In this document: positions 1 to 64,000 of the stretch, piece after piece
Layout of the letters: the number at the start of each line of letters is the position of its first letter
Numbering within the stretch: position 1 is the stretch's first letter
Source of the DNA: Acidihalobacter aeolianus
GTDB taxonomy: Bacteria > Pseudomonadota > Gammaproteobacteria > DSM-5130 > Acidihalobacteraceae
Reading direction: 5' to 3'
Assembly: GCF_001753165.1 (NCBI RefSeq)
Contig: NZ_CP017448.1
Span: forward strand, 638,462 to 702,461
Length of the DNA: 64,000 bases
Position numbers and translations under genes: made by a program
Notes under the pieces: model-generated
What the model was told of the DNA's origin: nothing
The model's input: the letters and a program-made list of their open reading frames with translations, nothing else
Database searches by the model: none

Positions 1-651
1 GTCGGCGAGCACCTGAAATTCGATATGACGCGGCGCTTCCAGGTACTTTTCCATATAGACGGTGGGATTGCCGAAGGCGGTTTGCGCCTCGGCCCGGGTC
101 ATCGCAATGGCATTGAGCAGGCTGCCCTCGGAATGCACCACGCGCATGCCGCGGCCGCCGCCACCGCCTGCCGCCTTTATGATGACCGGAAAGCCAATGT
201 CGCGGGCGAGGCGCAGGTTTTCCTCGGCCTGGTCGCCGAGTGGGCCGTCCGAGCCGGGCACGCAGGGAACGCCAGCCGCCTTCATGGCGTGCTTGGCGGA
301 CACCTTGTCGCCCATCAGGCGAATCGTTTCCGCCTTGGGACCGATGAACACGAATCCGCTGGATTCGACGCGTTCGGCGAAGTCAGCATTTTCGGCGAGA
401 AAGCCGTAGCCCGGATGGATGGCGTTGGCGTCGGTAACCTCCGCCGCACTGATGATCGCCGGGATGTTGAGGTAGCTCTCGGCCGAAGGTGCGGGGCCGA
501 TGCATACCGATTCGTCCGCGAGGCGCACATGCTTGAGGTCGCGGTCCACTACCGAGTGAACGGCGACGGTCTTGATGCCGAGTTCACGGCATGCGCGCAG
601 GATTCGCAGGGCGATTTCGCCACGGTTGGCGATGACGACTTTCTTGAGCAT
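1..651 (-). CDS. accC: Biotin carboxylase subunit of acetyl-CoA carboxylase (3' end outside window)
   Basis: Catalyses ATP-dependent carboxylation of the biotin on AccB, the first half-reaction of malonyl-CoA synthesis. Only the first 217 codons are inside the window. The protein starts [14 protein letters not shown], the standard N-terminus of the family, and runs through the biotin carboxylase N-domain into the ATP-grasp domain. The glycine-rich ATP loop GGGGRGMR lies near residue 163. It sits 17 bp downstream of accB on the same strand, the usual accBC operon order. The frame is open to the window edge with no lesion seen. Identification is very secure; the C-terminal half cannot be judged. 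Confidence 0.97.
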
Positions 652-668
652 GGGCAGACGCGCTTTCC

Positions 669-1127
669 TCAGCCGATGATGAACAGGGGCTCGCCATATT
701 CGACGGGCTGGCCGTTTTCGACCAGGATGGCCTTGACGACGCCGCTGTGCTCGGCCTCGATCTGATTGAGCATCTTCATCGCCTCGATGATGCACAGGGT
801 GTCGCCGGCAGCTACGTTCTGCCCTACCTCGACGAAGGGTGTCGCGTCGGGCGCGGATGCGCGGTAGAAGGTGCCGACCATGGGCGATATGACTCTTTGT
901 CCCTCGGGCAGTGAGCCGGTTTCTGCCGGTTCCGCAGGGGCTGCGCTTGCGGGCGGTGTGGCACTGGGTACCGGTGCGGCAGGTGCTGCGTATACCACCG
1001 GAGCCGCGGCAGCGCTGGTGGTCTGCCGACTGATGCGGACCGATTCTTCCCCTTCTTTGATCTCGATTTCGGCGATACCCGAGGATTCGAGCAGTTCGAT
1101 GAGTTTTTTTACTTTGCGGATATCCAT
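669..1127 (-). CDS. accB: Biotin carboxyl carrier protein of acetyl-CoA carboxylase
   Basis: Carries biotin between the biotin carboxylase and carboxyltransferase centres of acetyl-CoA carboxylase in the cytoplasm. The 152-aa length matches the family (E. coli about 156). Residues 1-35 form the helical N-terminal segment ([14 protein letters not shown]). A Pro/Ala-rich flexible linker follows at about 37-75. The C-terminal biotinyl domain contains the biotinylation motif EAMKMLN near residue 118, whose Lys is modified. It is upstream of accC and about 10 bp downstream of aroQ, so all three are probably cotranscribed. No oddities seen. Confidence 0.97.
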
Positions 1128-1136
1128 GCTGGGACC

Positions 1137-1589
1137 TTAGGTTGAGCGGGGCATTCCTAGCGCCGAGGCGGCAGCGTCGATCGCGAGGCGGTAGCCCGAC
1201 GGGCCGAAGCCGACGATCACGCCGCTGGCGATATCGGAGAGGTACGAGTGGCGGCGGAAAGACTCCCGCGCGTGGATGTTGGAGAGATGCACCTCGATGA
1301 ACGGGATATCGCTGGCGAGCAGCGCGTCGCGCAGCGCGATGCTGGTGTGGGTATAGGCCGCCGGGTTAATCACGATGTAGGACACGCCTTCCCGGGATGC
1401 CTGTTGTACGCGTGTGACCAGTTCACCCTCGTGGTTCGACTGAAAATGGACTAGATCCAGGCCGAGCGAAGCAGCGTGGCGCTGCACCTCGTCCACGATG
1501 TCATCAAGTGTCCGGGATCCGTAGACACCTGGCTCGCGGTTGCCAAGCAGATTCAGATTGGGGCCGTTGATCAATAATAATTGTGGCAT
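1137..1589 (-). CDS. aroQ: 3-dehydroquinate dehydratase, type II
   Basis: Converts 3-dehydroquinate to 3-dehydroshikimate in the shikimate pathway. The chosen ATG at 1589 gives a 150-aa protein, the usual size of the dodecameric type II enzyme. The open frame continues upstream, but that part is out-of-frame reading of dsbD-adjacent DNA. Signature motifs are [16 protein letters not shown] at residues 8-23, the loop with [18 protein letters not shown] and the HLSNIHARE motif. aroQ-accB-accC is a common proteobacterial operon, and here the three lie within 20 bp of each other. Confidence 0.96.
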
Positions 1590-1707
1590 GAGCGCTCTGG
1601 CCGACGAGGGCGGCTTGAATAGCGCGGAATTGTGCCGAAAAGGGGCAGAACTGTCCAGTTCGTCGCCGTATCGCCGACGATGGCCCCAGTTCGGCGGTCG
1701 TTGTCCC

Positions 1708-4002
1708 TCAACCGCCCACGGCGGCAACCCGTTTGACGAAGGTTTGCGGCGGCATGTAACCCACCACCTGCAGCTGGCGCTGTTCTTGCCCCTTGGCGTT
1801 GAAGAAGATGATGCCTGGCGGGCCGAACAGCCCGAAGCGCTTGAGCAGGGCCTTGTCGGCGGCATCGTTGGCGGTGACGTCGGCCTGTAGCAACACGAAC
1901 CCGGAGAGGGCCTGCTGTACCTGATGATTGGAGAAGGTATAGGCCTCGAGTTCCTTGCAGGAGACGCACCAGGCGGCATAGAAATCGAGCATGACCGGCT
2001 TGCCCTTGGCGGCGGCAAGCGCACGGTCGAGGTCGTTCAGGTTCTTGATCCGGGTGAATGCGAGCGAGCGGGTCTCCTGGGCGGTCTTCGCACCGCCGCT
2101 GCCCACGCTCAGCCCCTGCAGCGGCGTGAAGACGCTGCTGCCGCCCCCGGCGACACCGATCAGCACCAGCGCTCCCCACAGGGCGAGCACGATGCCGAGT
2201 CCCTTCCATAGTTTGTGCCAGCCGGCGACGCCGGTACGGATCGGATCGAATGCACCGAGGTATACGCTCGATACGAGCAGCAGCAGGGCGGTGAGTACGG
2301 CCGTCGACCAGGCGGGCAGGAAGCGCGAGAGCATCCAGATGGCGACGCCCAGCATGAGCACGCCGAAGGCGCCCTTGATGCCGTCCATCCAGGGTCCGGC
2401 CTTGGGTAGGAAGCGTCCGCAGGCGGTGCACACGATCAACAGCGGCAAACCCATGCCCATGCTCAGCGAGAACAGGCTGAGTCCGCCAAGCAGGGCATCG
2501 CCGGTATTTGCGATCACGATGAGGGTGGCGACCAATGGGGCAGTCACGCAGGGACCGACAATGAGCGCGGAGAGAAAGCCCATGACGCCGACGCCGATCA
2601 GCGATCCGCCCTTCTGCCGGTTGCTGATCTCGGTGACCCGGCTCTGTATAAAGTTCGGCATCTGCAGGTCGTAGAAACCGAACATCGACAGCGACAACAG
2701 CACAAAGATCGCAGCGAAAGTCGAGAGTACCCAGGGGTTCTGGAACCAGGCCTGGATACTCGCGCCGGTGAGACCCACGGCCACGCCGGCGACCGTGTAG
2801 GTCAGCGCCATCGCGAGCACGTAGACCAGCGACAGCAGAAAGGTATGCCCGGGCGAGGGCGTCTCGCGCTGCCCGACGATGATGCCGGAAAGAATCGGGA
2901 ACAGCGGGAAGATGCACGGGGTGAAGGCGAGTCCTAGGCCGAGCAGGAAAAACAGGCCGAGACTCATCCACAGGGGTTTGTGTAGTAGGAAATTGGCCAG
3001 ACGGTCCTGCTCGTTGGTCGCCGGTGCGCTCTGTTGCGGGGCGCTTGCCCCGCTGGATGCGGCAGCTGGCGAGGCCGTGGACGCGGTTCCCGCGCTTCCC
3101 GGCATCGTCGTGCCGCCCGCAGGCAGAGTGAAGTCCACCGTCTTGGTGATCGGCGCGTAGCAGATGCCCTTGTCGGCGCAGCCCTGGTAGTGGACCTTGA
3201 GCACGCCTTCGCTGGCGGCGTCCGATGCGCGCTGGATCGGCAGGGTGACATCGAATGGATGTTCGTATATGACCTCGCGACCCAGGACCGGGTCATTCAC
3301 GGTCTTACCCGGAGGCAGATCGAGCTTGCCGAGGTTGAGGCCCTGCCCCCTGATCAAGGTGACCTTGATCTGGTTGCGGTAGAGGTGATATCCCGGCGCG
3401 ATGCCCCAGTGGGCGATCAGTTCGCCCTGTTTGCCCTGCTTCAGGGAGAACTGGAATGCCTGGTCGGGTTGTAGGAACTTGCCCTGAGCCTCGTTGTTCA
3501 GGTTGGCGGTGAGGGCGGCAAGTCTGCCGGAGTTGGTGGCAGTGGATGGGGTTGCCTGTGCTGTGGGTAGCGCTACCTTGAGTGTCTGCGTGAACGGCGG
3601 ATAGCACACGCTTTGTTCGGCACAACCCTGGGCGGTGGCCTCAAGGGTCAGGGTGTCCGGTGCGCCGGCAGTGCGCGTGATCGGCAGGCGTACCGTGACC
3701 GGGTGAGTGAAGACCTCGACCTTGCCGAAGGTGTCGTCATGCTTGGTCTTGCCTGTGGGAATTCGCGGCGTGCCCAGCGTGATACCGGGTGTGGCGCTCT
3801 TGAAACCGAATTTGTCGCGATACAGATAATGTCCGGGCACGGTGTTCCAGCGCACTGCGACGGTGTCTGCGGACAAGGCAGTGGCGCTGGCCGGGAAGGC
3901 CTGTTCCGGCGGCAGGATGCTGCCGCCGGCATCCTGTTCGGCCGACGCGGTGGCCGGCAGGAGGGTGAGGGCGAGCAGAATCGGCAGGAATGTCTTCATC
4001 AT
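1708..4002 (-). CDS. dsbD: Thiol:disulfide interchange protein DsbD with duplicated N-terminal domain
   Basis: Passes electrons from cytoplasmic thioredoxin across the inner membrane to periplasmic DsbC/CcmG-type partners. At 764 aa it is about 200 residues longer than E. coli DsbD. The protein has a signal peptide (residues 1-22), then two tandem DsbD-alpha-like domains (about 30-150 and 175-300). Each domain carries a GHYLYR/GYHLYR motif and a Cys-x5-Cys-Tyr-x-Pro pair. The membrane domain (about 345-600) has the redox cysteines in TPCIFP near 362 and GPCVTAP near 484. The C-terminal thioredoxin fold has CVSC at about 678-681. The start overlaps the cutA stop by 4 nt (ATGA), so they are translationally coupled; cutA-dsbD adjacency is widespread. 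Confidence 0.95.
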
Positions 4003-4316
4003 GATGTGCTTGCTTCTATCCAGTTGAGGTAGCCGGGGAGGCCGCGGTGGATGGATGTGGCGATGATTTCCGGGAGTTCGTAGGGGTGGGCCGCGAGGAT
4101 GGCGGCCTCAAGCTGCGGGTACAGGGCATCACGGGTCTTGATCAGCAGCAGGTGCTCGCTGCCCGATGTTTCCTGGTCTTGCCAGACATAGAAGGATTGC
4201 ATCGCTGGCAACACGTTGACGCACGCGGCTAGCTTGTCGCGCACCAGCTGCGTGGCCAAGCGGGCGGCACCCTCCGCTTCGGGAAAGGTGGTGAATACCA
4301 GCAGAGCGTCAGTCAT
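3999..4316 (-). CDS. cutA: Divalent-cation tolerance protein CutA
   Basis: A small trimeric PII-like fold protein linked genetically to copper and divalent cation tolerance; its molecular role is still debated. The ATG at 4316 gives 105 aa, the family length. Diagnostic features are the N-terminal VFTTFPEAEGA strand, KLAACVNVLP with the conserved Cys, the YVWQ motif and the C-terminal HPYELPEIIA. The stop overlaps the dsbD start by 4 nt. A longer upstream open frame exists but has no family similarity and no conserved-looking content. Confidence 0.94.
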   Translation of the reverse strand: MTDALLVFTTFPEAEGAARLATQLVRDKLAACVNVLPAMQSFYVWQDQETSGSEHLLLIKTRDALYPQLEAAILAAHPYELPEIIATSIHRGLPGYLNWIEASTS

Positions 4317-4592
4317 GGTGATCTTCTCCCGGGAGGTCGACGAATGCGGGGCTGTGATGTGATGCGCGGTGGTCGGGCCCGGCGCGAAGCGTATCATCAG
4401 TTCAACTTTGCCGTGCACTGGGATTGATATGGCCAGTCGGCCGACATTGCGGGTTATCACGATGCTCGCGGTTACATGTATAGACGTTCGCAGAGTCCCG
4501 ATTATTTCAGCCGCGTGCTTGAAAACCCCGCCACGCGCCCCAACGATGGGATGGGTCACCCGCAGAGGCGGCAGTGCCGCCGCAAAAGATTC

Positions 4593-5045
4593 ATGCGACC
4601 ATTCCCGCTTTTTGTCTTCTTGCTGCTCGGCTTCCCGCTGATCGAGTTATATCTGCTGATTGAGCTGGGCACGCTGATCGGCGCACTGCCTACGGTTGCG
4701 CTGGTGGTCGGTACCGCCCTGCTTGGCGCTTATCTGTTGCGCTACCAGGGGCTGAACAACTATCGACGGATGCAGCAGAGCCTGGCGCGCGGCGAGGTGC
4801 CGGCCCAAGAGATGATCGAAGGTGTGGTGATCCTGCTGGGCGCTGTCCTGTTGCTGATTCCCGGTCCGATCACCGACGTACTGGGTGTGCTGTGTCTGAT
4901 CCCGCCGCTCAGGCGGCGGATTGTCGCCTTCTGGTTGCGCCGTCTGGTCGTCGAGGTCCGCATGTCCGGCCGCGGCCCGGGCGCCCCCGGCGGTCGCGTC
5001 ATCGAAGGTGACAGTCGGGATATCCCGCATGATCGTGAATCTTGA
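4593..5045 (+). CDS. fxsA: FxsA family membrane protein
   Basis: Cytoplasmic membrane protein of the FxsA family (in E. coli, overproduction relieves phage T7 exclusion by F plasmid; native role unclear). The ATG at 4593 gives 150 aa starting MRPFPLFVFLLLGFPLIE, the canonical first transmembrane segment. Further hydrophobic segments lie at about 28-48 and 75-100, with the motif LLIPGPITDVLG near residue 90. The C-terminus is polar and basic. The open frame extends 39 codons upstream, but those residues are Arg/Pro-rich and unlike the family. It lies just upstream of groES, as fxsA does in many gammaproteobacteria. Confidence 0.9.
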   Translation: MRPFPLFVFLLLGFPLIELYLLIELGTLIGALPTVALVVGTALLGAYLLRYQGLNNYRRMQQSLARGEVPAQEMIEGVVILLGAVLLLIPGPITDVLGVLCLIPPLRRRIVAFWLRRLVVEVRMSGRGPGAPGGRVIEGDSRDIPHDRES

Positions 5046-5065
5046 ATGAAGTGCGGTATCTCCCC

Positions 5066-5093
5066 TTGATTTTGCATAACTCGCCACTATCAT
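5066..5093 (+). promoter_or_regulatory. Probable sigma70 promoter of groESL
   Basis: TTGATT at 5066-5071 and TATCAT at 5088-5093 are separated by 16 bp. Transcription would begin near 5100, inside the CIRCE element that directly follows, which is the usual arrangement for HrcA repression. This is assigned by eye from consensus and spacing. Confidence 0.6.
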
Positions 5094-5119
5094 TAGCACT
5101 CTCCTGTGAGGAGTGCTAA
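5093..5119 (+). promoter_or_regulatory. CIRCE operator (HrcA binding site) of groESL
   Basis: TTAGCACTC at 5093-5101, a 9-nt spacer, then GAGTGCTAA at 5111-5119. This is a perfect match to the CIRCE consensus in both arms and spacer length. It implies HrcA-dependent heat-shock control of groES-groEL; the hrcA gene itself is not in the window. Confidence 0.96.
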
Positions 5120-5173
5120 CCAATCGCCCAGATTCACAGTGGTTTCAACCTGAGATAAAGGAGTCGTAAGCAC

Positions 5174-5464
5174 ATGAACATTCGCCCTTTGCATGATCGC
5201 GTGGTCGTCAAGCGCATGGAAGAAGAGCGCACCAGTCCCGGCGGTATCGTGATTCCCGATTCGGCGACCGAAAAGCCGGTTCGCGGCGAGGTTCTGGCCG
5301 CGGGTAAGGGCAAGATCCTCGAGAACGGCGACGTGCGTCCGCTGGACGTCAAGGTCGGCGACAAGGTGCTGTTCGGCAAATACGCGGGCACCGAAATCAA
5401 GATCGACGGCGAGGAACTTCTCGTGATGCGCGAGGAAGACATCGTCGCTGTCATCGAAGGCTGA
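5174..5464 (+). CDS. groES: Co-chaperonin GroES
   Basis: Heptameric lid of the GroEL folding chamber in the cytoplasm. The 96-aa protein starts [18 protein letters not shown] and includes the mobile-loop sequence around [12 protein letters not shown] (residues 19-30) and the roof region near residues 45-55. A good ribosome binding site (AAAGGAG) lies 9-12 nt upstream. It is the first gene of the groESL operon, 53 bp ahead of groEL, and is controlled by the CIRCE element. Confidence 0.98.
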
Positions 5465-5511
5465 TCGTCCTTCATAACGAACGAACCCACAGCTGAACCA
5501 GACTGAGGTAA

Positions 5512-7167
<1,656 letters not shown>

Positions 7168-7193
7168 GCTTGGATTCCCATCCAAGCCATGAG

Positions 7194-7226
7194 AGAGCCC
7201 CGCTGCAAGCGGGGCTCTTTTTTTTT
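7194..7226 (+). terminator. Rho-independent terminator of groESL
   Basis: AGAGCCCCGC at 7194-7203 pairs perfectly with GCGGGGCTCT at 7209-7218 around a TGCAA loop. A run of nine T follows (7218-7226). This is a textbook intrinsic terminator 27 bp after the groEL stop. Confidence 0.95.
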
Positions 7227-7386
7227 GCACGCTCAAAATACTTTGGTTGACGGCAATATTAGAAAGGGCCTTTAAGTGTTTGTATGGCAATACAAGCGCT
7301 TACCATGTTAATTTTGCTTGTGCGCATTCGCATGCGCACATACGGGCGATTCAGAGAATAAGCCGGCGCGTATTCAGGGAGCGGTT

Positions 7387-7851
7387 ATGGTCGAGCAAGC
7401 CTGGGTGATTCCCAAAACCTTGCAGCAGGTGCGGATGTGGATTCATCCGGAGGGGCAGGTGCTGGCCGGAATATATCTAATGTCGGAAAGGCCGGGTGAA
7501 GAGGCTGCAGAATTGCCTGTAAGCTTGATGAATCAACCCCAGCCGTTTTTCCCTTGCCAATGCCATGGCGGGGAATTGCGGTTTTACAACAAAAATGCAC
7601 TGGTGCGCATGGAATACGAAGCGCCGGCAGAATATGCATTACCTGCCGAAGTATCGTTGCGCGGTGAGTTTGGACTGATGGATGGGTCCGTATTTGTCGG
7701 TACCATACGGGAGAATTTGCCTCCCGACCGAGGCCGACTGCTAGATTATCTAAATGTGCACGTCGACCGCTTCGTCCGCATTTTTCTAGACGACGGCTCA
7801 GTAGCCTTGATCAACAAGGCCTATGTCGTGCGAGCTATACCCACAGATTGA
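7387..7851 (+). CDS. Uncharacterised protein upstream of HEAT-kinase and PilT genes
   Basis: 154 aa, no family recognised with certainty. The ATG at 7387 is chosen because GGAGCGGTT lies just upstream; the frame is open further upstream but has no other ATG with a ribosome site. The protein is soluble, with no signal peptide or membrane segment. The C-terminal half (about 95-150: GSVFVGTIRENLPPDRGRLL, then FVRIFLDDGSVALINKAYV) alternates short beta-strand-like segments and could be a small beta-barrel. It has a CQCHGGE stretch near residue 55. It is the first gene of a same-strand unit with the kinase and two PilT ATPases (20 bp gap to the kinase), so a role in the same signalling or motility process is inferred. 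Confidence 0.7.
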   Translation: MVEQAWVIPKTLQQVRMWIHPEGQVLAGIYLMSERPGEEAAELPVSLMNQPQPFFPCQCHGGELRFYNKNALVRMEYEAPAEYALPAEVSLRGEFGLMDGSVFVGTIRENLPPDRGRLLDYLNVHVDRFVRIFLDDGSVALINKAYVVRAIPTD

Positions 7852-7870
7852 GCACCGGCCGAAAATATCT

Positions 7871-10276
7871 ATGAGTCTGTTTCGAGATTTCCGCGCCGAA
7901 CGACGTATTGCGCAAATGCTGGCCGTCAAGCAGATCGGCTCAGTCGAGGGCGTGCAGGCGCTTGAACGTTTACGCGAATGCTCGGGTGAGGCCATACCTC
8001 GCTTGGTGAGGCTTCTGACAGATGGTGACGGGGTCGGCGGCAATAAAACAAAACTGATGCAGGTGCTCACGCGGCTGTTGGATGACGATACGCTGCCCAC
8101 TTTCTATCGCATCCTGACTGCAGGCGAGCCACGGTTGTCGCAGGCGGTGGTCGAGGTGTTGCGTACGGGGCGTGGTTACGATCCCAACCGAATGCTGGAT
8201 TTTCTATCCGATCCCTCGGTGCCCAAGTCCGCGCTACTGGAAATTCTTTCGGCCCAGGGCAAGGCACTCGATGCGCATGGCTTGCTTCGTCAGATCAGCC
8301 ACCTCGATCCCAGCGAGAGGAATGTTGCATTCCGGTTGTTGGCCGAGATTGCCGAGCCTGAGCTGATTCCCGAACTGGTCAACCGTGCCAGTGCGAAGGA
8401 TCTGCAAATCCGCCAGGGTGTAGCGCGCATCCTCGGGAAGTTCGATCACCCAAAGGCACATGAAGCGCTTCGCCGTATGCTCGACGACCCGGGCAAGACG
8501 GTCAGACAGCTGGCTCTGAATGCACTTGCCGCCTATCCAGGCGCGCTCGATCTCGAAATCCTGTTTCATTTGTTGCACGACAGCGATATCGGCATTCAGG
8601 CTTGTGCGGTTGATGCCATCGTGCAAATGCGTGACCCGCAGACCCTGGAATACCTGATCGATGTATTACGCGACGAATCCGAATACGTCAGGCGTGCCGG
8701 CGTGGAAATTCTCAATGAGATCGGCGATACACACTCGATCAAGACCTTGCTGCAATCCATCAAGGACGACGATTGGTGGGTGCGTGCGCGTGCCGCAGAC
8801 GCATTGGCACGAATCGGCGGCAGCCGTGTGATCCAGGCGGTGGTATCCCTGTTGCGCGACGATGACGAATTCGTACGCCGCGCAGCCGTCGAGATCATGA
8901 ACTCGATCAAGGACGAGGCCTCGTTCCGTCACCTGGTCGACGCGTTGGCGGATACCGACTGGTGGGTGCGCGAGCGGGCAGTTGATGCGCTCGCCAAGCT
9001 AGGCAACAAGGCTGCATTGCCAGCACTTCTGCCCTTGCTCGAACGTGATGGGTCTACAGCGGTAGCGGTGCTCCGCGCATTGTCGCAACTCGGCGGTCCC
9101 GAGCAGATCGAGGCGGTGACAGCGCAGCTGCGTCGACCCGAGCCCGCGGTGCGCAGTGAGGCCATGCTTGCATTGGTGGAGCTGGCCGATGCGGAACGAG
9201 CCCCGGAAATTCAAGCCCTGCTAGAAACGGCAGCGCAAAGCGCGCCAGAGGAAGAGGTGCGGGATCTGGCTCGCGATTGTGCCAGCCGATTGACTGATCG
9301 CTACGCCGCCTTGCGAAATGGCAGCACGCGAGCAGCGGATGAGACTTCTGGATCCTTGGCCAGCAACCCTTCGGCGAGCACCTCCGATGCCAGTAGCATG
9401 ATACCCGCTGTTGCCGGCCCGCCGATCAAACTTAAGCTGCTGCGTGCCGGGGAGTTGCTGGGTGATCGTTACCGGCATATTCGCCGGGTGGGCCGGGGTG
9501 CCTTCGGTACGGTGACCTTGGCCGACGATCTGCAACGCGGTGAACAAGTGATTCTCAAGTTCCTGCATCCGCAAATGGCGGTGGATGAAAATATGGTCCG
9601 CCGCTTCCAGCGTGAGCATCACTTCGCCAAGCGTATCGAGCACCATAACGTCATCCGCATCTATGATTTCTTCATGATGGGCGGTTTGTACGTGATCAGC
9701 ATGGAATATTTCCCTTCCACTGCACTTTCCGCCGAGGTCAAGGCCCGTGTGCCATTAAGTTTGGACCGTGCCATGCACATCGCACATGAGGTCGCCGCCG
9801 GCATGACTGCAGCGCATGCCATCGGGATTGTTCACCGAGATCTCAAGCCCGGGAACATCCTCATCAATGAACACAATTTGGTTAAAATCGTGGATTTCGG
9901 TGTTGCCGCTGCGGTGGACAGTGCCGATACGCGGCTCACGCGCACCGGCCTGCTGGTCGGCACGCCGCGCTACATGGCTCCAGAGCAGGTGCTGGGCAAG
10001 GCTATCGACGAACGCACCGATATTTACAGCTTGGGTGTCATCCTCTACGAAATGCTAGCCGGCACGGCGCCCTTCAGCGGCGATGACAATGTCGCTGTGA
10101 TGTATCAGCACGTCCAAGGTGGCGCGAAACCGTTGCACGAACAGAACCCAGAAATTTCCCGTACCCTGAGCGCATTGGTAGCCCGCATGATGGCAGTAGA
10201 GCCCGAACAGCGTTTCCGCAGCATGCGCGAGGTCAGGCATACACTCGAACCCTTCATGCAGCCGCATCGCATGTGA
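7871..10276 (+). CDS. HEAT-repeat Ser/Thr protein kinase
   Basis: 801 aa from the ATG at 7871; an in-frame ATG at 7823 would overlap the preceding gene and is less likely. Residues about 60-480 are tandem helical HEAT repeats with recurring DDDWWVRARAADALARIG-like units. Residues about 530-795 are a Hanks-type kinase. Within it are the Gly loop GRGAFG near 540, the VILK lysine, the catalytic loop HRDLKPGN near 655, DFG near 675, the APE motif and the D-x-YSLG segment. All catalytic residues are present, so it should be active. There is no transmembrane segment, so it is cytoplasmic. It sits immediately upstream of two PilT-type ATPase genes (18 bp), suggesting phosphorylation-based control of pilus retraction or a related surface process (inference). 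Confidence 0.9.
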   Translation: MSLFRDFRAERRIAQMLAVKQIGSVEGVQALERLRECSGEAIPRLVRLLTDGDGVGGNKTKLMQVLTRLLDDDTLPTFYRILTAGEPRLSQAVVEVLRTGRGYDPNRMLDFLSDPSVPKSALLEILSAQGKALDAHGLLRQISHLDPSERNVAFRLLAEIAEPELIPELVNRASAKDLQIRQGVARILGKFDHPKAHEALRRMLDDPGKTVRQLALNALAAYPGALDLEILFHLLHDSDIGIQACAVDAIVQMRDPQTLEYLIDVLRDESEYVRRAGVEILNEIGDTHSIKTLLQSIKDDDWWVRARAADALARIGGSRVIQAVVSLLRDDDEFVRRAAVEIMNSIKDEASFRHLVDALADTDWWVRERAVDALAKLGNKAALPALLPLLERDGSTAVAVLRALSQLGGPEQIEAVTAQLRRPEPAVRSEAMLALVELADAERAPEIQALLETAAQSAPEEEVRDLARDCASRLTDRYAALRNGSTRAADETSGSLASNPSASTSDASSMIPAVAGPPIKLKLLRAGELLGDRYRHIRRVGRGAFGTVTLADDLQRGEQVILKFLHPQMAVDENMVRRFQREHHFAKRIEHHNVIRIYDFFMMGGLYVISMEYFPSTALSAEVKARVPLSLDRAMHIAHEVAAGMTAAHAIGIVHRDLKPGNILINEHNLVKIVDFGVAAAVDSADTRLTRTGLLVGTPRYMAPEQVLGKAIDERTDIYSLGVILYEMLAGTAPFSGDDNVAVMYQHVQGGAKPLHEQNPEISRTLSALVARMMAVEPEQRFRSMREVRHTLEPFMQPHRM

Positions 10277-10294
10277 CGAACGGCAGGGAATCGC

Positions 10295-11389
10295 ATGGCG
10301 CGCATCGATGCGTTCTTGAAACTGGGTCGCGAGCAAGGCTGTTCCGATGTGCACTTGGCGGTGGGTGTCCCCCCCATGCTGCGTATGAATGGCGAAATCA
10401 TGCCGATCCGTTTTCGCGAGCTTGGGGACCGTGAGCTACTGGGTTACCTTTTTGAGATCCTCAGCGAGAATCTCAAGGCGCGCTATCGCAAGGGTCAGGA
10501 CCTCGATTTTTCATATATGGCCGAGGGTGTCGGGCGCTTTCGTGCCAACGTGTTCCGCAAGGCTGGTGGAATCGGCGCTACCTTCCGTTACATCCCTTCC
10601 AAGGTCCCCAGTCTGAACGAACTGGGTCTGCCGCCTGTGGTGCATAGGTTGGCCGAGCACCGCCAAGGCATGTTGCTGGTCACCGGGTCGACTGGAACGG
10701 GCAAATCCACCACGTTGGCCGCCATGCTGGATCTGATCAACGATCGTGAAGCGGTGAATATACTCACGCTTGAAGATCCGATCGAATTTATCCATGAAAG
10801 CAAGCGTGCGCAGATCATTCAGCGTGAGATCGGCACACACGTGCGCAGTTTTACCGAAGGCTTGAGGTCCGCGCTGCGCGAGGATCCGGACGTGATCATG
10901 GTCGGCGAGTTGCGCGACGCAGAGTCGATCATGATGGCGATGGTCGCAGCCGAGACCGGACACTTTGTCCTCGCCACGCTACATACCACGACCGCGGTCA
11001 AGACGATCGACCGCATTATCGACGCCCTACCTGCCGAGCAGCGCGAACAGGGTAAGAATTTTCTCGCAACCAATCTGCGTGGAGTGGTCTCGCAGGTACT
11101 GGTGCGTTCGGCCGAGGGCGGTGGACGTCGTGCGGTTGTCGAGACGCTGTCGATGACGCCTGCAGTCGCGCAAATGCTGCTGAGCGATAAGACCCATCAG
11201 ATCCCTTCGGCGATGCAAACCGGGCGCGAGGCGGGCATGCAGTTGCTCGATCAGGCGCTGCTCGACGGCATTCAGCGCAAGTTGATCGATCCCGATGATG
11301 CCTATCTGTATGCTCAGGATAAAAAATCGTTCCAGCGCTTCGTCACGGACGCTTCTCTGTTGCCACGTGTCGATCTAGCTGGGGGATGA
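10295..11389 (+). CDS. PilT/PilU-type twitching motility ATPase (first copy)
   Basis: 364-aa hexameric AAA-like ATPase of the type IV pilus retraction family. The N-terminal PAS-like part has the SDVHLAVGVPPMLRMNGE signature (residues 16-33). Walker A is GSTGTGKST near 131. The Asp box is LEDPIEFIH near 157, Walker B is around DVIMVGELRD, and the His box is TGHFVLATLHT near 228. The AIRNLIRE-like C-terminal PilT motif is not evident, which leans toward PilU or a PilT paralogue. It is 4 nt from the next pilT-like gene and 18 bp behind the kinase. No pilin or pilB genes lie in the window. Confidence 0.9.
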   Translation: MARIDAFLKLGREQGCSDVHLAVGVPPMLRMNGEIMPIRFRELGDRELLGYLFEILSENLKARYRKGQDLDFSYMAEGVGRFRANVFRKAGGIGATFRYIPSKVPSLNELGLPPVVHRLAEHRQGMLLVTGSTGTGKSTTLAAMLDLINDREAVNILTLEDPIEFIHESKRAQIIQREIGTHVRSFTEGLRSALREDPDVIMVGELRDAESIMMAMVAAETGHFVLATLHTTTAVKTIDRIIDALPAEQREQGKNFLATNLRGVVSQVLVRSAEGGGRRAVVETLSMTPAVAQMLLSDKTHQIPSAMQTGREAGMQLLDQALLDGIQRKLIDPDDAYLYAQDKKSFQRFVTDASLLPRVDLAGG

Positions 11390-11393
11390 TGTC

Positions 11394-12467
11394 ATGAGTC
11401 GAGTCGACCGCTGGCTGGAAGGGTTATTGGAGCGCGATGGTTCTGATATGCACCTGATCGCAGGTCAGTTGCCGCGCATGCGTCTGGATGGCGAGCTGAC
11501 TGCCGTCGGCGAAGAAACGCTGCCTGCGGGAGAGGTCGAGGAGTTGGCGGGCGAGTTGCTGGGCACTTCTCTGCGCGAACGCTTTGAACGGGATGACCAT
11601 GTTGATTTCGCCTATCAGATGGCCAGCAAGGGGCGGTTCCGCGTGAACCTGTTCCGCCATCTGGGCGGTCTGGGGCTCGTGATGCGTGCAATACCCCAGG
11701 TGCCGCAGACCCTCGACGCACTCGGTTTGCCACCGGTGCTGCGTAGTTTATGCCAGCACAAGCAAGGGCTGGTGCTGGTCACGGGTAAGACCGGCTCCGG
11801 TAAATCCACCACGCTGGCCGCAATGGTAGATTTTATCAACACCAACCGCCGCGGCCATATTCTGACTATCGAGGATCCGATCGAATTCATGCACCCGCGC
11901 AAGCGCTGCCTGGTCAGTCAGCGCGAAGTGGGCGAGCACACACCGGGTTTCGCGGCGGCGTTGCGTTCCGCGCTGCGTGAAGACCCTGACGTGATCCTGG
12001 TTGGCGAGTTGCGCGATCATGAAACCATCGCGCTTGCCGTCACTGCTGCGGAGACGGGCATCCTGGTGTTGGGAACGTTGCATACGCGTCGTGCGGATCT
12101 TACCGTCGAGCGCCTGATCAATGTGTTTCCTGCCAGTAAGCAGGCCCAGGTGCGGATCATGCTATCCACCTCGCTGCGCGGTGTCGTGGCCCAGCAGTTG
12201 CTCAGACGGGCAGAGGGACATGGTCGCGCCGCTGCGATCGAGGTTCTGGTGAATACGCCCGCCGTGTCCAGCTTGATCCGAGAAGGCAAAGTGGGACAGC
12301 TCGAAACCGCCATTCAAAGCGGTGGATTGGTGGGTATGCAGACCATGGATGGGGATTTGCGGCGCCTCATCGACGCCGGGGTGATCAGAGGGCATGAGGC
12401 GTACGTGCACAGCACGCACAAGGAGTCTTTCCATGCCTATCTCGCGGACGGCCAGGTCTCGCGCTAG
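11394..12467 (+). CDS. PilT/PilU-type twitching motility ATPase (second copy)
   Basis: 357 aa, clearly paralogous to the gene 4 nt upstream. It has the SDMHLIAGQLPRMRLDGE signature at residues 17-34, Walker A GKTGSGKST near 131, IEDPIEFMH, DVILVGELRDHET and GILVLGTLHTRRAD. One of the pair may act as the PilT-like motor and the other as a PilU-like partner, or both may form a specialised ATPase for this kinase-linked system. The gene converges on the anti-sigma gene with 34 bp between stops and no obvious terminator. Confidence 0.9.
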   Translation: MSRVDRWLEGLLERDGSDMHLIAGQLPRMRLDGELTAVGEETLPAGEVEELAGELLGTSLRERFERDDHVDFAYQMASKGRFRVNLFRHLGGLGLVMRAIPQVPQTLDALGLPPVLRSLCQHKQGLVLVTGKTGSGKSTTLAAMVDFINTNRRGHILTIEDPIEFMHPRKRCLVSQREVGEHTPGFAAALRSALREDPDVILVGELRDHETIALAVTAAETGILVLGTLHTRRADLTVERLINVFPASKQAQVRIMLSTSLRGVVAQQLLRRAEGHGRAAAIEVLVNTPAVSSLIREGKVGQLETAIQSGGLVGMQTMDGDLRRLIDAGVIRGHEAYVHSTHKESFHAYLADGQVSR

Positions 12468-12501
12468 GGTTTGTGGGATCAGTCGTTCAAGCGAGCGGAT
12501 G

Positions 12502-13248
12502 TCAGAGATTGACGTACATCCAGCCCTGGCGCAGCCGATGCACGACCTCCTCAACGGCTGAAGGGGCAACGCGAACGTGTCGGATCAGGTCAACAGGTAC
12601 GCCCGCTGCCTCAAGATTGTGCAAGGTGATGCCACAGGCGACGAAGTGCAGATTCGGGTATTTGCGCATCATGTCGCGAACCTGTTTAGCAAATCCGGAG
12701 TGCGCGTTTGCCTCAAGCAGTTTGAGGCCGCCGGCATTGGCTACGACCTCGACCTGAATGCCATCGTCGCCGCCTTTATGCAGCAGATAGCTGGCCTGCT
12801 GCAATGTGCCGGCGAATTTTGCTGGGTTGTCGGTGGCGACATGCAGCAACACGCGTGGCGGTTCGCCGGGACCGATATCGGCTGTTTTAAGCTGAATGGC
12901 GCCGAGAGAGGCTAAGTGATCGTTCAATAGCGTCATGGCATCGTCGCGCGCATGGAGCAGCCAGCCACCTGCAAAGCTCAGCACCATCAGCATCAGCACG
13001 GCACAGCAGGCGGCCAGGGATCGACGTTGGCCGAAGCCGCTCGCTCGGCGATTGGCGCTGGGCGGCGGTGGAGGGACGAAATAGGCCTGCTGGACCAGAT
13101 CCTTGACGCGCCGGAGTTCGCAGACCTGATTGCGCAGGTCCGTATCGACGTACATGCCTTCGAGCAGTTCGGCGCGGTCGTCTACGTCGAGTTCGTTGTC
13201 GACATAGGCGTGCAAGCGAGAGTCGTCACGTAATCCCGTGTTCATCAC
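12502..13248 (-). CDS. Anti-sigma factor with periplasmic DsrE-like domain
   Basis: 248 aa, coupled to the ECF sigma gene by a 4-nt overlap (ATGA). Residues 1-60 resemble the cytoplasmic anti-sigma domain (RLHAYVDNELD, then helices). A Cys-Cys zinc site is not evident, only Cys43. A Pro run at 59-63 leads into one transmembrane helix at about 77-98. Residues about 131-248 form a DsrE/YchN-like fold placed in the periplasm, with Cys205 in HFVACGITL. This part aligns by eye with the secreted DsrE-like protein encoded divergently at 14153 (VEVVANAGGLKLL against IEIVAFGPGLRLL; shared lone Cys; matching C-terminal helix). The fusion suggests a sensor that frees the sigma factor on a periplasmic cue (inference). 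Confidence 0.82.
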   Translation of the reverse strand: MMNTGLRDDSRLHAYVDNELDVDDRAELLEGMYVDTDLRNQVCELRRVKDLVQQAYFVPPPPPSANRRASGFGQRRSLAACCAVLMLMVLSFAGGWLLHARDDAMTLLNDHLASLGAIQLKTADIGPGEPPRVLLHVATDNPAKFAGTLQQASYLLHKGGDDGIQVEVVANAGGLKLLEANAHSGFAKQVRDMMRKYPNLHFVACGITLHNLEAAGVPVDLIRHVRVAPSAVEEVVHRLRQGWMYVNL

Positions 13249-13808
13249 TTAACCCTTCGCAATGAGGTGCGGATTGTCGTTTGCGGTTGTTGTTGCACAT
13301 CCGCCAGTGAGACCAGCAGCGCCTGCCGCGCACGGCTGAGTCGGCTCATGACGGTACCAATTGGTATATCCAATATTTGTGCCACTTCTGCATATGCGAA
13401 GCCTTTGAGGTCGACCAGGGTGATAACCTCGCGTTGGCCCAGCGGTAGGGTTTTGATCGCACCGCGTACCCGGTCCACCACCTGTTGTCGCTGGTTGACG
13501 GTTTCCGGGCATTCGTCGCACGGAAACGCCTCTTCGTCGAGCGGTTGGTCGGGGCGTTGACGACGCAGGTGAGTGCGCCAGCAGTTATGCAGGATCGCGT
13601 ACAGCCAGCTTTGCAGGCGTTCGGCTTCACGTAGCTGGCCGGCCTTTTGTAATCCCTTCGCGATGGCCTCCTGTGCTAGATCGTCAGCCAGAGCAGGGTC
13701 GCAGCACCACGCGTATGCCATGCGATACAGGCGCGGACGCTCATCTGCGATGCGCTTTTTGAATTGTTTACTCAAGGTGATGCGATCGAACATGCCTATT
13801 TCATCCAT
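13245..13808 (-). CDS. ECF-type RNA polymerase sigma factor
   Basis: 187 aa; directs RNA polymerase to a small regulon in response to an envelope signal. Region 2 has the DDLAQEAIAKGLQK core-binding helix near residue 42 and the RLQSWLYAILHN promoter-melting segment. Region 4 has LPLGQREVITLVDLKGFAYAEVAQ, then a clear helix-turn-helix ending IPIGTVMSRLSRARQALL. The start may be ATG 13808 or the internal ATG five codons later. The anti-sigma gene overlaps its 3' end, the usual ECF arrangement. The divergent DsrE-like and porin genes are plausible targets. Confidence 0.95.
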   Translation of the reverse strand: MDEIGMFDRITLSKQFKKRIADERPRLYRMAYAWCCDPALADDLAQEAIAKGLQKAGQLREAERLQSWLYAILHNCWRTHLRRQRPDQPLDEEAFPCDECPETVNQRQQVVDRVRGAIKTLPLGQREVITLVDLKGFAYAEVAQILDIPIGTVMSRLSRARQALLVSLADVQQQPQTTIRTSLRRVK

Positions 13809-14152
13809 AGCAGTTTAGCCCGCTCCCATGACATGAAAGACGCGAAGTATAGACGAGTTATTCCAAGCGCGGCGCGGTTAGGCATGCGCCAAATCGTCGC
13901 GCGGCCTGAGAAGAAAGAAATATAAGTACATGTTGATATAATAAATAATAATTTAATATTATTCTGCTTTGTTAACATATAACTATTTGATTTATATTTA
14001 TAAAATAAATTTGTTAATTTTTCTTTTCAGTGTATGGAATAAGATTTTAATCGGGCGCATCTTGTTGCATTGAGGGAACGCCTCAGGCCGTGCGCCTACG
14101 CCGTGTGCGGCCCCATAACCGAGATAAATACGCCTTACAGAGGGAGATCACC
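13809..14152. other. AT-rich divergent intergenic region
   Basis: 344 bp between the sigma factor gene and the secreted DsrE-like gene. The stretch 13918-14045 is very AT-rich compared with the GC-rich surroundings, with several TATAAT-like hexamers (for example near 13935) and no credible coding frame. It must hold the promoters for both directions. I could not pick an ECF-type -35/-10 pair with confidence. Confidence 0.6.
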
Positions 14153-14623
14153 ATGATAAGTCGGTTCGTCAGACGGGCGCTGCTCGCGCTGTGTTCGCTG
14201 GGTCTTCTGGCTGCGGGGACTGCCTGGGCAGAAGTGCCTATGCCGCCGATCGTAGAGAAGCCCTTCGCCACCCATCACATCGTGCTGCAGATCAGCGATC
14301 CCAACCCCATGAAGCAGACGCTGGTGCTCAATGTGGCCGCCAACATGGCGCGATATTACGGCCCGGATAAAGTGGACATCGAGATCGTGGCTTTTGGTCC
14401 TGGTCTACGCCTGTTGCTGAACAACAACGTCAATAGGAAGCGGATTATCGAACTGGCCAAGAACTACGGGGTTAAGTTCGACGCCTGCCATAACACGCTG
14501 ATGCACTTCAAGAAGATGTTGGGATATTTGCCCAAGCTCAATCCGGAAGCGGTTGTGGTGCCGGCCGGTGCAGTGCGCATCGTTGACCTCGTGCAACACG
14601 GTTATACGCTCATAAAGCCATAA
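14153..14623 (+). CDS. Secreted DsrE-like protein
   Basis: 156 aa from the ATG at 14153, which follows AGAGGGAGATCACC. Residues 1-26 are a signal peptide ending AWA, so the mature protein is periplasmic. The mature part is a DsrE/YchN-like domain: HIVLQISDPNPMKQTLVLN, then VDIEIVAFGPGLRLLL, then a lone conserved-looking Cys112 in KFDACHNTL. It is a paralogue of the extracytoplasmic domain of the anti-sigma factor encoded on the other side of the AT-rich gap. DsrE-fold proteins are known for sulfur relay, but function here is not established. It is followed 75 bp later by a porin gene on the same strand. Confidence 0.85.
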   Translation: MISRFVRRALLALCSLGLLAAGTAWAEVPMPPIVEKPFATHHIVLQISDPNPMKQTLVLNVAANMARYYGPDKVDIEIVAFGPGLRLLLNNNVNRKRIIELAKNYGVKFDACHNTLMHFKKMLGYLPKLNPEAVVVPAGAVRIVDLVQHGYTLIKP

Positions 14624-14698
14624 TTTGACTGTGGCGGCTTTAGGGTTCGCTAAGCAATCGAAGCGATCGAAGAAAACTCATATCCAGGGGAAGTGTCC

Positions 14699-16135
14699 AT
14701 GAAAAATGATTCGAAAGCCGGCTTCAAGAAAGGCGTGTTGGCTGCTGCGGTCGCCGCGTTGGCCGGTATGAGCGTCCAGTCGGCAGAGGCCGCCAACTGG
14801 CTTCAACTCTATAACACCTCGCCCCCCGGCGTTGCCAAGCCAGTGAAAGTATGGGGCTTTATCCAGCCCGATTACGCGACCACCAGCGGGAATACGGTCA
14901 GCGGTTTGCAGGGCCCGCCATCGGTCAGGGCCTTTGACGGTGCCGTGCCGAATTTCAATCTGATCGGGCCGAATCTCAGCTCGACCAATACCTTCAACCT
15001 GCTGCGCGGCCGTATCGGCGTTCGCGGCACGCTGTCGCCATTGGACAACAAGCTCGACTATTTCTTCCTGACTGAGTTCGGCAACAACGCCATGACCCAC
15101 TTTGCTGGGGATCATCCGGTGGTGTCCGACGCCTTCGTGACCTGGAATGTGGACCCTCAGCTGGTGCGTTTCTCGCTGGGGCTGCAGAAGGTGCCGGGTG
15201 GCTGGGAGTCGCGCGTGGGCATCCCGGTACTCCCGTTCGTGAACTACACCACGGCGACCCTGCAGAACACGCTGGAGCGGTTCATCAGCCCGAGCACGGC
15301 AGTGACCTCGGCAGGTAACGGCGGCTATCAATTCATCCCATCCAGCAGCAATGTTACCGGCTTCGGATCGTTTCGCGATGTCGGTCTTAAGGTGTTCAAC
15401 TGGTTCGACCGTGGTCCCTGGGAGTATGCCTATGCCTTCATGGTAGGCAATGGCGGGCCGATCACCTCGACCAACAACAACAACGGCATGGACACCTACG
15501 GCATGCTGCGTGCCAGCTATGTGTTTAGCGGCAAGGGCCCTTACCGTAACGATGCCGGCGTATGGGTGTGGTTCCACAACGGCCAGCGCAAGATCGATCA
15601 GATCGGTACCTACAAGCTCAACCGTTGGGGTTTCGGTGGTGAATACGGGCGGCATCAGCGCCAGGCGGGCGGTTACATCATGCACGCCGGCTATATGCAG
15701 GCGAGCGGCTGGATTCTTGCGCCGGCGCCGTTCCAGTACGACGCGTCCGTAGCCAGCCAGTACACCGGCCCGGCCCTGGGTGGATACAACAACCTGACCC
15801 AGTGGACCATCTATCCCGGCAGCGACAACAAGGCCTGGGGTGCGTACATCCAGGGCGGCTACTACGTCACCCACAACATCCAGTTGCAACTGCGCTACGA
15901 CCAGTACAACCGCCTGACCAACAACGCGGCGTTGGAGCGTGACTTCAAGACCTGGACGGTGGGTGCGCAGTACTTCCTGACGCCGGGTACCCGCCTTAGT
16001 CTGAACTATGCGATCCAGAAACTGGATGTGCCGCACCCGGGCGCGATCACGAATCCGGTGCAGCGCAACAATGCTCAGCAGATCGCCAACTCGATGGGTA
16101 ACCGCCTCGATCTCGAACTGACGGCGGTGTTCTAA
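14699..16135 (+). CDS. Outer membrane porin-like beta-barrel protein
   Basis: 478 aa. The ATG at 14699 is preferred over GTG 14693 because the AGGGGA ribosome site is correctly spaced from it. A signal peptide is present (residues 1-31, ending AEA). The mature protein is rich in alternating aromatic/polar beta strands, with many Tyr, Asn and Gly residues (for example WTVGAQYFLTPGTRLSLNYA). It ends in Phe (LDLELTAVF), the outer membrane insertion signal. It resembles phosphate-selective or OprO/P-like porins only in general architecture; the substrate is unknown. It is likely cotranscribed with the secreted DsrE-like gene and is followed by a strong terminator. Confidence 0.85.
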   Translation: MKNDSKAGFKKGVLAAAVAALAGMSVQSAEAANWLQLYNTSPPGVAKPVKVWGFIQPDYATTSGNTVSGLQGPPSVRAFDGAVPNFNLIGPNLSSTNTFNLLRGRIGVRGTLSPLDNKLDYFFLTEFGNNAMTHFAGDHPVVSDAFVTWNVDPQLVRFSLGLQKVPGGWESRVGIPVLPFVNYTTATLQNTLERFISPSTAVTSAGNGGYQFIPSSSNVTGFGSFRDVGLKVFNWFDRGPWEYAYAFMVGNGGPITSTNNNNGMDTYGMLRASYVFSGKGPYRNDAGVWVWFHNGQRKIDQIGTYKLNRWGFGGEYGRHQRQAGGYIMHAGYMQASGWILAPAPFQYDASVASQYTGPALGGYNNLTQWTIYPGSDNKAWGAYIQGGYYVTHNIQLQLRYDQYNRLTNNAALERDFKTWTVGAQYFLTPGTRLSLNYAIQKLDVPHPGAITNPVQRNNAQQIANSMGNRLDLELTAVF

Positions 16136-16185
16136 AAAGATTTCATCGCAACCGTACATTCTCCGGTGCGGTAATAACCGCCTTT

Positions 16186-16212
16186 GCCCCGGCCGTTGGC
16201 CGGGGCTTTTTT
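16186..16212 (+). terminator. Rho-independent terminator after the porin gene
   Basis: GCCCCGGCC at 16186-16194 and GGCCGGGGC at 16198-16206 form a perfect 9-bp stem with a GTT loop, followed by six T (16207-16212). Confidence 0.95.
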
Positions 16213-16277
16213 GTTTTGTCACAGCGGACTGCATGAGCGGGCTTGTCATTGCCGCGGTGGCTTCGTAGTCTCCCAGG

Positions 16278-19157
16278 ATGTCGACGACTCATCCATTAGC
16301 GGACGCTCTGCCGCCGTCGCTACGCGATGCGTTCGGACGGCAATGGGCCCGCTATCTCGAACGCCTGCCTCAAGCTGCGAATCCGCCCGCCGGACTACCC
16401 GAATCCCTGCCGCGCGTATGGGCGCTGAGCGATTTCGTCGCCGACAGCTGCATCCAGTCTCCGGGTCTGCTCGATCGTCTGCTGACGTCCGGCGGGCTAG
16501 AGCGACGTTATGCCGCGAACGAGATGCGCGAGCGTGTCAGGGACGCCCTCGCCGGGGCAACGGACGAGGCGGACTTCATGGCGGGCATCCGGCGCTGCCG
16601 GCGCCTCGAGATGACGCGCATCGCCTGGCGGGATCTCTCCGGCCTGGCCGATCTCGATGAGAATCTGGACGACCTCTCCATGCTGGCCGATGCCTTGCTC
16701 GAGGCTGCTTTGCAGTTCGCCGAGGCGAGCCTGGAGCCGCGCTTCGGGCGGCCGGGCGACGGGCAGCGTCTGATCGTCTTCGCACTGGGCAAGCTGGGCG
16801 GAGGCGAACTCAATTTCTCCTCCGATGTAGACCTCATCTTCGCGTATGCCGGGCCCGGGACGACCGACGGCCGCCAGCCCATCGACCACCAGGACTATTT
16901 CACCCGTCTCGCCCGGCTCCTGATCCGCTATTTCGCCGAGATCACCGCAGACGGCCAGGTCTGGCGTGTGGACATGCGCCTGCGCCCCTTCGGCGACGAC
17001 GGGCCGCTGGTCGCGCATGCCGCGTCCATGGAGCACTACTACGCCGCGCACGGGCGCGAGTGGGAGCGTTATGCCTGGATCAAGGCGCGTGTTGTGGCCG
17101 GCGACCATGCGGCCGGCGCGCGACTGCTCGCCACCCTGCGTCCCTTCGTCTACCGGCGTTACCTCGACTACGGCGTGTTCGAGTCGCTGCGCGAGATGAA
17201 GGCGATGATCAACCGCGAATCGGAAAAGCGCAGCGGCGGGCTGGATCTCAAGCGCTCGCCGGGCGGCATTCGCGAGGTCGAGTTCATCGGTCAGGCCTAC
17301 CAGCTGATCCGCGCCGGGCGCGACACCTTCCTGCAGCACCGCAGCCTGCGCGAGGTGCTGGCGCGGCTGAAGCAGCGCGGTCTGCTGCCTGCCTGGGCGG
17401 AGCGCGAGCTGCAACTGGCCTACAGCTTTCTGCGCCATGCCGAGAACCGCCTGCAGATGCAGGCCGACCAGCAGACCCACCGCCTGCCGGATGAGGCGCT
17501 GGCACGCCTGCGCCTCGCCGTGGCCATGGGATATCGAGACTGGGAGGCCTTCCGCACGGCGCTGGATGGGCAGATGCGCCGTGTGCACGAGCACTTCGAG
17601 CGCATCTTTTCCACGCCGCAGACCGGGCGGACGGAAGGGATGGATGGCCTGTTGCGCGCCTGGCGCGATGCCGACGGCGATGCCCTGCGGGAGCGCCTTG
17701 CGGAGTCCGGATACGACGAACCGGAGGCCGCGGCCACGGAGCTTGCCGCATTGGCCAAGTCGCCGACCACGCGCACGCTCACCGAGACCGCACGCCAGCG
17801 CCTGGACCAGCTGATTCCTCTGCTGGCACAGGCCGCGGCGGGACAGGAAGCGCCCGCGCAGACGCTGACGCGGGCGCTCGGCGTAGTGCAGGCCATGGCC
17901 GGTCGGTCGGTGTACCTGTCGCTGCTGGTGGAAAGTCCGCTCGCGTTGTCTCAGCTCGTCCGATTGTGCGCGGCCAGCCCGTGGATCGCGCAGCAGCTGG
18001 CGAAGATGCCGCTGTTGCTCGACGAACTGCTCGATCCGCGCAGTCTTTACGCGCCGCCCGACCGCGAGGGACTGGCCCGCGAGCTCGAGGTCGCGCTGGC
18101 CGAGGTGGCGGACGACGATGTCGAACTGCTGATGGACCGGCTGCGCCAGTTCAAGGCGGCGCAGGTGCTCAAAGTGGCTGCCGCCGACGTCACCGGCACG
18201 CTGCCGCTGATGCGGGTGAGCGACCAGCTGACCTGGATCGCCGAGGCAATCCTGGATCGCGTTCTTGCGGCGGCGCGCCGCCAGCTCTCGGCCCGGCACG
18301 GTCCGCCGTGGCTCGCGGCGGAGGGTCGCGAGGCCGGGTTCGGCATCGTGGCCTACGGCAAGCTCGGCGGCATCGAGCTGGGCTACGGCTCGGATCTCGA
18401 CGTGGTCTTTCTCTATGAGTCAGGTTCGGGCGAACAGCTTACCCGCGGCGCGAAACCCATCGACAACCCGGTGTACTTCGCCCGTCTGGCGCAGCGCGTG
18501 ATCCATCTGCTGACTACCCTCACGTCCGCCGGCGCCCTGTACGAGATCGACATGCGCCTGCGCCCGGACGGTGCCGCAGGGCTGCTGGTCAGCTCGCTCG
18601 ACGCCTTTGCCGTGTACCAGCGCGGGCAGGCCTGGGTGTGGGAGCATCAGGCGCTGGTGCGCGCGCGTTTCATCGCCGGTGCGCCGGCGGTCGGCGAGCG
18701 TTTCGCCGAGGTGCGCGGGGAGATTCTGTGCCGCCCGCGCGAGCGCGGGGACCTGCGCCGCGAGGTGCGCGAGATGCGCGAACGCATGTGGCAGGCGCTG
18801 GGCAGCCGCGACGCCGCGCTGTTCGACCTGAAAAAGGACCCCGGCGGTATCGCGGATATTGAATTTCTGGTGCAATATAACGTGCTCTTGCACGCGCCTG
18901 CCCACCCGGTGCTGATCCGTTACACGGACAACATCCGGCTTCTGGCGGTGCTGGCCGAGGCGGGGATCATGGATTCGGCCACGACCGCGCTGCTCACGGA
19001 CGCCTACAAGGCCTACCGCGATCGCACGCATGCCCTGACGCTACAGGCGCAAGCCGCCGTAGTCGCGGTGGGCGAGTTCGCCGATCTGCGGGCCGGGGTG
19101 AAACGCATCTGGGCTGCGTTGCTGGGCAAGGATGAGGATGGGGCGTCGTCCGCCTGA
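16278..19157 (+). CDS. glnE: Bifunctional glutamine synthetase adenylyltransferase/adenylyl-removing enzyme
   Basis: Controls glutamine synthetase by adenylylation and deadenylylation in response to PII. The 959 aa fit the family (E. coli 946). Two nucleotidyltransferase domains are visible. The N-terminal (removase) one has FALGKLGGGELNFSSDVDLIF near residue 170, and the C-terminal one has YGKLGGIELGYGSDLDVVFLYE near 700. Each has its own downstream GlnD-type helical region (for example KRSPGGIREVEF and KKDPGGIADIEFLVQY). It precedes ilvE and the waa genes, an order shared with several gammaproteobacteria. Confidence 0.98.
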   Translation: MSTTHPLADALPPSLRDAFGRQWARYLERLPQAANPPAGLPESLPRVWALSDFVADSCIQSPGLLDRLLTSGGLERRYAANEMRERVRDALAGATDEADFMAGIRRCRRLEMTRIAWRDLSGLADLDENLDDLSMLADALLEAALQFAEASLEPRFGRPGDGQRLIVFALGKLGGGELNFSSDVDLIFAYAGPGTTDGRQPIDHQDYFTRLARLLIRYFAEITADGQVWRVDMRLRPFGDDGPLVAHAASMEHYYAAHGREWERYAWIKARVVAGDHAAGARLLATLRPFVYRRYLDYGVFESLREMKAMINRESEKRSGGLDLKRSPGGIREVEFIGQAYQLIRAGRDTFLQHRSLREVLARLKQRGLLPAWAERELQLAYSFLRHAENRLQMQADQQTHRLPDEALARLRLAVAMGYRDWEAFRTALDGQMRRVHEHFERIFSTPQTGRTEGMDGLLRAWRDADGDALRERLAESGYDEPEAAATELAALAKSPTTRTLTETARQRLDQLIPLLAQAAAGQEAPAQTLTRALGVVQAMAGRSVYLSLLVESPLALSQLVRLCAASPWIAQQLAKMPLLLDELLDPRSLYAPPDREGLARELEVALAEVADDDVELLMDRLRQFKAAQVLKVAAADVTGTLPLMRVSDQLTWIAEAILDRVLAAARRQLSARHGPPWLAAEGREAGFGIVAYGKLGGIELGYGSDLDVVFLYESGSGEQLTRGAKPIDNPVYFARLAQRVIHLLTTLTSAGALYEIDMRLRPDGAAGLLVSSLDAFAVYQRGQAWVWEHQALVRARFIAGAPAVGERFAEVRGEILCRPRERGDLRREVREMRERMWQALGSRDAALFDLKKDPGGIADIEFLVQYNVLLHAPAHPVLIRYTDNIRLLAVLAEAGIMDSATTALLTDAYKAYRDRTHALTLQAQAAVVAVGEFADLRAGVKRIWAALLGKDEDGASSA

Positions 19158-19200
19158 CGGCGGCGCCGAACGACGAGTGACGACACACAGGAGAATGAAG

Positions 19201-20121
19201 ATGACGATGGCCGACCGCGACGGTCTGATCTGGCTCGACGGCGAGATGGTCCCCTGGCGCGAGGCCAAGGTGCACGTGCTCACCCATACCCTGCATTACG
19301 GCATGGGCGTGTTCGAGGGCGTACGCGCCTACCGCACCGAGCGCGGGCCGGCGATCTTCCGTCTTGAGGATCACACCCGTCGCCTGTTCAACTCGGCCAA
19401 GATCCTGGGCATGGAGATTCCCTTCAGCCACGAGGACATCTCGCGCGCGCAGCTCGACGTCATCCGCGAGAACAAGCTGGAAAGCGCCTACATCCGTCCG
19501 ATGTGTTTCTACGGCTCGGAGAGCATGGGGCTGCACGCCGAGAACCTGCAGGTGCACTGCATGGTCGCGGCCTGGCCCTGGGGCAGCTATCTCGGGCAGG
19601 ATGGCCTCGAGCGCGGTATCCGCGTGAAGGTCTCCTCGTTCAGCCGCCACCACATCAACGTCACCATGTGCCGCGCCAAGTCCAACGGCAGTTACATGAA
19701 TTCCATGCTGGCGGTGAAGGACGCTACCGCCTGCGGCTACGACGAGGCCCTGCTGCTCGATACCGAGGGCTACGTGGCCGAGGGCAGCGGCGAAAACGTG
19801 TTCATCGTGCACGACGGTACCCTCTACACCCCGGACCTGACCTCCGCACTGGACGGCATCACCCGCCGCACCATCTTCGCCTTCGCGGAATCCTTCGGCA
19901 TCCCGGTGCGCGAGAAGCGCATCACCCGCGACGAGGTCTACATCGCGGACGAGGCCTTCTTCACCGGCACAGCCGCCGAGGTCACGCCGATCCGCGAGGT
20001 GGACGGCCGCCCCATCGGCAGCGGCTCGCGCGGGCCGATCACCGAACGCCTGCAGAAGCAGTACTTCGATGTGGTGCAGGGGCGCGACGCACGCTACGAT
20101 CACTGGCTCAGCCACGTCTGA
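19201..20121 (+). CDS. ilvE: Branched-chain amino acid aminotransferase
   Basis: PLP-dependent transaminase interconverting Val/Leu/Ile and their 2-oxoacids. The ATG at 19201 is chosen because ACAGGAG is 7 nt upstream; ATG 19195 is too close. This gives 306 aa, the class IV norm. Motifs include LHYGMGVFEGVRAY (residues 29-42), RPMCFYG, the PLP-lysine region around RAKSNGSYMNSMLA, EGSGENVFIV, and the TAAEVTPIREVDGR C-terminal signature. It lies 43 bp after glnE and 31 bp before the zinc-finger gene. Confidence 0.97.
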   Translation: MTMADRDGLIWLDGEMVPWREAKVHVLTHTLHYGMGVFEGVRAYRTERGPAIFRLEDHTRRLFNSAKILGMEIPFSHEDISRAQLDVIRENKLESAYIRPMCFYGSESMGLHAENLQVHCMVAAWPWGSYLGQDGLERGIRVKVSSFSRHHINVTMCRAKSNGSYMNSMLAVKDATACGYDEALLLDTEGYVAEGSGENVFIVHDGTLYTPDLTSALDGITRRTIFAFAESFGIPVREKRITRDEVYIADEAFFTGTAAEVTPIREVDGRPIGSGSRGPITERLQKQYFDVVQGRDARYDHWLSHV

Positions 20122-20152
20122 GACGGACGCCAACGACAGGGGCCATAAGAAG

Positions 20153-20389
20153 ATGCCGAATCCGCATACCGCCGACCACCAGGGCGAGTTTCGCCAGCCG
20201 AACGCGGCACGCGCCGTCACGGTGACCGCTGCCGACCTGCCACTGCATTGCCCGATGCCCGGCAGCGCGTTGTGGAGTTCCCACCCGCGCGTCTATCTGC
20301 CGATCGACGAGATGCCGCCCGGTCCCGACGGCCTGCGGCATGCGCATTGTCCGTACTGCGGGACCGAGTACGCCTACAAGGCGGACTGA
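20153..20389 (+). CDS. Small zinc-finger (zf-CHCC) protein
   Basis: 78 aa. The C-terminal half has a zf-CHCC type zinc-binding pattern. CPMPGSALWSSHPRVYLPI supplies the first Cys and His, and CPYCGTEY near the end supplies the last two Cys. The same small domain occurs in mitochondrial complex I subunit NDUFS6 and in many small proteobacterial proteins of unknown role. It sits between ilvE and waaF, a position often seen for this gene in gammaproteobacteria. Start at ATG 20153 after AAGAAG; no transmembrane segment. Confidence 0.88.
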   Translation: MPNPHTADHQGEFRQPNAARAVTVTAADLPLHCPMPGSALWSSHPRVYLPIDEMPPGPDGLRHAHCPYCGTEYAYKAD

Positions 20390-20404
20390 TGTTCCGGCAG
20401 CAGC

Positions 20405-21445
20405 ATGGATGAGGCGGGCAGCGCACCGCGGCGATGCCTGATCGTCGGCCCGTCCTGGGTCGGCGACATGATCATGGCGCAGAGCCTGTTCAAGCTGCTC
20501 GCCGCGCGCCATCCGGAGATGACGATCGACGTGCTCGCGCCGGCCTGGAGCGAGCCGTTGCTCGCACGCATGCCCGAGGTGCGGCGCGCGGTCGCGCAGC
20601 CCGTCGGGCATGGCCGCCTGGCGCTCGGCGAGCGCTACCGTCTCGGCCGCAGCCTGCGCGCCGAGGGTTACGACTGGGCGGTGGTCCTGCCCAACAGTCT
20701 CAAGTCCGCACTGATCCCCTGGTTCGCCGGTATCCCGCGCCGTACCGGCTTCGTCGGCGAATTCCGCTACGGGCTGCTCAACGACGCGCGTCGGCTGGAC
20801 AAATCGGCCCTGCCGCGTACCGTGCAGCGTTTTGCCGCGCTGGCCGTGCCGCCGCGGGCGCCGGTGGTGCTGGAGCAACTGCCTCTGCCGCGGCTGAGCG
20901 TCGATGCGGAGTCGGGTGAAGCTGCTGCGCAGCGTCTCGGACTCGAGACCGGACAGCCGGTGCTCGGCCTGTGCCCCGGCGCCGAGTACGGGCCGGCCAA
21001 ACGCTGGCCGGCAGAATACTTCGCCGCCGTGGCGCGACATTACCGCACGCTCGGTTGGCAGTCGTGGGTGTTCGGTTCGGAACGCGATCGCGAGATCGCC
21101 GAGGCCGTTTGCCGCGATGCCGGGCCGGGCTGCGTGAACCTCGCCGGGCGCACCACGCTGACCGAGGCGACGGACCTGATGGCGCGTTGCCGGGCGGTGG
21201 TCAGCAACGATTCCGGCCTGATGCATCTGGCAGCGGCTCTGCAACGTCCGCTGGTCGCCGTGTACGGCTCCTCCGATCCGGGTTTCACCCCGCCGCTGGC
21301 CGCGGCGGGCGCCGTGCGCATCGAACGGCTCGGCCTCGCCTGCAGCCCCTGCTTCGAGCGCGAATGTCCGCTCGGACATCTTGAATGTCTGCGCGGATTG
21401 CACCCGGAAAGGGTGGTGCGCGCGCTGGCTAGGCTGGCCGGCTGA
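20405..21445 (+). CDS. waaF: Lipopolysaccharide heptosyltransferase II
   Basis: Adds the second L-glycero-D-manno-heptose to the inner core of LPS, on the cytoplasmic face of the inner membrane. The 346-aa GT9 protein has the N-terminal VGPSWVGDMIMAQSLFK motif and AVVLPNSLKSALIPWFAGI. It also has the donor-site motifs CPGAEYGPAKRWP and VVSNDSGLMHLAAALQRPLVAVYGSSDP near residue 265. The stop overlaps the waaC start by 1 nt (TGATG). These motifs are typical of WaaF rather than WaaC. Confidence 0.95.
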   Translation: MDEAGSAPRRCLIVGPSWVGDMIMAQSLFKLLAARHPEMTIDVLAPAWSEPLLARMPEVRRAVAQPVGHGRLALGERYRLGRSLRAEGYDWAVVLPNSLKSALIPWFAGIPRRTGFVGEFRYGLLNDARRLDKSALPRTVQRFAALAVPPRAPVVLEQLPLPRLSVDAESGEAAAQRLGLETGQPVLGLCPGAEYGPAKRWPAEYFAAVARHYRTLGWQSWVFGSERDREIAEAVCRDAGPGCVNLAGRTTLTEATDLMARCRAVVSNDSGLMHLAAALQRPLVAVYGSSDPGFTPPLAAAGAVRIERLGLACSPCFERECPLGHLECLRGLHPERVVRALARLAG

Positions 21446-22491
21446 TGCGCGTACTGCTCGTCAAGCTGTCCTCGCTGGGCGACGTGATCCATACCTTGCC
21501 GGCGCTGACCGACGCCTACCGCGCGCTGCCGGACGTCGCTTTCGACTGGGTGGTGGAGGAGAACTTCGCCGAGATCCCCGCCTGGCACCCGGCCGTGGAT
21601 CGCATCATTCCCGCCGCCCTGCGTCGCTGGCGGCGCAATTGGCGCGGCACGGGCGTGGAGCGTCGGGTGTTCCGCGCCTGGCTGCGCGAACGCGAATACG
21701 ACCGCGTGATCGACGCCCAGGGCCTGATCAAGAGCGCCTGGGTGGCGCGGCTCGCACGCGGCCCGCGCTGGGGGCTGGATCGCGCCTCGGCGCGCGAACC
21801 GCTGGCCGCCTGGGCCTACGCGCATCGCGTGCGCGTGTCCCGCGACCAGCATGCCGTCGTGCGCACGCGTCTGCTGCTGGCCGCTGCGCTGGGTTACTCG
21901 CCCCCGGACAGCCCCGCGTCCTACGGCCTGCAGCGCGACCGCCTGCCGGCGCCACCCGTGCCGCCCGGCGGCCTGCTGTTTCTGCACGGCACCACCTGGC
22001 CGAGCAAGCACTGGCCCGAGACCTATTGGCGCGAACTGACGGCCATGGCCGCAGCCGCCGGGCATCGCATCCTGCTGCCCTGGGGCAGCGAGGCCGAGCG
22101 CGCGCGTGCCGAGTCCATGGCCGCGGCGGGCGGCGATGCGGCCACGGTACTCCCGCGTTGCGGTCTGGGCGATCTGGCCGCGCTGATCGGCGCTTCGCGC
22201 GCGGTCGTAGGGGTCGACACCGGGCTGGCGCACCTGGCTGCGGCGTTGGGTACGCCCTCGGTGACCCTGTACGGCGCGACCCGTGCCGACCGCACCGGCA
22301 CCTTCGGCGAGTGGCAGGTGCATCTGGCCGCGGATTTCCCCTGTTCGCCCTGCCTCGCGCGGGAGTGCCGTTATCGCGGCGAGGCCGCGGTGCAGCCGGC
22401 CTGCTACGCGACGCTCGGGCCCGAGCGCGTGTGGCGCGAACTGGGCGCGCTGCTTGCGGTCGATTCGCAGGAGGCGGCGCATGGCGCGTGA
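21445..22491 (+). CDS. waaC: Lipopolysaccharide heptosyltransferase I
   Basis: Adds the first heptose to Kdo in the LPS inner core. The 348-aa GT9 enzyme begins MRVLLVKLSSLGDVIHTLPA, the WaaC signature. It has FDWVVEENFAEIPAWHP, LIKSAWVARLARG, HGTTWPSKHWPE and VVGVDTGLAHLAAALGTPSVTLYGAT. It overlaps waaF by 1 nt and the following GT2 gene by 11 nt, so the block is one operon. Confidence 0.96.
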   Translation: MRVLLVKLSSLGDVIHTLPALTDAYRALPDVAFDWVVEENFAEIPAWHPAVDRIIPAALRRWRRNWRGTGVERRVFRAWLREREYDRVIDAQGLIKSAWVARLARGPRWGLDRASAREPLAAWAYAHRVRVSRDQHAVVRTRLLLAAALGYSPPDSPASYGLQRDRLPAPPVPPGGLLFLHGTTWPSKHWPETYWRELTAMAAAAGHRILLPWGSEAERARAESMAAAGGDAATVLPRCGLGDLAALIGASRAVVGVDTGLAHLAAALGTPSVTLYGATRADRTGTFGEWQVHLAADFPCSPCLARECRYRGEAAVQPACYATLGPERVWRELGALLAVDSQEAAHGA

Positions 22492-23239
22492 ACCGCTGTC
22501 CGCGGTCATCATCACCCACAACGAGGCCGCGCGTATCGGTGCCTGCCTCGACTGCCTCGACTTCGCCGACGAAATCCTGATCGTCGATTCCGGCAGCACC
22601 GACGGCACCCTGGCCATCGCCGAGGGCCGCGGCATCCGCGTGGTACATCACGACTGGGCCGGCTTCGGCCCGCAGAAGCGTTTTGCCGTGGATCAGGCCA
22701 TGCACGACTGGGTGTTGTGCGTGGATGCCGACGAACGCGTTTCCGAGGCTCTGCGCGCGAGCATCGAGGAGGCGGTGACCGAACCCAAGGCGATGGTCTG
22801 CCGCATTGCCCGGCGCAACCGCTTCATGGGGCGCTGGTTGCGCCACGGCGAAGGCTATCCGGACTACGTCATCCGCCTGTTTCACCGCGATCACGCCGAG
22901 TGGAGCGAGGACGCAGTGCACGAAACCGTGCTCACCGACGATCCCGTCATCACCCTCGCGGGCGATCTGCTGCACGAATCCGAGTACGGGGTCGCCGAAT
23001 ACGCGGCCAAGCAGGCACGCTACGCCCACTTGCAGGCCGAACGGGTGCGCGCCGCGGGCGGCGGCTCCTCCTGGGTGCGCGCGGTCGTCAGTCCTGGGCT
23101 GCGCTTCGTCAAGTTCTACGTGATCAGGCTAGGCTTCCTCGACGGTCTCCCCGGTCTCGCGCACATTCTGCTAGGCTGCTTCGCCTCGTTTCTCAAGCAC
23201 CTCGATCTGGTGGCCGGCCGGCGGCACGGCACCGACTAG
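22481..23239 (+). CDS. Family 2 glycosyltransferase, WaaE/KdtX-like
   Basis: 252-aa inverting GT-A glycosyltransferase. It has ITHNEAARIGACLDCL at the N-terminus, LIVDSGSTDGTLAIA, the DxD-type VDADERVS near residue 88 and HHDWAGFGPQKRFAV. This set matches the WaaE/KdtX-like group that adds beta-1,4-glucose to core heptose in Klebsiella and Serratia. A hydrophobic C-terminal stretch (about 205-240) may associate with the membrane. The ATG at 22481 follows CAGGAGG, inside the waaC 3' end. Confidence 0.85.
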   Translation: MAREPLSAVIITHNEAARIGACLDCLDFADEILIVDSGSTDGTLAIAEGRGIRVVHHDWAGFGPQKRFAVDQAMHDWVLCVDADERVSEALRASIEEAVTEPKAMVCRIARRNRFMGRWLRHGEGYPDYVIRLFHRDHAEWSEDAVHETVLTDDPVITLAGDLLHESEYGVAEYAAKQARYAHLQAERVRAAGGGSSWVRAVVSPGLRFVKFYVIRLGFLDGLPGLAHILLGCFASFLKHLDLVAGRRHGTD

Positions 23240-23247
23240 GAATCGTC

Positions 23248-24324
23248 ATGTCAGATATAGCTATGCCCACCCTCGACGTGCCGACCCGCCCGCGCATCCT
23301 GGTCATCCGCCGCGACAACATCGGTGATCTGGTCTGCACCCTGCCGATGATCACCGCCCTGCGATGCCGCTACCCGGAGGCGCACATCGCCGCGCTGGTC
23401 AACAGCTACAACCGCGACGTGCTGGCCGGTCACCCCGACCTCGACGCGGTCTACGCCTACACCAAGGCCAAGCATCGCGAGGACGGCGAGAGCGTTGCGG
23501 GGGTGTACTGGCGGCGCATCAAGCTCACCCTGCACCTGCGCCGCGAGCGTTTCGACTATGCCGTTCTCGGCGGCGCGAATTTCCTGCCGCGAGCGCTGCG
23601 TCTGGCGCGTCCGCTGGGTGCGCGCCACATCGTCGGTTTCACCGCGCCCGACCGGCGCGGCGCGGGCGCCATCGACACGCCGGTCCCCTACGGCAGCGGC
23701 GCGGGCCTGCACGAGGTCGAGGACATCTTCCGCCTGCTCGCGCCTCTCGGCATCAAGGGGCCGCCGCCGGCCGCCCGGCTCGCGCCCGATGCGGTTCTTG
23801 CCGACGCGATCCGCGCGGGCCTGCCCGCCGCGGCAGCCGGCAAGCCGCTGGTCGGGCTGCACGTCAGCGCACGCAAGCCCTCCAACCGCTGGCCGGTGGA
23901 GCGCTTCGTCGAACTCGCACGGCGCCTGCACGAGGCACACGACGCGCACTTCCTGCTGTTCTGGTCACCGGGTGCGCCGGACGACCGTTTCCATCCCGGC
24001 GACGACGACAAAGCGGGCCGTCTTGCCGCCGCACTGGGCCCGGATCTGCTTACCCCCTGCCGCACCGAGCGACTCGCCGAGTTGATCGCGGGGCTTTCGC
24101 TGTGCGACCGCGTGATCTGCAGCGACGGCGGCGCGATGCACATCGCCGCGGCGCTGGAGCGGCCCATCGTCTGCCTGTTCGGCGCCACCGATCCGGTGCG
24201 CTGGCATCCCTGGGCCACGGATTACCGCCTGCTGCAGACGCCGGCCCGCGACGTCAGCGATGTCGATGTCGATGCGGTGCTAGCGGCCTACGCGGAACTG
24301 CGCCCGCTGCCGGCCGTCGGCTGA
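23248..24324 (+). CDS. Family 9 glycosyltransferase (heptosyltransferase-like)
   Basis: 358 aa. The N-terminal PRILVIRRDNIGDLVCTLPMITAL motif and the C-terminal VICSDGGAMHIAAALERPIVCLFGATDP motif define a GT9 enzyme, distinct from waaF and waaC in the same operon. It may act as a third core heptosyltransferase (WaaQ/RfaQ-like), but the acceptor cannot be told from sequence alone. The start ATG 23248 follows GGAATCGTC and lies 8 bp after the GT2 gene. Confidence 0.82.
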   Translation: MSDIAMPTLDVPTRPRILVIRRDNIGDLVCTLPMITALRCRYPEAHIAALVNSYNRDVLAGHPDLDAVYAYTKAKHREDGESVAGVYWRRIKLTLHLRRERFDYAVLGGANFLPRALRLARPLGARHIVGFTAPDRRGAGAIDTPVPYGSGAGLHEVEDIFRLLAPLGIKGPPPAARLAPDAVLADAIRAGLPAAAAGKPLVGLHVSARKPSNRWPVERFVELARRLHEAHDAHFLLFWSPGAPDDRFHPGDDDKAGRLAAALGPDLLTPCRTERLAELIAGLSLCDRVICSDGGAMHIAAALERPIVCLFGATDPVRWHPWATDYRLLQTPARDVSDVDVDAVLAAYAELRPLPAVG

Positions 24325-24338
24325 ATCGCGTACTCGCC

Positions 24339-25409
24339 ATGCGGATCTTGCTGATCACCAACGAGCGCAGCCAGCGCAACGGCTGGGCCACCGTCGCCCT
24401 GGAGCTTGCGGTGCGGCTGGGCGAACGGCACCAGGTCACGGTGCTGTCGGAGCGGGGCGATGCTGCCAACCCGGGCCTCGATCTGATCGCCTCCAACGGC
24501 TACAAGACCCCGCGTGCGCTGCGCCGCGATACCGGCGACATCGTACGCCGCCTGTCAGGCGAGCGTTTCGACACGATCATCTGTGCAATCGAACCGCACC
24601 TGCCGCTCGCCGCCCGACTCAAGCATCGCCTCGGCATCCCGCACCTGGTGCTGATCGGGCAGGGGACCTACATCTACTACCCCTTCATCCGTGGACGCTG
24701 GCGCTGGTTCAACCGCCGCGCCGCGCGTGCGGTGGACATGCTGGTTGTGCCCAGCAGGTTCACCGCCGACAAGGCGCGCGCCTGGTATCGCGGACCGCTG
24801 GAGATCGTCCCCTGGGGGGTGAATGCCGAGGCCTATCGGCCGCTCCCCGGTATCGACAAGGAACGCGCCTTTCTGTTCGTTGGGGCGCAGAAACCGCGCA
24901 AGGGCGTGGACGATCTGCTCGCCGGCTTTGCGCGGCTGGTTGCCGAATACCCCGACACGCGTCTGTATCTCGTCGGCAGTCCCAGCGACCGCTACGACCG
25001 GCGCATGGCCGAACTCGGCATCGAGGCCAATGTGGTCAAGACCGGCGTGGTCGATCATGAACAGCTGCTCGGTTACTACGCCCGCTGCCTGTGCCACGTG
25101 TTGCCCTCGGTCAACACGCACGATGCCTTCGAGGGTTACGGTCTGGTGCATCTCGAGGCCAATGCCTGCGGTATTCCTTCCATCGGTTCGCGCGGCACGG
25201 CGAACGAGGAGATCATCGTCGACGGCGTCAGCGGTCTGCTGTGCGAGCCGCACGACCCGGAGTCGGTATACCGCTGTCTGCGCCGCATCGTTGCCGACGA
25301 ATCGGCGACGCGAGCGATGTTCGCATCCTCGCTCGCACACGCCCGCAGGTTCACCTGGGAACGGGTGATCGAGGCCTTCGAGGAACGCGTGCTGCCGGCT
25401 GGGCGCTAG
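24339..25409 (+). CDS. Family 4 glycosyltransferase
   Basis: 356-aa GT-B retaining glycosyltransferase. It starts MRILLITNERSQRNGWATVALELAVRLG. The C-terminal donor domain has LFVGAQKPRKGVDDLLAGF, YLVGSPSDRYDR and the E-x7-E motif region AFEGYGLVHLEANACGIPSIGS near residue 265. It is 14 bp after the GT9 gene and is the last gene of this plus-strand block. Its stop region overlaps the convergent glycosyltransferase gene by 4 nt. The transferred sugar is unknown. Confidence 0.85.
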   Translation: MRILLITNERSQRNGWATVALELAVRLGERHQVTVLSERGDAANPGLDLIASNGYKTPRALRRDTGDIVRRLSGERFDTIICAIEPHLPLAARLKHRLGIPHLVLIGQGTYIYYPFIRGRWRWFNRRAARAVDMLVVPSRFTADKARAWYRGPLEIVPWGVNAEAYRPLPGIDKERAFLFVGAQKPRKGVDDLLAGFARLVAEYPDTRLYLVGSPSDRYDRRMAELGIEANVVKTGVVDHEQLLGYYARCLCHVLPSVNTHDAFEGYGLVHLEANACGIPSIGSRGTANEEIIVDGVSGLLCEPHDPESVYRCLRRIVADESATRAMFASSLAHARRFTWERVIEAFEERVLPAGR

Positions 25410-26506
25410 CCCGGCGCGCGCAGAAAGGCGACGAGATCCTGCGCCATCCGCGCATAGTCGCGCTGCGCGCGTACCGCCTCCCGCCCGCGTTCGCCCATCG
25501 CGTCCAACGGATCGCGACCGAGGGTCAGCACGCGTTCCACGCCCGCGGCGATGCACGCTTCGTCGAAGGGGCAGTACAGGGCAGTCTCCTCGTCGAACAC
25601 CGCGCGGTAGTCCGGCAGCTCCGAGAGCAGGGCGGGGATGCCTGCGGCGTAGTATTCGAAGGTCTTGGTCGGCGACGAACCGAGGTAAAGGCGCAGCGGC
25701 GGGATCAGGCCGAGGCCCATGTCTGCCTCGGCAAGGCGGCGCAGCAGCTCGTCGCGCGGTACCGGCGGGTGATAAACGAAGCGCGGATCGTTCGGCAGGC
25801 CGAGGCGTTTCCGCCCGGCCTCGTCCAGCGGCGTGTAGAGGTGCAGCTCATAGTCGCCGCGGGCGGCGGCGAAGCCCGCCAGCACCGTATCCATGCGCCG
25901 TAACCGGTCGATGGTGCCGGCGTAGACGAAGCGGATCGGACCGCTGCGCGGCGGGCGTGCGGGCAGGCCGAGGCCGGCGAAGTCGAAGCCGAGCGGCAGT
26001 GGGAGGCTGGGCACGACCAGCGCCGGGTGGAACAGGCGGCGGTGGGTGTCTGTGATCGGCAGATAGGCATCGCAGCGGGCAATCAGCCGCGCCTCCGCGC
26101 GCGCGCGCCAGCGGTATTCCAGCGCCTTGCGCAGCCTGGCGCGGCCGGTTACGCGGGATTCGTGATAGCGCCGGTAGGCATGCAGGAAGGAGTCCCAGAA
26201 GGCGATGCGCGGGCCGTGCGCGCTGCGCGCGCGCAGCATCGCTGCGAGCGCGGGAAAGAGGTTGCGCACCACGATCCAGTCATAGTCCCCGAGGTCGACG
26301 AGACCGCCCAGCGCATCGGCCAGCCCACGGCGCCGGCAGGCGTGGGGCAGGGTGATTGTCCCGTCCTCGCGCAGGGCGCGCGTCGCCTCGCGATCGAAAT
26401 AGACCCGCTCGACCTGGGCGAGACCGGTCAGGTGGCGTCCGAAGATCGCTTCCACGGCGGAGTGGTCGCTGCCGCGGTAGAGGTCGGTGACGAGCAGGAT
26501 GCGCAC
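25406..26506 (-). CDS. Putative glycosyltransferase (GT4-like GT-B fold)
   Basis: 366 aa. MRILLVTDLYRGSDHSAVEAIFGRH at the N-terminus, FVYAGTIDRLRRMDTVLAGFAA in the middle and SSPTKTFEYYAAGIPALLSELPDYR near residue 275 indicate a GT-B glycosyltransferase of group 1 type. The donor loop is shorter than usual. It is the last gene of a six-gene minus-strand block ending at 25406, and overlaps the convergent GT4 gene by 4 nt at the stops. The substrate is not recognisable. Confidence 0.75.
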   Translation of the reverse strand: MRILLVTDLYRGSDHSAVEAIFGRHLTGLAQVERVYFDREATRALREDGTITLPHACRRRGLADALGGLVDLGDYDWIVVRNLFPALAAMLRARSAHGPRIAFWDSFLHAYRRYHESRVTGRARLRKALEYRWRARAEARLIARCDAYLPITDTHRRLFHPALVVPSLPLPLGFDFAGLGLPARPPRSGPIRFVYAGTIDRLRRMDTVLAGFAAARGDYELHLYTPLDEAGRKRLGLPNDPRFVYHPPVPRDELLRRLAEADMGLGLIPPLRLYLGSSPTKTFEYYAAGIPALLSELPDYRAVFDEETALYCPFDEACIAAGVERVLTLGRDPLDAMGERGREAVRAQRDYARMAQDLVAFLRAPG

Positions 26507-26512
26507 GGCGGT

Positions 26513-27631
26513 TCAGGTGCCGGTCGCGGCGCGCCGGTCCAGCCGGGCCAGGACCGCGGCGGCCACCGCATCGACGCCGATGCGCGACATGGGTTCGGGC
26601 AGGGTGCGTGCCGTCGCGTCCCAGGGAGCGGTCAGCACGGTGTGGCGGTCGAGGTCGTAGAGCGGGCCGGCCCCGGCGGGGTCCGAGGCGCCGAACAGGC
26701 AGACGGTGGGCGTGCCGACCGCGATGGCGACATGCATCGGGCCGGTGTCGCCGGTCACCAGTATGTCGAGGCGCTCGATCAGCGCGGGCAGGCGGTCCAG
26801 CCCCAGCGTCCCGGCAAGATCGACCGCCGCCTCGCCGATACCCTCGGCGATGCGGCGGCAGCGCGCGGCCTCGGCCAGCGAGCCGGTGAGCATCAGGCGC
26901 AGACCGGGCCGGCTTGCGGCGAGGGTACGCCCGAGCGCGATATAGTGTCTTTCCGGCCAGGTGCGATGGGGTTCGGAGGCGCCGGTCTGCAGCCCGACCA
27001 GCGGCGTGTCCTTGGCCAACCCGTGTGCGGTGAGAACGGTCCGGGCCGCTTCTCGCGCCGCGTCGTGCACCGGCAGGTGCATGCGCAGATCGTCGCTGTT
27101 CGCGCCGGCCAGATGTGCTACCGCGAGGCGCTGGCGCAGGCCATGGCCGAGGTCCTGCCAGGTCAGTCGCGGCTCGGCATTGCTGAGCAGGAAGCGGTTA
27201 CGGCTGGTGTTGGGCAGCTTGAAGATGAAGGGAATGCCGGCGAGGGACAGCAGCGGCGTCATCTGCGGTTCGTTGCCGTGAAACACCGCCGCGGCGTCGG
27301 GCCGCAGCCGGCGCAGTGCGCGCAGGGTACGCGCGAAATCGCCGTAGCGCCCGCTGTAGAAGATCCGTTTGTCGATGTCCGGGTGACCGTCCAGCAGACG
27401 ACCGGTGGCTGGGTGCAGCAGGGCGACGAGACGGGCCTCGGGGTAGCGCGCGCGCAGGGCGTGGATGCCGGCGGTGCTCATCGCGGTATCGCCGAGCGCG
27501 GTGGTGGAGACGGCGAGCAGGGTGCGTACCGCCGAGGGCGCGAAGTTCGCCGCGGGACGCGGGCGGCGGCCGAGCGCGTGGGCGGTGCGCAGGCCGAGGT
27601 AGAGCAGGTCGGTGAGGGGCTGGACGCGCAT
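26513..27631 (-). CDS. Family 9 glycosyltransferase (heptosyltransferase-like)
   Basis: 372 aa from the ATG at 27631. The N-terminal LLAVSTTALGDTAMSTAGIHALR and the C-terminal ILVTGDTGPMHVAIAVGTPTVCLFGASDPAG motifs mark a GT9 enzyme. LVGLQTGASEPHRTWPERHY is the central donor-contact motif. A 30-residue N-terminal extension precedes the first strand. It is 5 bp from the deacetylase gene upstream, in the same operon. Probably acts in core or O-chain assembly; the sugar is unknown. Confidence 0.8.
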   Translation of the reverse strand: MRVQPLTDLLYLGLRTAHALGRRPRPAANFAPSAVRTLLAVSTTALGDTAMSTAGIHALRARYPEARLVALLHPATGRLLDGHPDIDKRIFYSGRYGDFARTLRALRRLRPDAAAVFHGNEPQMTPLLSLAGIPFIFKLPNTSRNRFLLSNAEPRLTWQDLGHGLRQRLAVAHLAGANSDDLRMHLPVHDAAREAARTVLTAHGLAKDTPLVGLQTGASEPHRTWPERHYIALGRTLAASRPGLRLMLTGSLAEAARCRRIAEGIGEAAVDLAGTLGLDRLPALIERLDILVTGDTGPMHVAIAVGTPTVCLFGASDPAGAGPLYDLDRHTVLTAPWDATARTLPEPMSRIGVDAVAAAVLARLDRRAATGT

Positions 27632-27636
27632 CCGCC

Positions 27637-28455
27637 TCAGCGCCGCAGCGCCAGGTAGAGCCTGGCCCGCCGCGGCGAGCGGTAGATGAAGAGCTGGCGG
27701 GCGAGCCATCTGCCAGGACGTTCCTTGGTGTCGATGCGGCGGATGGCGGGGACATTGTCGAAGGGCAGATTGGTGCCGCGGATCACGCTGTACTGGGCCT
27801 GGAAGCCGAGGCCGGCGGCGAGCGTCGGATATTCGGGTTCGATATGGCCCCAGGGCCAGCACAGATGGCGATCGTTGAGACCGAGTCGTTCGGCCAAGGT
27901 CGCGCGCGAGCGTTCCAGGTCCTCGCGCAGTGCGGCGTTGCGCGCGGCGAGCTCGGGGTGTAGCTGGTCCCAGCGCACGTGGCTGTGACTGTGGGAGTGG
28001 AATTCCACCGTGCCGTCGGCGCTCATCGTCTCGATCTCGGACCAGCGCAGCATCGCGCGGTCGGCCTCGCCGGCTTCGATCAGGCGCTTGCAGGTGCGGT
28101 GGTCCGGGCAGTCGGGCAGGTCTTCCCAGCCGCCCGCGTACGGACGCGGCTGCCCGTCGCCGATCCAGCCGGTAACGGCGAAGATGATTGCGTGCAGTCC
28201 GAGGCGCTGCAGCACCGGGTAGGCATGCACGTAGTTGTCGAGGTAGCCGTCGTCGAAGGTGATCGCCACGCTGCGGTCCGGCACCGTGGCGCGGCCCTGC
28301 ATGAAGGCGAGCAGTTCGTCGGCGGTGATCGTCCGGTAGCCGCTGCGCGCGAGCCGCGTCATGTGCGCCTCGAAGGTCGCCGGCGATACGGTGACCAGTC
28401 CGGGGCGTGGTCCCACGTGGTGGTACATGAGCACGGGTACGGCGCGGGCGGTCAT
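27637..28455 (-). CDS. Polysaccharide deacetylase (NodB-like, CE4)
   Basis: 272 aa. It begins with VPVLMYHHVGPRPG, then AITFDDGYLDNYVHAYPVLQ near residue 68, the TFDDG motif whose second Asp binds the metal. The HSHSHSH segment at about 172-178 supplies the metal-binding His motif. No signal peptide is seen, so it likely acts in the cytoplasm on an LPS or glycan precursor. Overlaps the upstream GT4 gene by 4 nt (start ATGA). The context points to a role in modifying a surface sugar. Confidence 0.88.
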   Translation of the reverse strand: MTARAVPVLMYHHVGPRPGLVTVSPATFEAHMTRLARSGYRTITADELLAFMQGRATVPDRSVAITFDDGYLDNYVHAYPVLQRLGLHAIIFAVTGWIGDGQPRPYAGGWEDLPDCPDHRTCKRLIEAGEADRAMLRWSEIETMSADGTVEFHSHSHSHVRWDQLHPELAARNAALREDLERSRATLAERLGLNDRHLCWPWGHIEPEYPTLAAGLGFQAQYSVIRGTNLPFDNVPAIRRIDTKERPGRWLARQLFIYRSPRRARLYLALRR

Positions 28456-29558
28456 CGGGCGGTTCTCGCGGAGTGGTGCAGCAGATCGTCGCACAGTCGC
28501 TCGGTGGCATCGAGCATGGCGTCGAGGCTGAAGTGGGCGTGCACGTGCGCGCGTCCACGCTCGCCGAGGTTGCGTGCCCAGTCGGGGTCGGCGAACACGC
28601 GCTCCAGGGCGGCAGCCATGGCCTCGGCGTCCTCGGGCGGGACCAGCAGACCGGTGTCCTCGTCGCGGATCAGTTCGGGCACGCCGCCGACGCGGGTGGC
28701 GACCACCGGCAGGCCGAGTCCCAGCGCCTGGGTCACGGCCTGCGGCACGCCTTCGGAGCGCGAGCTGAGCAGCAGGGCGTCGGCGGCGCCCAAGAGGTCG
28801 GGGACGTCGTCGCGATGTCCGAGGAAATGCACGCGGCCGCTGAGTCCCAGCGCGTCGGCGCGCGCGCCCAGTTCGTCGCGCATCGGTCCGTCGCCGGCGA
28901 GGATCAGCTGCAGCCGCGGCCGCGCGTCGGCCAGTCGCTGCAGCGCATCGAGCGCCAGCAGGTGGCGCTTGACCCCGCGCAGCACGCCGACCATGAGCAG
29001 CAGTTCGTCGTCCTCGCCGAACCCCAGACCGGCGCGCACGGTGGCGCGGTCGCGGGCCGGGCGGAAACCGGCGAAGTCGATGCCGGTGGGGATGCTCACC
29101 ACCTGTGCGGCGGGGAAGCCGCACTCCTCCACCAGGCGCGCGCGCACCGCCTCGCCGCAGGCGACGATGCGGTCGGGCAGGTAATGCACGAAGTTGGTCC
29201 AGCCGCGGCGCAGCGGATTGTTGAGATGGCGCGTGCGCAGCAGCACCGGGCTGCGCGCCCAGCGCGCGGCGATGCCGCCGACCCAGCTGTCGACGCCGCT
29301 GTGGGTGTTGACCACGTCGATACGCAGCCGGCGCAGCTCGCGTGCGAGGCGCGCCGCGCTGGCGAGATCGGCGGCACCGCGCAGCGGCAGGATCAGGGTG
29401 GGTATGCCGGCGGTTTCGGCGGCGACGCGCAGTTGCGCGCCCTCTCGGGTGGCCAGCCAGATGTCGTGGCCGCGCGCGCGCATGCCCTTCATCTCGGCAA
29501 GGATGCGCCGCTCCTGGCCGCCAAAGCCGTCGGACCATTCCGTGTGCAGGATGCGCAT
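28452..29558 (-). CDS. Family 4 glycosyltransferase
   Basis: 368-aa GT-B enzyme. MRILHTEWSDGFGGQERRILAEM at the start has the GG-x-E donor loop. NTHSGVDSWVGG, VVSIPTGIDFAGF, LLMVGVLRGVKRH, LILAGDGPMRDEL and the donor motif RSEGVPQAVTQALGLGLPVVAT near residue 275 are all standard GT4 features. The stop overlaps the deacetylase start by 4 nt and its start overlaps the GT9 stop by 1 nt. Sugar specificity is unknown. Confidence 0.86.
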   Translation of the reverse strand: MRILHTEWSDGFGGQERRILAEMKGMRARGHDIWLATREGAQLRVAAETAGIPTLILPLRGAADLASAARLARELRRLRIDVVNTHSGVDSWVGGIAARWARSPVLLRTRHLNNPLRRGWTNFVHYLPDRIVACGEAVRARLVEECGFPAAQVVSIPTGIDFAGFRPARDRATVRAGLGFGEDDELLLMVGVLRGVKRHLLALDALQRLADARPRLQLILAGDGPMRDELGARADALGLSGRVHFLGHRDDVPDLLGAADALLLSSRSEGVPQAVTQALGLGLPVVATRVGGVPELIRDEDTGLLVPPEDAEAMAAALERVFADPDWARNLGERGRAHVHAHFSLDAMLDATERLCDDLLHHSARTAR

Positions 29559-30661
29559 CAGCCGGCCTCCGTGAGGCCGAGCGCGGCTTCGATCGCGGGA
29601 ATAACGCGCGCGGCGGGCAGCTGCTCCAGGCAGTCGCTGCGCTTGCTGCCCTGGCAGCCGTCCTGGCCGCAGGGCACGCAGGGCCAGTCCTGCTGGATGA
29701 CCCGATGCGGGCCGGCCTGCCGGTCGCCGGAACGCATCGGGTAAGGGTTCTCGGCGGCGTGGCCGTTGGGCCAGGGCCCCCAGTCGAAGGCGCCGGAGGG
29801 GCCGAAGATCGCGACCACCGGGGTGCCCACGGCGGCCGCCATGTGCATCGGCGCGGTGTCGACGCCGAAGAATACCGTGGCCATTTCGCTGAGTGCGGCG
29901 GTCTGCTTGAGGGTGAGGCGGCCGCCGAGGTCGATCGGCTGTTGCGTGCAGCGCCCGAGGATCGCGTCCAGGCGTTCGCGTTCGCGCGCATCCGGCGCGC
30001 AGCTCACGGCCACCTGCACGCCGAGCCGGCCGAGCAGGTGATCGATGACCGCAGCCATGCCGGCGTCGGTCCAGCACTTGAAGAACCAGCGCGAGGTCGG
30101 GTGGACGTGCACCAGCGGACGCGCCGGATCGTAACCGCGCTCGGCGAGCAGTGCGCGCACGGTCGCGCGGTCGGCCTCGTCCACGGCGAGGCGAACCGTC
30201 ACCGGTCCGGTGGCCACCTCGGCGCCGCCGAGGTCCAGATTGCGCAGCACGGTGTGGCGCATGCCGGGCAGCGGCGTCACGGGCTCGTCGATCAACCAGC
30301 GGCGCCAGCGCTTGTCCCCGCCCGCGGCAAAGGGCGCGCGCCGGCGCCGTGCGCCGGACAGGCGGGCGGCGATGATGCCGCGGTCGCCCTCGGTGGTGCT
30401 GATCGCCAGATCGAAGCGGCGCGCGCGCAGGCTGCGGAAGAAGGCCAGCTCGCGGCGCAGCAGCGCCCCGCGCGATTCATCGGCGCGGCGCGCCGGGTAG
30501 ACGAACAGTTCGTCGAGGTCGGGATGGCCGGCGAGCATCGCCTCGGTCCCGGCCTTGACCAGTGCACTGACGCGGTGACCGCCGGCACGCAGGGCCGAGA
30601 CCAGCGGCGCGGTGAGCAGCACGTCGCCGATGTTGCGGAACTTGATCACCAGGACGTTCAT
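29558..30661 (-). CDS. Family 9 glycosyltransferase, WaaQ (heptosyltransferase III)-like
   Basis: 367 aa. [50 protein letters not shown] and FGVDTAPMHMAAAVGTPVVAIFGPSG closely follow the WaaQ/RfaQ pattern of heptosyltransferase III. WaaQ adds a side heptose to heptose II of the core. A C-terminal Cys cluster (WPCVPCGQDGCQGSK) is also found in that group. The start ATG 30661 shares one nucleotide with the upstream acyltransferase stop. Confidence 0.85.
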   Translation of the reverse strand: MNVLVIKFRNIGDVLLTAPLVSALRAGGHRVSALVKAGTEAMLAGHPDLDELFVYPARRADESRGALLRRELAFFRSLRARRFDLAISTTEGDRGIIAARLSGARRRRAPFAAGGDKRWRRWLIDEPVTPLPGMRHTVLRNLDLGGAEVATGPVTVRLAVDEADRATVRALLAERGYDPARPLVHVHPTSRWFFKCWTDAGMAAVIDHLLGRLGVQVAVSCAPDARERERLDAILGRCTQQPIDLGGRLTLKQTAALSEMATVFFGVDTAPMHMAAAVGTPVVAIFGPSGAFDWGPWPNGHAAENPYPMRSGDRQAGPHRVIQQDWPCVPCGQDGCQGSKRSDCLEQLPAARVIPAIEAALGLTEAG

Positions 30662-31605
30662 CAGTAGAAGCGCGGCTCGTCGTTGGGCCGGTCCTTGAAG
30701 CGCCGGTTGACCCACAGGTACTGCTCCGGGAAGCGGCGCGCGAAATCCTCGATCAGGCGGTTGATGCGGGTGGCGTCGGCTGCGTCGTCGCCGCTGGGGA
30801 AGTCCTCGAGTACCGGCAGGAATTCGAGCAGATAGCGCGAGCTGCCCGGCAGGCGGGCGCTGAAGAAGGGCACCACCGGCGCCCCAGTCAGGCGGGCGAT
30901 GCGCGAGGTGCCGGTGTTGGTCGCGGCCGGTATGCCAAAGAAGGGCGCGAACACGCTGCCCTTGTGTCCGTAGTTCTGGTCCGAGGCGTACCACACGACG
31001 TGCCCCTCGCGCAGGCTGCGCAGCAGGCCGCGGGAGTCGTGGCGCGGGATGGCCTTGCCGTAGCGGCGCGAGCGGTTGGCCGACATCGCGCGCTCGATCA
31101 CCGGATTCTCGTGCGGACGGTACATCACGTGCAGGTCCATGCGTGCGGCCAGCGGCTGTCCGGCGATCTCGAGATCGGTGAAGTGCGCGCCGACCAGCAT
31201 CACGCCGCGGCCCTGCGCGCGCGCCGCCTCGAAGTGCTCCAGCCCGGCCCATTCGACCTGACGCTGGATCTTCTCCGTCGGCGCCCACCAGCTCATCGCG
31301 GTTTCGATCACGCCCATGCCTACCGAGGCGAAGTGGCGGCGCACCAGCTCCGCGCGCTCGGCCTCGCTGCGTTCGGGAAAGCACAGATCGATGTTGATGC
31401 GCGCGATGCGCCGCCGGCGCGGGGCGAGCCCGTAGGCGATGCGTCCCAGGGTGCGTCCCACGGCCAGTGCTGCCGGAAACGGCAGCCAGGTGATCGCGCG
31501 CAGCACGCCCAGCGCGGCCCAGGTGGGCCAGTGGCGCGGTGCGAGCAGCGAGGATTCGGCGGGCGGGGTGTCGGGCACGTTCGATAAGCGGGCTAAATAG
31601 GCCAT
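30661..31605 (-). CDS. Lipid A lauroyl/myristoyl acyltransferase (LpxL/LpxM family)
   Basis: 314 aa from the ATG at 31605. Transfers an acyl chain from acyl-ACP to Kdo-lipid IVA at the inner membrane. A hydrophobic N-terminal segment (about 28-50) anchors the protein. The catalytic HX4E motif is in GAHFTDLE near residue 153, followed by [18 protein letters not shown] and the [11 protein letters not shown] segment. First gene of the minus-strand glycan block; it is divergent from hldE across a 114-bp promoter region. LpxL and LpxM cannot be told apart here. Confidence 0.9.
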
Positions 31606-31719
31606 TCTACGGGGCCTTGTCTGGCCGTCACAAGCAATCGCCATGCTACCATATCGCGTTTTACGGACTGGGCCTCGTTCCGTGACTCGAATGCACGCCA
31701 TACCGGCCGACGAAACCGC

Positions 31720-33159
31720 ATGACCATCGCCGTTCCCGCCTTCGACCGTGCCCGCGTTCTCGTGGTGGGCGACCTGATGCTCGACCGCTATTGGCACGGC
31801 GAGACCTCGCGCATCTCGCCCGAGGCGCCGGTGCCGGTGGTGCATGTCGGTCCGGCCGAGGAACGCCCCGGCGGCGCGGCCAACGTGGCCCTCAACCTGG
31901 CCGCCCTGGGCGCCAGGCCGCTGCTGCTCGGCCTGACCGGCGACGACGAGGCCGCCGACACCCTGGAACGCCTGCTAACCCCCGCCGGCGTGTCCTGCCG
32001 CTTCGCGCGCCTGCCGACCCATCCGACGGTGACCAAGCTGCGCGTGCTCAGCCGTCACCAGCAGCTCATCCGCCTCGACTTCGAGCGGGGCTTCGCACCG
32101 GCCGACGCCGCGCGCATCGCGCACGATCTCTCCGATTGCCTGGACGAGGTCGATGTGGTGGTGCTTTCCGACTACGGCAAGGGCACGCTGGCGGCGAGCC
32201 GCGAACTCATCGCGCTGGCGCGCTCTCAGGGCAAGGCGGTGGTGGTCGATCCCAAGGGCAGCGACTTCGGACGCTACCGCGGCGCCTCGGTGATCACCCC
32301 CAACCGCAAGGAATTCGAGGCCGTGGTCGGCCGCTGTGCGGACGACGCCGAGCTCGTCGCGCGCGGCAGCGCATTGATCGAGCGCGAACTGCTCGACGCC
32401 CTCCTGGTCACGCGCAGCGAGGAAGGCATGACCCTGCTGCGTCGCGACGAGCCCCCGCTCGACCTGCCGACCCAGGCGCGCGAGGTATTCGACGTCACCG
32501 GCGCCGGCGACACCGTGGTCGCCGTGCTCGCCGGCGCGCTCGCCTGCGGGCAGCCCTGGCCGCAGGCCACCGCGCTCGCCAACCTCGCCGCCGGCCTCGT
32601 GGTCGGCAAGCTCGGCACCGCCACGGTCAGCGTGCCCGAACTGCGCCGCGCCCTGTTCGCCCACGAGGAGAACGCCTTCGGTGCGGTCACCGAGGCACGC
32701 CTGCTGGAGGCGGTCGCCGAGGCGCGCGCCCACGGCGAGCGCGTGGTGATGACCAACGGCTGCTTCGACATCCTGCACGCCGGCCACGTCGACTACCTCG
32801 CCCAGGCGCGCCGCCTCGGCGACCGCCTGATCGTGGCCGTGAACACCGACGACTCGGTGCGCCGCCTGAAGGGCGACGCGCGCCCGGTCAATGCCCTGGA
32901 GCACCGCATGGCCGTGCTCGCGGGCCTGGCCGCGGTCGACTGGGTGGTACCCTTCGACGAGGACACCCCCGAGCGCCTGATCTGCGCGGTCGGCCCCGAC
33001 GTGCTGGTCAAGGGCGGCGACTACCGGCCCGAGGACATCGCCGGCTACGGCTGCGTCACCGCGGCCGGCGGCGAGGTCCGCACCATCGACTTCCGTTACG
33101 ATTGTTCCACCAGCCGCATCATCGACGCCATCCTGCGCGCGCGCGGCGAAGACGCATAG
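31720..33159 (+). CDS. hldE: Bifunctional heptose 7-phosphate kinase/heptose 1-phosphate adenylyltransferase
   Basis: Makes ADP-heptose for the LPS core. The 479-aa fusion is the normal gammaproteobacterial form. The N-terminal ribokinase-like domain has [26 protein letters not shown] at 12-37 and the [14 protein letters not shown] catalytic motif near 262. The C-terminal nucleotidyltransferase domain (about 345-479) has [21 protein letters not shown]. It is followed by hldD 13 bp downstream. Confidence 0.97.
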
Positions 33160-33172
33160 AGGACACCAGCGC

Positions 33173-34117
33173 ATGATCATCGTCACCGGCGGCGCCGGCT
33201 TCATCGGCAGCAACATCGTGCAGCGGCTCAACGCCCGCGGCGAAACCGACATCCTGGTCGTCGACGACCTGACCGACGGCACCAAGTTCGTCAACCTCGC
33301 CGACCTGCAGATCGCCGACTACCTCGACAAGGACGACTTCATCGCGCGCATCCGTGCCGGCGAGGACTTCGGCGCCCGCGCCATCTTCCACGAAGGTGCC
33401 TGCTCGGCCACTACCGAGTGGGACGGCCGCTACATGATGGAAAACAACTACGCCTACTCCAAGGCGCTGCTGCACTACTGCCTCGACCGCCGCGTGGCCT
33501 ACCTCTACGCCTCTTCCGCCTCGGTCTACGGTGCCGGCCCCGACTTCACCGAGCGCCTCGACTGCGAGCAGCCGCTGAACGTCTATGGCTACTCCAAGTT
33601 CCAGTTCGATCAGTACGTGCGCCGGCTGCTGCCCGGGGCGCACAGCCAGGTGGTCGGCTTCCGCTACTTCAACGTCTACGGCCCGCGCGAGCAGCACAAG
33701 GGCTCGATGGCCAGCGTCGCCTTCCATCTCAACAACCAGCTGCTCGACGGCGGCCGCTGCCGGCTGTTCGAGGGCACGGACGGCTACGGCGACGGCGAAC
33801 AGCGCCGCGACTTCGTCTACGTCGGCGACTGCGCCGACGTGAACCTCTGGTTCCTCGACCATCCGTCGGCCTCCGGCATCTTCAACCTCGGCACCGGCCG
33901 CGCGCAGACCTTCAACGACGTCGCCAATGCGGTCATCGCCTGGCACGGCAAGGGCGAACTGCAGTACATCCCTTTTCCTGACCACCTCAAGGGGCGTTAC
34001 CAGAGCTATACCCAGGCGGACATCGCGGCCCTGCGGCAGGCCGGCTACGACGCGCCCTTCAAGACCGTCGAGGAAGGCGTCAAGGCGTATCTGGACCAGC
34101 TCAACGCCCAGGACTGA
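33173..34117 (+). CDS. hldD: ADP-L-glycero-D-manno-heptose 6-epimerase
   Basis: Final step of ADP-heptose synthesis. The 314-aa SDR enzyme starts [17 protein letters not shown] with the NAD(P)-binding glycine motif. [18 protein letters not shown] and the catalytic YGYSKFQFD (Tyr-x3-Lys) motif near residue 140 follow. [14 protein letters not shown] and the C-terminal [14 protein letters not shown] are family signatures. Sits between hldE and waaA. Confidence 0.97.
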
Positions 34118-34122
34118 GGCAC

Positions 34123-35409
34123 ATGCGCGCGCTGTACGGCATCGTCCTGTACGCGCTCGCCCCCTTCGTGCCGTTGCGCCTGCTCTGGCGCGCGCGGCGC
34201 AACCCCGCCTACCGCCGCCGTATCGGCGAGCGCTTCGCGCGTTTCGCACCGCTACCCGCACGGCCGCGGCTGTGGGTGCATGCGGTCTCGGTGGGCGAGG
34301 TCATCGCGGCGGCGCCGCTGGTGCGCCGGTTGCGGCAGGCCTACCCGGAACATGCCGTGCTGTTGACCTGCACCACGCCCACCGGCTCCGCGCAGATCGC
34401 GCGCCTGTTCGGCGATACGGTCGAGCACGTCTACCTGCCCTATGATCTGCCGCACGTGGTCGCGCGCTTTCTCGACCGCGCCCGCCCGCATCTCGCGCTG
34501 ATCATGGAGACCGAGCTGTGGCCGAACCTGTTCGCGGCCTGCGCCGCGCGTGGCGTACCCGTGATGCTGGCCAACGCGCGCTTGTCGGAGCGTTCAGCGC
34601 GGGGTTATGCACGCCTGAGCGCGCTGACGCGGGAAACCCTGGCGTGCATCGACGTGGTTGCGGCGCAGGACGAAGACAGCGCCGCGCGCTTCCGTGCGCT
34701 GGGGGCACCGCAGGTGCGCACGCTCGGCAATCTCAAGTACGACCTGGAAATCCCGCCCGAGGCAGCGCAGGCCGGCCGCGCGCTGCGCAAGGCGCTGGGC
34801 GCGGCGCGGCCGGTGTGGATTGCCGCCAGCACCCATCCTGGCGAACCCGAGGCCGTGCTGGCCGCCTTCGCGGCGGTGCGCAAGCGCTTCGCCGACGCCG
34901 CACTGATCCTGGTGCCGCGGCACCCGGAACGCTTCGAGGAGGCCGCCGGAGCCTGCCTGCGGGCCGGCTATCGTCTCGCCCGGCGCAGCCTCGGCGAGAC
35001 CGGCGATGCGCGGACCGACGTCCTGCTCGGCGATACCCTGGGCGAGCTGATGAGTCTGTACGCGGCGGCGGACGTTGCCTTCGTCGGCGGCAGCCTGGTG
35101 TCGACCGGCGGGCACAATCCGCTGGAACCGGCGGCGCTGGGCCTGCCGGTGCTGACCGGTCCCTATCGCAGCAACTTCGCGGCAGTGTACGAGGCGCTGG
35201 TCGCGGAGGGGGCTGCCGAGGTGGTCGAGGATGCCGGCGCGTTGGGTGCGGCCGTGGCCGATCTGCTGGGCGACCCGACGCGCCGGCAGGAGGCGGGAAC
35301 GGCGGGTCATGCGGTGGTGCAGCGCAACCGCGGCGCGCTCGCCCGGACCCTCAAGGCGGTCGGCGAGATACTGGCCAGGACCAAGGAGCGGCCCGCAAAC
35401 GCCCGCTAG
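34123..35409 (+). CDS. waaA: 3-deoxy-D-manno-octulosonic acid transferase
   Basis: Adds Kdo residues to lipid IVA at the inner membrane. The 428-aa GT30 enzyme has an N-terminal membrane anchor (ALYGIVLYALAPFVPLRLLW). LWVHAVSVGEVIAAAPLVRRL at 46-66 and LIMETELWPNLF with the catalytic Glu follow. WIAASTHPGEPEAVLAAF and AFVGGSLVSTGGHNPLEPAALGLPVLTGP near residue 325 complete the family pattern. 5 bp after hldD. Confidence 0.96.
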   Translation: MRALYGIVLYALAPFVPLRLLWRARRNPAYRRRIGERFARFAPLPARPRLWVHAVSVGEVIAAAPLVRRLRQAYPEHAVLLTCTTPTGSAQIARLFGDTVEHVYLPYDLPHVVARFLDRARPHLALIMETELWPNLFAACAARGVPVMLANARLSERSARGYARLSALTRETLACIDVVAAQDEDSAARFRALGAPQVRTLGNLKYDLEIPPEAAQAGRALRKALGAARPVWIAASTHPGEPEAVLAAFAAVRKRFADAALILVPRHPERFEEAAGACLRAGYRLARRSLGETGDARTDVLLGDTLGELMSLYAAADVAFVGGSLVSTGGHNPLEPAALGLPVLTGPYRSNFAAVYEALVAEGAAEVVEDAGALGAAVADLLGDPTRRQEAGTAGHAVVQRNRGALARTLKAVGEILARTKERPANAR

Positions 35410-35645
35410 CGGTGTATCATGCCGCACTCCGCGCCGGGCGGCGTGGGAGTCCTTGAAGGGGTAACCCCGGACGCGACCGTCGCTGGCGGGCGTGCCGGTG
35501 CACGAGGCTCGATTGATTGCCGTGGGTCATGAACGCACGGCAACGGCTATGGCAGCATGCCGGATTCGCGCGGTCAGCGGGTCGGCGGCGCCTGCCGTTC
35601 GGGTCGCCACAACGGCAATGGCGCCACCGGCGCTTGGTGGAGTTT

Positions 35646-36161
35646 ATGGAGCGACAGACGAGTTACAACCGCGAAACCCTATTGCAATGCGGTCACGGCG
35701 AATTGTTCGGCCCCGGCAACGCGCAGCTGCCGCTGCCGCCGATGTTGATGTTCGACCGCATCACCCAGATCAGCGAAACCGGCGGTCCGCACGGCAAGGG
35801 TCAGATTCTCGCCGAGCTGGATATCTCGCCCGACCTGTGGTTCTTCGGCTGCCATTTCGAGGGCGACCCGGTGATGCCGGGCTGCCTGGGTCTGGATGCC
35901 ATGTGGCAGCTGGTCGGTTTCTTCCTCGGCTGGTGCGGCGGTCCGGGCCGCGGCCGGGCCCTCGGCGCGGGCGAGGTCAAGTTCACCGGTCAGGTCACCC
36001 CGGCGCACCGGCTGGTGAGCTATGAAATCAACATCAAGCGCCTGGTCAAGCGCAAGCTCTACATGGGCGTGGCCGATGCGGTCATGCGCGTGGACGGGCG
36101 CGACATCTACGAAGCCCACGACCTGCGCGTCGGGCTGTTCACGTCGACCGAGGGGTTCTAG
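35646..36161 (+). CDS. fabA: 3-hydroxydecanoyl-ACP dehydratase/isomerase
   Basis: Makes the trans-2/cis-3-decenoyl-ACP branch point of unsaturated fatty acid synthesis. The ATG at 35646 follows TGGAG and gives 171 aa (E. coli 172). [13 protein letters not shown], then the catalytic His in [23 protein letters not shown] near residue 70 with Asp a turn later, are diagnostic. The longer open frame upstream is GC-rich noncoding DNA. fabB follows after 3 bp, so fabA-fabB form an operon. Confidence 0.97.
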
Positions 36162-36164
36162 GTC

Positions 36165-37388
36165 ATGTCTACACGTCGTGTCGTAGTTACCGGCATGGGA
36201 GTCGTGTCGAGCATCGGCAACAACTGCGCGGAGGTGCTCGACGCCCTGCGCGAAGGCCGCTCGGGCATCGAATACTGCGCCGAGTATGCGGATCTCGGCT
36301 TTCGTTCCCATATCCACGGTTCGATCAAGCTCAATCCCGACGAACTGATCGACCGCAAGCAGCGCCGCTTCATGGGCGACGGCGCCGCCTTCAACTACAT
36401 CGCCATGGGCGAGGCCGTGGCCAGCTCCGGTCTGGAGGAGAGCGACATCTCCAATCCGCGCACCGGGCTGGTGATGGGCTCGGGCGGTACCTCGACCGCC
36501 AACCTGCTGCTCGCCACCGACACCCTGCGCGAGAAGGGGCTGCGCCGGGTGGGGCCGTACATGGTGACGCGCACCATGTCGAACACCAATGCGGCCTGTC
36601 TCGCCACGCCGTTCAAAATCAAGGGCGTGAACTACTCGATCAGCTCCGCCTGTGCCACCAGCGCGCACTGCATCGGTAATGCCGCCGAGCTGATCCAGAT
36701 GGGCAAGCAGGACATCGTCTTCGCCGGCGGCGGCGAGGAAGTGCACTGGACCATGACCCTGCTGTTCGACGCCATGGGTGCCCTCTCCAGCAAGTACAAC
36801 GACACTCCGCAAGTCGCCTCGCGACCCTACGATGTGGCGCGCGACGGCTTCGTGATCTCCGGCGGCGGCGGTGTGCTGGTGATGGAGGAACTGGAGCACG
36901 CCAAGGCGCGCGGCGCGAACATCCTCGCCGAACTGGTCGGCTACGGCGCCACCTCCGACGGCTACGACATGGTCGCGCCGTCGGGCGAGGGCGCGGTGCG
37001 CTGCATGCAGCAGGCAATGGAAACCGTCGACGGCCCGATCGACTACATCAACGCGCACGGCACCAGCACGCCGGCCGGCGACCTGCCCGAGCTGCGCGCG
37101 ATGAGCGAGGCCTTCAAGGGCGAGGTGCCCGCGGTCAGCTCCACCAAGTCGATCACCGGCCATGCGCTGGGTGCGGCCGGGGTGAACGAGGCGATCTATT
37201 CGTTGCTGATGATGCAGCACGATTTCATCGCCGCGTCCGCCAACATCGCCGAACTGGACCCCGCGGCGGAGGGCATTCCCATCGTGCGCGAACGGCGCGA
37301 CGGCGTGCGCCTGAACCGCGTAATGTCGAACAGCTTCGGCTTCGGCGGCACCAACGCCACCCTGGTGTTCCAGCGCTACGAGGGTTGA
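36165..37388 (+). CDS. fabB: 3-oxoacyl-ACP synthase I
   Basis: Elongates cis-3-decenoyl-ACP in unsaturated fatty acid synthesis. 407 aa; starts [19 protein letters not shown]. The active site Cys is in [16 protein letters not shown] near residue 163. The two catalytic His lie in [11 protein letters not shown] near 298 and [15 protein letters not shown] near 332. [12 protein letters not shown] closes the fold. Overlap and order with fabA support the FabB assignment over FabF. Confidence 0.97.
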
Positions 37389-37427
37389 ACCCCGACTGCG
37401 CCCCGCTGCCGCACGGTGGCGTGGGCG

Positions 37428-37994
37428 CTAGCGGATCAGGGCGGAAATTGCCTTGAACTGCGGGTGGGCGGCATCGCCCAGCCACTCGAAGATCACCGAT
37501 TCGGTGTTGCTCACGACCACCCCCGCCTGGCGCAGCCGGGCGAGGGCGTTGGCCGCGTTGGCCGGATCGCGCGAGCACGTCGCGTCCTCGACCACGAACA
37601 CCTCCCAACCCTCCGTCTGCAGCTCCAGCGCGGTCTGCAGCACGCACACGTGCGCCTCGACGCCGGCGATCACCGTCTGACGCCGCGCGTCGGCCTGCAG
37701 GGCCTCGCGGTAGGCGGGCACGTCGCAGCAGGAAAACCGGGTCTTCTCGATGGGGCGGATGTCGTCGGCGAGCGCTTCGGCGAGGCTGGCGTGGGTCGGC
37801 CCGAGGCCGCGAGGATATTGCTCGCTGAGCACCGCGGGCACGTCGAGCAGCGCGGCCGCGCGGGCGAGGATGCCGGCGCAGCGCAGCACCCGCTCGCTGT
37901 CGGCCGCGGGCATCGCGCCGAGCAGGCGTTCCTGGATATCGATCAGCAGCAGCCGACTGTCGCCGGCCCGGCACAACGGCGCGGCTGCGCTCAC
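37428..37994 (-). CDS. Isochorismatase-family cysteine hydrolase
   Basis: 188 aa. Conserved Asp in LLLIDIQERLLGAM, Lys in IEKTRFSC and Cys in GVEAHVCVLQTALELQ form the catalytic triad of the family. It resembles the YcaC-like group, whose substrates are poorly known. Cytoplasmic; no signal peptide. 16 bp downstream of the pcm-like gene, so probably cotranscribed with it. Confidence 0.85.
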   Translation of the reverse strand: MSAAAPLCRAGDSRLLLIDIQERLLGAMPAADSERVLRCAGILARAAALLDVPAVLSEQYPRGLGPTHASLAEALADDIRPIEKTRFSCCDVPAYREALQADARRQTVIAGVEAHVCVLQTALELQTEGWEVFVVEDATCSRDPANAANALARLRQAGVVVSNTESVIFEWLGDAAHPQFKAISALIR

Positions 37995-38010
37995 GCGGCG
38001 ATCCTGCGGA

Positions 38011-38709
38011 TCAGAGGGAGAAGATCTGGGTCTTGTGCAGGCCGCGCAGCGGCTTGATGCAGGTCTCGAACAGCTTGACCCGGGTATAGCTCGCCTCGTC
38101 CACGCGGGTGATCAGCATGGCGTGCATCACCGGCGCCGTGCCGACCACGACGAACAGCCGGCCGCCGACCGACAGGCGCTGCTCGAACGGAGCGAGCTGG
38201 GCCGCTTCGGGCAGCGAGGCGGTGACCGCGATCACGTCGTAGCGTTCGCGCAGGCCCCAGCCGTGGGCCGCGTCGGCGACGCGCAGGGTGGCGTTGTTGA
38301 TCCCTATGGCCTTGAGGCGTGCCTGTGCCGCGCGCTTGAAGTCGGCCTCGATGTCCACGCTGTCCACCTGCGTGGCGAGGCTGGCCAGACAGGCGGTCAG
38401 ATAGCCGCTGCCGGTGCCGATCTCCAGCGCCACCTCGTTGCCGCGCGGGGCCAGGGCCTGCAGCGCGCGGGCGACGATTTTCGGCTCCAGCATGAACTCG
38501 CCATGGCCGAGCGGCACCCCGACGTCCGCATAGGCCAGGCCGCAGTAGGACTCGCCGACGAACTCCTCGCGGGGCAGCCGGCCGACGACCTCCAGCACGC
38601 GCTGATCCAGAACGTCCCAGGGACGGATCTGCTGTTCGACCATAATGAAGCGGAGGTGTGCGTAGTCCACGGTGTCCATCGTCTCGGCGGCGGTAAGGGC
38701 GATCGTCAT
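38011..38709 (-). CDS. Protein-L-isoaspartate O-methyltransferase family protein
   Basis: 232 aa from ATG 38709; an internal ATG at 38679 is an alternative start. SAM-binding motif I is VALEIGTGSGYLTACLA near residue 88. MVEQQIRPWDVLDQRVLEVV and PREEFV are typical of the Pcm-like group encoded next to TolC genes in many proteobacteria. The canonical Pcm repair activity is uncertain, because the substrate-binding region differs from E. coli Pcm as far as can be judged by eye. Followed by the isochorismatase-like gene. Confidence 0.85.
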   Translation of the reverse strand: MTIALTAAETMDTVDYAHLRFIMVEQQIRPWDVLDQRVLEVVGRLPREEFVGESYCGLAYADVGVPLGHGEFMLEPKIVARALQALAPRGNEVALEIGTGSGYLTACLASLATQVDSVDIEADFKRAAQARLKAIGINNATLRVADAAHGWGLRERYDVIAVTASLPEAAQLAPFEQRLSVGGRLFVVVGTAPVMHAMLITRVDEASYTRVKLFETCIKPLRGLHKTQIFSL

Positions 38710-38824
38710 TGCGCTGTGCCTGCGGTGTCTGCAAGGACAACGAAGATTACGGGCAGATGCCGGTGTGGGCAAGCCCGGTGTTAGTCTTGGGGTGACGGGC
38801 CAACGCGAGCGGGGTGAGCAAGAC

Positions 38825-40315
38825 ATGTTCGAGACAGCCGAACTGGGTCGCAAGGTCGACAAGGAAGCCTTCGCCGAGGCCGTGCCGGAACTGCGGCTGG
38901 GCCTGCTGGAGGCGCAGCGTCGCGCGCGCGACGCGAACGTGCCGGTGGTGGTGCTGATCACCGGCGTGGCCGGCGCGGGCAAGGGGCAGGTGGTCAACCG
39001 TCTGCTCGAATGGCTGGATTCGCGCGGCGTGCAGGTACAGGCCTATTGGGACGAGACCGACGAGGAGCTGCAGCGTCCGCGCTGGTGGCGCTATTGGCGC
39101 ACTCTGCCGCCCGCCGGCGCGGTCGGCGTGCTGTTCGGCGGCTGGTACGCGCCGGTGCTGCTCGACCAGATCGCCGGGCGTGCCGACGAGCAGACCCTGG
39201 CCGCCGAGATCACGCGCATCGTCGACACCGAGCGCATGCTGGTGCGCGCGGGGGTGTTGGTGCTCAAGTTCTGGTGCCACCTCCCGGAAAAGGAGCAGGC
39301 CAAGCGCATCAAGGAGCGCCGCAAGGACCCCGAGAGCCACTGGCGCATGGCCCCCGAGACGGTGCGCTACGCCAATCACTACAAGGATTTCGTGCGCGTC
39401 GGGGCGCAGGTGCTGCGCGAAACCGATACCGGCGACGCGCCCTGGTATCTGATCGAGGCCACCGACCCGCGCTACCGCGACCTGACCATCGGCCGGACCC
39501 TGCTCAGGGCCATGCAGGCGCGGCTCGACGCGCCGCCGCAGGCGGAGACCCTGCACACCTCGCACGCCCCCGTGCTGCCCGATGCGCCGGAGGCGCGCGT
39601 CACCGTGCTCGATCACGTCGACCTGGACCGCCGCCTGGAGCAGGACGAATACCGCGAGGCGATGGAGCACTGGCAGGCCGAGGTGAACCGCCTGACCTGG
39701 AAGGCCTTCCGCGCGCGCCGGCCCTGCGTGGCCCTGTTCGAGGGCTGGGACGCGGCGGGCAAGGGCGGCGCCATACGCCGGCTGATCCAGTCGATGGATG
39801 CGCGCCTCTACAACGTCGTGCCCATCGCCGCGCCGACCGACGAGGAGCGTGCGCACCATTACCTCTGGCGTTTCTGGCGCCACGTCCCGCGCGACGGCTA
39901 CTGCACGCTGTTCGACCGCAGCTGGTACGGCCGCGTGCTGGTCGAGCGGGTCGAGGGCTTCGCCACGCCGGTCGAGTGGGCGCGCGCCTATCACGAGATC
40001 AACGACTTCGAGGCCCAGCTCGCCGAGCACGGCGTCGTGATCACCAAGTTCTGGCTGCACATCGACAGGGACGAGCAGTTGCAGCGCTTCGAGGCGCGCG
40101 AGCAGACGCCCTACAAGCAGCACAAGATCACCGCCGACGACTGGCGCAACCGCGACCGCTGGGACGATTACAGGGCCGCGGTCAACGAGATGGTGGTGCG
40201 CACCAGCACCGAGTACGCGCCCTGGGAGATCGTCCCGGCCAACGACAAGCATCTTGCCCGCGTCACCGTGCTGGAGACCTTCGCGCGGCGGCTACAGGCG
40301 GTGCTGGACGACTAG
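38825..40315 (+). CDS. pap: Polyphosphate:AMP phosphotransferase (two-domain PPK2)
   Basis: Transfers phosphate from polyphosphate to AMP to make ADP. The 496-aa protein contains two PPK2 domains, as in Acinetobacter Pap. The first (about 35-260) has the Walker-like VAGAGKGQVVNRLLEW near 47. The second (about 300-490) has FEGWDAAGKGGAIRRLI near 305, RPWYWRFWRH-like LWRFWRHVPRDG and FDRSWYGRVLVERVEGF. The start ATG 38825 is preferred over upstream in-frame codons because the protein similarity begins there (MFETAELGRKVDK). Confidence 0.93.
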   Translation: MFETAELGRKVDKEAFAEAVPELRLGLLEAQRRARDANVPVVVLITGVAGAGKGQVVNRLLEWLDSRGVQVQAYWDETDEELQRPRWWRYWRTLPPAGAVGVLFGGWYAPVLLDQIAGRADEQTLAAEITRIVDTERMLVRAGVLVLKFWCHLPEKEQAKRIKERRKDPESHWRMAPETVRYANHYKDFVRVGAQVLRETDTGDAPWYLIEATDPRYRDLTIGRTLLRAMQARLDAPPQAETLHTSHAPVLPDAPEARVTVLDHVDLDRRLEQDEYREAMEHWQAEVNRLTWKAFRARRPCVALFEGWDAAGKGGAIRRLIQSMDARLYNVVPIAAPTDEERAHHYLWRFWRHVPRDGYCTLFDRSWYGRVLVERVEGFATPVEWARAYHEINDFEAQLAEHGVVITKFWLHIDRDEQLQRFEAREQTPYKQHKITADDWRNRDRWDDYRAAVNEMVVRTSTEYAPWEIVPANDKHLARVTVLETFARRLQAVLDD

Positions 40316-40367
40316 CGGCGCCGCTTGCATTGCCCGCGGCTCTTCTATAGTTTCCGTACTGTTACAC

Positions 40368-42412
<2,045 letters not shown>

Positions 42413-42435
42413 TTACCTCGCCTCGACCTTGAGAT

Positions 42436-42464
42436 AAGAAGGGGGCATCGCCCCCTTCTTTTTT
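42436..42464 (+). terminator. Rho-independent terminator of thiC
   Basis: AAGAAGGGGGC at 42436-42446 pairs with GCCCCCTTCTT at 42450-42460 across an ATC loop, followed by T to 42464. Confidence 0.95.
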
Positions 42465-42473
42465 GTTTGGAAG

Positions 42474-42488
42474 TACGCCATTGGCGTA
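42474..42488 (+). promoter_or_regulatory. Probable operator of the toxin-antitoxin remnant
   Basis: TACGCCA-T-TGGCGTA is a perfect 7-bp inverted repeat with a one-base centre, lying 10 bp before the toxin remnant. Short palindromes of this sort are typical autoregulatory sites bound by HTH antitoxins such as HigA/NadS. Binding by the 42575-42865 product is inference. Confidence 0.6.
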
Positions 42489-42498
42489 TATTCCGTGT

Positions 42499-42582
42499 GT
42501 GGAAATTGTTGAGACCAATGTATTCGACAAACAAATCATTGCCTTGGTCGAAGATATAGAAGAGGAATTCGGACGTGGATAA
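42499..42582 (+). pseudogene. Truncated RelE/HigB-like toxin remnant
   Basis: A 27-codon open frame from GTG 42499 reads VEIVETNVFDKQIIALVED and then stops at 42580. The first 19 residues resemble the N-terminus of RelE/HigB toxins that pair with NadS-type antitoxins; the remaining roughly 80-90 residues of a toxin are missing. Its end overlaps the antitoxin start by 8 nt, the arrangement expected of a toxin-antitoxin operon. This suggests an internal deletion that removed the toxin core but kept both ends. The call rests on short similarity read by eye. Confidence 0.5.
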
Positions 42583-42865
42583 GGCATTGTTTGACGAACT
42601 GGCTGAGAGTTTGAAGGAGGCTGGGAAAATCCGCCGCGGAGATCAGGCGCCGTCACGCAGATTTGCGTTCGATGCATTGGACGTAAAGGCCATCCGCGAA
42701 CGCACAGGTCTTTCGCAGGGACGCTTTGCGCTTCTCATGGGCGTCAGCGTCAGGACGCTGCAGAACTGGGAACAGGGAAGGCAGCAACCCCAAGGGCCGG
42801 CGGAGTCGTTGCTGAGGATTGTGAAGAATGACCCACAGGGGGCGATGAAAGCCCTACATGGGTAA
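42575..42865 (+). CDS. HTH (XRE family) antitoxin, NadS/HigA-like
   Basis: 96 aa from GTG 42575. MDKALFDELAESLKEAGKIRRG at the N-terminus and the helix-turn-helix IRERTGLSQGRFALLMGVSVRTLQNWEQGRRQP-like region (residues 40-70) match the NadS group of antitoxins. It would normally neutralise a RelE-type toxin and repress its own operon; here the toxin is reduced to a fragment, so it is an orphan. Intact over the family length. Confidence 0.82.
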   Translation: MDKALFDELAESLKEAGKIRRGDQAPSRRFAFDALDVKAIRERTGLSQGRFALLMGVSVRTLQNWEQGRQQPQGPAESLLRIVKNDPQGAMKALHG

Positions 42866-42916
42866 CGCCATGTCAAAATATCATGCAAGAGTTGGGAAGA
42901 ACGAAAATAGAGGGAT

Positions 42917-43198
42917 GTGGTCTGCCCCCTGTTTTCCCATCGAGCTCAAGCTAAAGGCTGGTCGTTCTCAAAACATGGTGGATATCGAGAAGCTAGGCCG
43001 GATACGGGAGAAACACGGACATGGGAAAGGCTGATTCCGAAAGCCCAAGAGCATAACTATCCAGTGACTTGGGAAGCGCTCAAGGATGCGGAACTCGACG
43101 ACGCATTACGGGCTACGCCCGCCCAGCGGCTTGCCTGGCTGGAAGCTGCCGTCAGATTGGCGTGGGAAGCGAAGGCGAGGCACGGTGTTGAAATGTAG
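42917..43198 (+). pseudogene. Fragment of an unrecognised antitoxin-like protein
   Basis: 93-codon frame. The first 40 residues look like chance translation. The C-terminal part (about 50-93: EALKDAELDDALRATPAQRL, then AWLEAAVRLAWEAK) has the helical Ala/Leu pattern of small antitoxin-type proteins. No ribosome site is evident for the ATG at 42917. Best read as the 3' end of a gene whose start was lost during rearrangement of the island. Low confidence. Confidence 0.35.
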
Positions 43199-43556
43199 CG
43201 CGAGTGTGCTACGCAAGATTTCGGGACGTCAATCACATCTATGGTTTGTTCCAGTACATCGGATGTGTCTTGCTTAACGCAAAAGACAAGCCTGACCCCA
43301 TATGCTCGCACATGCATCTGATCAACTGCGGAATCAAATCGGGTCACCTCTTCGAGACTGAAGTCCTAATGATGGGCGGCCAAAAGGGAATTTATCCCCG
43401 GGCCGTACTAGTCTGCTTGTAGAAGGCAGTTAAGGAACTTGGATATACATCCGAGGCTCTAATTTGAGAAATGGGGGAAAAGGAAAAGTAAATAGCATGA
43501 CGTGACCCCGAATTTCTTGCCCATCCTTTGTTGGAGTGATCATGTAAGGAGAGCGC
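43199..43556. other. Noncoding gap before hamA
   Basis: 358 bp with no credible gene on either strand. Two short frames exist but lack coding character. AAGGAG at 43546-43551 is the ribosome binding site of the following gene. No tRNA, repeat or terminator recognised. Confidence 0.55.
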
Positions 43557-44306
43557 GTGAACCCTGGCTTATTACATTTTATTCGTGCACGGCGTGAACC
43601 AATTGAAGGGGATAAGGAGGCTGTAAGACTGGTTTACCGATCCGAGCTCGTTCGCAATGCTACCGGATCTGGGCCAGAACTTGACCAATATGTCGCCGAT
43701 AGGGCTCCGCTTTTCTATCGCTCAGTTGATTCCATCATGGATGATTTGCGAGCGGGCTATTTTCTGACGGCCGTGAAGGACACGCTTGCTAAGCTACCAA
43801 CGAGTAAGTCTTTCCAGACATCCCACTTCGGCGAAATTGTGGCTGGAATTTTTGCTGAAGAGGTGCTGGGTCTCCGGAGATTATATAGTAAGTTGTCACT
43901 GCTCAGCGCAGAAAATGCAAATCCATACAAAATGGATCTCGTGTTATATGACCCAGACTCGGTTCCCATCAAGTTTATTTTTGGTGAAGTAAAATGCAGT
44001 CCTAAAGTTGCTGCTGATGGATTGCCGACTAAGCATGATGCGTCATGCTTTTCAGACCTATTTAACTCAATGAATAAATACCAGTCTTCCGATCGCAACT
44101 TCGATCTTGCGGCTGCGCGAGACAATCTTGGGAACATTCCAACCGGCGATCGTGATCGGGTGCGAGATGCTCTCAAACCGTATTCTGGTTCGGAGGTTGG
44201 ATATGCGGGTTTCGTCATAATTGATACGTCAACTTTTGATCTGGGGGAAGCTCAGGTACTCCGCACTCGCAAGAATAATAAGGAGTTTGAGGTAGATCTG
44301 GTGTAA
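43557..44306 (+). pseudogene. hamA: HamA-like (DUF1837) nuclease of a Hachiman defence system, 3' end cut off by IS66
   Basis: GTG start at 43557 behind AAGGAG. 249 aa now, ended by a TAA donated by the left end of the IS66 element. Removing the element restores 25 more codons, for 274 aa, ending in TAATG that overlaps hamB. A PD-(D/E)XK nuclease core is visible: Glu93 in SHFGEIVAGIF, Asp127 in PYKMDLVLYD, and Glu144-x-Lys146 in FIFGEVKCS. This spacing and the partner helicase fit HamA, which in Hachiman cleaves DNA when released by HamB. Family membership is judged from the motif pattern, not from a search. Whether the truncated protein folds is unknown. Confidence 0.75.
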
Positions 44307-46006
44307 CTACTCAGTGAAAATAATTACAAAAAGTACTTGACAGGGTTTTTGGTAGTTTTTTTGAAAATATGGCGGCGCTGTAACGAGTGCGATTATTGGT
44401 CTCCGAAAGCGACAGAGGCGTAGTCTTCCTTGCGACATCACGCGAGGCACTGCCCCACCGTCAGTCAATTATTTTACGCCGCCAGATCGCCTTACAAACG
44501 AGAAAATTGGCACTTCAAAACCCGTGAGATAATAGCTTCATTACTTCTTTGGAGCAGTCTTGCGTGCGGATCGACGGCGTCGATATCGAGATCACCCTGG
44601 CACAGGTCAGGGCGCAACTGGAGCAGGAGAAAGACCTATCTCCGGCACTCCGCGCCAGTATCGAGATGATGCTCATGTTGTTCGTCGTGTTACTCAACCG
44701 TCTCGGGCTCAATAGCCGCAACAGCAGTCAGCCGCCGGCATCGGATCCCAATCGGCCACGCAGCCAGCGTGTGCGCTCAAGCCGACCTTCCGGTGGCCAG
44801 CCGGGGCACGTGGGCAAGACCTTGCGCCCGGTCGAGCATCCCGATGAGATCGAGGTCCTCAAGATCGATCGTCGTCGCTTGCCGAAAGGCTGCTATACCG
44901 AGGCGGGTTTCGAGACTCGCCAGGTTTTTGATATCGACATCAGCCGGATCGTGACCGAGTATCGGGCGCAGATCCTGGAGAATGAATCAGGCCAACGTTT
45001 TGTGGCTTCATTCCCGGAAGGGGTGGATAAGAAGGTGCAGTATGGTTCCGGCCTCAAGGCCCATGCCGTCTATCTGTCCCAATATCAGCTCTTGCCCTAC
45101 AAGCGGATCCAGGATTACTTTGCCGATCAGTTGGGCATCCCTTTGAGCGATGGTTCACTGGTGAACTTCAATCGCGAGGCATTTACCCGCCTGGCGGCCT
45201 TTGAGGCGATCAGCAAAACGGCATTGGCCAAAGCCGTGTCCGCTCATGCCGACGAGACCGGGGTCAACATTGATGGCAAACGCCATTGGCTGCATGCTCT
45301 GTCCAATGCTGATTGGACGCATTATCAGGTCCACAGTAAGCGAGGCCAGGAGGCGATGGACGCGATCGGGATCCTGCCACGGTTCCGCGGTGTGCTGTGT
45401 CATGACCATTGGAAACCCTATTACCGTTATCGGGACTGCACCCATGCCCTGTGCAATGCCCACCACCTGCGCGAACTGGAACGAGCATTCGAGCAGGACG
45501 GACAACAATGGGCGGAAGCGATGGGCAAGCTGCTCAGAGAGATTCATCAGGCCGTCGAGAACGCTGGCGGCATCCTGCCGCTGACCGAGGCCAATGCTTA
45601 CCGGCAGCGCTACCGAGATGTGCTCGAGGCGGGGCAACTGGAATGCCCTGAGCCGGAAAAACCACCCGACAACAAGCCTCGGGGGCGGATCAAGCGGAGC
45701 AAGGCCCGCAATCTGCTGGAGCGTCTGATGGCCTATGAAGACGATGTGCTGCGTTTCATGGTGGACGTCAATGTGCCGTTCACGAACAATCAGGCGGAGA
45801 ACGATATCCGTATGACCAAAGTGCAGCAGAAGATCTCCGGCTGCTTCCGCAGCCTGGAGGGTGCCGCGATGTTTTGCCGCATACGGGGATATCTATCGAC
45901 CTGCCGAAAGCAGGGGGTCACGGCTTCGGAGGCGTTGCGCCTAGTATTCGATCGCAAGCTACCGGCTTTTGCTCTGGCGATCTCTGAGAATTAGCTGAGT
46001 AGTTAC
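44303..46006 (+). mobile_element. IS66-family insertion sequence (single-transposase, ISBst12-type)
   Basis: 1704 bp with terminal inverted repeats GTAACTACTCAG / CTGAGTAGTTAC. An 8-bp target duplication GATCTGGT flanks it at 44295-44302 and 46007-46014. One transposase gene fills most of it; the 246 bp left of the gene are noncoding. Its left end supplies a stop codon that truncates hamA. The 8-bp duplication and GTA- ends are typical for IS66. Confidence 0.95.
44549..45994 (+). CDS. IS66 family transposase
   Basis: 481 aa from a TTG start (GTG 44564 is an alternative). Domains: N-terminal helical segment with LLNRLGLNSRNSSQPPASD, a Cys-poor zinc-like region, then the DDE core. The catalytic residues are in SAHADETGV (Asp), LCHDHWKPYY (Asp) and NNQAENDIRM (Glu), and the gene looks intact. 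No tnpA/tnpB accessory genes are present, consistent with the single-gene subgroup. Confidence 0.93.
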   Translation: MEQSCVRIDGVDIEITLAQVRAQLEQEKDLSPALRASIEMMLMLFVVLLNRLGLNSRNSSQPPASDPNRPRSQRVRSSRPSGGQPGHVGKTLRPVEHPDEIEVLKIDRRRLPKGCYTEAGFETRQVFDIDISRIVTEYRAQILENESGQRFVASFPEGVDKKVQYGSGLKAHAVYLSQYQLLPYKRIQDYFADQLGIPLSDGSLVNFNREAFTRLAAFEAISKTALAKAVSAHADETGVNIDGKRHWLHALSNADWTHYQVHSKRGQEAMDAIGILPRFRGVLCHDHWKPYYRYRDCTHALCNAHHLRELERAFEQDGQQWAEAMGKLLREIHQAVENAGGILPLTEANAYRQRYRDVLEAGQLECPEPEKPPDNKPRGRIKRSKARNLLERLMAYEDDVLRFMVDVNVPFTNNQAENDIRMTKVQQKISGCFRSLEGAAMFCRIRGYLSTCRKQGVTASEALRLVFDRKLPAFALAISEN

Positions 46007-46976
46007 GATCTGGTTTGCATGGAGTCCTATTCGGCGGTTGCAGGTAAGACTTACTCGTCGCTTGCTGCATTCGCAGGTGGAGGGGCAAGCTAATGTTTAC
46101 GTTTGAAGAGCTCACAGAGATCACCCAAAGACCAGAATTCGTCGAAGATATTGGCGACGTGCGTCAAACGCTCGTTAATCACCGCATGCGACAACCAGCG
46201 CACCTATCTGCCGGTTCGGCGGACCGCTTGGCTCATTTTGCAGAAGCGGTCCTCACGAGTGCTCCTGCTTGGCAACCTGAGGATCGTGTCGAGCTGTGCC
46301 GAACGGCAGCCGAGGTGTCGGAAGTGCTTTCTACGAACTTGCGTCCCGCTAATGCCAAGGCGTTCCGCTTGAGGGCAGCCGTCCTCTATGAATTGGCAGA
46401 TCTGCCTTCAATTGCTGCATCAATGCTGGATGATTCAGATGTGTCTCCGCGCTTGATTTCATTCTTTAAACGCAGTGAGCAGTTTTCAAAACTGAACGGT
46501 TCTGTTCCCCTTCCTCAACTCGACGTGAGTCAGTTGTCTCTTGGTGAGAAAGCGTTACTGGATGATGCTGCCGAGTATCTGGAGGTGGCTCAAAACTCGA
46601 ACTCTACAACTCTTCAAGATGTTGGTCAGAGGTCATCGGTATCTGCCTTGGCCGCTCAAGTGGGATTGGGTTACGAGTTGGGATTAACTGCTACCGAGCT
46701 GCTGGCATTTTCTACACTTCTGCGGTCACGGATGAATCGCTTGGCGATCAGTCGCCTTCCAGCATCGTTGATCCCCTCTCTGCGAAGAATGAGTTTCCCG
46801 CTTGAGTTCTTGCCTTCGCAGAATTTTGCTCTTGATCAAGGGCTACTAGATAAAAATATACCTGCCTGGGGTTTTGCTGCGCCTACCGGTACTGGAAAGA
46901 CGTACATTTCCCGGCTACTGATCTTAGATACTCTAGAGTCATATAGCGACAGGAAAGTCTTGTATATTGTCCCTAG

Positions 46977-47782
46977 GGCCTGTTCACATTAATTTTGATA
47001 TAATTGCTGCATGGAAATTACCTTGCAGCAGTACAAAATCATCGAGCCCTTGTTGCCGCTTCCGCGAGGCAATATAAAAATATCCAACCTACAGGTGCTT
47101 AACGCGATCCTGTACGTGGCCGAGCATGGCTGCAAGTGGCGTGGCTTACCGGTCCGTTTCGGTCGCTGGCACAGCATCTATATGCGCGCCAATCGCTGGG
47201 CCAAACAGGGCGTGCTGGATCGAGTCTTCCTGGCGCTGCAGGAAAACGACGTGATTAATATCCAAGTCGATCATGTCTCGCTCGATTCCACAGCCGTCAA
47301 GGTTCATCCAGACGGAACCGGTGCTTTAAAAAAAACGGTCCTCAATCTATCGGCAAATCCCGCGCCGGATGGACAACCAAGATTCATCTGGTCGCCGCCG
47401 GAGCCAATCGAGCCGTAGCCTTTCGACTTTCCCCGGGACAGGCCGGAGATGCACCAGAAGGCAGAAAACTGCTCAAAAGCCTGGAGCACTGCGGCTGGGA
47501 AGGCACCTCGGTCATCATGGACCGCGCCTATGAGGGTGACGAGACGCGCCAGCTCGCGCTGGATCTGGGTATGACCCCAGTGGTGCCGCCCAAGCGCAAT
47601 CGGCTCACGCCTTGGGAATACGATCTTGAACTTTACAAGAAGCGCAATGAAGTCGAGCGACTATTCCGAAGACTCAAAGGATTTCGGCGCATCTTCTCAC
47701 GCTTCGATAAGCTCGATGTCGTCTTCACCTTCTTCATCCACTTCGCTCTCATCGTCGATACACTTATTAGTGTGAACAGGCC
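46977..47782 (+). mobile_element. IS5-family insertion sequence in hamB
   Basis: 806 bp. The ends are GGCCTGTTCACATTAAT and, in reverse complement, GGCCTGTTCACACTAAT. A 4-bp target duplication CTAG flanks it at 46973-46976 and 47783-47786, matching the YTAR target preference of IS5. The transposase is in two overlapping frames joined at an A-run. Inserted into motif Ia of the helicase. Confidence 0.93.
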
Positions 47783-47786
47783 CTAG
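47011..47786 (+). CDS. IS5 family transposase (two frames, probable programmed -1 frameshift)
   Basis: The first frame runs 47011-47418 (135 codons, MEITLQQYKIIEPLLPLPRG...). Its similarity ends after GALKK, at the T3A8C slippery stretch around 47326-47337. Slipping back one base gives NGPQSIGKSRAGWTTKIHLVAA and continues to 47786. DDE residues are in VSLDSTAVK, VIMDRAYEGD and RNEVERLFRRLK. The final TAG stop lies in the CTAG target duplication, not in the element. It could be a normal frameshift-expressed gene rather than a mutant. Confidence 0.85.
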
Positions 47787-48632
47787 TAAGGCTCTAGTGA
47801 CTGAGGTGTCGGAGGCTTTACGCGAAAGCTTGTCAAAACTGGGGCGCACTGTGATGGCTCTAAGCGCGCAGCTAGTGGATCTTGAAGATCGTGAGGTTTC
47901 AGAGGTAGATGATGCGGACGTAATTGTCTTGACGCCCGAAAAGGCTGATCTCTTGCTGCGAATTGGCGCGGATCTCATTGAGTCTGTTGCGTTGGTTGTC
48001 GTGGACGAAGCTCATCACTTGGAGGCTGGGACACGTGGAGCCCTTCTAGAGCTTTATCTATGGCGCCTGAAGTCGCTGTTGGCAAATCGATGCCGATTTG
48101 TGTTTTTGTCCGCGGTGGCTCCGAATATCGGCGCAATCTCTAAGTGGATTGATAAGAATGGTGATGCTGCTGTTTACAACAACCGCGCGACACGGATGCG
48201 TGTTGGTATCTATAAAACTGTTGGCAGTGGTGCTTCCTCTCGCGGTCAAATTCGATATGCTGATGGCTCAGTGTGCGAACTAGATGTTAAGCCGGAAAAA
48301 AGTATTCAAAAGGGAATTTGTCAGTTGGCGGAGTTCCTTCAGAGGGCGGGGCCAGTACTTATCGTCGCAAAAGGAAAGCGCGAGTGTGAGAAAATCGCGA
48401 AGGAACTCGAATCTTGGTTGTCCGGACACGACAGCTTGCGTTCTCTAAACAGCGATGAACTTCAGTCGGATACATGTGTCGCTCTCGATGCAAGCCTTGA
48501 ACGGGAGATGTACGCTGATGTCGAGCTACGTCAATTCATAAAAAGTCGAATTGCCTACCATCATGCGGGGCTGCCGCCGACCGTGCGTATGGGGGTTGAG
48601 CGGGCGATTAGAGAACGACATGTTGACTATGT

Positions 48633-50286
48633 CCTGAATCCGTATTTTCGCATGCAGCCTTCAACATGGTTCGTTAACATTTCGTATCGCCACATGAATA
48701 AGCTGCAACGGTTGTGTTTTTTGAATAAAAACTGACATCATTATTGTTGGCAGACGGAAATGATGTCGATTCAACGTATTCTGCGCACACTGATCCTGTA
48801 ACTACGCCCGTTTGGCCACGCTTATCGGCCTTTCTTTATCCGTAGGCCAGTTTCTGATACACCGTTTCAAAGGCCTGAAGTGCACGGCAACCTTTGCCAA
48901 AGCCTATCTTGATGTAGCGCGATGTTCGGATGATGCGTGCGGCAACATACATCAGCTCTTGCATCACTGTCTTGATCCGTCGCCTTTTCGCTTTGTTGCG
49001 TTTCGGAGACGTTGGACCCAACAAGCCGTTTTGCCCAATCCAGCGCAGGATATTGTAGGCCAGCACACTGGCTCCCAATACCAACGCATTGGTGGCGAAT
49101 TTCCCGGAGGGCAAGCGTTCGATATCCATGTCAGTTTTAAATTCGCTGTGGAACTGTTCCGATGTACCATGATCCGCATAAAGCTGAATGATATCGCCTT
49201 CACTGATGTCCAGGCTTGTCCACCATCCTTCAAGATCAATCTCGGGAACCAGCAATATCTGCCCCTGTTTATCAAGGGTTCTTTCAGTGAGACGAATGAC
49301 CTGCCGTACCGAATACTCATCACCTTGCCATTGCCGCGAAACCTGCAGACTGAAAGTGGCTATCCGCTTGCCTTCCCGTGGCTCTTCCCATCGTCCTTTT
49401 TGTTCCGCAAGCCCAAGCCAATAGGCTTTATCCTGTTTGCGGGGATTCCATTTGATGAGGAAATCAACAGGGGACTGGGTTTTATGGTCTTCGCTGTGCT
49501 CGAGGATGACGTCGATGTTCTCGATGGAATCGTTGCCACCATCGAGCCTGAGCAAAAGGGGCTGCGTTGTGATTTCCCGGGCCTGTCGCAAGGTCTTTGC
49601 CAGCAAGGCCGGTGTGTCTTTCTGGCAATGCTGCTTGCCTTCACGAAAGTCAAAGCCGATACAATAGCCTTCCTGGCCGAGGTATACCGCCATGGGGGCA
49701 AACCCGTCATGTCCCTTATAGGTTCTCGATACGCCTTCTTTGTGGCTGCCCGAATTATCCATCGGGGTCACATCGGCATCGATCGGAATATGTCCGGTGG
49801 GCAAGGGCCGTAGCGTAGGTTGGATATTGCTCAGAAAATCCCGGCTGGCTCTCTCGACGATGGGCAAAAAGTGTTCCGCATGTTTATCCATGCGTTGGCG
49901 CAGTGTCGCTTCGCAAGGGATGTCATTGATATCCATCGCGCTCATGAAATAGAATTCACTCTCAATGGTATTGATGGCCTCAAAATCGCTTTTTCCGATA
50001 CTCAGTAATGCCAGGTAGCTCTTGATGACATCAGAATGCTTGATGCCATGGCGTAACGGGATGCTTGCATCCAGCTGGCTACTCAGCTTCGTGTGGCGTT
50101 TTATGGCCTGACCGATCAGTGCCAGGCCACTGTGGCTGATGATATCTGCATCTGATTGTTCAATTTTTAAGCGCTTCATTTTTTCACTGACTGAGTGACC
50201 TTTTCGAGAGCATCTATTTTAGCAATATAGCCTATAAATTACGGTATTTATCACATCATAATGGCCTGCTAAGTTACGGATTCAGG
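48633..50286 (-). mobile_element. IS1380-family insertion sequence in hamB
   Basis: 1654 bp with inverted repeats CCTGAATCCGTA at the left and its complement at the right. A 5-bp duplication TATGT flanks it at 48628-48632 and 50287-50291. The transposase gene lies on the minus strand. Inserted between codons for Tyr and Val ahead of helicase motif V. Confidence 0.93.
48836..50179 (-). CDS. IS1380 family transposase
   Basis: 447 aa, intact. MKRLKIEQSDADIISHSGL at the N-terminus. The DDE residues lie in PIDADVTPMDNSG, LLLRLDGGNDSIE and GTSEQFHSEFKTDMDIERLPSG. This order and length are standard for the IS1380 family. Its own ribosome site is not obvious; expression would come from the right side of the element. 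Confidence 0.93.
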   Translation of the reverse strand: MKRLKIEQSDADIISHSGLALIGQAIKRHTKLSSQLDASIPLRHGIKHSDVIKSYLALLSIGKSDFEAINTIESEFYFMSAMDINDIPCEATLRQRMDKHAEHFLPIVERASRDFLSNIQPTLRPLPTGHIPIDADVTPMDNSGSHKEGVSRTYKGHDGFAPMAVYLGQEGYCIGFDFREGKQHCQKDTPALLAKTLRQAREITTQPLLLRLDGGNDSIENIDVILEHSEDHKTQSPVDFLIKWNPRKQDKAYWLGLAEQKGRWEEPREGKRIATFSLQVSRQWQGDEYSVRQVIRLTERTLDKQGQILLVPEIDLEGWWTSLDISEGDIIQLYADHGTSEQFHSEFKTDMDIERLPSGKFATNALVLGASVLAYNILRWIGQNGLLGPTSPKRNKAKRRRIKTVMQELMYVAARIIRTSRYIKIGFGKGCRALQAFETVYQKLAYG

Positions 50287-51851
50287 TATGTTATAGCTAC
50301 GACGACGCTCGCAGAGGGCGTTAATTTCCCATTTTCATCTGTAATCGTTCAGTCGTTAGCACTTAGAGAGCCTCCCGAAGCTGGTCGCTCATCACGTTAC
50401 TCGCCTATTACGCCGAGAACATTTTGGAACATAGCAGGACGAGCTGGTCGGCCCGGCTATGATCCGGAAGGCCAAGTAATACTATTTGAGCCATCGCTGG
50501 GACTCGATAAGATTGGTCAGGCGGTTGAGCCTTATCTTAATCCACAATTAACATCGCTCGAACCGGTAACCAGTGCTTTGGCGTCCGCGCTCAATACGAT
50601 TCGCGACGAGTTGTCACGACAGGACTATTCTATTGACGATGTCGAAGAAATTCGCTTGCCAGCTGCGATGTCGCGCCGTGCAAGAGGAGCTATTAACCTA
50701 CTCCGTGTTGGGCTAATGCATGCGCAGGCGGAGCAGCTTATTCAGTCACCGGAAGAAATAATTGAAAGCTCTTTTGCTGGAAGTTTTCTCGATGCGGACT
50801 CGCTCGAGATGGCGAGAGGGCTTATGCGATCACAGCAGAGAGTTATTGATATATATCTTGCGGATGGTGATGCATCAGATTTGCGCCGTTTGGCAGAATT
50901 GGGCTTGTCACTCGAAACGCTTTCCGAGCTTCGTGACTACGTGGCTGGCATGGAGGACTGGCAGATCGTGAATTGTGAGAAGCTTTTCTATGGTGGCGCC
51001 GTAAATTTGGATCAAGCGCAATTCATAGTGGGGCCGGTAGCAAAGCGGATGGCAGAGTTGGAGGGAAAGTCGCTGGGGGGCTTCTTGAGCGACGTTATTA
51101 TACGTTGGTTGGCAGGAGTAACATTTACTGCTATTCGCACGGAGAGTTCATTCTCGCAGAGGCTGGAGGATTTGGTGGCGGTTATATACTCTCAGGTTCA
51201 ATTTCTCTTGCCATGGGGATTGTGGGCAACAGATTGGCTGCTAGAGGAGGAGGCCCGAAATCGCGGTATTAACTATGATGGTCAGGTTAAGAAACTCGCA
51301 TATCTAGCCGACGCCGGTGTCCCGAATTTCGACGCATTATCTCTTCATCACATGCGGTTTGAGAGAGTCGACGCGACACGACTAAGCAAAGCTTATCGTC
51401 AAGCCGGGGGTTTAGAGACCGGTCACGATTGTATTGGCTGGGTGTTGAGTCGGTCTAAGTCGTCACTTGAGACCATTATTCGAGGTCCCGACCGTAGACG
51501 TGTCGAGCATCGATTTTTTGAGCGACTAGACAGTATTCGAGGCTCGAGACCACCAGAGAGTATGTCGTAACAAACAGCGTACTACCTTCTGTTTCTAGGC
51601 ATCATCTAGGGTCAGATGGCTACTTGGATTTCAAGTCTTCGCATGGGAATTCCAGCCTGAAAGGCCCGCCTTAGGAATTACGAATTACGGTGATACCTTA
51701 CTATATTTGCACTAATTGTCTCCTCTCGTTTGCAAGCCTCGCTTGTTGTATCGCCACGCATTGTGACCCGGTTCTCTGATTTGAGCCGGCAGTTTGCGAA
51801 GGCATGAACCGAACGAAACTGAAGGGTGGACGCCAACCTTTGGCTGTAGGC

Positions 51852-52619
51852 TCATATCCGAATGCTGGGCAATTCATGCAGATAATCGACGGCATCAGAA
51901 ACACGACCATCGTCAATCGTTTCCGATAGGAGTTCCGTCCTGCGTCCGGCTACCGCGATTGGCCCTCTAGGACCAGCGATACAGCTCAAGCCGACAAAAC
52001 TCAGATCGCCTTCTTCCCCGACCCTGTTCGCATAGACGACATGAATGCCGTTTTCGATGGCTCGCGTGGGAATCATCAGCTTGGGTACATTGTCGTACGG
52101 CGCCATCAGCGCGGTGGGCACGAGAACGATCTCGGCATGTTGCAATGCGGTCTCGCGGAGCAGTTCGGGGAACTCGATATCGAAGCAGATCAGGATGCTA
52201 AAGCGAATGCCCTTGTAGTCGAACAATACGGGGCCATTCCCGCGTTTGAAGATGCTTTTCTCCCAATCGCCGTATAGGGCGCGCTTGCGGTAAGTGATCG
52301 GACGGGATGCACCGGGCGCGAAAAAATGCGCCGCGTTGAAGATGCCTTCGGGCGTCTTCTCATACGACCCGACGACGAGCGCGACGCCCGTCCTCCGCGC
52401 CACCTCCGCGATGGCCCCCAATACCTCATCCGTCACCTCGCGGGCAACCGTGCGCACCCTCTCCGGCGCCTGGTAATAACCGGTCAGGAAGCATTCGGGG
52501 AAAACCAGCACTTCCACGTTCTTCTCGCGGGCCTGTTCCGCCGCCGTGCCGATGATCGCGAGATTCCGCTCGACCGAGCCGGTGATTCCGTTGTCCTGCC
52601 AGATGCCGACGGTGATCAT
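51852..52619 (-). CDS. Carbon-nitrogen hydrolase (nitrilase superfamily)
   Basis: 255 aa. Catalytic triad visible: Glu in LVFPECFLTGY near residue 43, Lys in YRKRALYGDWEKSIF near 111, and Cys in ILICFDIEFPELLRE near 145. Hydrolyses or condenses amides or nitriles; the branch of the superfamily is not clear. Not in an operon: 282 bp from the island on one side and 443 bp of noncoding DNA upstream. The first gene right of the accessory island. Confidence 0.88.
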   Translation of the reverse strand: MITVGIWQDNGITGSVERNLAIIGTAAEQAREKNVEVLVFPECFLTGYYQAPERVRTVAREVTDEVLGAIAEVARRTGVALVVGSYEKTPEGIFNAAHFFAPGASRPITYRKRALYGDWEKSIFKRGNGPVLFDYKGIRFSILICFDIEFPELLRETALQHAEIVLVPTALMAPYDNVPKLMIPTRAIENGIHVVYANRVGEEGDLSFVGLSCIAGPRGPIAVAGRRTELLSETIDDGRVSDAVDYLHELPSIRI

Positions 52620-53062
52620 TTTTACGCCTATCAGTTGTTCACGCGTTCCGTGCCCGGCAATCGTGGAGGATCGCCGAACATCGTTATTCGGGATGAGGTC
52701 TAGCTTTGAAACATTGTGTCAACGAGATGCGGATGTCAGGGATTTGCGATCCGATAATGTCCCTCACCTGCATAACGTACCGGCTCAATCGCCGTTATTG
52801 AACATCTGCGCACGGTTTCGGGCGCGAATCAGCTTCCTTGGCTTTGAACTGATTCAGGGATGCGCCGAGCAACGGGGTTCGCACGCCCGCACGAAAACAA
52901 ATTTAGAAATACGATGCTCAGGCGTGTGAAACCATGCGGCCATTTTGGTATCGCCTGACCAGTAGCCGTCTAACAACGTTGGTAGCGATTAGCACGCAAT
53001 CCCCGAAGGTGTGATGTGTAGCGACGTGCCAAACAAATAAACGCACACAAGCAGCGCGTCAC
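52620..53062. other. Intergenic region without recognised features
   Basis: 443 bp upstream of the nitrilase-family gene. I see no gene, repeat, RNA or terminator here on either strand. Promoter elements for the minus-strand gene are presumably near 52620-52720. Confidence 0.5.
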
Positions 53063-53191
53063 TCACTCCTCGTCAGACTCATCCCGCCTATTCTCCGACT
53101 GGGCAAGCAGTCTGGGCACGACATACAGCAGCACGATGGCCCCGACGATGACGATGCCAAGCAGTATCAGAAAGCCGTAAGCGTCGTTCAT
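53063..53191 (-). CDS. Small membrane protein (42 aa)
   Basis: ATG at 53191 is preceded by an excellent GGGAGGATCA ribosome site. The peptide reads MNDAYGFLILLGIVIVGAIV and then continues LLYVVPRLLAQ to a charged tail (SENRRDESDEE). A single N-terminal transmembrane helix (residues about 7-26) with a polar C-terminus is clear. No family recognised. Stands alone between two unrelated genes. Confidence 0.65.
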   Translation of the reverse strand: MNDAYGFLILLGIVIVGAIVLLYVVPRLLAQSENRRDESDEE

Positions 53192-53254
53192 TGATCCTCC
53201 CGGTCTCCGCCGATGATAGCTCTGTCATCGGCGGCGGGAAAAGACGCTGCGGCG

Positions 53255-53929
53255 TCAGATAGTCGTCTGCAGTAGATTGCCCACACTCGACGTGTTACTG
53301 CCCGGCAGCTCGCTGGAAAACGCCTGCAGAAAGCCCGTCAGGTTGGCGCTGCTGGAACTGCCACCCATGGCGCTGACAAGGTTCTGGAAATTCTGTTGCA
53401 GCGTGGTCAACGTGCTCGACGTCTGGGGGTTCGTGCTTGATGAAGTCGTGCTTGAGGTGTTTCCGGAGAGCTGCTGAATCAGGTTCTGCAGGGCGGCCTG
53501 CATGTGATGGCCACGGTGATGATGCTCCATGCCCTGCATGCCAGTGGCGCCGACCGTCTGAGCGGACGGGTTGCCCGGGTTTTGCCCAGGTGTTCCATTT
53601 TGCGCCTGCAATGCAGCCATGAGGCTTTGCAGGAAGCTGGCCAGCGCTTGTTGTACCGTTGATGAGGAAGTGGTGCCGGATACGCTGGAAGCGTTAGTGG
53701 TGGTCAGTCCGTTGCTGCCGGAGGTGCTGGTGGTGCCGATGGTCTGGCCGACGCCGATCTGCGACAGGGCTTGAAGGACCGAATCGACCAGGCCGCCTCC
53801 GGGAGGGGGTGGGGTCTGTCCGCCGATGGCGAGACCGGACTGGGCCAGGCCGTTGGTCGTGGACGAGGTGTTGAGCAGGTTGAGTTGAGCGAACAGGTTG
53901 CTCGCTCCGGGGGTGCTGTTGATGGTCAT
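53255..53929 (-). CDS. Ser/Thr/Gln-rich protein with a His cluster
   Basis: 224 aa from ATG 53929, which follows GAGGAACGACCC. Low-complexity Ser/Thr/Gln/Asn-rich sequence with a proline run (QTPPPPGGG) near 37-46. HHHRGHH near residue 137 could bind metal. Helical stretches VQQALASFLQSLMAALQAQ and the C-terminal LQNFQNLVSAMGG-type repeats suggest a secreted or surface-exposed amphipathic protein, but no signal peptide is present. Not recognised; function unknown. Confidence 0.65.
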   Translation of the reverse strand: MTINSTPGASNLFAQLNLLNTSSTTNGLAQSGLAIGGQTPPPPGGGLVDSVLQALSQIGVGQTIGTTSTSGSNGLTTTNASSVSGTTSSSTVQQALASFLQSLMAALQAQNGTPGQNPGNPSAQTVGATGMQGMEHHHRGHHMQAALQNLIQQLSGNTSSTTSSSTNPQTSSTLTTLQQNFQNLVSAMGGSSSSANLTGFLQAFSSELPGSNTSSVGNLLQTTI

Positions 53930-54462
53930 GGGTCGTTCCTCGGATGGACATGAGTCCCGGCTGAATGGGAACCGCGGTACTGCATGAGCAAGGAGGATGC
54001 CAGCACATGAATGGGCGGAAAGGCGGGAGAATGCGCCCTCGGATTCGTCGTTACTGACTGCAGACGGCGCGAATCCGCGTGTTCGGACGTTAGCGGTGGG
54101 CTTGGGTGATGGCCTATGCGGCGTGGTATCGCTGGCAGGTCGGCATGGGATTGCCAGGCCTGGCAAGCGCTTGCCAGGCTTGTTCGCCGCGTTTGCCGCA
54201 TGTGCCGGCCCGAGACCACGCCGCCTGGCCTGCCCTGGAGCGGCGAATCGTGAGAGTCTTCATGCGCCCTGAGAGGTTGGGTGGCCGCGTGTCCAGACGG
54301 CCGCATTACCTGGGGGCACACTGACTATCCATCAGCTATGCCTAATGGAAACCGTTGGCTATTCTTCTAAAAGCGGATTCGAGTGGTCTGCAAGTGCGCG
54401 TTGGCGAAATACGGCTTTGATGCGGCCTCTGGCGGTCGCCGTATTCGGTCGACACTTTCAAG
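53930..54462. other. Intergenic region with nested palindrome
   Basis: 533 bp without a convincing gene. It contains TTGCCAGGCCTGGCAA, a perfect 16-bp palindrome at 54151-54166. CAAGCGCTTG at 54164-54173 is a second palindrome overlapping it, and TTGCCAGGC repeats at 54171-54179. No T-run follows, so it is not a plain terminator. The promoter of the minus-strand gene at 53929 and that of the following pseudogene probably lie here. Confidence 0.5.
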
Positions 54463-57071
54463 GTGTGTGGAAATGTCCGTGTCTACGCGGGCGGTTGCGC
54501 AAGTTCATATGAAAAGGGGGGCGGACAGGGATCGATAGGCGCGCATTGCCGGGAAGACCGGCGGCCAACCTTGTGTGGCCTCCATGCGCCTGATCCGTGT
54601 CCTGAAAGTAAAACATGGGTAAGGACCAATCAGACGGTGTCGTCCGAGCGGTTGACGAAGACCCTGGATAACCTGCTCGAAGGATGCATGCTCATCGGAT
54701 TCGACTGGACATATCTGTATGTCAACGAAGCCGCCGCGCGGCATGGGCTGCAGGATCGCGACAAGTTGCTCGGCCGGGCGATGCTTGAAATGTACCCGGG
54801 CGTCGAGCAATCGGACGTATTCCGACACTACCGCTTGGCCATGGAAGACCGCATTCCCCAACATTTCGAAACCTCATTCACATTCGCAGACGGTACGGTG
54901 AATTGGTACGAGCTGGCCGTCGAGCCAGTGCCGGAAGGGGTTTTTATCCTGAGTCTGGATATCACCCAGCGCAAGCAATCCGAGGAGGCACTGGAGACTG
55001 CGCGGGAATTCGCGGAAAACCTGATTGAAGCCATGTTGGATGGTTTTTCGGTGCTGGACAAGGATGGGCGATCGGTGAATCCCAACCCGGCGTTATGCCT
55101 CATGACGGGATTTTCACGCGGGGAGCCGATCGACCGTTATCCGCCGTTTCCCTACTGGCCGCCGGAGGAAGACGAACCTATTCGGGCCGCCTTCGAGAAA
55201 ACCATGAAAGGAGAAGTCGGACACTTTGAATTGACCTACATGCGCAAGAACGGAGAGCGTTTTCCCGTTGTGGTTAGCCCTTCGGTCATGCGCGATCAGC
55301 ACGGCAATATCCTGAATTACATCGCTACTGTGAAGGACATGAGCCGCGAACATGAGGCGCTGGATGCCTTGGAGCGTAGTGAATCATGGCTGCGCAGCAT
55401 TTACGAGAATACGAATACCGGAATTGCTTCCACTGACAGTTCCGGCCGAGTGAGCGGATTTAACGAGGCGTTTCGCAGCATGTAGGATTTCGATGCGCAA
55501 TCTCTCATGAAAATGAATTTTGCCGATTTTACCCATCCTGATGATCTGGAGATTGAGCAGGTTTTTTTCGATGAAATGCTCGCCAATAAACGCAACAGTT
55601 ATCAGATCACGAAACGGTATGTCCATCGGGATGGACATACGATCTGGGTGGATCTGTCGGCAGGCGCCATTCGCGACGACGCTGGCAACGTCACTTCGTG
55701 CGTGGCGGTGATACAGGACATCACCGACCGCAAGTCCGCCGAAGAAGAAATTACACAGCTCGCCTTTTACGATGCGCTGACACAATTGCCGAATAGGCGA
55801 TTGCTGCAGGATCGACTCAAGCAGGCCTTGGCGACGAGCACCCCGTAATGGGCATTCGGGAGGGTTGCTATTTATCGATCTCGATAATTTCAAGAGTCTC
55901 AACGATACGTTGGGACACGATCACGGTGATCTGTTGCTCAAGGAAAGCGCACGCCGACCGGAGGCTAGCGTGCGCGAGGGCGACACGGTGGCGCGGCTGG
56001 GCGGCGACGAGTTCGTGGTCATGCTCAATGAATTGGGTGAGAGTGATCTGGATGCGGCCAGGCAGACGGAGCTCATCGGGATGAAAAGTTCTGACCCGGC
56101 TGGGGCAATCCTGTCAGCTTGATTCATATGTATACGAGGGAACAGCCAGCATCAGCGCCACGCTATTTTCCGGACATCAGTGCACTGCTGAGGAGCTGAT
56201 GAAACAAGCGGATATAGCCATGTATCAGGCCAAACAGGCAGGGCGCAACACACCCAGGTTTTTCGATGCGGTCATGCAGGAAAGTATTGCCGCCCGAGTT
56301 GAACTGGAAGGTGAATTACGCAAGGCGATTGCGCAACGAAATTTCGAGTTGTTTTCCCAGGTAGAAGTTGATGACGCTTATCAGTCGGTCGGTGCCGCGG
56401 CGCTATTGCGCTGGCGTCATGCTGAGCGTGGTCTCGTGCAACCGCATCATTTTATCCCGCTTGCGGAAGAGACGGGCTTGGTTTTACCGATCGGAGAATG
56501 AGTTCTTGAGACGGCCTGTGCACAGCTCAAGGTTTGGGAGGGAGCGCCGCTGACCCGTGACCTTATGCTGGCAGTCAATGTCAGCCCCAGGCAGTTCCGC
56601 AAGGAGGATTTCGCGGGACAGATACAAGCGCTTGTGAGGCGTCACCAGATAAATCCCTCGCGCCTTAAGCTGGAATTGACTGAGGGTGCCCTTCTGGAAA
56701 ATGTCGAAGACACGATCGAGACGATGAACGCGCTCAATGTTATCGGCGTGCGGCTTTCCCTGGATGATTTCGGAACGGGATATTCTTCTCTGCAATATCT
56801 CAAACGGTTGCCCTTGCACCAGCTCAAAATCGACAAATCCTTTGTGCATGATATTGGCGCTGACCCGAGCGATAAGGCGATCGTGCAGACCATCATTGCC
56901 ATGGCGCAGTCACTGAATCTCGACGTCATTGCCGAAGGGGTGGAAACCGACGAGCAGCGCCGATTGTTATTGGACCGCGGTTGCAGGTACTTCCATGGGT
57001 ATTTTTTCGGTCGCTCCATCCCCGCGGACGATTTTGAATCGTTGCTCAATCAGTTGCAGTCACGAGATTGA
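54463..57071 (+). pseudogene. Decayed PAS-GGDEF-EAL sensor protein
   Basis: A former cyclic-di-GMP signalling protein. Three or four PAS segments (about 54640-55740) precede a GGDEF domain (ARLGGDEFVVML near 56000) and an EAL-type domain (56230-57071). Lesions: TAG at 55483 in frame, a one-base shift near 55843 in a run of C, a further shift about 56080-56105, and TGA at 56499 in frame. The EAL motif itself reads AAL in GAAALLRW, so the catalytic Glu is also lost. The true start is unclear; no ATG suits the first PAS. The C-terminal DDFGTGYSSLQYL segment is still clean. Confidence 0.85.
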
Positions 57072-57112
57072 TAGGTTGGGCAATGGTCGATTTTGTTTAA
57101 CGACGGGTCTGT

Positions 57113-58563
57113 TCAGCCTTTTTTCATGCGAAACACCTTGTCGGCAGGCGTGCGGGGGATGATGAGAGTGGCGAAATGGGTGGTGTTGGGCTGCAGCCAG
57201 TTGATGCGCCGCTCGGCGGCGGTGCCGGATTTTTTCTCGTCCTCGAAGTGCAGCGGCACGATGCCCTTGGCCCCGGTCCTGTAGTTGCCGAAATAGCTGA
57301 CGTTGCCGCCCGGCGGTGCGGCGGAGAGGCTCATGAACAGCGCGTGGGCGACCTTACCGCGGATGGCGTCGTAATAGTGGCCGACGAGGTCGGTGTGGTC
57401 GACGTACAGGCAGCGGTAGGCGCTATTGCGCTGGTTGACGTGCACGTCTTCGAGCACCTCGGTATGGAAATAGAGGCTGGAGCTGTCGCCGCGCTCCTCC
57501 TCGGGGCCCGAGAACTCGAGGAAATAGTCACCGACGTCGGCGCCGTGGTCGTCGATCACGCGCACGTTCACCTGCAGATACTGGTGGAACCACTTGGGGT
57601 CGCTACCCTTGCCGAGCAGTTCGTCGCGCGCGGCTTCGCTGGACGCCAGCGCGGCGGTTTCAGCGGTGATGGCCGCCCAGTCGTCGGCGAGGGCGGCGTA
57701 GTCGTCTGCGCCGGCGCAGTCGAGCGCCTGCAGGATCAACTCGCCGAGGCGTTTTTCGTAGGTGTCGGGCGACTTGATGTCGTTCCTGTCGGGATCGACG
57801 ATGGAGCCGTGGGTGCGGTCCGGCAGCACGGCCAACGGGATCTGCGCCTTGTGGCGCGTCTTCCAGGGCGCGAACGTGGGCTGGGTCTCGTCGGCGGCGA
57901 AATCGATGGTGACGCCGCGGGCATTGAGGTTGGCGGCGCAGGCGCGCACGGTGCCGTCGGCACCGTCCTCGTTGACGATCTGACGCAGCAGGCTGGCGTA
58001 GGGGTGCGTGCCGACGATGACGAAGGCCTGGATGCCGTCGCCGGCGTAGATGGTCGGGGCCGAGGCGCGGCCGTTCGGCACGAACAGGTCTTGCTCCGCG
58101 AGCCGCCACTGGTAGGGGGAGGCCAGTTCCAGTGCGTTGAGCATCTCGGTGCCGGTGTGGAACCAGTTGTCCCAGCCCTTGACGAGGCGTCCGACCATGC
58201 TCTTGCCGAAGCTGGCGAGCCGCGAGCCGAAATTGGCCGGCGCCAGCATGATCAGGCGCCTGGCCGGGCAGCGGGCGACGTCGTCGCCGTAATAGCCGCT
58301 GATCCACTCGCGGGCGACCAGTCCGCCGGTGCTGTGCACGATCATGTCGAAGGGGTGACGAGTTCGCCGCCGGCGAGCTTTTCGCGCACCACGGCCTCCA
58401 ACCGCTTGGCGACGTCGACGATGCGTACGTCGTCGTCGAGCGAAATGTAGTCGCCCAGCCACAGCGTGACGGCCTGATAGCCGTGCGCGCGCAGGAACTC
58501 GACGAGCGGGCGGAAGGAGCGCGAGGTGTCGCTCCAGCCGTGGACGATCAGGACTTGACGCAT
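57113..58563 (-). pseudogene. Frameshifted alpha/beta hydrolase (esterase/lipase-like)
   Basis: The N-terminal part (MRQVLIVHGWSDTSRSFRPL from ATG 58563) and the rest (FDMIVHSTGGLVAREW onwards) are in different frames. The break is in a C-run near 58350-58355 (complement). The nucleophile motif is HSTGGL near residue 75 of the joined protein. About 480 aa in total. The C-terminal 150 residues (IDDHGADVGDYFLEF etc.) look like an added beta domain. A single-base deletion or sequencing error would explain it. A few tandem features, no signal peptide. Confidence 0.75.
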
Positions 58564-58651
58564 GCGGGTCGCCTCCGCGTGGCTTCTGAAAACGCTACGG
58601 AAGGAGTGTAGTCGGCCGCCGGTTGTACAGGGATTTCTGGGGTTTCTCGCG

Positions 58652-59491
58652 CTAGTCTTGTCTGGGGTCCAGGTGCACCTCGACCATTTGCTGGATCGGG
58701 AAGACGGGGGGGGCGAACTGGGTGTAGACCGCCACATCCGCCGCATCGCGACCGTAGCCGATGGCGACGTAGCCGCCGCGGAGTTCGGCCTGGGTCGGGT
58801 CGAAGGTGTACCAGCGCCCGCCGACGTAGGCTTCGAACCAGGCGTGCAGATCCATCGGTTCCAGGTCGGCCAGATATCCCACCACCATGCGTGCGGGGAT
58901 GCTGATGGCGCGGCACAGTGCGATGCCGAGATGGGCAAGATCGCGGCATACACCGTATTGCCGGGCATTGACCTCGACCGCGGACAGAGGCACCTCGCTG
59001 CTGCCCGGCAAGTACTGGATCGAGGCCCGGAGCCAGGCCTCGATGGCGGCCACCTGATCGTAGCCAGGGGTGAGCCCGGTGACCAGTTCGGTGGCCATGA
59101 CGCCGAAACGGTCCGCTTCGCAGTAGCGGCTGGGCAGCAGGTAGATGAGTACCCCGTCGGGCAGGTACTGGATTTCGATGAAGGGGGCGCCAGGTTCGCG
59201 ATCGAGGTGGTCGGCGGTCCTGATCTCGGCCGCAGTGTGGATCGCGAAGGCGCCCGCCGGAGCGACGAGCCGCTGGCACAGATTGCCGTAGTCGTCGGTG
59301 AATTCGAAGACGGGCACGTTGGGTGTCAGCCGGTATTCCTCGCGCGCGATCCACTGCTGTCCGCCGCTGCGAGGACGCAGCATCAGCACGAAGGGCGTCG
59401 GGACGGTGATGTCGAAGGCCAGATCAAAGCGCGTGTGCAGCCACATGGCGGGGTCCGGGGGCAGGGAGTGGTGCAGTGAAACATCAGACAT
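58652..59491 (-). CDS. Transglutaminase-like protein
   Basis: 279 aa from ATG 59491 (an in-frame ATG 12 codons upstream is less likely). N-terminal bacterial transglutaminase-like beta region to about 130. The catalytic Cys is in [17 protein letters not shown] near residue 182, His in [10 protein letters not shown] near 217 and Asp in WYTFDPTQ near 232. Such proteins act as peptidases or cross-linkers; cytoplasmic as no signal peptide is seen. Separated by 88 bp from the frameshifted hydrolase. Confidence 0.88.
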
Positions 59492-59696
59492 GCGGCTGGC
59501 GCAACGTCGCGCGAACCCGCGCCGCATACGGCGCCGGCTAATGCCGCTCCAGTCAAGGGCTTATACTCCTGTCATTCAACTAATGAACGTCTGTCGTTTC
59601 ACCGCTGTGTAGACCGGCTGGGCTCGCCGGTTTTCAGCCGGACATGATGATTCAACCAAACGACGATGCGGGGCTCGGGCAAACAAGGGGGAACAG

Positions 59697-60293
59697 ATGG
59701 CCATTTCGACGATCGTGGTGCTGGTGCTGATCGGGGCGTGCGTGTTCTACGTCATCGCCATCTTCAATCAGCTGGTCGCGCTGAAGAACCGCTACATCAA
59801 CGCCTTCGCGCAGATCGAGGTGCAGCTCAAGCGCCGTTACGATCTGATCCCCAATCTGGTGGAGACCGCCAAGGCCTATCTCAAGCACGAGCGCGAGACG
59901 CTGGAGGCGGTCATCTCGGCGCGCAACGCGGCGGCGGCGGGCCTCGCGGCGGCGCACGCGGCGCCCGGAGACGCGGCGGCGATGAGCCAGCTCGGCAACG
60001 CCGAGGGGCAGCTCGGCAGCGCGCTCGGCCGGCTCAACGTGGTGATGGAGGCCTACCCGGACCTCAAGGCCAGTCAGAACATGATGCAGCTCACCGAGGA
60101 GCTGACCAGCACCGAGAATAAGGTCGCCTTCGCGCGGCAGGCGTTCAACGATCAGGTGATGGCCTACAACACCTACCGCCAGTCCTTCCCGCAGAACATA
60201 CTGGCGACGACCTTCGGCCACCCCCGCGATGCGGCCTTGCTCGAATTCGACGACAGCGAACAGATCCAGCAGGCGCCGAAGGTCAGCTTCTGA
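59697..60293 (+). CDS. LemA family protein
   Basis: 198 aa. Single N-terminal transmembrane helix (residues about 5-25) followed by the LemA helical domain. [36 protein letters not shown] near residues 31-66 and [13 protein letters not shown] near 140 are diagnostic. Function poorly known; commonly found next to M48 proteases, as here (18 bp before the next gene). The ATG is at 59697 after GGGGGAACAG. Confidence 0.93.
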
Positions 60294-60311
60294 TCGCAGG
60301 CCCGTCGCGGG

Positions 60312-62255
60312 ATGGATTTCTTCCAGGCTCAGGACGACGCCCGGCGCAGCACGCTCTGGCTGGTGCTGCTGTTCGCGCTGGCGGTGCTGGGGCTGATCCT
60401 GCTCACCAACCTCTTCGTGCTCGCCTTCGTGCTCTATGCCCACGGCGACGTGGGGCTGCTCAACCTCAAGGACGTGCTGCGCCATTACGGCTCGGGCGCC
60501 TCGGTGCTGGTGGGGCTGGGCGTGGCGGGGCTGGTCGGGCTCGGCAGCCTGTTTCGCATGGTCCAGCTCGCCGCCGGCGGCGCCGTGGTGGCCGAGTCGC
60601 TGGGCGGGCGGGTGCTGCCGGGCGACAGCGAAGGCCTCGACGAGCGCAAGGTGCTCAACGTGGTGGAGGAAATGGCCATCGCCTCGGGCATGCCGGTGCC
60701 GACCGTCTACCTGCTGGACGACGGCGCCATCAACGCCTTCGCCGCCGGCTGGACGCCGAGCGACGCGGTGATCGGCATCACCCGCGGCGCGATCCGGCAG
60801 CTCGACCGCGACGAGCTGCAGGGCGTCGTGGCGCACGAGTTCAGCCATATCCTCAACGGCGACATGCGCCTCAACATCCGTCTGGTCGGGGTGCTCGCCG
60901 GCATCCTGCTGATCGGCGAGATCGGCCAGTTCATCCTGCGCACCCTGCGGCGCGCACCGCTTGCGGGCGGACGCAGAAAGGGCGCCGCGATCCCCGCGCT
61001 GTTCGTGCTCGGCCTGGGGCTGTGGGTGATCGGCTACGCCGGCACCTTCTTCGGCACCTGGATCAAGGCGCTGGTCAGCCGCCAGCGCGAATTCCTGGCG
61101 GATGCCTCGGCAGTGCAGTTCACGCGCAACCGCGCCGGCATCTCCGGGGCGCTGAAGAAGATCGGCGGTTCGATGGCCGGCTCGCTGCTGTCGAGTCCCA
61201 TGGCGCCGCAGTTCAGCCATGCCTATTTCGCGCGCGGGGTGTCCGGCGGGCTGCAGTCGCTGTTCGCCAGCCATCCGCCGCTGGAGGACCGCATCCGGCG
61301 CATCCTGCCGCGTTGGGACGGTCGCTTCATCGCGCCGCCACCCCCGCCGCCCGTGCCCGAGGAGTCGGAAAGCGCCGCAGGGAAACAGGCACGGGAGCGC
61401 GGTCGCCGCCGCGCGGTGCTGACCGGGGTGCTGGCGGGCACGCTGGGCGATCTGGTGGCGCAGACCGGTCAGCCGGACGCCGCACAGCAGGCCTATGCGC
61501 ACGATCTCATCGCCGGCCTGCCGCCGCAGTTGCGCGAGGCGAGCGGCAATCCGCAGACGGCGCGCGCCGTGGTCTACGCCCTGCTGCTGGACGGCGACGC
61601 CGACGTGCTGGCCAGGCAGTGGCAGACGCTCGACGGCAAGGCGGGCGACGGCGTGGCCGATCTGACGCGCCGATACCTGCCCGCGGCGGCAGGCCTCGAA
61701 CGGGCACAGCGACTGCCGCTGGTCGAGCTGAGTCTGCCATCGCTGCGCGGCCTGTCGCCGCAACAGTACGCACGCTTCCGCGGCGTGCTGAACGAACTCA
61801 TGGCGGCGGACGGGCGCATCAGCCTGTGGGAATGGGTCGTGCGCCATCTGGTGCTGCGCGGGCTGGACCTGCACTTCGCGCTGCGCAAGCCGGCGCGGCA
61901 GACCTATTACGTGCTCGGTTCGGCCAAGGCCGCCTGCGAGACCGTGCTTTCGTTGATCGCGCTGGCCGAGCACGCCGACCCGTCAGAGGCGCAGCGGGCC
62001 TTCGCGGCGGGGCGGCACGCCGTCGGCGCCGGTGCGCTGCGCTTCGTGCCTCGCGACGAGCTGGATCTGAATCGACTCGACGGGGCGATGGACGAGCTCG
62101 AAAAGCTCAAGCCACCACTCAAGCGCCGTTTTCTCGATGCCTGCGCGGCCTGCATCGCCATGGACGGCGACGTCACCGTGGGCGGTGCCGAGCTGCTGCG
62201 CACCGTGGCCGCGGCGCTGGACTGCCCCATGCCGCCGCCTTTGCCGCTTGCATAA
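60312..62255 (+). CDS. M48 family metalloprotease with TerB-like C-terminal region
   Basis: 647 aa. Two N-terminal membrane helices (about 17-45 and 57-80), then the HtpX-like protease domain with zinc-binding HEFSH near residue 176, then another membrane pair near 195-215 and 235-255. Residues about 350-640 form an extension not present in HtpX (about 290 aa). ELMAADGRISLWEWVV and CIAMDGDVTVGGAELLRT within it resemble TerB-type helical repeats. Pairs with the LemA gene 18 bp upstream; membrane protein quality control is the likely role. Confidence 0.9.
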   Translation: MDFFQAQDDARRSTLWLVLLFALAVLGLILLTNLFVLAFVLYAHGDVGLLNLKDVLRHYGSGASVLVGLGVAGLVGLGSLFRMVQLAAGGAVVAESLGGRVLPGDSEGLDERKVLNVVEEMAIASGMPVPTVYLLDDGAINAFAAGWTPSDAVIGITRGAIRQLDRDELQGVVAHEFSHILNGDMRLNIRLVGVLAGILLIGEIGQFILRTLRRAPLAGGRRKGAAIPALFVLGLGLWVIGYAGTFFGTWIKALVSRQREFLADASAVQFTRNRAGISGALKKIGGSMAGSLLSSPMAPQFSHAYFARGVSGGLQSLFASHPPLEDRIRRILPRWDGRFIAPPPPPPVPEESESAAGKQARERGRRRAVLTGVLAGTLGDLVAQTGQPDAAQQAYAHDLIAGLPPQLREASGNPQTARAVVYALLLDGDADVLARQWQTLDGKAGDGVADLTRRYLPAAAGLERAQRLPLVELSLPSLRGLSPQQYARFRGVLNELMAADGRISLWEWVVRHLVLRGLDLHFALRKPARQTYYVLGSAKAACETVLSLIALAEHADPSEAQRAFAAGRHAVGAGALRFVPRDELDLNRLDGAMDELEKLKPPLKRRFLDACAACIAMDGDVTVGGAELLRTVAAALDCPMPPPLPLA

Positions 62256-62626
62256 GGATCATGGCAATTTTTCACCATCCGAAGGTGGCATCGCACTTGT
62301 GTCTATGCGTACTATCTGACGCTAGGTATCGCAGGCGCTGAGACGGGGTAGCGACGCCAGGTCAGGGAAACACAGAGGGTCCGATGCGCGGGCCTTGGAT
62401 ATCCAAGTTATTGGGATAAATTGCCAGTGAGCCCCTATGGGCAATACCGCTTTCGATAGAGGGCATGTTTTCGAGTGGTATTTTTTCAATATTCATTGCT
62501 ATTTCAATATTCCCTTTGGTTGCGTGATTATCACATCGCTGCTGATGTGTGGTTGGCATGGAAAACAAATTTTCAGATCTGCGGGTTTGAAAGCCCGATG
62601 TTGACGATGAGTGTGCGGAGCGCGCA
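62256..62626. other. Intergenic region before the HAD-UbiA gene
   Basis: 371 bp. A 68-codon minus-strand frame at 62362-62568 has no clear ribosome site or family and is not called. AT content rises toward 62500. GGAG at 62616-62619 is the ribosome site for the gene starting at 62627. No terminator seen after the protease gene. Confidence 0.5.
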
Positions 62627-64000
62627 ATGAAGCCGTTGGTGGTTGATCTTGATGGGACGTTGATTAAAACGGATTTGTTGATGGAAACTGCAAATCGATT
62701 TGTGACTAGAAACCCTTTTCGAATTTATAAAATTCTGCAATGGCTTGCTCGCGGTAAGGTGCACCTGAAATTGGAGTTGGCAGAGCGAGCCGGGGTGATC
62801 CCGGCGTCGCTGCCATATCACGAATTCGTCGTCGATTGGCTAAAAGAGCAAAAATCGCAGGGCAGAACCTTGATCCTGGCGACGGCCAGTTGTCAGGCCT
62901 TGGCGGATGAAGTGGCCGGGTATCTGGGTGTGTTTGATTCGGTTATGGGTACTGACGGTGATACCAATCTGAAGTCGCATGCCAAGCGCGATCGACTGGT
63001 CGAGCGCTTTGGACATAAAGGATTTGATTACGTAGGTAATGACTATGCGGACCTTTCCGTTTGGGAGTCGTCAGATCGCGCATACGTGGTGAGCAACGAT
63101 TCGGGTCTGGTAAAAAAGGCTCGCAATATCGGTAATGTCGAGCACGTGTTTGAAACCGGTAAACCCGGTTTTGTCGGTAGTATGTTGAAGGCCTTGCGCC
63201 CTCATCAGTGGGTTAAGAATTTTCTGGTATTCATACCCTTGATCATGGCGCAGCGTTATGGTGATGTCGGTAGCGTTTTTCAGGCGGTATTCGCTTTTCT
63301 GGTTTTCGGAATGACGGCATCGAGTGTCTATTTGCTCAACGACTTGGTGGACGTGGAGGATGACAGGCATCATGCACGCAAGCGGAAGAGACCCTTTGCC
63401 GCGGGCAATTTATCGCTCTTGCATGGGTGGCTAGCCTGGCCGATTGTGCTGTTGGCGGCATTTGGCGTTTCCTTGGCGATTTTACCGATAAAATTTGTCG
63501 GTGTGCTGGCCGTTTATTTCGGGCTCACCCTGGCTTACTCCTTCCGTCTCAAGCGTGCTGCGATGGTAGACGTCATTACGCTGGCGGCGCTGTACACCTT
63601 GCGCATCATCGCCGGCGCAGCCGCGATTTCCGTGCCGCTCTCGTTTTGGTTGCTGGCATTTTCGATGTTCATCTTTCTATCTCTTGCATTTATCAAGAGG
63701 TACAGTGAACTCAGGGTTGCTGCGGAGCGTGATAAACAGAAGTCCTTGCGCGGCAGAGGCTACAGCCCGGACGATCTCGAAGCGATTTCGACAATGGGCA
63801 TCGGCGCGGGGTACATGTCGGTATTGGTGCTGGCGCTTTATGTGAACAGCGATACGACAGCGGCTTTATACCGAAACCCGCACCTGATTTGGTTAGCCTG
63901 TCCGGTGCTGCTTTATTGGATATCTAGAGCCTGGCTGATCACGCACCGCGGCGAAATGCATGACGACCCGATCGTTTTTGCCTTGAAGGACCCCATGAGT
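62627..64000 (+). CDS. HAD phosphatase-UbiA prenyltransferase fusion protein (3' end outside window)
   Basis: 458 codons visible; open to the right edge. N-terminal HAD-like domain (about 1-180): VVDLDGTLIKTD motif at 5-16, GDTNLK and GNDYADLSVWE near 145 (motif IV-like). The membrane part resembles UbiA family prenyltransferases. LRPHQWVKNFLVFIPL near 195, NDLVDVEDDRHHARKRKRP near 240 with the Asp-rich substrate motif, and TLAALYTLRIIAG. Several transmembrane helices. Known relatives include decaprenyl-phosphate 5-phosphoribosyltransferase-like proteins; the substrate here is uncertain. The HAD-UbiA fusion suggests sequential transfer and dephosphorylation (inference). Confidence 0.88.
   Translation, partial: MKPLVVDLDGTLIKTDLLMETANRFVTRNPFRIYKILQWLARGKVHLKLELAERAGVIPASLPYHEFVVDWLKEQKSQGRTLILATASCQALADEVAGYLGVFDSVMGTDGDTNLKSHAKRDRLVERFGHKGFDYVGNDYADLSVWESSDRAYVVSNDSGLVKKARNIGNVEHVFETGKPGFVGSMLKALRPHQWVKNFLVFIPLIMAQRYGDVGSVFQAVFAFLVFGMTASSVYLLNDLVDVEDDRHHARKRKRPFAAGNLSLLHGWLAWPIVLLAAFGVSLAILPIKFVGVLAVYFGLTLAYSFRLKRAAMVDVITLAALYTLRIIAGAAAISVPLSFWLLAFSMFIFLSLAFIKRYSELRVAAERDKQKSLRGRGYSPDDLEAISTMGIGAGYMSVLVLALYVNSDTTAALYRNPHLIWLACPVLLYWISRAWLITHRGEMHDDPIVFALKDPMS

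Follow-up and report, generated by a model that had tools for sequence, protein, structure and literature searches.

The stretch of DNA analysed here (64,000 nucleotides, referred to as the window) belongs to the genome of Acidihalobacter aeolianus DSM 14174, which oxidises iron and sulfur. We take Acidihalobacter prosperus DSM 14174 to be the strain that is now named A. aeolianus. Under the former name, it was described as a halotolerant acidophile that oxidises iron and sulfur and carries the genes soxAX, soxB and soxYZ (PMC5255921, PMC6396713). The preliminary description of the window had claimed an ECF sigma/anti-sigma module with DsrE domains on both sides, and the reading frames and domain matches confirm four genes in this layout, in which a sigma/anti-sigma operon diverges from a unit encoding a secreted DsrE protein and a porin-like protein (Table 1). 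For the secreted DsrE protein, a longer frame starting at GTG 14090 is less likely than the ATG start that we adopted.

Table 1. Genes, invariant cysteine codons and predicted promoters of the module, in window coordinates
Feature	Position	Strand	Remarks
Anti-sigma factor (predicted), 248 aa	12502-13248	-	Paired with ECF sigma gene; DsrE C-terminus
ECF sigma factor, 187 aa	13245-13808	-	4-nt overlap with anti-sigma gene
Secreted DsrE protein, 156 aa	14153-14623	+	ATG start; PF02635
Outer-membrane porin-like protein, 480 aa	14693-16135	+	Probable start ATG 14699
Cys205 codon, invariant cysteine of the anti-sigma (putative sensor) DsrE domain	12634-12636	-	
Cys112 codon, invariant cysteine of the secreted DsrE protein	14486-14488	+	
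Predicted promoter of the sigma/anti-sigma operon, GGAATAACTCGTCTATACTTCGCGTC	13839-13864	-	Motif
Predicted promoter of the dsrE-porin unit, GGAATAAGATTTTAATCGGGCGCATC	14036-14061	+	Motif

Of the sigma-70 regions, the sigma factor contains just 2 and 4, the domain content of the ECF group, with matches to PF04542 (47.5 bits) and PF08281 (57.7 bits), both above their cut-offs, and to TIGR02937 (76 bits). The product of the paired gene has the architecture of a membrane anti-sigma factor, the AlphaFold model (pLDDT 84.7) presenting an N-terminal helical domain (residues ~9-55), a single membrane span inside a long helix (76-114) and then a DsrE fold (~130-247). From this arrangement we infer that the protein binds and inhibits its sigma factor. 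Among 67 relatives, PF02635 (the DsrE family) was matched at E <=0.01 in 27, zf-HC2 in 18 and RseA_N in 7, and the window's own protein gave no PF02635 match. Identity as a zinc-binding anti-sigma (ZAS) protein was considered and dropped because there is no CxxC and hence no HxxxCxxC motif; His13 and Cys43 are present, the latter kept in 46 of 63 relatives, and zf-HC2 scores below its cut-off in the window protein.

The preliminary description had also proposed that the anti-sigma factor ends in a periplasmic DsrE-like domain resembling the divergently encoded secreted protein, and named non-homology of the two beforehand as the result that would speak against it. Non-homology is excluded by blastp (26% identity over 116 residues, E 5e-5) and by profile-profile comparison with hhalign (probability 99.55, E 2.3e-23), in which Cys205 is aligned to Cys112. 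The secreted protein, which has an N-terminal signal peptide ending near Ala26, belongs to the DsrE family on its PF02635 score (24.2 bits versus a cut-off of 22.7), and the anti-sigma C-terminus is placed there by the hhalign result together with its fold (Foldseek match to 1l1s, E 2.8e-8). Structure prediction of the two single domains, suggested in the preliminary description as a check, gave the same fold (pLDDT 94.7 for the secreted DsrE): for both models the top solved structures in Foldseek are 1l1s and 2pd2, followed by other DsrE/DsrF-family entries, with TusBCD and DsrEFH also matched by the secreted protein, and profile searches by sequence gave the same solved relatives. Chance likeness of the two domains is thus ruled out by the profile comparison and the fold search.

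The two cysteines, which had been described as lying in a comparable place, occupy an equivalent structural position in the AlphaFold models, at the end of a strand preceding a helix. Cys205 is kept in all 62 anti-sigma relatives compared, at overall identities of 20-40%, and is also invariant in A1 and A3, while Cys112 is kept in 81/81 secreted DsrE proteins and is the sole cysteine in 69 of them. In a tree that included the four secreted DsrE paralogues of the window genome, one branch separates the putative sensor domains from the secreted proteins (support 99/92; short alignment of 123 columns, with long branches meeting), as expected if the anti-sigma-DsrE fusion had a single origin. DsrE-family proteins are known sulfur carriers, and by analogy both proteins would transfer sulfur through this cysteine.

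In order to see how far the locus is conserved, as the preliminary description had recommended, we gathered 80 named loci using the secreted DsrE alignment as query, making 81 with the window; a contig search with the anti-sigma protein alone gave no matches, probably because its diverged sequence yields poor patterns. Searching for relatives, we recovered the anti-sigma-DsrE protein from several genera, with the same four-gene layout in its surroundings. The named loci are nearly all from Gammaproteobacteria, including Sedimenticola, Halothiobacillus, Thiolapillus, Thiomicrospira and Thiomicrorhabdus (strains of the last two genera, L159 and L160, carry the module). The pair is conserved across genomes, so that the second result named beforehand as speaking against the proposal is excluded as well. 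The complete arrangement of sigma and anti-sigma-DsrE genes diverging from secreted DsrE and porin genes is retained by 62 of the 81 loci, mainly in sulfur-oxidising Gammaproteobacteria, some genomes having several anti-sigma-DsrE paralogues. A phylum sample added one positive genome, from the same class, to which nearly all the matches listed belong.

Spaced word pair counts over 66 intergenic regions revealed one motif, GGAAT-N17-CGTC, in both directions. The form GGAAT-N16-18-CRTC is directed towards dsrE in 55 of the 66 loci (mean 0.9 in Markov shuffles) and towards the sigma gene in 51 (mean 0.5), and in relaxed form it faces both ways in 45. The predicted promoter motif is GGAATAA-N14/15-CGTC. 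Where dsrE-porin units lie apart from any sigma gene, 6 of the 15 loci keep the motif, some loci being truncated by contig ends. This placement suggests that the motif is bound by the sigma factor of the module, an assignment made by position, since some genomes have several anti-sigma-DsrE paralogues.

Across the window genome there are 33 matches to GGAATA-N15-17-CRTC, against 8 for the reversed control. Nine of them begin with GGAATAA, and six of these nine precede genes in the right direction: the sigma gene, dsrE, the soxXYZ cluster (SoxX 96 bits, SoxY 161, SoxZ 127, by NCBIfam/Pfam), soxB (695 bits), a PF04143 YeeE/TsuA-type transporter (198 bits) and another secreted PF02635 protein. 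Because the motif precedes the last four as well as the module's own units, thiosulfate oxidation is the output that we predict. The pattern GGAATAA-N14/15-CGTC has 27 sites in seven other genomes, compared with 7 for the reversed control; behind these sites are soxB (5), soxX (4, identified by likeness), sigma genes (7) and secreted DsrE genes (2), with two sites facing away from a sigma gene and 7 without an assigned gene. The porin, which the preliminary description had regarded as the output, follows dsrE in 80 of the 81 loci and lies in a unit behind an ECF-type promoter motif, so that this part of the proposal stands, but it is not the only or main output, given the sox, transporter and second DsrE genes that share the motif. 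The window porin matches PF13609 weakly, and among its relatives the matches are to Porin_4 (E down to 9e-12) or Porin_O_P (E down to 1e-10); a profile search with it found no solved relative.

The link to sulfur oxidation extends to the distribution of the module. Among 369 genomes of the class, of which 66 have a full-length anti-sigma-DsrE protein and 150 have soxB, soxB is present in 65 of the 66 anti-sigma-DsrE genomes, compared with 85 of the 303 genomes that have no full-length protein of this kind (Fisher p 5e-29). The motif is found in the region upstream of soxB (about 800-900 nt) in 19 of 56 module-positive versus 1 of 34 module-negative loci (p 4.5e-4), with wrong-strand occurrences in 4 and 3 loci, respectively. 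Both p values are indicative, since they are uncorrected for shared ancestry. For soxY, the motif lies upstream in 9 of 30 module-positive loci versus 2 of 30 on the wrong strand, again with shared ancestry uncorrected. The remaining 37 of the 56 module-positive soxB loci have no motif within 800-900 nt upstream, and there soxB may lie inside operons or be under paralogous sigma factors. Physical linkage is also seen: in G159 the sigma and anti-sigma genes are followed by soxX, Y, Z, A and B in that order (SoxX, SoxZ and SoxA identified by inspection), with a divergent dsrE-porin unit, in G269 the anti-sigma gene, soxY and soxB are found at a spacing matching G159, so that the pair adjoins sox genes in two genomes, and in G170 the sox genes are ~2 kb away from the module.

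The sequences show the gene order, the homology of the DsrE domains, the invariance of the cysteines, the motif and its position at sox genes, the co-occurrence with soxB and the sox linkage. The connection between module, motif and sox genes draws on several independent counts among these, and it suggests a conserved four-gene switch that turns on thiosulfate oxidation genes in many sulfur-oxidising bacteria. We propose that, without reduced sulfur, the sigma factor would be kept membrane-bound by the anti-sigma N-terminus. Once the periplasm contains sulfane sulfur, from thiosulfate or otherwise, Cys205 would become charged (persulfidated), directly or via a carrier, and the charged DsrE domain would alter its shape or partner, upon which the anti-sigma factor would release the sigma factor or be proteolysed. 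The freed sigma factor would then transcribe from GGAATAA-N14/15-CRTC promoters, the proposed targets being its own operon and the genes behind the other five GGAATAA sites of the window genome, with the porin gene included in the dsrE unit. The parts of this scheme differ in strength. Control of the sox genes by the sigma factor of the module is, in our view, likely, whereas sensing of sulfane sulfur through Cys205 is only slightly favoured; this sensing chemistry draws on what is known of the DsrE family together with the invariance of the cysteine, and persulfidation of Cys205 in particular draws on the first of these. The complete statement, that the switch senses periplasmic sulfane sulfur via the DsrE cysteine and induces thiosulfate oxidation, we regard as evenly balanced. 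The secreted DsrE protein is probably a periplasmic sulfur carrier, serving as donor to the sensor or as a feedback drain; any of the roles considered for it in the preliminary description (competing with the sensor domain, modifying it or reporting to it) may apply. More tentatively, the two DsrE proteins could form a relay, in which the secreted one takes up periplasmic sulfane sulfur and passes it to the anti-sigma domain, freeing the sigma factor for the Sox system, and the pathway intermediate would then itself be the signal.

The single exposed cysteine is open to oxidation as well as to persulfidation, and the sequence data would fit a module that controls sox but whose DsrE domain senses redox state or oxidants, through sulfenylation or a disulfide at Cys205, instead of sulfane sulfur. 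We consider this unlikely, as proteins of the DsrE family are sulfur carriers and the partner gene codes for a second one; moreover, the genes predicted as targets serve to oxidise or transport sulfur, and none of the assigned sites belongs to an antioxidant gene. Still less probable is a response of the RseA kind to the state of the envelope or porin, with the DsrE domain as a scaffold or oligomerisation part and the sox link reflecting a shared lifestyle. The RseA_N matches in seven relatives and the porin gene, the most constant partner of the module, would agree with it, but a mere scaffold has no need of a cysteine that stays invariant at such low overall identity, and the motif precedes sox genes.

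A comparably small probability attaches to the view that the sigma factor controls its own operon and the dsrE-porin unit only, the sox motif being used by a different ECF sigma factor that prefers the same sequence. The positional nature of the link between sigma factor and motif, and the several paralogous sigma/anti-sigma pairs of some genomes, leave room for such a division. Against it, one and the same motif precedes the sigma gene and the sox genes within individual genomes, it hardly occurs before soxB in genomes that lack the module (the single case in 34 given above), and in G159 the sox genes come directly behind the sigma/anti-sigma pair. Sox control by the sigma factor of the module, in response to periplasmic sulfane sulfur, is the best-supported reading.

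How regulators sense external sulfur was described as poorly understood in a 2024 study (PMC11582611), and the sox regulator described in PMC11582611 and PMC10451225 is a cytoplasmic repressor. For many sulfur-oxidising Gammaproteobacteria, the present results predict a different layer of sox control, whose sensor would lie in the periplasm, the compartment of thiosulfate oxidation. This prediction reduces to one residue (Cys205), one promoter motif and a short list of targets, all of which are testable.

In a search of open-licence papers we found no described system combining an anti-sigma/ECF pair with DsrE and no sigma-factor control of sox, in line with the preliminary description, which knew of no system with this layout. 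Within that literature, the module is a known type of ECF switch for which we found neither the sensor domain nor the set of targets described. The anti-sigma factor has weak matches to RseA_N and MucA, and it shares with the RseA/MucA type the single membrane span and an N-terminal helical region, here predicted to bind sigma, but on the periplasmic side it has a DsrE domain, in which one cysteine is invariant. DsrEFH, TusBCD and YchN are cytoplasmic sulfur carriers of the same fold and family as both DsrE domains of the module; unlike them, one DsrE here is secreted and the other is part of an anti-sigma factor, as its putative sensor. The closest ECF parallel is RpoE1/RpoE4 (ECF26) of Sinorhizobium meliloti, which responds to sulfite (PMC3511301); in both systems an ECF sigma factor and its anti-sigma partner respond to an inorganic sulfur compound and govern the oxidation of that compound, which for our module is a prediction. 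The RpoE1/RpoE4 targets are the sulfite oxidase gene sorT and cytochrome and azurin genes, and neither a DsrE domain nor a secreted DsrE is mentioned in the part of that report considered here (PMC3511301). A sulfite system of this kind would be expected to fall in the ECF26 sequence group and to have sorT beside the sigma gene; the neighbours seen in the module are dsrE-porin, plus sox genes in G159 and G269. In Hyphomicrobium denitrificans, sox is controlled by the SoxR repressor with the YeeE-like SoxT1B (PMC11582611, PMC10451225). The two systems would have in common the control of sox in response to sulfane sulfur (predicted for the module) and the presence of a YeeE-like membrane protein in one and of a YeeE-type transporter gene in the other. 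However, SoxR/SoxT1B consists of a cytoplasmic ArsR-type repressor and a transporter-like signal unit, whereas the regulator here is not of the ArsR type but an ECF sigma factor, with a predicted periplasmic DsrE sensor.

At six loci of the sigma/anti-sigma module (L110, L122, L133, L136, L137 and L141), the usual secreted dsrE is separated from the sigma gene by an additional, diverged dsrE gene (55-59 bits), which gives three DsrE domains per module. At another locus, L336, two tandem sigma/anti-sigma-DsrE pairs adjoin a single dsrE-porin unit, and several genomes carry more than one anti-sigma-DsrE paralogue. A paralogue of the secreted DsrE, 53% identical to the window's copy and without a Pfam match, is encoded at L175 with no sigma gene nearby.

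In the window, a strongly AT-rich tract in GC-rich surroundings lies immediately upstream of the predicted dsrE promoter. At lower coordinates than the module, an 817-aa protein that combines HEAT repeats (PF13646) with a Ser/Thr protein kinase domain (PF00069) is followed by two T2SSE-family ATPases, which look like a PilT/PilU pair.

Coordinates of the features described
Feature	Location	Position	Strand
HEAT-kinase and ATPase genes	window	7823-12467	+
AT-rich tract	window	13905-14045	
Secreted DsrE paralogue	L175 (G000:C1, about 1206 kb)	5965-6465	
Tandem pairs	L336 (G114:C22)	8059-10945
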